Of a stretch of DNA of 25,434 nucleotides, positions 1 to 25,434 are shown in pieces. The translations under genes and the position numbers were made by a program. The notes under the pieces were generated by a model that was not told the origin of the DNA, searched no databases, and saw nothing but the letters and a program-made list of their open reading frames with translations. Each line of letters starts with the position of its first letter. Positions within the stretch are counted from its first letter, which is position 1. This DNA is from a virus: IMG/VR virus record IMGVR_UViG_3300032084_001527, positions 1 through 25,434 of that record; one strand, written 5' to 3'.

Positions 1-398
1 ACCACGTCCACCGGCTCTCTGGCCAATGGGTGATCACCAGTTGATCTGGCATCGACGTAGGCCACGCACATCGCGTGCAGAGCCTCCTTTTCCCAGGCTT
101 CATCCACCCGCCCTGAAACCGCCGCGAAGGCTTCTATCTCCGCGAACCCGGTCGGCGCTTCGCTCATCCCCGTCGAGCGGGTTGGCCCCAGCGCAAACAT
201 CGCTTCGAGCAGGTATTCTGCGCCGTCCAGATCGGGCAGGTGCATTTCGGCTCTGGCGTCGAACTTGCGTCCCTTTTTCGCAGCCAGGTCAGCCCGCTTT
301 TGCAAGACCTCCAGCCGGGTCAGCTCCATGCCCTTGGGTTTCGCATGGAGCCACCCGTATTGCCGGGCCGCGAGGATCGCGGTGTCTACCCGTTTCCC
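1..398 (-). CDS. Tail assembly protein gpGT, frameshift extension (partial)
   Basis: This is the gpT-like extension reached by -1 ribosomal frameshifting from the tail chaperone gene upstream. After the slip at the GGGAAAC site (398-392), the -1 frame reads GKRVDTAILAARQYGWL and stays open for about 130 codons to the window edge, so the 3' end is missing. It has no start codon of its own at the junction, as expected for an extension made only by frameshifting. In lambda-like siphoviruses gpG and gpGT bind the tape measure protein and help assemble tail-tube subunits around it; the fused form recruits the tube protein. The tape measure gene would be expected just beyond base 1. Confidence comes from the in-frame slippery heptamer, the long open -1 frame and the gene position after the tail tube. 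Confidence 0.8.
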
Positions 399-883
399 AG
401 GGCGTCCGCCTGTTCGCTCGCGAATTCGGCAATCTGCTTGGCGAAGGGATTGTTGCGCATCTCGAACTGGGGCTCGCCGTCCTTGAGGACCGGATCACCC
501 GCCTCATCCCGCTTCACGCCCATTACCGGGAACGACAGGTCCAGGAACCGCTTGATGTCTTCGGGCTCGGCGGTCAGGGGCCTGTCGCCATGTTCGATAT
601 TCTCGAACCCCAAGATGAACGAAGCCGCGGTGTCGCACAGCTCGTTGTGGATATCCTCCATCACCCGGGCCTCATCGTCTCCCTTCTTGCCCTTAGAGGC
701 AGCCATACGGGCTTTCTGGCGGGCGCGCTGCGCCTCCTGGGCGGATCGGGACGCCACGCCCCGGACGATGACGATGCAGGGTTTCTTTCCGTCAAAGATC
801 GGCTCGCCAGTCTGGGGATCCTTGAGATGAAGCGGACTGCCAACTTCTGCCTTGGCGCGCATGTCGAATTTTGTGAAGTCCAT
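386..883 (-). CDS. Tail assembly chaperone (gpG-like)
   Basis: A protein of 165 aa. The start at 883 (MDFTKFDMRA) has a good Shine-Dalgarno AAAGGA eight bases upstream; a longer in-frame reading starting at 997 overlaps the tail tube gene and has no such site. The protein is charged and helical (many Lys, Glu and Ala at residues 60-100), with no membrane segment. Its assignment rests on three things: it follows the tail tube gene, it ends with a slippery heptamer G GGA AAC two codons before its TAG stop, and the -1 frame continues as gpT. In the lambda family this protein, made in excess over gpGT, coats the tape measure protein during tail assembly and is absent from the finished virion. Confidence 0.8.
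   Translation of the reverse strand: MDFTKFDMRAKAEVGSPLHLKDPQTGEPIFDGKKPCIVIVRGVASRSAQEAQRARQKARMAASKGKKGDDEARVMEDIHNELCDTAASFILGFENIEHGDRPLTAEPEDIKRFLDLSFPVMGVKRDEAGDPVLKDGEPQFEMRNNPFAKQIAEFASEQADALGNG
392..398 (-). promoter_or_regulatory. Programmed -1 frameshift slippery site GGGAAAC
   Basis: In the chaperone frame the codons read CTG GGA AAC GGG TAG. The heptamer G GGA AAC therefore fits X XXY YYZ in the zero frame, two codons before the stop. A -1 slip gives GGG AAA CGG GTA GAC and enters the open gpT frame. Lambda uses the near-identical GGGAAAG at the equivalent place. Frameshift efficiency cannot be read from sequence. Confidence 0.85.
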
Positions 884-924
884 TTTTTCGGTCCTTTGGC
901 TCTTGGTTCGGGGGGTTCGGAAGT

Positions 925-957
925 GGGCGCGCGGTACCGAACCAAAACCGCGCGCCC
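925..957 (-). other. Strong stem-loop between tail tube and chaperone genes
   Basis: A perfect 10-bp inverted repeat, GGGCGCGCGG (925-934) and CCGCGCGCCC (948-957), with a 13-base loop. It lies in the leader of the tail chaperone gene, downstream of the tail tube stop. No T tract follows on the minus strand, so it is not a classical intrinsic terminator. mRNA stabilisation, partial termination or differential expression are possible roles. A competing pairing of GGTTCGG (905-911) with CCGAACC (937-943) also exists. Confidence 0.6.
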
Positions 958-963
958 GTCCTT

Positions 964-987
964 GCCTTGGGGGAAGCCCCCCCAGGC
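964..987 (-). other. Second stem-loop after tail tube gene
   Basis: GCCT (964-967) pairs with AGGC (84 to 87 of the 900s block, 984-987) and, after one mismatch, GGGGG (969-973) pairs with CCCCC (978-982) around a 4-base loop. It begins just after the tail tube stop codon (994) and sits in tandem with the 925-957 hairpin. No T run follows on the minus strand. Confidence 0.5.
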
Positions 988-993
988 AGAGGA

Positions 994-1437
994 TCACTGG
1001 TAGACGAAGGCGCTGTTGATCCGAATCGAGAAGGTCGCGCCCTTGTCGGTCGTGCCGTTGCGCTCGGTCTCCTGAAAGTTGGCGATCAGGCCCTGGAAGT
1101 TGACCTTTTCGCCGCCGGCATCCTCGACCTCGAACCAGACGGTGGTGTTCGCGTTCGCGAGATCGCGGATCGCGGTGTAGGTCGCGTCCGATGCGTCGTA
1201 GACCACCGCCACCTGAACCTCGCCGCCGTCCCTCTCGCCGGAAATGCGCTGAATGCGGCCTTCCTTGAGGATCGAGATCGAAATGGCGTTCGAGGTGTCG
1301 CCGAGCGCGCCGATGGTCTTGATGTTGCCCATCTCGAGGTAGGATTTGGCGTTGTAGTCCGACGCGGTGGCATCGGGGTCGCGGGCGGCCGTCACATAGG
1401 AGAGCATGCCACCGATCCAGCTGGTATAATCAGCCAT
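994..1437 (-). CDS. Major tail tube protein
   Basis: A protein of 147 aa beginning MADYTSWIGG. The start at 1437 is preceded by the Shine-Dalgarno GAAAGGG about seven bases upstream. It is small, beta-rich and acidic, with no signal peptide. The central and C-terminal parts (VQVAVVYDASDATYTAIRDL, then a GATFSIRINSAFVYQ end) resemble lambda gpV-like tail tube proteins that polymerise as hexameric rings around the tape measure. Position supports this: tail terminator upstream (with an inserted three-gene cassette) and the gpG/gpGT pair immediately downstream. It is flanked by hairpins on both sides, which fits a highly expressed structural gene. Confidence 0.75.
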   Translation of the reverse strand: MADYTSWIGGMLSYVTAARDPDATASDYNAKSYLEMGNIKTIGALGDTSNAISISILKEGRIQRISGERDGGEVQVAVVYDASDATYTAIRDLANANTTVWFEVEDAGGEKVNFQGLIANFQETERNGTTDKGATFSIRINSAFVYQ

Positions 1438-1464
1438 GAGTTTGCCCTTTCATTGGCATTGGGA

Positions 1465-1496
1465 GACCGGCCCGCCGAGGGCAGGATCATCCGGTC
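1465..1496 (-). repeat. Inverted repeat in tail tube leader
   Basis: GACCGG (1465-1470) and CCGGTC (1491-1496) form a perfect 6-bp stem, with an inner alternative GCCC/GGGC pairing in the loop. It lies within the 119-base gap between the DUF115-like gene and the tail tube gene, about 28 bases upstream of the tail tube start. It could structure the leader of the tail tube mRNA. Confidence 0.35.
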
Positions 1497-1506
1497 AGGT
1501 TGGTAG

Positions 1507-1552
1507 ATTGCCCGCTGTTCGCCCCGAAGGGCCGCCCGCGAGCGAGGGCAAT
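1507..1552 (-). other. Structured element after DUF115-like gene
   Basis: ATTGCCC (1507-1513) pairs perfectly with GGGCAAT (1546-1552). Inside it a second hairpin, GCCC-CGAA-GGGC (1521-1532), reads on the minus strand as GCCC-TTCG-GGGC, a very stable UUCG tetraloop. The element lies four bases after the stop of the DUF115-like gene (1557). No T tract follows, so an RNA processing or stabilising structure is more likely than a simple terminator. Confidence 0.45.
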
Positions 1553-1556
1553 TCGA

Positions 1557-2108
1557 TCAGGGCGCGCCGAAGAAGCCCCTGGTGAAACCGCTCATGGAGC
1601 GTATCCGGCTTCTGAATTCTGCCGGGATTCTCGGAAGCCGTTTCGCGTAGCGGTCAGCAGACTTCCACGGCATCACGTCGAAGAAGTGCGGGATCGGCGA
1701 CAGCGGGATGCCGCAGAGGACAGCGCGGTCATGTCCGAGATCCACCAGCGCGACCTTTGCGGCGTAGATGCCAGAGGTCATCGAGGCATCCTTGGACGCC
1801 TCATCGGTGCCGGGGAACAGCCAATCGGAAGTCGTTATATCAAGCCCGTCCTGGCTCCGCATCTTGGCGACGTCCTTGGGCGACGAAGCGATCAGCTTCG
1901 CCGCCGGAGAGAAGCCAGCCTGTTCCCGCGCTGCCAGCCAGCCCTTCGACAGCCAGTAGTAGGGGTGCAGCGTCACCCAGGCATCGAGATGGCGCGGCCA
2001 GATGGCTCCAGCGTCGTTGCAGGCGACCACAGCATCAATGGGCCCCGAATAGGCATCAAGGTCCTCTTGCAGGCATGCCGCGCCGCCCAGCACCAGCGCG
2101 GTGGTCAT
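1557..2108 (-). CDS. DUF115 / MptE-like domain protein
   Basis: A protein of 183 aa, starting MTTALVLGGAACLQ and overlapping the FkbM gene stop by ATGA. The N-terminal segment reads like a nucleotide-binding beta strand (TTALVLGGA), followed by DAVVACNDAGAIW and LDAWVTLHP. These phrases resemble DUF115 / 6-hydroxymethylpterin pyrophosphokinase MptE-like proteins, which often occur beside glycosyltransferases and flagellin-glycosylation genes. No membrane segment or signal peptide is seen. It is the third gene of a tightly overlapping cassette with a glycosyltransferase and an FkbM methyltransferase, so a part in glycan synthesis or virion decoration is inferred, not shown. The family call is from remembered motifs and is moderate. 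Confidence 0.5.
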   Translation of the reverse strand: MTTALVLGGAACLQEDLDAYSGPIDAVVACNDAGAIWPRHLDAWVTLHPYYWLSKGWLAAREQAGFSPAAKLIASSPKDVAKMRSQDGLDITTSDWLFPGTDEASKDASMTSGIYAAKVALVDLGHDRAVLCGIPLSPIPHFFDVMPWKSADRYAKRLPRIPAEFRSRIRSMSGFTRGFFGAP

Positions 2109-2716
2109 TCAGGCACCATGATCACGTCGCGGCGCGGGCGGTGCGCGACGCGATAGCCGAACGTCTCGACAATCCAGTCGACAGCTTCGCCCTTTCGCAC
2201 GCCATACTTCTCGGACAAGCCCTTGTCCTCGATCATGATGACCGGTCGATAGTCGCGGATCGTCGCCGCGGCCCCGCGCAGCGCAGGCAACTCGAAGCCT
2301 TCCACATCCAGCGCGAGGAGGTCGCAGGCAGGCAGGCGAAGGCTGTCAAGCGTGATGACTGGCACGTCCTCGCCCTGCGTCAGATAGTGGGCCCCGATGT
2401 TCGCGGGCTTCCGGGCCATGCCTGATCGCCCCTTCTTCTCACCCAGCGCCGCACCGCGATACCGCACGTTGCCCGGCACGTTCTGCTTGAGGCAGTGCAG
2501 GTTCACGGGGTCGGGTTCGAAGGTCCAGACGGTCCGGAACAATCCCGCAAGGTGGCGAGGCCAGACGCCGCAATTGCCGCCGGCCTGCACGGCCAGCGCA
2601 CGGCCAGCGCACAGAGAGACGGCGATATCAAGGTCACTCAGCGAGCTGAACACGACCGGATGGCACTCCCGATCAGATGCGGGCCATACGAGGCCCTGGC
2701 GGGTGGTCAGGTTCAT
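2105..2716 (-). CDS. FkbM-family methyltransferase
   Basis: A SAM-dependent methyltransferase of 203 aa. The start at 2716 (MNLTTRQGLV) overlaps the glycosyltransferase stop by ATGA; a longer reading to 2932 would lie inside that gene and is rejected. Visible family features are a glycine-containing motif I (AVQAGGNCGVWP, about residues 42-53), the FkbM signature FEPDP (66-70) followed by VNLHCLKQNV, and LDVEGFELPALRG (about 136-148). FkbM enzymes usually O-methylate sugars or other small hydroxylated groups. With the adjacent glycosyltransferase and DUF115-like protein it may methylate a sugar added to a virion or host glycan. The target is unknown. Confidence 0.85.
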   Translation of the reverse strand: MNLTTRQGLVWPASDRECHPVVFSSLSDLDIAVSLCAGRALAVQAGGNCGVWPRHLAGLFRTVWTFEPDPVNLHCLKQNVPGNVRYRGAALGEKKGRSGMARKPANIGAHYLTQGEDVPVITLDSLRLPACDLLALDVEGFELPALRGAAATIRDYRPVIMIEDKGLSEKYGVRKGEAVDWIVETFGYRVAHRPRRDVIMVPE

Positions 2717-3348
2717 GCGGCTCTCTCCCATGCATCCCGCGCCCAGCCGGGGCAGTCGGGCATCTTCCGGCGCCCGTGGAAGGACACCACCGACGCGCCC
2801 GGCGGCGGACCGGCCCGCGCATCCTTTTTCCAGCTGACCACCAGCCCAGGCGCGAACGGGCGAATTGGGACCGCGTTCGCGTGCATCACGTCCTCGATAA
2901 ACGCCTGATCCCCGATCCGGCCATCGGGCCACGCGTCGTAGCGCCGGGCGTATCCAGCGGCATCCTGGACGAAGCGCCGGTAAATCTCCGAGCGGTCACC
3001 ACCCCAGAACATGCACCCGCTGTTGAAACCCGGCCCGAGGAAGTCCTGCGTCATCCAGAATCCGCCGGCCGATACCAGAGGGTCCAGCGGGCCGACGATC
3101 AGGCTATCGAGATCAAGGTAGAGCACCCGGTCTTGGAACAACTCGCGCCGGAATAGCTCGATCTTGCTCCACCAGCGCGGCCAGGAATGCCGCAGGCCGA
3201 TGCGATCACAGGGCACATGCACGTCCGACAGGCAGATGAAGTGGTGCGGGATCGTGAGGTTGTCCTTGACCTGCCGTTGCAGCCGAGTGACCCATTCAGG
3301 CCGATAGATGCCGCCTGATCGCAGGACACAGGCCACCGTCAAATTCAC
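2713..3348 (-). CDS. GT-A fold glycosyltransferase (GT8-like)
   Basis: A protein of 211 aa. The GTG start at 3348 overlaps the preceding stop as GTGA and has an excellent GGAGG seven bases upstream, which decides it against the longer reading at 3363. The N-terminus (NLTVACVLRSGG) is a first beta strand, WWSKIELFR (about 59-67) is followed by VLYLDLDSLIVG with the metal-binding DxD motif (D79, D81), and the C-terminus has SFHGRRKMPD, a phrase common at the end of such enzymes. It should transfer a sugar from a nucleotide sugar to an unknown acceptor. It sits between the tail terminator and tail tube genes, an unusual place, suggesting glycosylation of a tail component or host surface glycan. 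Confidence 0.8.
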   Translation of the reverse strand: MNLTVACVLRSGGIYRPEWVTRLQRQVKDNLTIPHHFICLSDVHVPCDRIGLRHSWPRWWSKIELFRRELFQDRVLYLDLDSLIVGPLDPLVSAGGFWMTQDFLGPGFNSGCMFWGGDRSEIYRRFVQDAAGYARRYDAWPDGRIGDQAFIEDVMHANAVPIRPFAPGLVVSWKKDARAGPPPGASVVSFHGRRKMPDCPGWARDAWERAA

Positions 3349-3791
3349 CGTCTGCCCTCCCACACGATCCGCACGCCCTCGCGCCAGTCGTCTCCGTCTG
3401 GAAAACCCGGCACCGCGTGGACATTGCCAGTAATCTCGACCGTTCCGCCGCCGAATACCGGCAGCCGCAGCCCTTTCGGGAACACCGCGCGCACCCGGTC
3501 GATCAGCTGGCGCCCGGCCACCGCCCAGGAATCGACCTGCGAAACCGCGATGACCTGCAGGTAACCCTCGGCCGTGCCTCGCGTGCCGCCGCCCTTCATC
3601 GTCGGGTCGTCGCGCATGGCCTCGATGACCTCGACGTCGAGATACGGCTTCGATCCTGCCGGGATCGTCTCATAGGGCGTGCCGTTCGCATCGCGCGGGC
3701 GCCGGTTCTCCCAGACGATGAGCGGGCGCGGGTCGAGGGTGGCAAGGCGCTGCCCGAGGGCGTTGCTGATGCCGAGGGTGGAGAGGGTCAT
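3345..3791 (-). CDS. Tail terminator-like protein (DUF4128-like)
   Basis: A protein of 148 aa starting MTLSTLGISNALGQRLATLD, with the start at 3791 overlapping the HK97-gp10-like stop by ATGA. The pattern of an N-terminal helix, the strand PLIVWENRRP, YLDVEVIEA, a YLQVIAVSQVDSWAVAGRQLIDRV core and a final VRIVWEGRR strand matches the small alpha/beta tail-terminator fold (lambda gpU-like; DUF4128 proteins). Such proteins cap the tail tube and form the interface to the head. Position after the gp10-like gene agrees. The Pfam name is from recall, and the structural role is inferred mostly from order. Confidence 0.6.
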   Translation of the reverse strand: MTLSTLGISNALGQRLATLDPRPLIVWENRRPRDANGTPYETIPAGSKPYLDVEVIEAMRDDPTMKGGGTRGTAEGYLQVIAVSQVDSWAVAGRQLIDRVRAVFPKGLRLPVFGGGTVEITGNVHAVPGFPDGDDWREGVRIVWEGRR

Positions 3792-4237
3792 TTCACCTCC
3801 GCTGCGCGCTTCTTCACGAACTCGCTGAACCTTTGCGCGTTCTTCCCGACGTAGTGGCGCCCGGGTTGCTTGTATTCCCGCCCGAGTGAGTCCGTTCCGT
3901 TGAAGCCAGCCTCGATCCGAAGGGCGTATTCCATCGTCCACTCGAATTCCAGGCGGTCACCCAGATCGTAGTCCGCGATGGCCGTCACATAAGATGTCGA
4001 TCCGGCCTCACTTGATGCAGACCCGATTCCAGATTTCAGGCTCTTGATCAGATCGCCTTCGACGACAGGGACCCGGCCTTCCATCCAAGGCCCTTGGAAG
4101 TGCTTTGCAGTAACGCCAACCTGAGGGGTCTGCGCGGCCTCCATCACGTCCTGGATCGCCTCGGTCGCAATGTATCGCATGTTCCGCTTCTGGCGGTCCG
4201 TGATGTTGCGCAGCTGCGCCGTGAAGGGTTTCGCCAT
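3788..4237 (-). CDS. HK97 gp10-like neck/tail completion protein
   Basis: A protein of 149 aa. The start at 4237 (MAKPFTAQLRNITDRQKR) overlaps the MuF stop as TGATG; a longer reading to 4285 lies within MuF and is rejected. The basic N-terminal helix, central GDRLEFEWTMEYALRIEAGF and the C-terminal GRHYVGKNAQRFSEFVKKRAAEVK follow the layout of the HK97 gp10-like family, which takes part in joining head and tail. It is expressed in the same polycistron as the tail terminator. Confidence 0.65.
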   Translation of the reverse strand: MAKPFTAQLRNITDRQKRNMRYIATEAIQDVMEAAQTPQVGVTAKHFQGPWMEGRVPVVEGDLIKSLKSGIGSASSEAGSTSYVTAIADYDLGDRLEFEWTMEYALRIEAGFNGTDSLGREYKQPGRHYVGKNAQRFSEFVKKRAAEVK

Positions 4238-5244
4238 CAGTCCACCTTCGGAACCTTGATCCGGTAGATGCCGACGCACCGGCACCCGATGTTGTGCACA
4301 GGCCCACCCGCCCGGTCGCCCGGATACTTCATCCGCGTGCCGTCGGGGAAGACGAAGTCCTGCCCCTGCTCAATGATGGTTCCGTCCATCTCGACGTGAT
4401 CGTCGCGCGGATTCTGTGACAGGTTGTGCTGCCAGCGGATCGTGGCCGTGGCGCCAAAGCGAGCTTTGATCTGCTCGATGCCCTCGTTCTGCCCGGCCAA
4501 CGCCGCCTGATGCGCCTCGTTCTTTGCGATCCTCCTGGCGCGCGCGCCTATCGCCTTCGCCTTATTCGCCTCGATGATCCCGTCAATCTCGCGCCGAGTG
4601 AGCGGCCTGCCCTCTTTCAGCGCCTTGGCGATGGTACGGTCGCCATTCTTGTCTCGCGAGGTGTAGCGGCGGAGATATTCCTTGGTGTCTCCATTCAAAA
4701 GGTAGGACCGCTGGCGCATGATCGCGTCAGTCTGTTGAGCGTCTAGCCCAATCACTCCCCCGACCCTCTTCCGCCCAACGCGCCGTCCCGACAATTCCCG
4801 CGCCATGCTCTTATGCGACCGCCCATCGCGCAGTCCCGCCTCTACCACAGACTGCACCTTGCGAACGCCGTCCTCGATGTCACCGACCCCCTGGATCAGA
4901 TCAGCTGTCATCCGCGACACCCATGCCGCCGCTCGGGGGTTGCCGGGATCGAACGCCCAGAGCGCACTGACCCCTGCGGGGGCGGCCTGTGCCGCTGCCT
5001 GACCGCCGACGACATAGGCCCCACGGATCGCCTCACGAAGGGGAGCGAGAAGCGCATCGTCAAGGCGAAGGATCTCGGCCGCCCGGCGCAGGTCTTGACG
5101 CTCAAGCGCCCGGATCAGTGCCGCTTCATCGACCAGCCCTGCCGCCTGCTGGATCGCCAGCGTGAAGGCATCGCGGACCGGCTTCACCTGCTGGCGGATC
5201 AGCGCGTTCAGACGGCGCGACTGACCGCTTGGGGTTCGGGCCAT
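4237..5244 (-). CDS. Phage Mu F-like head morphogenesis protein
   Basis: A protein of 335 aa with a GAGG ribosome site before its ATG. The N-terminal two-thirds is helical (RQQVKPVRDAFTLAIQQAAG onward). The C-terminal domain carries the Phage_Mu_F signature: RARRIAKNEAHQAALAGQNE, RWQHNLSQNPRDDHVEMDGT, FVFPDGTRMKYPGD, then HNIGCRC near residue 320. MuF proteins are minor capsid components that act with the portal. Here the gene is well downstream of the portal, after the connector genes, where a position beside the portal is more usual. It has no extra toxin domain after the HNIGCRC segment. Confidence 0.85.
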   Translation of the reverse strand: MARTPSGQSRRLNALIRQQVKPVRDAFTLAIQQAAGLVDEAALIRALERQDLRRAAEILRLDDALLAPLREAIRGAYVVGGQAAAQAAPAGVSALWAFDPGNPRAAAWVSRMTADLIQGVGDIEDGVRKVQSVVEAGLRDGRSHKSMARELSGRRVGRKRVGGVIGLDAQQTDAIMRQRSYLLNGDTKEYLRRYTSRDKNGDRTIAKALKEGRPLTRREIDGIIEANKAKAIGARARRIAKNEAHQAALAGQNEGIEQIKARFGATATIRWQHNLSQNPRDDHVEMDGTIIEQGQDFVFPDGTRMKYPGDRAGGPVHNIGCRCVGIYRIKVPKVD

Positions 5245-5271
5245 TGTTCAGCCTCGCGATTTCGGAAGGTA

Positions 5272-5475
5272 TCAGTCGTCGCGCGTTTGCGCGCCCAAAA
5301 AGCCCAGCCCGTAGGCCAGCCCAATCGCCCTGTCAGCGGCCTCGAAGGCTTCGCCTGGCATCCATGCCACCAATGCCGCATATGGCCAGTGGCCAGCCTC
5401 GATATGCGCCCAGATCAGGCAGAGCTGTGCCGGGCTGGTTATCGCGGCGATGCGGGCGAGGTCGGCGGCGGTCAG
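5272..5475 (-). CDS. Small gene lacking ATG/GTG/TTG, probable CTG start
   Basis: An open frame of 67 codons fills the gap between the head-closure-like gene and MuF. It reads LTAADLARIAAITSPAQL, then CLIWAHIEAGHWPYAALVAW, and ends GLGFLGAQTRDD before TGA. There is no in-frame ATG, GTG or TTG near its 5' end. A CTG at 5473-5475 lies nine bases after a perfect GGAGG, so a CTG start is the best explanation. The composition (amphipathic, no rare residues, protein-like in only this frame) supports coding. Function is unknown. Position in the neck region suggests a small connector or assembly factor. A sequencing error or an unusual start upstream are the alternatives. Confidence 0.6.
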   Translation of the reverse strand: MTAADLARIAAITSPAQLCLIWAHIEAGHWPYAALVAWMPGEAFEAADRAIGLAYGLGFLGAQTRDD

Positions 5476-5479
5476 TTGC

Positions 5480-5935
5480 TCAGTCCTCCAGCGTGATCAG
5501 GTACGAGATTGGTTCGCCCGCATAATCTTTGCGCTCGACAGTCTTGATCGTGGCGAATTCCGTTGCCGCGTCAACCTCCGAAGACGGCACGAAGACAGCG
5601 ATCAGGTCACCCTTGCGCGGCGCAGTCTCTGTGGCGGGGATTGTCAGCTGCGTGATGATACGCCCGGTCAGCCGCTTGTTCTCGTCCCGCTCCTTAACCT
5701 CGCTTCGATACAGCAGGACATCGAAGTCGACCGGATCGGGAGTGGCAACGTCATCGGCAGCATCCCCCGATCCAGCAACCTCCCAGGGATTTTCAGGCCC
5801 CGGATTTCCGCCGCTGTCAGACAGCGCATCGCCCGGTCGGCGCAGGGTTGAATAGACCACAGCCCCGGTTCCGACCTGCTCGTGCACCTCGACAAACGCA
5901 GCACGGACCTCTGCGGCGATGGATGAGCCGGTCAT
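5480..5935 (-). CDS. Head-tail joining / head closure-like protein
   Basis: A protein of 151 aa starting MTGSSIAAEVRAAFVEVHEQ and overlapping the previous stop by ATGA. After an N-terminal helix come strands around VVYSTLRRPGDA, a Gly/Pro/Asp-rich loop (about residues 40-65), then DFDVLLYRSEVKERDENKRL and GDLIAVFVPSSEVD. This helix-plus-beta-barrel layout and the position after the DnaT-like connector suggest a head-closure (stopper) protein. No named family is recognised with confidence, so the call rests on order and shape. Confidence 0.45.
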   Translation of the reverse strand: MTGSSIAAEVRAAFVEVHEQVGTGAVVYSTLRRPGDALSDSGGNPGPENPWEVAGSGDAADDVATPDPVDFDVLLYRSEVKERDENKRLTGRIITQLTIPATETAPRKGDLIAVFVPSSEVDAATEFATIKTVERKDYAGEPISYLITLED

Positions 5936-6321
5936 ACGACGTAGGCCCCTGCCACGGTGATCAGGTAGGGACGCAACATCGCCTCGATCTTCGTGCTGAC
6001 CAGTGTAGCGGCGTCGGACCCACTGGCGTCACCGCGCACCGTCCACTTGATGTCCCCGACCTGCGTCAGCACCTTCTGCTGATCCGGGGTATAGACCTTC
6101 GTCCAGAAGCCCGGCGTGGCCAGTTCCAGCTTCGCGGCCTCGTAGGTCGCGGCGTCGACAATGGCATCATCCACGGTCAGGGCAGAACCGAAGCGGTTGA
6201 CGTAATGGTAGGCGATGTAATCCTGCGCACGCACGAGTGCCGCCGCGCTTGCCGCATCATCGACCACAGTGTCGCCACGGGCCGCGGCGTAGGTGATCCA
6301 TCCGGCGACTGTCGCGGTCAT
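5932..6321 (-). CDS. DnaT-like connector (head-tail adaptor) protein
   Basis: A protein of 129 aa; its start overlaps the upstream stop as TGATG. The sequence has the pattern of the phage family often labelled 'putative DnaT-like ssDNA-binding protein': a WITYAAARGDT segment, AALVRAQDYIAYHYVNRF, then TYEAAKLELATPGFWTKVY and a conserved C-terminal part with IEAMLRPYL. Despite the label these proteins sit between capsid and tail genes and most likely are the first head-tail adaptor on the portal. The ssDNA-binding label should not be taken as function. Confidence 0.65.
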   Translation of the reverse strand: MTATVAGWITYAAARGDTVVDDAASAAALVRAQDYIAYHYVNRFGSALTVDDAIVDAATYEAAKLELATPGFWTKVYTPDQQKVLTQVGDIKWTVRGDASGSDAATLVSTKIEAMLRPYLITVAGAYVV

Positions 6322-6617
6322 CAGTAAACAGCCTCGGCTTCTGCAATGCGATCCCGCAGCGTGTCAGCGCCGATGCGGGGGCCGTATTCAACCCCAAGCG
6401 CATCTGCGCGGGCCTTGAGTGCGTCGAGATCGTCGTTGACCGGCACCTCTGCTGCACCGGTTTCGACCAGTCGGCCCTCAACCAGATGATCCTTCACCGA
6501 AGGCAGCGCCTTGAGGCCGCACAGGGTGTCGTTGTCGACGTCGAGCGACCCGCCCGCCGGCACGATCATGCCCGGTTGCAGACCGATATCGCTCCGGGTC
6601 GTGTTGGTGATCTTCAT
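6321..6617 (-). CDS. HeH/LEM-like domain structural protein
   Basis: A protein of 98 aa with GAGG before the ATG at 6617. The N-terminal half (MKITNTTRSDIGLQPGMIVP) is a small beta unit seen in other phage head proteins. The C-terminal half, LDALKARADALGVEYGPRIG followed by DTLRDRIAEAE, has the spacing of a HeH/LEM-type helix-extended loop-helix motif. It directly follows the major capsid gene, so a minor capsid or head-completion role is likely. The exact role is not known. Confidence 0.6.
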   Translation of the reverse strand: MKITNTTRSDIGLQPGMIVPAGGSLDVDNDTLCGLKALPSVKDHLVEGRLVETGAAEVPVNDDLDALKARADALGVEYGPRIGADTLRDRIAEAEAVY

Positions 6618-6639
6618 GGGTTCGTCCTCGGTTGATGTG

Positions 6640-6667
6640 TCGGCGGGCCAGCGAACCGCCCCGCCGA
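6640..6667 (-). other. Stem-loop after major capsid gene
   Basis: TCGGCGGG (6640-6647) and CCCGCCGA (6660-6667) form a perfect 8-bp stem with a 12-base loop. It starts eight bases past the capsid stop codon and precedes the next gene's ribosome site. No T tract follows on the minus strand, so it may stabilise the capsid message or reduce read-through. Confidence 0.5.
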
Positions 6668-6675
6668 AAGACGGG

Positions 6676-7629
6676 TCAGATGCCGTCCACGTAGGACACC
6701 GCCTTGGGCAGGCGGATATCCAGGCCGCCGATGCGGAACGCGCCAGGCACGACGAACTGGAAGCCTTCTACCTGCACCGGGAAGAACCGGTGCACCATCG
6801 GAACGTGCATCTTCAGCACGTCCGGCGCGCGGCGGTAGGCGATCATGCGTGCCGTCGACCCCGAGCCAGCTGCGGTCAGACCACGCTTGCCCCGGATCAT
6901 CAGCGGCTGACCGGTCTGCGCCGTGTAGACGTTGGCTTTCTGGATGTAGGTCAGGATGCTGTCACCCGTATCCGTCATCCGCGTCGAGGCGATGTATTGC
7001 AGGCGCGGCGTCGGAAGGATCAGCGTGTCCGCCAGCTCCGTCTCGTTCGTCGCCGTGACGATGCCGATCAGGATCGCGTTGATATCGCGCACGATCTGAT
7101 CCGGGGTCTTCGCAGACCAGAGCGCCGAGGAACCGGTACCATCCGCCGTGGCTGTCGTCGAGGGCACGCCAGTATAGCTGAACAGCCCTTCGAAGTTTTT
7201 GTCTGCGTCGCCGGTGAGGGCGATGTTGTAGACGAACTGCTCATAGGCCCGACGCGCGATCCGGGCCTTTTCGCCATCAAGAGCAACGCCCAGAAGGCGG
7301 GCCTGGTTGACCTCTTCCCAGCCGTATTGGTAGCCGATGCCAGCGGTGTAGACCATCGTCTCGTGCTGGTTCATCTGCGTGCCGACGACCGGGACGTCCT
7401 TGGCGTTCCCGTTGAGCCACTTTGCTGCGCCCGCGCCGTCCATCGAATAGTAGGTAACGGACTTCACGAACTCTCCGGCGGAGGTGTCCACCGGCACGAG
7501 CGAAGCATAATCCAGCTCGGGATATTTCAGCGCGTAGACGCCTGCCTCGATGTGCGAGGTCTGCTTCTGCGCGAAGCCCAGAGAGGCCTGCATGGCGTCG
7601 CTGAACTGTTGGCCAGTCATTGCGTTCAT
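6676..7629 (-). CDS. Major capsid protein (DUF2184 family)
   Basis: A protein of 317 aa with a very strong ribosome site (AAGGAGG, seven bases before the ATG at 7629). The layout fits DUF2184 HK97-fold capsid proteins: a short N-arm (residues 1-40), TYYSMDGAGAAKWLNGNAKD, then QMNQHETMVYTAGIGYQYGW, EVNQARLLGVALDGEKARIA, a QKTDRI-like helix region, and a C-terminal LKMHVPMVHRFFPVQVEGFQ with PGAFRIGGLDIRLPKAVSYV. Position after the cement protein and before the connector genes agrees. There is no long N-terminal delta domain, consistent with the separate scaffold upstream. Confidence 0.9.
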   Translation of the reverse strand: MNAMTGQQFSDAMQASLGFAQKQTSHIEAGVYALKYPELDYASLVPVDTSAGEFVKSVTYYSMDGAGAAKWLNGNAKDVPVVGTQMNQHETMVYTAGIGYQYGWEEVNQARLLGVALDGEKARIARRAYEQFVYNIALTGDADKNFEGLFSYTGVPSTTATADGTGSSALWSAKTPDQIVRDINAILIGIVTATNETELADTLILPTPRLQYIASTRMTDTGDSILTYIQKANVYTAQTGQPLMIRGKRGLTAAGSGSTARMIAYRRAPDVLKMHVPMVHRFFPVQVEGFQFVVPGAFRIGGLDIRLPKAVSYVDGI

Positions 7630-7641
7630 GGTGGAGCCTCC

Positions 7642-8124
7642 TTAGCTCGCGCCGGCAGTGCAGCCGCCGTCCAGGTCAAACCGGATCTTGGCGAGCGCGC
7701 CGTTTGCCGCACTGGAATCCCAGCGGGCATCGTTGATCTTGATGGAGCCGTCCGAGCCAGCGTCAGCGTTCGAGAACGTGCCGTTGGACACGAGAACCCA
7801 GACGCCATCGCCCGCCGACACGCCACCGGCATCGGTGACCGTCACCCACATCACGCCTTTGCGCATCAGCAGCGCGCTGTCGTATTGGGCGAAGGTGTCG
7901 TCGGTGACCGACTGATCGCGCACCGTGATACCGACGATCACGCTGTCGCTGTCCGCGATCTCGTCGCACTGGTCATCGCCGGTGCCCTGGATCACCGGAA
8001 CGGCGAAGCCGATCCCGCCGGACGTCTCGACGTCGCGGCTGATCAGCACGTTCGGCTCGGTGTTGGCGATCATGCCCGCGAAGGCGGCCGCCATCTCCGT
8101 CGAGTAGGTGGATTGCACAGCCAT
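7642..8124 (-). CDS. Structural cement (decoration) protein, Gp24-like
   Basis: A protein of 160 aa with GGAGG seven bases before its ATG. The N-terminus, MAVQSTYSTEMAAAFAGMIA followed by SRDVETSGGIGFAVPVIQGT, is the recognisable start of the phage 'structural cement protein Gp24' family. The rest is beta-rich with many small residues (VMWVTVTDAGGVSAGDGVWV). Cement proteins bind the outside of the expanded capsid and stabilise it. It is placed between the protease/scaffold gene and the major capsid gene, as usual in this gene order. Confidence 0.85.
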   Translation of the reverse strand: MAVQSTYSTEMAAAFAGMIANTEPNVLISRDVETSGGIGFAVPVIQGTGDDQCDEIADSDSVIVGITVRDQSVTDDTFAQYDSALLMRKGVMWVTVTDAGGVSAGDGVWVLVSNGTFSNADAGSDGSIKINDARWDSSAANGALAKIRFDLDGGCTAGAS

Positions 8125-8126
8125 GA

Positions 8127-8696
8127 TCAGGCCTCCTTCTGTGCTGCACCGCGGTACGCGGTGGAAACATCAGCGACATGTTTCGCATAGGCCTGATCGG
8201 CCTCGTTGGCATCGCCGACGAGCTTCGGGCCGCCGTTCATCGCCTTGGCGAACGGGTCACCCTTCGCGGCATCCTCGGCCAGCACGTCGAAGCGGGCCTC
8301 GATGTAGGCGTCGGACTTTTCGGTCACGGCCTTGTCGCCCAGCTTCGCCTGCACCACCGCCTTGCGGATCGCGGCGTCGGACAGGCCTGCGGTCTTCACG
8401 TCCTTCGCGATGGCCGAGGCCTTGCCGATCAGTTCGGTCCGGTCGGCAACGCGCTTGTCGAGAGCGGCATCGTCAAGGATCTTCTCATTCGCGGCGTCGA
8501 GCTTGCCTTTCAGGGTCTCGATCTCGGCGTCCTTGGCGGCGATGGCCTTGTCGTGCGCCGCATCCTTCTGAGCGAGGGCGGTATCCTTGTCCGCGATGGT
8601 CTTGTTCAGTTTTTCGAGCGCCTGCGCGCCTGCGTCGGTCGTCTCGACGGAAAGGCCGTCGATCAGGACCGTGCGAGTTTTCACGGCGTCTGCCAT
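8127..8696 (-). CDS. Nested capsid scaffold from internal start
   Basis: Inside the protease gene an in-frame ATG at 8696 (MADAVKTRTVLIDGL) has a strong GAAAGGA about eight bases upstream. It lies exactly where the protease domain ends and the coiled-coil scaffold domain begins. The 189-aa product would be a free scaffold, like lambda Nu3 within gene C. This is an inference from the ribosome site and domain boundary. Confidence 0.55.
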   Translation of the reverse strand: MADAVKTRTVLIDGLSVETTDAGAQALEKLNKTIADKDTALAQKDAAHDKAIAAKDAEIETLKGKLDAANEKILDDAALDKRVADRTELIGKASAIAKDVKTAGLSDAAIRKAVVQAKLGDKAVTEKSDAYIEARFDVLAEDAAKGDPFAKAMNGGPKLVGDANEADQAYAKHVADVSTAYRGAAQKEA

Positions 8697-9287
8697 GTTC
8701 ACGTCCTTTCGGTCGATTGTGATGGGAGAAGCGCCCCACCGCGCCTGCGCATCGTCACCGATGCGAAGCTGCTCACCTCCCCGCGCACGGTCCACAAGCG
8801 CAAGATGGTTGATCCTGATGGGCCCGGTCTGGACCGCCTGATAGGCCGTTCCGTCTGGCGCCGTGCCGTCTTTCATCTCGATTGGCGTGGTATAGCCCAT
8901 GCTGATCTCGCGCAGTCCGTCCCGAACTGCCTTGATGGCGTCGGCATCCATGAGGGTCAGCGAGACACGGATGAAGTCGCCGTCCCGCGCCACCTCCTCG
9001 CCAACGTCGCCCACCGCATAACGGCGCCAATTGTCCGCCGTGACCGGCTCGTTCGGATGCCCAACCGTCACCGGCTTGTGGGCGAAGGTCGCCATGCTGG
9101 CCTTGTCGAAAACCGCCGCCTCTGGCCGATAGACCCGCACGATGCCGTCATCGGCAAGCCCGACCTCTGCTGCCAGATAGTCCTGGCACCCCGTCCGGGC
9201 GCAACGGACCGTAGCCACCAGATAGCCGTCCGCCGTCATGCGGGTGCCGACGATGGGCGCCGCGTCGGTGAAATGCTGGTCGGTCAT
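8127..9287 (-). CDS. DUF2213 prohead protease with scaffold domain
   Basis: A protein of 386 aa. The start at 9287 (MTDQHFTDAAPIVG) overlaps the portal stop by ATGA, with GGAAGA upstream; the longer reading at 9311 is rejected. Residues 1-185 form the DUF2213 domain with PVTVGHPNEPVT, REISMGYTTPIE and NHLALVDRARGG, which hold candidate Ser and His residues of a herpesvirus/HK97-type prohead protease. From about residue 198 the protein changes to a Lys/Asp/Ala-rich coiled coil (ALEKLNKTIADKDTALAQKD) and then a helical tail, as in scaffold proteins. The protease would mature the prohead and remove the scaffold. The catalytic residues are inferred from the family. Confidence 0.8.
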   Translation of the reverse strand: MTDQHFTDAAPIVGTRMTADGYLVATVRCARTGCQDYLAAEVGLADDGIVRVYRPEAAVFDKASMATFAHKPVTVGHPNEPVTADNWRRYAVGDVGEEVARDGDFIRVSLTLMDADAIKAVRDGLREISMGYTTPIEMKDGTAPDGTAYQAVQTGPIRINHLALVDRARGGEQLRIGDDAQARWGASPITIDRKDVNMADAVKTRTVLIDGLSVETTDAGAQALEKLNKTIADKDTALAQKDAAHDKAIAAKDAEIETLKGKLDAANEKILDDAALDKRVADRTELIGKASAIAKDVKTAGLSDAAIRKAVVQAKLGDKAVTEKSDAYIEARFDVLAEDAAKGDPFAKAMNGGPKLVGDANEADQAYAKHVADVSTAYRGAAQKEA

Positions 9288-11086
9288 TCTTCCTTGATCC
9301 CCTCCGCCCACCTCGGATTGACCTCCTCGAAGATTTCGGGGCCGAGGACGATCTTTCCGCGATACGGCTCGATGTCCCCGACAGCGGGGCTATCGGCGTC
9401 GTAGCTGATGGTGATGTGGGGCTGGTATTCCGGGTGATCCCACGACGCCCCTTCGCGCTTCATCTCCTCGTGCCGCCACGACAACTCGGACGATACGAAC
9501 AGAAGAACTTTGGCCTCGCCGAACCGATCCATGAGCCGCGCGCCGCCAGCAGGCACTTCGATCTCGTCAGTCCACGATTGCCCGACCTTCATCCAGTCCA
9601 CGGGCTGGCGCGAGAATGCGACAGTGACGTGCATGTCATCCACTGGAAGCGTGGTCTTGAAGCCCTGCGACTTCGCCCAAGCGATGATCTCTTCAGCGTT
9701 CAGAACGTCACGCCGGACATAGAGCGTGCGCGGCGCTGCATCCGCTGTCATCGGGTCAGCCGCAGGCGGCGGGTCGTTGTCATCGTCGCTGCCGAAATCC
9801 GCGCTGCCGAATTCCTCGAACGCCGATTCAAGGCCCGGAAATGCTCCGCACTCGGTGAGCACGTTGACGGCCGTGGTGGCGATGACCTCGGGCGCCAGCA
9901 CGTCCATTCCCATCAGCCGCTCCAGCGAGAGGGTCAGCTTGTCGGCGTTCTCCGCGACCTCTTTCGCGCTCTGCTGCCACAGCGGACGCCATGTGAAATG
10001 CAGCTCTTCCGGCCTGTTCCCGAGGGCGGAACGGATCAGGCACTCATCCAGCACCGACATGGCGGGTTCCATGTCAAGGGTCTGCTCCTGTCTGATGCGG
10101 TCGTAGTAGGTCCGCATGTCGCTCTCGCCGGTTGAATTCAGACCGGCTGGAGACATGGCGAATAGCCGCGTCATGGGGATGCGCGCCGCAGCCGATGCAA
10201 CCTGCATGAACCGGTCCATGATGTCGGGCAGATTCGAGAAATTGGCGCTCTTCTGGTCGTATTCCTCGGCCTCATCCATCAGCAGAGCGCCGTTGATGCC
10301 CTTCGACACGGCGGCCAGTCCGAACCGACGCAGCACCAGATTCTCGTATTCCTGCCCGCCCGTCTGCAGGTTCGACATGAAGTCCTTGATACGGATCACG
10401 TCGACCTTCGCCTCGAATACGAGGGCCGCGACGTTCGCCACCGTGGCGTCGAGATGTTTCACCTTCTCCAGCACGGCTGTCAGCACGCTGTCACCCCAGC
10501 CCTGGAACGATTGCCGCAGGCTGCTGTCCGGCGGGTCCTCGCCGCGGAAGATCGCCAGCCGTGATGGGTGGATGCGCACCGCCGTCCCGTCAAGCGGCTG
10601 CATCGTGTAGGAGACCGGAAATCCGAAACCGGGCAGGCGAGGATCAAGCTGCAGTTGATCCGGGGCAAGCTCGTTCATGTCGAGCGGCGTCAGGTACTGC
10701 AGCCCGCCGCGCCCGACGCGCCCGGGGTCAAGCGGGGCCTCCAGGTCGACGTCTCCCGTGCCGATGTAAATCGCCGAGCCGCCAAACAGCCTTGCACGGA
10801 TGCGTGCGTCCATGACGAGACGTTGCACCCCGAGCCGCTTTTCCTCGGCTTCCAGCTTGCTGATCTCGTTCGCCTCCGCCTGCCACGCACGCCACTCTCG
10901 ACAGCTGTCCTCTGCCGGCATGTCGATGATGTTCTTCGCGATGGCCGACGACCGATATGCCGCCAGCAGGTCGCCCCGGCTGAGGAAGTCGAGCGTGTAG
11001 CCGTTGGCAAACGACTTGTCGCGGGACGTTCCGAGGTTCGCCACGAGGTTCTGGAAGCCGTCTGTGACGCGCTGCATGATCGTCAT
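9284..11086 (-). CDS. Portal protein (DUF1073) fused to Acb1-like 2H phosphoesterase
   Basis: A protein of 600 aa; its ATG overlaps the terminase stop by ATGA. Residues 1 to about 425 are a DUF1073 portal: FANGYTLDFLSRGDLLAAYR, NIIDMPAEDSCREWRAW, ARLFGGSAIYIGTGD, FQGWGDSVLTAVLEKVK and TRLFAMSPAGLNSTGESD. The portal forms the dodecameric DNA channel at one capsid vertex. An acidic, Pro/Ala-rich linker (about 428-453, with GSDDDNDPPP) leads to a C-terminal domain with two HxT motifs, DMHVTVAF (H486, T488) and QPHITISY (H557, T559), 71 residues apart. That is the mark of 2H phosphoesterases. T4 Acb1, which cleaves CBASS cyclic nucleotides, has this fold and similar spacing. Portal function is secure; anti-CBASS activity is inferred. 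Confidence 0.88.
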   Translation of the reverse strand: MTIMQRVTDGFQNLVANLGTSRDKSFANGYTLDFLSRGDLLAAYRSSAIAKNIIDMPAEDSCREWRAWQAEANEISKLEAEEKRLGVQRLVMDARIRARLFGGSAIYIGTGDVDLEAPLDPGRVGRGGLQYLTPLDMNELAPDQLQLDPRLPGFGFPVSYTMQPLDGTAVRIHPSRLAIFRGEDPPDSSLRQSFQGWGDSVLTAVLEKVKHLDATVANVAALVFEAKVDVIRIKDFMSNLQTGGQEYENLVLRRFGLAAVSKGINGALLMDEAEEYDQKSANFSNLPDIMDRFMQVASAAARIPMTRLFAMSPAGLNSTGESDMRTYYDRIRQEQTLDMEPAMSVLDECLIRSALGNRPEELHFTWRPLWQQSAKEVAENADKLTLSLERLMGMDVLAPEVIATTAVNVLTECGAFPGLESAFEEFGSADFGSDDDNDPPPAADPMTADAAPRTLYVRRDVLNAEEIIAWAKSQGFKTTLPVDDMHVTVAFSRQPVDWMKVGQSWTDEIEVPAGGARLMDRFGEAKVLLFVSSELSWRHEEMKREGASWDHPEYQPHITISYDADSPAVGDIEPYRGKIVLGPEIFEEVNPRWAEGIKEE

Positions 11087-12543
11087 ATCGCGCCCTCGTA
11101 AGTGAAGATCGGACCACCCAGTAGCTCGGCCACGGCATCCATCAGGGGATCAACCTGGTCGTCGTGGCCAGTGCCCAACCCATCGAACATCTGAAGCTCC
11201 GCCCGCAAGGACGGCGTGAATTCCGCGTTCTTTGGCAGCCAGACCATGCCGGTTGCGATCCACGGCGCAGCGTCCAACCCGCGGGTGTATTTGTCCCGGT
11301 CGCGCTTGATGCCGGAAACCGGAATTCCCTTGCGGTGCAGCGACTGGATCAGGCCGGTCCCGGACACCTTGTCCTCAACCTTCAGCCCTCGGACAATGCG
11401 CCCGGCATCCCGATGCTTTTGCCAGAATGCCAGCGCGGTCTTCTCAAGGTCCGGCGCTTCCCATTTGCCCCGCACCTGATCGACCAGATACGCGGCGCCG
11501 CCTGACTTCCCCCAGAGCTGGAACACGCTGTAGTCGTTCCGCTCGCCGGTCTTCTGCGCCGTGTCCGCGAACATGACGAAGTGGTCGATCTTCGGCAGCT
11601 CGACCCACCAGCGGAAGCCGTCCATATCGAACAGCGCCCCCTCGATGCTGACCGGACGCTGCATGTATTGGCTGGCAAAGGTGTAGGCGTCCGCCTTCAG
11701 GATCTCGATCTCGGCCGCGCTGTGCTTATCCGGCCATAGTGGCCCGTCCGGCAGGTCGTGTTCGACCGGGATGCCGTGCGTCCATTCCATCGGATAGTCT
11801 GCACTCCGGTCCATCAGCACCGGCAAGTCGAGGTGGTGCCACTTTTCGCCGGTTCCGCCGGTAAGAAGGTGCCCCACGAAATCCTCGGAATGCAGCCGCT
11901 GCATGATGACCACGATTGGCACGCCATCGTGCGCCAGTCGGCTGCGGAATGTGTTGGTGGCCCGCCGATTGACCGCCGTCCGTTTCGTCGGGCTGAATGC
12001 GTCATCCGGCTTCAAAGGGTCGTCGATGACCAATGCGCCGGTGAAGCGGGTCTTATCCATGTAGCCAGCCCGGAAACCCGTGATCGGTCCACCTGCCGCC
12101 TTGGCCAGCATCCCCCCGCCTTGATTCGTCTTCCAGCGGTCCTTGGCGCTGGTGTCCGCCTTGATCGTAACCGTCGCCAGTTCCGCGAACTCTGGCAGCT
12201 CGATCAGCGTCTTGATCTTGTCGCTGTTCTCGCGCGCCAGATCGTCCGAGAACGTGCCGTGGATGAACCGGGCCGCCGGGTTGATCGCGAAACCGCGGGC
12301 GATGAAGTTGACCACCGCCTCCTCGGTCTTCGTGTAGCCGGGCGGAAGCGTGATGATCAGTCTGGAAATCTCGCCTGCCAGTACGCGATCCAGCGTCTTG
12401 CCCATGACGGCATGGTGCGGGCCGTCGATGAACTCCATGCCTTCGCGGAACGGAAAGAAGAACCGCGAGAAGCCGAGTGTGCTACGCCTCGCCCACTCCC
12501 TCCTGATCTCGTGCTTTGTCGGTAAGGCGTTCAAGCTGGGCAA
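11083..12543 (-). CDS. Terminase large subunit
   Basis: The packaging motor, 486 aa if started at TTG 12543; TTG 12534 is also possible and better spaced from GAGGAG. No ATG occurs until residue 36, yet the N-terminal segment (LPTKHEIRREWARRSTLGFS) looks conserved, so a TTG start is accepted. The ATPase has a deviant Walker A LPPGYTKTE (residues 66-74, K72) and Walker B LVIDD (171-175). The RNase H-like nuclease carries acidic residues in FADTA (D327), LKVED (E390, D391) and GHDDQVD (D461, D462, D465). It cuts concatemeric DNA and pumps it through the portal. It overlaps the small subunit gene by 62 bases. Confidence 0.93.
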   Translation of the reverse strand: MPSLNALPTKHEIRREWARRSTLGFSRFFFPFREGMEFIDGPHHAVMGKTLDRVLAGEISRLIITLPPGYTKTEEAVVNFIARGFAINPAARFIHGTFSDDLARENSDKIKTLIELPEFAELATVTIKADTSAKDRWKTNQGGGMLAKAAGGPITGFRAGYMDKTRFTGALVIDDPLKPDDAFSPTKRTAVNRRATNTFRSRLAHDGVPIVVIMQRLHSEDFVGHLLTGGTGEKWHHLDLPVLMDRSADYPMEWTHGIPVEHDLPDGPLWPDKHSAAEIEILKADAYTFASQYMQRPVSIEGALFDMDGFRWWVELPKIDHFVMFADTAQKTGERNDYSVFQLWGKSGGAAYLVDQVRGKWEAPDLEKTALAFWQKHRDAGRIVRGLKVEDKVSGTGLIQSLHRKGIPVSGIKRDRDKYTRGLDAAPWIATGMVWLPKNAEFTPSLRAELQMFDGLGTGHDDQVDPLMDAVAELLGGPIFTYEGAI

Positions 12544-13081
12544 GCTCCTCGTCCGACAGGTTGGTGAGGTTGATGGCCGCGCGCGGCGTCATGGAACCGT
12601 CCGGGCTAGTGTGCTCGACCTTGTTCGGGAACATGCCGAGATGCTTGCCGATCTTCTCCAGAGCCGAGAGCTTATCGGCGAGCTTGAACTTGATCCGGCG
12701 TACATCCCGAGCGTCTTCTCCACGGCCGTCCTTGAAGTCTTCGACCGTGACCTCCGCAAGCGCCGCAGCTTGGTCCCGGGTCAAAGCGGAGAAATCGAGA
12801 TATGGATCGCCATCCGGGCTCGCCCGCATATAGTCCTGCATGTTCGCGAAGCCGACCTTGGCCAGCTCTTCGAGCACACGCTCCTGCGTAATTTCGACCT
12901 TCTCGGACAACGCCACGCGCCGCTCGGAGATCGCACTGGAGATGTCAGGTTTCGTCAGGTTCTCTGCGCCGACGCTTCTCGCCGTCTTCGCGCTGTATCC
13001 GGACCTGATGGCCGCCTGTGTCGCGTTGAGGTCGATCAGATATTCCTCGACGAAACGCGCCTGTTTCGCCGTGAGCGTCAT
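12482..13081 (-). CDS. Terminase small subunit
   Basis: A protein of 199 aa with AGGAG eight bases before its ATG. The N-terminus, MTLTAKQARFVEEYLIDLNA followed by TQAAIRSGYSAKTARSVGAE, is the typical Terminase_2 helix-turn-helix that recognises the packaging site. The middle (about residues 60-130, VLEELAKVGFANMQDYM) is the oligomerisation part, and the C-terminal INLTNLSDEELAQLERLTDK probably contacts the large subunit. The last 20 codons overlap the start of the large subunit in another frame. Confidence 0.9.
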   Translation of the reverse strand: MTLTAKQARFVEEYLIDLNATQAAIRSGYSAKTARSVGAENLTKPDISSAISERRVALSEKVEITQERVLEELAKVGFANMQDYMRASPDGDPYLDFSALTRDQAAALAEVTVEDFKDGRGEDARDVRRIKFKLADKLSALEKIGKHLGMFPNKVEHTSPDGSMTPRAAINLTNLSDEELAQLERLTDKARDQEGVGEA

Positions 13082-13096
13082 GGCGTCGTTCTCCTG

Positions 13097-13240
13097 TCAG
13101 TTGGTATTCCCGCCTCCCCCATTCGGATCAAGCTTATGACCCACCGGGTCCGCCTCGCGATCCGTTGACGCCTGCGCGCATGGGGGATGACCGGCGCGGG
13201 TGTGCCGGTTGGGAGAGCGAGGCGGGAATTGCAGTAGCAC
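13097..13240 (-). CDS. Possible 47-aa small protein
   Basis: In the 276-base gap between the NusG-like and TerS genes, one frame opens at GTG 13240 (VLLQFPPRSPNRHTRAGHPP) and ends DREADPVGHKLDPNGGGGNT N before a TGA placed just upstream of the TerS ribosome site. The C-terminal half reads like protein and the stop position is tidy, but the start has only a weak ribosome site. Two other frames over the same bases are also open for 47-96 codons, so this could be chance. Confidence 0.25.
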   Translation of the reverse strand: MLLQFPPRSPNRHTRAGHPPCAQASTDREADPVGHKLDPNGGGGNTN

Positions 13241-13357
13241 CGGAGCTGCCTGCGGTTTTTGACCGGCGCCGATACATCGCCCGGTTTACCCTTCGTCCGC
13301 TGTCTATGGCTCGGCTCTAGGTACGGGGTCACGATCTGCATACCGCATCTTGCGCTA

Positions 13358-13951
13358 TCACGCAACATTCTGCTTTCGGACCCTGCCGACCGTACAATCG
13401 CCCTTCATGCCCGTGCCAATCATCTGCCACCAGACCCGCCCATTGCGGACATCCAGGACGTCGACAGACAAGCCATCCAGGGGACCACCCTCAAACACCG
13501 CCACATCACCTCGCTCGACCTGGTACATCTGCGCCATCATCTCGGCCTTCGCAGCAGCCATTTCCTCGGCTCTGGTCGGCAAACCCTGCACGGCGCGGAT
13601 CACGTCCGCAGGCAGGTCGATCGGCCGTGTGCCGTAGCAGAACACGCCGGTGATGATCCGCCGCGCCTTGAGTACGTCCCACTGCGGCAGATGCTGGAAC
13701 TTTGCGTAGACGATCTGCGTGACGGTCGGATGCTCGGTAACGATCTTCTTGCCTCGCTCGAAGCGCTCGCGCTCTTCCATCGGGCAGAAGGCGAACACGC
13801 CGTCAGCGCGCAGCATCGCGATCCGGGATTTCTCCGCACCCGGGGCGACGCGCAGCGCGTGCCATCTCGGCTTGTCCAGTCGGTCACCGACAATGCCGCG
13901 GGGCTTCTCCCACGACACAACGTCGCCAACCGCGATCTGATCATATTTCAT
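13358..13951 (-). CDS. NusG-like transcription factor (NGN + KOW)
   Basis: A protein of 197 aa from ATG 13951 (MKYDQIAVGD); ATG 13966 would add five residues, and neither start has a clear ribosome site. After a short leader, PRWHALRVAPGAEKSRIAML at residues 29-48 matches the start of a NusG N-terminal domain, continuing with VFAFCPMEE, a basic RERFERGKKIV, and ARRIITGVFCYGTRPIDLPA. A C-terminal KOW domain follows (about 146-172: ERGDVAVFEGGPLDGLSVDV). NusG-family proteins bind the RNA polymerase clamp and control pausing and termination. As the second gene after the control region, it probably acts as a processive antiterminator for the late operon. It has no RfaH-specific feature I can identify. 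Confidence 0.75.
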   Translation of the reverse strand: MKYDQIAVGDVVSWEKPRGIVGDRLDKPRWHALRVAPGAEKSRIAMLRADGVFAFCPMEERERFERGKKIVTEHPTVTQIVYAKFQHLPQWDVLKARRIITGVFCYGTRPIDLPADVIRAVQGLPTRAEEMAAAKAEMMAQMYQVERGDVAVFEGGPLDGLSVDVLDVRNGRVWWQMIGTGMKGDCTVGRVRKQNVA

Positions 13952-14030
13952 GGCATGGCCCCACATCGGGACCGCGCCGGGTTCTGGCAGGGAGAGGATA
14001 CTTCCGACGGGAGGCCGGGAGCAAGTAAAT

Positions 14031-14237
14031 TCAGGAAATCCTGGTTATTGCGACCCTCTGTCCAACGGTCCTGACTTGAAATTTTGCCCCCATCTTCCGA
14101 CCGATTACACGGCACCTTGTCTTGGCGCGCCTCGCCTTATCGCCCTCAAACCACTCCGTCTGCCCGATTGTCATCGACCGAAACGGATAAACTGGCTTCG
14201 AAGGATCGATCCTGTCTTGCCCTAGAACAAAAGTCAT
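14031..14237 (-). CDS. Small phage protein with common C-terminal domain
   Basis: A protein of 68 aa from ATG 14237 (MTFVLGQDRIDPSKPVYPFR). The frame is open further upstream to 14300, but that would run through the candidate promoter. The C-terminal 48 residues (YPFRSMTIGQTEWFEGDKAR, then CRVIGRKMGAKFQVRTVGQR and VAITRIS) follow a pattern seen at the end of many small phage proteins: YPF, a helix with Lys/Arg, GAKF..RT, then a V.R strand. It is basic and may bind DNA or RNA. It is the first gene after the promoter, before the NusG-like gene. Function is unknown. Confidence 0.6.
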   Translation of the reverse strand: MTFVLGQDRIDPSKPVYPFRSMTIGQTEWFEGDKARRAKTRCRVIGRKMGAKFQVRTVGQRVAITRIS

Positions 14238-14240
14238 TCT

Positions 14241-14301
14241 GATGGTCTCATATGGGGGTATGTGAAAAGTATACCCAAGACGCCATAACATCAAGACCAT
14301 C
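14241..14301 (-). promoter_or_regulatory. Nested inverted repeats, candidate operators
   Basis: GATGGTCT (14241-14248) and AGACCATC (14294-14301) are a perfect 8-bp inverted repeat flanking the candidate promoter. Between them lies a second repeat, GGGTAT (14256-14261) and ATACCC (14271-14276), which overlaps the -10 box. This arrangement would suit repressor or activator binding at the start of the late operon. Confidence 0.45.
14268..14295 (-). promoter_or_regulatory. Candidate late promoter
   Basis: On the minus strand CTTGAT (14295-14290) and TATACT (14273-14268) are 16 bases apart, close to the alphaproteobacterial housekeeping pattern CTTGAC-N16/17-TATAnT. Transcription would start near 14261, upstream of the first late gene at 14237. 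No other promoter of this quality was found in the gap. Confidence 0.45.
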
Positions 14302-14310
14302 TATTTTTCC

Positions 14311-14401
14311 ATTTAATTATTTATTTATGACCCCTCTGACTGTCAGTCAGGGAGGGGTAAGGGGGGGGGTGAGTATAAATAAATAAATAAATGAAATAAA
14401 T
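14311..14401. other. AT-rich patch with GC hairpin, possible origin
   Basis: This part of the 315-base gap between primase and late genes departs strongly from the GC-rich window. A left AT arm (14311-14328) and a right run of AAAT repeats (14375-14401) are mutually complementary in large part. Between them is a hairpin: CCCCT-CTGACTG (14331-14342) pairs with CAGTCAG-GG-AGGGG (14344-14357) with a two-base bulge, followed by a nine-G run (14361-14369). A further small palindrome GATATT-TTTC-AATATC lies at 14436-14451. Easily melted DNA beside the primase gene suggests a replication origin; a terminator or regulatory structure is the alternative. Confidence 0.35.
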
Positions 14402-14459
14402 ACTACATTCCCTTACAGAACAGCCACTTAGCAACGATATTTTTCAATATCAAGATCAA

Positions 14460-14501
14460 GGAAAAAATGAAGAAAATATGCCCGACGCGAGCGCCGGGCA
14501 T
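14460..14501 (-). terminator. Intrinsic terminator of replication operon
   Basis: On the minus strand ATGCCCG-G-CGC and its complement form a GC-rich stem (14501-14478, outer 7 bp ATGCCCG/CGGGCAT perfect, inner CG pairs after a mismatch), directly followed by the T-rich ATTTTCTTCATTTTTTC (14477-14461). It lies about 50 bases after the primase stop codon, the right place to end the replication transcript. Confidence 0.8.
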
Positions 14502-14552
14502 CCAAATTACACTTTATAGTTGTGCTGCATATTCAGCCATGCATTGCCGGCA

Positions 14553-17075
14553 TCATGATCTATCCCCCGCCTGCCCCTTCCTCAGGAAAAATTCTTCCGC
14601 ATATTTCGCACCAACATACCATGTCGGCGGGCGGCCGCGACCAGTCACGGGAGGCATCCACTCGATCACCTTCCCGCTGTCCTTGAGCGCCTCCATGATC
14701 GACTTGGCCACCATGGCGTTTACGAATATCCCCTGGAACGAGGTCACCATATCGGATCTCTTGCACCCTGCCGCGCCCCTCGCCTCGATGAATTCCATCA
14801 CCCTGTTAAGGTCGCGATGGCTGGCGTTCTCGACATAGTATCGGTCGATCGCGGCTATCATGTAGATGGCTGACCAGTGCGCGACATCCAGCCCAAGGTT
14901 GTAATCTTCGGCGGTGATCGTCGGCCCAACAGGTTGCCGCCCGAGCGCCGATATCATCGCGACCTTCATGCCGTTCTCGCATATCCGCTGGATGATCGAC
15001 GGAGCGCCGGGCAGCTTCATCCGCGATGCTCTTTCGGCATGTCTCTGAAACAGGCTTCTGTCCTGCATCCATGTCTCCCAGATACCGGGATCGAACTTCA
15101 CCGCCTGGCATACGAATCCGCCAAGATTGCCGCCGCTCTTGCACGCGTCGATCAGGTTCGTGATCATGTCCGCGACCATAGCGGCGCGGCCCTGATCCGG
15201 TGTCTGGGTTTCAGTCGCCCCAATCGGGATCATGACGAAGCGAGCCAGAAGACCATCGTTGAAGCTGCGTCCGTCAATGCTCTCCCAGAATGCCTCGTGG
15301 GTCGACACGCCGTAGACGCATAGGTGCGGCTCCACGATGTCCTGCCGATCCTGGGTGGCATAGGCCTTGCCCCTGTAGGTTCCGCTGGCGGCGCTGTAGA
15401 GGTCTTTCAAAATGCGTCCGATGTCGCGCTCATGTGAGGCTGCGCGAGGCGCGAGAACGCGCCTGATGACGTCCCCGAACTCATCCACATTGAACAGCTG
15501 CGGAACATGGCTAGACACTTCCTTGAGGATCGCGGACCCGGATGTGAAATCCGACCCTGCCAATCTGTCATCGACGCCGCATCGCGCCATCATCTTCGAC
15601 ATGGCACCCATAGCCGATGACTTCCCGGCTCCGGATTCCGCAGTGCCAATCACGTAGATATTGGTCCGAAGGCCTGTTTCCGCAATCTCGACCATTCTCC
15701 CCATGAGGACACCGAGGGCCGCCACGGCCGCCCCGAACGCGCCCTGCTCGCTGCGCATGTTCGCGCTCTCGTCGATGAACAGCGTGGCTTCGCGCAGTAG
15801 ACCGGTCAGATCGCTCTCGAAGTCCTGCACAGGAAATGGCGGGACGTGCTCCGGGAAAGCATCCCGAAATTCCCTCTGGCTGGTCGGTTGGATCGGTTTG
15901 GGTCGGGCGCGACCGCATTTGCGCTCCATGAACCTCGATGCGCTGCGCGCTGCCGTCATCTCGACGGTTCCAGGATCGACGGAAATGTCCTCGATCGGCA
16001 TTCGCTCCGTCTCTGCCGATTCCACTTCGGGCCTGCGGGCGACGAGTGCCGCCATAGCCTCGGCCGACATACCCAACTCGGGCCGGATATACTGCTTCAG
16101 CCAATCGGCAGCCTGTGTGAATCCGTTTTCCGGATCGACGCTCATCCATCGGCACACCAGATTGATCGGCGTGAACGGTTCGTCTGTCCCGAAGTCCCGG
16201 ATCCCGGTAGGGACGATCCGCAGGTTTGGGTTTCTCTCGGCTTGTGGACGCCCGCTGCCGCTGCCTCGCCACGTCGCGACAGCCTCCCATGCTCCGAACC
16301 CGCGTTGCCTCGTCTTTGGCAGACCGAGCGCGGGAAACCACTGATCTATCGCGCCCGGCTCCATTGCCCTGTCATTAATCGACCTGCCCAGCGGCTTTTC
16401 CAGATCATGAGACGTGGCTGGATACTCAACCCTTCCGACCAATGATGTCCGTGGAGCCTGCTGCGTCAGCCCCATCCCCGATAGCGCCACATCCAGCACG
16501 TCAAACTCGGCCCGCCCAAAAACCGGCAGATCGGAGATATCGGTATTTTCGAGCGTATCCGGCGTCAGCCATCGGTATGGCTGGCCGGTATCGGGGTGGA
16601 TCGTCGGGGGCAGGACGGACTGCGTGCCATGAAGCAGAAGCTCGATCACCGGGAACCGGGACGACTTTCCGTCCGCGCCCTTCACGTTCGGGTCATACCA
16701 GCGCACGCGCGCCGGAAGGCCATCCAGATCGCCGCCGGGCCGATAGTATCCCATCCACCCCTTGGCCCCCTTCCGACGCACCGGAGACAGCTCCACCGCG
16801 CCGCGCAGGGCTGTAGCCACGTCTTCCCGGTCGGTATCGAGATCCAGGCCGATGACCGCGCCGTGCGCCACGCAGACGCCCGCATCTGGCCAGTCCTCCC
16901 ACTTACCGTGAACAAACTCCGGCGCGAGGGCATCGCAATACTTCTGCCAGCCCGGCATCGGCCGCCACCCGCCATCGCGATACTCACCCGGCACCTTCGT
17001 ACCCGGCCCAACCGGCATGACGTGGTAGCCATTTTCGCGGTAGTTGGCGGCGACAGCGTGATAAGGGGAGGTCAT
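14553..17075 (-). CDS. PrimPol-DUF3987 primase/helicase
   Basis: A protein of 840 aa with GAGG upstream of ATG 17075. Residues 1-190 are a bifunctional primase-polymerase (AEP) domain: VAANYRENGYHVMPVGPGTK, the catalytic GLDLDTD (D78, D80) and FPVIELLLHGTQSVLPP (141-157), then HPDTGQPYRW. Residues about 250-335 contain an accessory helical segment (PINLVCRWMSVDPENGFTQA). The C-terminal DUF3987-like ATPase has Walker A GTAESGAGKS (477-486) and Walker B LFNVDEFGD (527-535). The protein probably primes and unwinds phage DNA as a single-chain replisome initiator. It is the last gene of the replication operon and ends before a terminator. Confidence 0.88.
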   Translation of the reverse strand: MTSPYHAVAANYRENGYHVMPVGPGTKVPGEYRDGGWRPMPGWQKYCDALAPEFVHGKWEDWPDAGVCVAHGAVIGLDLDTDREDVATALRGAVELSPVRRKGAKGWMGYYRPGGDLDGLPARVRWYDPNVKGADGKSSRFPVIELLLHGTQSVLPPTIHPDTGQPYRWLTPDTLENTDISDLPVFGRAEFDVLDVALSGMGLTQQAPRTSLVGRVEYPATSHDLEKPLGRSINDRAMEPGAIDQWFPALGLPKTRQRGFGAWEAVATWRGSGSGRPQAERNPNLRIVPTGIRDFGTDEPFTPINLVCRWMSVDPENGFTQAADWLKQYIRPELGMSAEAMAALVARRPEVESAETERMPIEDISVDPGTVEMTAARSASRFMERKCGRARPKPIQPTSQREFRDAFPEHVPPFPVQDFESDLTGLLREATLFIDESANMRSEQGAFGAAVAALGVLMGRMVEIAETGLRTNIYVIGTAESGAGKSSAMGAMSKMMARCGVDDRLAGSDFTSGSAILKEVSSHVPQLFNVDEFGDVIRRVLAPRAASHERDIGRILKDLYSAASGTYRGKAYATQDRQDIVEPHLCVYGVSTHEAFWESIDGRSFNDGLLARFVMIPIGATETQTPDQGRAAMVADMITNLIDACKSGGNLGGFVCQAVKFDPGIWETWMQDRSLFQRHAERASRMKLPGAPSIIQRICENGMKVAMISALGRQPVGPTITAEDYNLGLDVAHWSAIYMIAAIDRYYVENASHRDLNRVMEFIEARGAAGCKRSDMVTSFQGIFVNAMVAKSIMEALKDSGKVIEWMPPVTGRGRPPTWYVGAKYAEEFFLRKGQAGDRS

Positions 17076-17082
17076 CGCGCCC

Positions 17083-17406
17083 TCAGAACGGAATTTCGTC
17101 GTCGGCTATGGCCTGCATCTTCGCGGCGATCTCTCGAAAGCAGATCAACCGAAACCGGTTCCATTGCTCCACAGTCAGTTTGGCCAGATCGCTCTGACCG
17201 ATGCTATCGAGATAGGCCCCGGCCTCGGCGCCGGTCTTTTGCACGGCGTCAGTTTCGGTCTTGTCGCTCACGGGTCCGCTCCTCAGGTAGATGTGCGCGC
17301 AGCGGTCAGAACAGACCTGCGCCAGTTGTTCGTTGCGGCGGCTGATCGTGACGGCCCCGCCGGCCCGCCGGCAGACCGGGCACGGGTATCCGGGCATAGA
17401 CGTCAC
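17083..17406 (-). CDS. Zinc-finger protein with SSB-like C-terminal tip
   Basis: A protein of 107 aa from GTG 17406 (GTGA overlap with the previous stop) or 104 aa from ATG 17397. CPVC and CSDRC (about residues 9-12 and 32-36) form a treble-clef-like zinc site. The helical C-terminal half (AEAGAYLDSIGQSDLAKLTV, WNRFRLICFREIAAKMQAIA) ends exactly in DDEIPF. Bacterial SSB ends in DDDIPF, the peptide that docks many DNA-repair enzymes. The combination resembles a phage family I remember as DUF6511. It lies two genes after a RadD-like helicase, and E. coli RadD is known to bind the SSB tip. Recruitment of host or phage repair enzymes is inferred. Confidence 0.7.
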   Translation of the reverse strand: MTSMPGYPCPVCRRAGGAVTISRRNEQLAQVCSDRCAHIYLRSGPVSDKTETDAVQKTGAEAGAYLDSIGQSDLAKLTVEQWNRFRLICFREIAAKMQAIADDEIPF

Positions 17407-17618
17407 CAGTATGCTCCCCGCACGTCCGCTTCCGGCTCACCGCTCTCCTCGATGTCAGCATCTCGGACGAGGTTCGTGGCTCCGACGATGATCCCGGAAT
17501 TCTTGCCGGCCGCCTTGGCAATCGAACCTGCCGACTGACCGCGCGCCCTGGCCCTGATCCATCCGATCAGCTCATTGTCCCGCTCGCGAGACACGGGCTT
17601 GATGACGATCCTGCTCAT
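17403..17618 (-). CDS. Small HTH-like protein
   Basis: A protein of 71 aa. The ATG at 17618 overlaps the helicase stop by ATGA, which decides it against the longer reading to 17825 that lies inside the helicase. The stretch ELIGWIRARARGQSAGSIAK followed by AAGKNSGIIVGATNLVRDAD has the spacing of a helix-turn-helix of the Trp-repressor/sigma-like kind, with an acidic tail (IEESGEPEAD). It may be a DNA-binding accessory or regulator of the replication operon. No family name can be given. Confidence 0.6.
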   Translation of the reverse strand: MSRIVIKPVSRERDNELIGWIRARARGQSAGSIAKAAGKNSGIIVGATNLVRDADIEESGEPEADVRGAYW

Positions 17619-19225
17619 GCCGCCACCCTCTGCTCTCCGCCACGCGTGCGGGTCAGGTTCCAGAACTTGCCTTCGCGCCTGATTACGGCTTCGCTCGGAA
17701 CGCGGATCTCGTGCCTGCGGTCGATTGCCTCCGCCACGTCTTTTGGCGGCGTCGTGCCCGCGTTCTGTGCCCACCACTTGATCGCTTCCCGGCGCGGAAA
17801 CCCGCTGTGCTCGAAGCAGACCCATTCCTTGATGACCTTGCCGTCGATCAAGTATTCGGCGCGCATGGAGACCGGCCGACCGTCGCGCGGAACATGCCGA
17901 AATACGGCGAAGTCCTGCACCGTTTGCCAGTTATCTTCGGCGGTCAGGTTCATGATCGCCTCGGTCGTGGCCTCTCGCTCGATCTTCGGCTCAGGCGGCG
18001 GAAATTCGTGCCCGCAGTCCGGACACTCCATCTGGCCGATGAACAGGATCGACCCGCAATCCGGGCACGTCTTGGCCGGTACCTCGCCCTTCTCGGCGTC
18101 CGGGTCTTTCGCCCGGCCAGGCGCGTCCGCAACGCTGATCGCATCTACGGGACCGTGTCGCATGACGTTCCCGGCGTAGTCCAGCACGAGGCCGTTTTCC
18201 TTGCCCTCCGCCGTACGCATCGCGCGACCTGCCATCTGCATGTACAGCCCAGTCGATTGGGTCGGGCGCAGGAAGGCCAGCAGGTCCGTCGCGGGCGCGT
18301 CAAATCCGGTCGTCAGCACGTTGACGTTGGTGATCGCTCGCAGGCGTCCAGCCTTGAAGTCGGCCAGGATTTGCGCCCGCTCACCCGCCGGGGTCGCTCC
18401 TGTCACCATCGCCGCGCTGATGCCTTGCTTGACCAGTTCGTCCCGCACGTCCGCCGCGTGATCGACGTTGATGCAGAACAGCAGCCATGACTTGCGCTTC
18501 TGCCCGAGGCCGATGATCTCGGAAACCGCCGCGCGTGTCACGTCCTGCGTGCCGAACCGCGCCGCCATCTCACCCTCGATGAAGTCACCGCCGCGCGTGT
18601 GCAGCCCCTTCGTGTCGAAGACGAAGCTGGGCGACTTGCTGATCAGCGGCGCGAGATACCCACGCTTGACCAGCATCGGGATCGGGATGTCATAGGCGAT
18701 GCCGTCGAAGATCGCGCCGTCGCCCTGATCCAGGCGACCGCTGTCCAGTCGAAACGGCGTGGCGGTCAGCCCGATGACCTTGAGGGCCGGGTTTATCTCG
18801 CGCAGACCCTCGATAAAGGTCTGGTATTGCGTCGAGCTATTCCGCGGAATCAGGTGCGCCTCATCGACCAGCAGCAGATCCACGAAACCGAACTGCGCGG
18901 CCTTCTTCGCGACCGACTGGATGCCGGCGAAAGTGATTGTCCTGCCCGTCTGTCGGCGCGACAGGCCAGCGCTGTAGATTCCTGCCGGTGCGGTCGGCCA
19001 CATCCGCATCAGCGCCTGACAGTTCTGTGCGATCAGCTCCTTGACGTGCGTGGCGGCGATGACGCGCGTTCCGGGCCAGTCCTGCGTCGAGCGGCGGATC
19101 AGTTCGGACAGGATGACGGACTTCCCGGCCCCGGTCGGCGCGACCACGAGAGGGTTGCCCCGACCGCTGCGGAACCAGTCGAATGTGGCGTCGACGGCTT
19201 CGGCTTGGTAGTCACGAAGTTGCAT
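17615..19225 (-). CDS. SF2 helicase, RadD/SSL2-like, with zinc finger
   Basis: A protein of 536 aa. ATG 19225 (MQLRDYQAEAVDATF) is chosen because GGAGAGG lies nine bases upstream; ATG 19234 is directly abutted by that site. Motifs in order: Q-like LRDYQ, Walker A APTGAGKS (29-36), DEAH (121-124), LTATPFR (153-159), TTGFDAP (305-311) and QMAGRAMR (330-337). A four-cysteine zinc ribbon follows (C387, C390, C401, C404), and a C-terminal domain of about 120 residues. The layout matches RadD and phage SSL2-like helicases that help resolve recombination or replication intermediates. It overlaps the methyltransferase gene by 14 bases. Confidence 0.88.
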   Translation of the reverse strand: MQLRDYQAEAVDATFDWFRSGRGNPLVVAPTGAGKSVILSELIRRSTQDWPGTRVIAATHVKELIAQNCQALMRMWPTAPAGIYSAGLSRRQTGRTITFAGIQSVAKKAAQFGFVDLLLVDEAHLIPRNSSTQYQTFIEGLREINPALKVIGLTATPFRLDSGRLDQGDGAIFDGIAYDIPIPMLVKRGYLAPLISKSPSFVFDTKGLHTRGGDFIEGEMAARFGTQDVTRAAVSEIIGLGQKRKSWLLFCINVDHAADVRDELVKQGISAAMVTGATPAGERAQILADFKAGRLRAITNVNVLTTGFDAPATDLLAFLRPTQSTGLYMQMAGRAMRTAEGKENGLVLDYAGNVMRHGPVDAISVADAPGRAKDPDAEKGEVPAKTCPDCGSILFIGQMECPDCGHEFPPPEPKIEREATTEAIMNLTAEDNWQTVQDFAVFRHVPRDGRPVSMRAEYLIDGKVIKEWVCFEHSGFPRREAIKWWAQNAGTTPPKDVAEAIDRRHEIRVPSEAVIRREGKFWNLTRTRGGEQRVAA

Positions 19226-20102
19226 ATGCCGCATCCTCTCCGATCAGGGAGACGGCGCGCTCCTCGGCTTCGGTCAGGAATTTCGCGGCTTGAGCGGCGT
19301 ATTCCGGCTTGAGTTCGACCCCGAGATAGCGGCGACCCATCTTGAGCGCCTGAAAGCCGGTCGAACCGATGCCGTTGAAGGGATCGAGGACCAAATCTCC
19401 GGGATTGGAATAGAGGCGCAGGCACCGTTCGATCACATCAAGCTGCAAGGGGCAGATATGCCGCTCATCCTCTGATCCGCGCGCAATTCGCCCATTCAGA
19501 ACGTTGCCCTGCTGGACTGTCATCCACACCGGCGAGGCAAGCTCCTGCCATTCGCTCACGGGAAGGTCTTCCGGTTGATGTGTGATCGGCTCCGGGTTCG
19601 GCTCATCCTTGCGGAAGAACAGCATGTAATCAGGCATGCCGACCCGGCTCATGGCGCTGTCTTTCTTCAGCTGCTTGTAGAGCAGGCCGAGTGCCTTGGT
19701 ACGCTGCATCTCGACCACCGGATCCTTCCAGATGGTGCATCGCGCATGATAAACGAAGCCTGCCGCTCGGTGTGCCTGGATCAAATCGCCGGAGAAATCA
19801 TGCAGGCCGATGAACCCGTCCTTGCCCTTCCTGGTCGGAAGGTCTGTGCAATGGACGCAGACAATCCGGCCCGGCTTCATGGCGCGATATAGATTCTCTG
19901 CGAAATAGCGGTAGTGCGCCATAAATTCGTCATGCGAGCCGCAGTTGCCCATGTCGCGCTCGCTGTCGCTGTAGACGAACAGATCGGAGAACGGCGGCGA
20001 GAAAATCGCGCAGTCGATCATGCTTTCCGGCAGGCCGGCCAGGACCTCGATGCAGTCGGCATTGTAGAGGCCGAAGTTGCGGCCCTCGAATTCCGGTTTC
20101 AT
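19212..20102 (-). CDS. DNA methyltransferase, beta class (N4-C or N6-A)
   Basis: A protein of 296 aa with AAAGGA eight bases before ATG 20102. The catalytic motif IV SPPF (35-38, in DCAIFSPPFSD) precedes the SAM-binding motif I DPFNGIGSTG (240-249), which defines the beta class. SPPF is typical of N4-cytosine enzymes, though N6-adenine activity cannot be excluded. Between them lie GLHDFSGDLIQAHRAAGFVY and PDYMLFFRKD. No restriction endonuclease is next to it, so it is an orphan enzyme probably protecting phage DNA from host restriction. The target sequence is unknown. Confidence 0.88.
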   Translation of the reverse strand: MKPEFEGRNFGLYNADCIEVLAGLPESMIDCAIFSPPFSDLFVYSDSERDMGNCGSHDEFMAHYRYFAENLYRAMKPGRIVCVHCTDLPTRKGKDGFIGLHDFSGDLIQAHRAAGFVYHARCTIWKDPVVEMQRTKALGLLYKQLKKDSAMSRVGMPDYMLFFRKDEPNPEPITHQPEDLPVSEWQELASPVWMTVQQGNVLNGRIARGSEDERHICPLQLDVIERCLRLYSNPGDLVLDPFNGIGSTGFQALKMGRRYLGVELKPEYAAQAAKFLTEAEERAVSLIGEDAAYATS

Positions 20103-21490
20103 GCGGCTGTTCCTTTCAGAAAGTCGGGAAGATCCACGGCAGGAGCGCGTCCATACTTGCGGCGCCCCCTTGCTCGCTGGGCGCCGGTCATGGCTTTCGT
20201 CATCGCGAACTTCATCCGATCATGATCGGCCGCTTTGCGCTGAACGTTGCGCCAGATGCCCTCCTCGGTCTCGGCAATGACTATGTGCGCGGTCACCTCT
20301 TCGGTTTGCCCGAAGCGCCAAGACCGGCGGATGGCCTGGTAGTATCGCTCGTATGAGTGCGATAGGCTGGCGAAGACCTGACAGTGGCAGTGCTGCAGGT
20401 TAAGTCCAAAACCGGCCAGCTTTGGTTTGGTCACAAGCACCGCCGCATGACCCGACGCGAAACTGTCAAGAGCGGCCTCCTTGGCGTCGATGGGCATGCT
20501 GCCCTTGACCTCCACCGCCCCCTTGATCGCCTCGGTCAGTGCCGCGCTTTCGTCGTCCCGCTCACACCACACGATGACGTAGCCGCGATGTTCGCTCGCG
20601 ATATCGGTGGCTCGGGTGACACGCTCAAGAAAAGTCCGCTGCTTCTCGGCATGCATGTCCGTGGCGGACCCGCTCGGAACGCGGAACAGCGCATCCCCGG
20701 CACCGTCCAGCAGATCGACGCCACAGACATGCAACTCGGTTTTGAGGGGCGGAAGGATGAAGCCGGTATCGTCTCCACCAAGGTCGGACGGCATGCTGGC
20801 CGCCCGCGCCCAAGATGCCACCCACGACCAGAAATCCTCAACAGCATGCCCTTTGAGCCGCCAATTCTGGGACGCCGTGGTGGTGTCGTTGATGAACCAG
20901 CGGCACAGCATTTCCATGCTGCCCATCACCCCAAGAAATTCGGCGTGCTGACCGATCTCCATGTGATCGTTTGGCGCCGGCGTCGCGGTCGCTGCGAGGC
21001 GGTAGGGGGTGCCTCTGAATGCCTCGACCAGCGCACGCTTGGTGCTTCCGGTGAAGCTCTTGAGGATGCTGCTTTCATCCAGCACCACCGCTCCGAACCG
21101 CGACACGTCCAGCTTGCCGAGGCGTTCGTAGTTCGCGATCACGACCCCCGGCGCGCCATGCATGTCCGCGTCCTCGCGGATCACGGCTGCGTCGACGCCA
21201 AAGGCCTCGCACTCGCGCTGCATCTGCCTGGCCACCGCCAGAGGGGTCAGGATCAGGGAGGGCTTGCGGGTCTCGATGGCACACTCGTCAGCGAATACAG
21301 CCTCGCACCCACTCTTTCCGAGGCCGGTATCGAGGAACAGGGCCGCCCTGCCCTTATCCAGAGCGAATTCCACGGCGGTTCTCTGGTGTGAAAAAAGACG
21401 CGACGGCAGGGTTTCAGGCCGGAAGCCGGACGACTGCGCTGCCGTGCCCTTCCCGGCGATGAAATCCAGATACGCCTTGCGGTCAAACAT
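20099..21490 (-). CDS. SNF2-like helicase
   Basis: A protein of 463 aa, with GGAG seven bases before ATG 21490. Motifs: SRLFSHQRTAVEFAL (Q-motif region), Walker A LDTGLGKS (53-60), Walker B VVLDESS (135-141), AATATPAPND, then in the second RecA domain VTKPKLAGFGLNLQ and motif VI QAIRRSWRFGQ (385-395). These are SNF2-family features, compact and without chromatin domains, as in many phages. It likely moves along double-stranded DNA during replication or recombination. Its start overlaps the clamp gene end by eight bases and its stop overlaps the methyltransferase start by ATGA. Confidence 0.87.
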   Translation of the reverse strand: MFDRKAYLDFIAGKGTAAQSSGFRPETLPSRLFSHQRTAVEFALDKGRAALFLDTGLGKSGCEAVFADECAIETRKPSLILTPLAVARQMQRECEAFGVDAAVIREDADMHGAPGVVIANYERLGKLDVSRFGAVVLDESSILKSFTGSTKRALVEAFRGTPYRLAATATPAPNDHMEIGQHAEFLGVMGSMEMLCRWFINDTTTASQNWRLKGHAVEDFWSWVASWARAASMPSDLGGDDTGFILPPLKTELHVCGVDLLDGAGDALFRVPSGSATDMHAEKQRTFLERVTRATDIASEHRGYVIVWCERDDESAALTEAIKGAVEVKGSMPIDAKEAALDSFASGHAAVLVTKPKLAGFGLNLQHCHCQVFASLSHSYERYYQAIRRSWRFGQTEEVTAHIVIAETEEGIWRNVQRKAADHDRMKFAMTKAMTGAQRARGRRKYGRAPAVDLPDFLKGTAA

Positions 21491-22634
21491 CGGCCAGCTC
21501 CGCCTCGGACGCGCGCAGCGCCATGATCATCGCCGACATCGAAAGCGTGTTGCTTTCCTGCGCGGGCTTGATGCTGATCACCGATGCGCCGTCAGCGCGG
21601 GCATCGACCAGCAGGCAGATTTCTTCTCCTTGCATCCCGGCGACAGCCCCGGTCAGGTACTTGCTGCTGATTGCTCCGGTGAAGGGTGCGCGACCGGTTG
21701 CCTCCATTTCGGCGCGCCCGGCATGAACGACACCGCCGATGGCGCGCTGCCCCCGCATCACGACCGGCTCACCCTCGGCCACCCGCAGGATCAGATTCCG
21801 AGCGCGATCGCTGCCTGCATCCGCACCGCAGGTCGCCACCGTAATGGCTGCCGTGTAGTCATCCCGCCCGGCGATGCAGGCTTCGCGCCATTCGGTGAAC
21901 TGGTCGACCATTCTGCGGACATTGGGAAACGATCCATCGACCACCTTTCCCCACATGCGGCGGGCGCCACAGGCTGCAAACCAGCCGCGCGCGGATATCG
22001 AGAACGAGACCTGCTCTGCCTTTTCCGCCACGGCCAGAACAATCTGCGCGGCGTCGATAGGCAACGTGCCGCCGCCCCCGACAGAGGCCACGCCCCGCAT
22101 AGATGCGAGATGCATGCTCTTGCTGTCCGTCCCGAACATGTCGACGTTGCCGTCATGCTCGCTGAAGTGCACGCCGGCCATATGCCAACGAGCCTCGTCG
22201 TCAGTCACGGCAGATGCGCAGAACCGCAGGGCCGCGCGAAACACCTCGCCATCGAGCGATACCGGCTCGCCCTCGGGCGGGCGCGAATTCGGGAAGTCCT
22301 CAACGGAAACGGCGCTCAGCGTGATCCGGCTGCGACCGGAGCTTACCTTGGCCCGGTCACCCTCGACCTCGATCCTGACCTGACCTGCTTTGGCGGCGCG
22401 AACGAAGGTGACCAGCGGTGCGAATGGTAGCGCACAAGCGCCCTCGGTGCCCACCTCGGCCGATACGTCTATCTCGGACGTGCTGTCGTGATCGGAGACG
22501 ATCAGGGTGGCGCGGTTGTCGTTGCTGACAATCTTCACGTTGGACAGGATCGGCCAGACCGGCTTAGCGGGGACGACGCGCCCGGCCAAAGTCAGAGCTG
22601 CGACGAGTTCCTTGGTGTCGATGGAGAGGATCAT
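21483..22634 (-). CDS. DNA polymerase III beta-like sliding clamp
   Basis: A protein of 383 aa, close to the usual 366 of DnaN. The start at 22634 (MILSIDTKELVAALTLAGRV) overlaps the upstream stop by ATGA; a longer reading to 23108 crosses two other genes and is rejected. Family features: VPAKPVWPILSNVKIVSNDN, LIVSDHDSTSEIDV, FAPLVTFVRAA, ITLSAVSVEDFPNSRP, RWHMAGVHFSEHDGNVDMFG with TDSKSMHL, and GSFPNVRRMVDQF. The C-terminus MSAMIMALRASEAELADV replaces the usual MPMRL end. Clamps tether polymerases and other enzymes to DNA. A phage-coded homologue could replace the host clamp or work with PrimPol and the exonuclease here. Confidence 0.85.
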   Translation of the reverse strand: MILSIDTKELVAALTLAGRVVPAKPVWPILSNVKIVSNDNRATLIVSDHDSTSEIDVSAEVGTEGACALPFAPLVTFVRAAKAGQVRIEVEGDRAKVSSGRSRITLSAVSVEDFPNSRPPEGEPVSLDGEVFRAALRFCASAVTDDEARWHMAGVHFSEHDGNVDMFGTDSKSMHLASMRGVASVGGGGTLPIDAAQIVLAVAEKAEQVSFSISARGWFAACGARRMWGKVVDGSFPNVRRMVDQFTEWREACIAGRDDYTAAITVATCGADAGSDRARNLILRVAEGEPVVMRGQRAIGGVVHAGRAEMEATGRAPFTGAISSKYLTGAVAGMQGEEICLLVDARADGASVISIKPAQESNTLSMSAMIMALRASEAELADV

Positions 22635-22900
22635 TCCGCCGCCCTCACTTTGGGCTGATCGTGGATCTTCACGAGCCGTGGTGCACAGCCATTCTTCTCT
22701 TCGATCTCGGCCGCGCCGGGTTCGTATTCGGACCAGCGGACCTTGGGCGCGGACGTGGCCCCGCCGATGGAAAGGCGGACATAGCCACTTCCGAACCGCG
22801 CGTAGATCGCATCCTTGCGGGCGTAAAGCGGTGCCTGCCGATAGACGCCGCCGCTGTGGACGATGACCTGGCCTTCGGGAATTTCGGTGAAGTAGTTCAT
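22631..22900 (-). CDS. Hypothetical 89-aa protein
   Basis: A soluble protein starting MNYFTEIPEGQVIVHSGGVY, with QAPLYARKDAIYARFGSGYV and RLSIGGATSAPKVRWSEYEP. It looks like a small beta-barrel with a basic patch. GAGG lies about nine bases before its ATG. It sits between the exonuclease and the sliding clamp and overlaps the clamp start by ATGA, so it is co-translated with replication genes. No family is recognised. Confidence 0.65.
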   Translation of the reverse strand: MNYFTEIPEGQVIVHSGGVYRQAPLYARKDAIYARFGSGYVRLSIGGATSAPKVRWSEYEPGAAEIEEKNGCAPRLVKIHDQPKVRAAE

Positions 22901-22903
22901 GAT

Positions 22904-23650
22904 TCAGAACCTCGCTTGCAGGAATTTCTGATGAAGCGCGCGGGTCCGCCGCACATCGTCGTCGCAGTATTGAGCGATGGTCAGGTGCTGGCCCGAGGTC
23001 CACGCTTCGGCCACCATCGAGCCGTCGAAGCCGGCCTTGCCCACGATCCCGAAGATCCCGCACAGGCGGTTCATGCTGATCATGTCGCCACGACCTGACC
23101 CGGCCCACGCGTTCATTGTGTCGAAGACGCCGGGCGCCCAGGGCTTCGGATCGCGCGGGAACGTGCTGGACGGCGGCAGGTCGATGCCAAGCACCACCGC
23201 ACGTTTGAGCAGGAACGGGATGTCGAAGCCGACGATGTTGTGCCCGACCAACACGGACCCCGACAGCGGCAAGGCGTCGAAGAAGGCCGCGATTATGTCC
23301 CGCTCCTCTGTCACGCCCTCGGCATGCTCAACCCGGACATCGCCGTCGTTGATCGCCCAGCCGATGGTGCAGACATGCCCGGCTCCGGGATCGAAGCTGG
23401 TTTTTGCCCAGACATCGTGAGCCGCGCTTTCGCGGTTTTCCGCATACCAGAGGTCGATGCTGTCCGGCTTCTTGAGGTTCGCCGGGTGCTTGACGTTCTC
23501 GCGTGCCCGTTCAAGCGCACCATCGCGCTGGTCGGGAATCGTCTCGATGTCGAAATAGACGAAATCGCCCATCTCGTAGGCCGCGGCGACGTTCGGATGC
23601 AGTTCTGCAACAAAGGCTTCCGGCTCAACCGGTTTCGGAAGGGCAACCAT
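22904..23650 (-). CDS. PolB-like DEDDy 3'-5' exonuclease
   Basis: A protein of 248 aa from ATG 23650, which overlaps the preceding stop as TGATG; GTG 23653 is an alternative. The three exonuclease motifs are visible: YFDIETIP (Exo I, D34, E36), VGHNIVGFDIPFLLKR (Exo II, D143) and YCDDDVRRT (Exo III, from residue 228). The tyrosine before CDDD puts it in the DEDDy group, like the stand-alone 'predicted 3'-5' exonuclease related to PolB' family. It would trim 3' ends in replication or recombination. Other segments include CTIGWAINDGDV and SRFPRD-like text around PPSSTFPRDPKPW. It has no polymerase domain. Confidence 0.87.
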   Translation of the reverse strand: MVALPKPVEPEAFVAELHPNVAAAYEMGDFVYFDIETIPDQRDGALERARENVKHPANLKKPDSIDLWYAENRESAAHDVWAKTSFDPGAGHVCTIGWAINDGDVRVEHAEGVTEERDIIAAFFDALPLSGSVLVGHNIVGFDIPFLLKRAVVLGIDLPPSSTFPRDPKPWAPGVFDTMNAWAGSGRGDMISMNRLCGIFGIVGKAGFDGSMVAEAWTSGQHLTIAQYCDDDVRRTRALHQKFLQARF

Positions 23651-23895
23651 CACGCGGCCTCCCCGTTGTCAGCGCCATTGTGCGCCGCCAGAAGCGCCGC
23701 CAGATGCTCGCGCCCGAGGTAGGCCGTGTGCGCGCCGCAACCGCAGCAGATGAGCCTGCCGTGATGCATTCCGACCGGGGTGGTGTCGATCTTCGCGATC
23801 TTGCCACTGCAGGTCATGCAGGAACGGAACGTGCCCGACAGCTTGTCGATCGCAACGGTCATGCCGTGTAGCGGAGCGTAGATATCCTGTGCCAT
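23650..23895 (-). CDS. Small zinc-ribbon protein
   Basis: A protein of 81 aa with GGAGG seven bases before ATG 23895. Two cysteine pairs, CMTC (about 26-29) and CCGC (about 50-53), suggest one zinc site in SCMTCSGKIAKIDTTPVGMH and GRLICCGCGAHTAYLGREHL. The C-terminus is Ala-rich. It sits between the ssDNA-binding-like gene and the exonuclease in the replication operon. A DNA-binding accessory role is plausible, but no family is recognised. Confidence 0.65.
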   Translation of the reverse strand: MAQDIYAPLHGMTVAIDKLSGTFRSCMTCSGKIAKIDTTPVGMHHGRLICCGCGAHTAYLGREHLAALLAAHNGADNGEAA

Positions 23896-23935
23896 GAAGA
23901 GACCTCCACTGGCTGAATTCGTTTCGGTTTGGTGA

Positions 23936-23975
23936 GGGCGTGCGGGGGAAGTTTGGCGACTAGACCCGCACGCCC
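23936..23975 (-). other. Strong stem-loop after ssDNA-binding-like gene
   Basis: GGGCGTGCGGG (23936-23946) and CCCGCACGCCC (23965-23975) form a perfect 11-bp stem with an 18-base loop. It starts seven bases after the DUF669 gene stop. It is followed on the minus strand by TCACCAAACC rather than a T tract. It may protect the upstream message or lower expression of downstream genes. Confidence 0.6.
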
Positions 23976-23982
23976 AGCTCGA

Positions 23983-24456
23983 TCAGGCGGCGTTGCCCTG
24001 GTTCAACCAGGGCTTGTTGCCGCCGCCTCCTGCCTGAGGTGTCGTGCCGCCGCCGGACTGGCGGGTGGCGCTCGGAGCGGAGTTCAGGGGCTTCGGTCCG
24101 CTGAATTTCAGCTTCTCGGGGTCGCCCTTTTCAAAGCCGACGCGAGCTTTGAACGGGATCCCGTGAATTTCGCTGCTGTCCTGCACGCCGAGTTTCCCAC
24201 AGGCGTGGCAGACCGAGTTCCAGTCCCGCCATGCGATTTCCTGCGCCGTCGCGTTGGAGTTGATCAGGTTGAAGTTCGCCCAGACACGGCGGGGCGATTC
24301 CTCGATCTCGAATTCGCAGGCGAGATACCAGTTGCCCGCATTCTTCTTGCTCTCGACCATCTCCGACTTGACGAGCGAGAGGGTGTAATCACCCGGCTCG
24401 AACGGCTTCTGCGTTTCGCCGTTGGTCGGATCCTGCATTCCGCTGAGGTCAGCCAT
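23983..24456 (-). CDS. DUF669-like ssDNA-binding protein
   Basis: A protein of 157 aa with AAAGGAAG before ATG 24456. The pattern PFEPGDYTLSLVKSEMVESK, NWYLACEFEIEESPRRVWAN and FNLINSNATAQEIAWRDWNS fits DUF669 phage proteins: an OB-like beta domain with a conserved central segment, then a Gly/Gln-rich flexible tail (GGGTTPQAGGGGNKPW). These proteins are repeatedly found next to Sak4-type ATPases and are thought to act as phage ssDNA-binding proteins. The C-terminus lacks the acidic DDDIPF tip of cellular SSB, while another protein of this operon (17083-17406) carries that tip. The ssDNA-binding role is inferred from family and neighbour. Confidence 0.7.
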   Translation of the reverse strand: MADLSGMQDPTNGETQKPFEPGDYTLSLVKSEMVESKKNAGNWYLACEFEIEESPRRVWANFNLINSNATAQEIAWRDWNSVCHACGKLGVQDSSEIHGIPFKARVGFEKGDPEKLKFSGPKPLNSAPSATRQSGGGTTPQAGGGGNKPWLNQGNAA

Positions 24457-24482
24457 TTGTTTCTTCCTTTCTGAGTGTCAGA

Positions 24483-25274
24483 TCAGGCGGCCTTGGCCGC
24501 GGGGTTGTCCGGGCCGAATCCGGGCATGTGGGGGACGAGAGCGGCGAAGCCTTCGCCCTCATTGACGAGAATGCGATCCGGCATGCCGTAACGGTTGCCC
24601 GCCTCGAACGTCGGACGCGGCGCAAGGTTCAGCTGGCGCTGGCCGCTGCCCTTGGCCTTCACAGTTTCCTTGTTGAAACCGCCCTTGGTCTTGTCGAGCG
24701 ACACGGCCATGTTGAGGAATCCAACGATGTCGGCCCGCTCGCGGATCAGTGCCTCGGCGCGCTTGTGCAGCCGCAGCTTGTAGCGGGAATAATCCTCGCG
24801 CTCAGGATCGCTGAACGTCTCCACGACCTCATGACCGATCAGGATCACGGCCATACTCTTGTGGTCGCGGAGCCATGTGCAGGCGGAGAGGAATTCGCGC
24901 CAGATGGTGTCCGCTTCAAGATATCCCTTGCCGTAGCCGGGATCCTCAATCGACTTCCACCCCTCGCGCCGACACGTCTCCTGCCACACCAGCGGCTCCA
25001 GCTGCGTGACGCTATCCACCACAAGAGTGCGGAAGTCATGGTCCTCGGTCGCAAGCTCGGTCAGGGCCGCGTCAACATCCGCGAAGTTGGTGATCGGCCC
25101 GTCCGAGAACGAGGTAAGCTCGATGGACCCGGCACCGTCCTCCGTCTGGATAAAGATGGGGTTCGGGAACTCGCTGGCGAGCGTGGTTTTCCCCATCTTG
25201 CCGCGCCCGTAGAGGACGATAAGCGGCGGCTTGTCCGCCTTCTTGCGGACGAGGTTTTGAAGTGAAATGGCCAT
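24483..25274 (-). CDS. Sak4-like RecA-fold ATPase (AAA_24)
   Basis: A protein of 263 aa. The start at 25274 (MAISLQNLVRKKADKPPLIV) has AAGGGGG five bases upstream; a longer reading to 25397 crosses the end of the previous gene in another frame and is rejected. Walker A is GRGKMGKT (23-30), Walker B RTLVVDS (82-88, D87), with LIGHEV after a helical region. This is the AAA_24/'phage nucleotide-binding protein' group that includes Sak4 single-strand annealing/recombination ATPases. Paired with the DUF669 protein directly downstream, it likely promotes annealing or strand exchange in phage recombination. Confidence 0.82.
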   Translation of the reverse strand: MAISLQNLVRKKADKPPLIVLYGRGKMGKTTLASEFPNPIFIQTEDGAGSIELTSFSDGPITNFADVDAALTELATEDHDFRTLVVDSVTQLEPLVWQETCRREGWKSIEDPGYGKGYLEADTIWREFLSACTWLRDHKSMAVILIGHEVVETFSDPEREDYSRYKLRLHKRAEALIRERADIVGFLNMAVSLDKTKGGFNKETVKAKGSGQRQLNLAPRPTFEAGNRYGMPDRILVNEGEGFAALVPHMPGFGPDNPAAKAA

Positions 25275-25335
25275 AGCCACCCCCTTTCTGTGCCGCCCGT
25301 TTTCGCCAGAACCCGGCGCGGCTGATTGACCCGCT

Positions 25336-25434
25336 CTATTCGGCGGGAATTTCAAACGTGACGACAATAGCCCCGCCACTGACCGGCGCGCCCACAACAG
25401 GCTCAGGCCGGAATTCTCTATCGTTGACGGCCAG
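25336..25434 (-). CDS. C-terminal end of an unidentified gene
   Basis: The frame is open from the window edge and ends at TAG (25336-25338). The visible 32 residues, LAVNDREFRPEPVVGAPVSG then GAIVVTFEIPAE, look like the beta-rich end of a soluble protein. It is followed by a 61-base gap holding the Sak4 ribosome site. Nothing more can be said about its identity. Confidence 0.5.
   Translation of the reverse strand: MAVNDREFRPEPVVGAPVSGGAIVVTFEIPAE

Follow-up and report, generated by a model that had tools for sequence, protein, structure and literature searches.

The window, by which we mean the whole 25,434-nucleotide stretch analyzed (IMG/VR virus record IMGVR_UViG_3300032084_001527), carries on its minus strand the genes for TerS, TerL, portal, DUF2213, a small head protein, and the major capsid protein, in the order expected of a portal gene. 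The 600-aa product of the portal gene consists of a Phage_portal_3 domain, an acidic linker, and a C-terminal domain assigned to the Acb1 family of 2H phosphoesterases (Table 1). Its ATG start overlaps the TerL stop, and the ATG of the DUF2213 gene overlaps the portal stop, in both cases as ATGA. No close phage was found among deposited genomes for this virus record, and the window gave no matches in Rfam, tRNA, or PADLOC scans. Elsewhere on the minus strand, the window encodes a protein resembling the DNA polymerase III beta clamp, its N terminus extended by about 158 residues (21483–23108), a protein with a NusG-like domain upstream of TerS (13358–13966), and, within the structural gene block, an FkbM-type methyltransferase with an adjoining ORF without a Pfam match (2105–3363).

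Table 1. Features of the portal locus and its downstream neighbor, in window coordinates
Feature	Position	Strand	Evidence
Portal–Acb1 fusion ORF, 600 aa	9284..11086	-	
Phage_portal_3 domain (PF06381, formerly DUF1073), residues 40–385	9932..10969	-	Pfam E = 4e-100; fold match to 8hds
Acidic linker, residues 424–448 (EEFGSADFGSDDDNDPPPAADPMTA); position given for the disordered part, residues 430–448	9743..9799	-	pLDDT <50
Conserved edge motif D-A-A-P-R-T-L-Y, residues 449–456, start of exchangeable cassette	9719..9742	-	
Acb1 2H phosphoesterase domain (PF23474), residues 453–595	9302..9730	-	Pfam E = 1.6e-42; fold match to 7t26
First HxT, H486-V487-T488 (= T4 Acb1 H44/T46)	9623..9631	-	Alignment of relatives
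Second HxT, H557-I558-T559 (= T4 Acb1 H113/T115)	9410..9418	-	Alignment of relatives
Downstream gene, DUF2213 head maturation protease and scaffold	8127..9287	-	PF09979 E = 8e-53; PHROG 530 head maturation protease
Nested in-frame scaffold gene, 189 aa, inside the DUF2213 gene	8127..8696	-	

At the sequence level, the presence of portal and Acb1 matches on one ORF is far beyond chance. In the Pfam profile search, Phage_portal_3 scored 335.4 bits (cut-off 33.8) and Acb1 145.1 bits (curated cut-off 27); the E-value of the latter is by itself not independent proof, because PF23474 may be built partly from portal C termini. Searched with phmmer against solved chains, the protein matched residues 464–619 of the Pam3 portal (E = 4e-40) and the FBB1 Acb1 (7t26, E = 2e-11). 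The AlphaFold model of the domain, computed from 45 relatives, reached a pLDDT of 90.7, and its top solved match in Foldseek was again FBB1 Acb1 (E = 1.1e-8, TM 0.75 by target length), followed by phosphodiesterases of Burkholderia phage BCSR5 and, more weakly, by Escherichia coli LigT (E = 3.9e-5, TM about 0.53). For the portal model, the best solved fold match was the Pam3 portal 8hds (E = 3.3e-29). The LigT profile PF02834 matched a stretch of just 26–29 residues (25.5 vs. 23.3 bits, E = 1.5e-5), and the equivalog cut-off of TIGR02258, the LigT/RNA 2′,3′-cyclic phosphodiesterase profile, was missed (13.9 vs. 65.7 bits). The original prediction had placed an Acb1-like 2H fold at 9284–9727 (residues 454–600), as an extra domain after an acidic linker behind a DUF1073 portal: the span fits the Acb1 domain, the order of the parts is borne out, and the structure prediction and the Pfam match agree on the fold. 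Its statement that the DUF1073 entry is now named after Acb1 was imprecise, as PF06381 is Phage_portal_3 and Acb1 the separate entry PF23474 in the Pfam copy used. With the domain as query, tblastn matched 1,221 phage records, and a class-wide genome search gave 2 of 289 genomes above the cut-off, indicating that the domain is rare in cellular genomes.

We scored residue conservation over 108 domains aligned with T4 gp57B. The two HxT motifs first read at H486/T488 and H557/T559 were confirmed in the ORF, with the catalytic histidines 71 residues apart in comparison with 69 in T4 Acb1 (H44, H113). The predicted HxT/HxT tetrad is essentially invariant in these relatives: both histidines are found in 108/108, T488 in 107/108, and T559 as T or S in 107/108. 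Y456, equivalent to T4 Y12, is kept in 106/108 and the lid tryptophan W593 (T4 W147) in 91/108, whereas the position of T4 E141, an adenine contact, has E in just 60/108. The position of T4 W74 is D/E and that of F107 mostly H among the aligned relatives; the window domain itself has equivalents of Y12, E141, and W147, an H for F107, and a D aligned to W74. Y12, W74, F107, and W147 stack on bases in T4 and FBB1, and because W74 and mostly F107 are not kept, the substrate range may differ. The domain thus resembles the T4 and FBB1 enzymes (7t26/7t27) in its 2H fold, tetrad, Y12 and lid W147 equivalents, and size, but differs from the free-standing T4 Acb1 in being the C-terminal part of a portal, in the W74 and F107 positions, and in the variable E141. 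Our reading is that it is probably an active Acb1-family enzyme, the pocket of which may have drifted. The domain is under purifying selection: its median dN/dS is 0.15, lower than the values of the portal (0.24) and the linker (0.23), all computed from 45 pairs that have no locus in common, some of them near-copies of one another.

The portal–Acb1 architecture is not new and is in fact ordinary. Fusions of 2H domains to portal and MuF proteins, the same kind of architecture, were described in 2017 by Iyer et al., in a paper that predates Acb1 and proposes RNase activity or the degradation of defense nucleotides (PMC5512222). The PHROG 146 profile (587 positions), labeled as portal only, covers both the portal and the Acb1 part, and the fusion is therefore common in the family. 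Its carriers include phages of Rhizobium, Pseudomonas, Synechococcus, Aminobacter, and Pseudanabaena, the hosts, where known, being mostly Alphaproteobacteria. Cyanophage Pam3 (8hds, ON014755) has the same two-domain protein and the same TerS–TerL–portal order, but its Acb1 part is only about 42% identical and its portal and scaffold genes are separated by a minor capsid gene. What is new here is that the domain is, by sequence comparison, a swappable cassette that has repeatedly been attached to head-building proteins; for the gain and loss history, the cassette borders, and the protease fusions, we found no earlier description in the literature searched.

A single-sequence query with the portal alone retrieved nothing in viral contigs, and an alignment query was used instead. 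Among 80 viral loci picked by portal similarity alone, including many near-copies, 16 were fused, 60 unfused, and 4 cut off, and the Acb1 domain is thus absent from 60 of 76 classifiable relatives. The nearest portal to that of the window (L105, 65% identical) is not fused. On the portal tree, a quick tree with SH-aLRT supports, we counted 15 changes between the fused and unfused states; branches with strong support force no fewer than 11 of these. The portals of L010 and L183 are near-identical up to the acidic linker, after which the cassette is missing from L183. For L017 and L020 the pattern is the opposite, with portals 40% identical and Acb1 parts 95% identical, while the within-gene DNA similarity of L214 and L229 spans 447 bp, exactly the domain, and begins at the ANDAAPRTLYV edge. 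The portal tree and the 40%/95% identity pairs rule out a single origin of the portal_3–Acb1 fusion followed by vertical descent. The linker varies from 58 to 144 aa in relatives; against this variable background, the D and the A of the edge motif are each conserved in 102/108. In 16 records with unfused portals no Acb1 was found elsewhere in the record, although the records may be fragments; the search used recovered 4/4 known carriers. The domain also stands behind PF04860 portals (L079, L080, and L273) and N-terminal to a DUF2213 protease (L062) and an XkdF-type protease (L078), with counts of fused loci not being frequencies, as the sample was gathered largely by Acb1 similarity.

Annotation of these proteins is uneven. 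PHROG 755 labels the family of the domain RNA ligase, as does the public record for the Acb1-like T4 gene 57B. Gene 57B lies beside ipI, and this position identifies it as the T4 gene demonstrated to be acb1 (PMC9117128). For the Acb1-like genes at L263, L265, and L266, the public annotation reads RNA ligase (T4 57B) or prohead protease (DSS3P8 gp129 and ZHS_4). Neither of the prohead protease fusions suggested by the latter annotations was retained: gp129 of Roseobacter phage DSS3P8 is a stand-alone Acb1-like protein of 150 aa, and its protease label therefore looks wrong, while ZHS_4 of Edwardsiella phage ZHS (199 aa) adjoins portal genes and is not portal-fused. A putative antidefense domain can thus go unnoticed in proteins labeled simply as portal, RNA ligase, or prohead protease.

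T4 Acb1 and nine relatives cleave 3′3′-cGAMP and cAAA, and the T4 activity appears at a time matching the late onset of CBASS (PMC9117128). We consider it most likely that the fused domain is a phosphodiesterase of cyclic oligonucleotides, made late and held on the procapsid, with an anti-CBASS or similar function; the original prediction had called an anti-CBASS role possible, and we infer it as the best account of the sequences and models. In this account the portal carries an Acb1-family 2H phosphoesterase domain behind a flexible acidic linker, as a mobile accessory cassette dispensable for portal function, and metal-independent HxT/HxT catalysis would probably act on cyclic di- or trinucleotide immune signals of CBASS or a similar system. 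Being part of the portal, the enzyme would be made late, in step with head assembly. Up to twelve copies per portal ring would face the head interior, with probably more on unassembled portal, and the most likely time and place of action would be head assembly in the producing cell, which is when CBASS responses begin. Of this account, the analysis shows the fusion, the fold, the catalytic residues, the purifying selection, the mobility of the cassette, and the lack of a conserved internal start, while the catalysis, its substrate, and its timing and location are inferred. Against it stand the pocket differences at E141, W74, and F107 and the inability of copies tethered inside a sealed head to reach cytosolic signals, and the domain could instead be an RNA-end or RNA phosphoesterase.

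RNA processing is a common role of 2H enzymes. An RNase or 2′,3′-cyclic phosphodiesterase that processes RNA ends and not immune signals is among the options proposed for portal- and MuF-fused 2H domains (PMC5512222) and would suit the RNA ligase label of PHROG 755 and the LigT Pfam match; we nevertheless find it unlikely here, as both sequence and fold place the domain much nearer to Acb1 than to LigT, Y12 and the lid W147 of Acb1 are retained, and the label is an annotation that T4 57B, by its position the acb1 gene (PMC9117128), also carries. Attachment to a structural protein could also mean that the domain is an inert scaffold or binding module decorating the portal vertex. Such a role is very improbable for a domain with an essentially invariant tetrad that is under tighter constraint than the portal, is missing from close relatives, and has been transferred between divergent portals. 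Equally improbable is that a free Acb1 is made from an internal start within the portal gene. An in-frame ATG (M446) lies just upstream of the domain, and the neighboring DUF2213 gene uses this device for its scaffold, but M446 has no Shine–Dalgarno sequence, and a start with a Shine–Dalgarno near the domain is found in 15 of 100 relatives, in comparison with a background of 15.6%. In the adjoining gene the nested scaffold gave a strong positive control: across 101 dereplicated relatives its internal Met (ATG 8696–8694) never changes, being present in 100 and falling in a gap in one, and a Shine–Dalgarno of at least four bases precedes it in 100/100, in comparison with 13% of other in-frame ATGs. 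We rejected the internal Acb1 start on this lack of enrichment; the nested scaffold start resembles the lambda C/Nu3 arrangement.

The place of the domain in the virion bears on where it would act. In the homologous E217 portal, of which residues 97–528 of 765 were built, the barrel at the C terminus projects into the head (PMC10329688). The Pam3 portal chain 8hds has 442 modeled residues in comparison with 621 in the sequence and was matched by our full-length model but not by the Acb1 model alone; the Acb1 domain is therefore most likely not modeled in 8hds, and its probable absence from the Pam3 virion model suggests a flexible tether or cleavage. These structural features would fit a virion-delivered enzyme: the head would take it in, the head protease would release it by cutting at the conserved NDAA/PRTLY edge, or release would come about in some other way, and it would enter the next host together with the DNA and clear signals there. 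The near-invariance of the D-A edge motif amid a variable linker would fit as well, as would the injection thought to occur for other MuF- and portal-fused enzymes (PMC5512222) and the fusion of an ADP-ribosyltransferase to portal–Acb1 at two loci. We regard such delivery as doubtful: an unmodeled domain on a floppy linker may just be flexible, the edge motif is also the cassette border and may be inherited with the module, and CBASS signals appear at a late stage of infection, at which few injected copies would be present. For the procapsid-tethered enzyme that we prefer, a tentative extension is that one Acb1 cassette has repeatedly been plugged into procapsid-nucleating proteins, at the C terminus of two portal families and the N terminus of two kinds of head protease, and that the enzyme may thereby be made and placed at the very time and site at which head assembly sets off CBASS. 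Tethering to the portal or head protease would time the enzyme with the trigger, and the Bas13 head protease is reported to contact a CBASS sensor (PMC12409349). Activity of the fused domain would mean that many phages carry an anti-CBASS enzyme within the portal, a structural protein that they cannot lose, and would make the question of assembly-coupled evasion versus virion delivery directly testable.

As we compared the fused loci, we observed further variation around the domain. The portal–Acb1–ADP-ribosyltransferase (ADPrib_exo_Tox) triple fusions are each encoded in one ORF (L046:163-2745 and L069:1570-4509), and long extensions without a Pfam match flank the Acb1 domain in L063:1072-4530 (residues 796–1153) and L081:427-3918 (residues 1–858). 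Extra genes are often found at the portal/DUF2213 junction of fused loci (e.g., L014, L021, L031, L052, L071, and L074), where the gap has a median of 377 nt and reaches 2,685 nt, in comparison with mostly about 33 nt in unfused loci. The junction is possibly a hot spot for cargo, the commonest insert being a family of ∼260–275 aa that matches in size the minor capsid protein encoded at the same place in Pam3.
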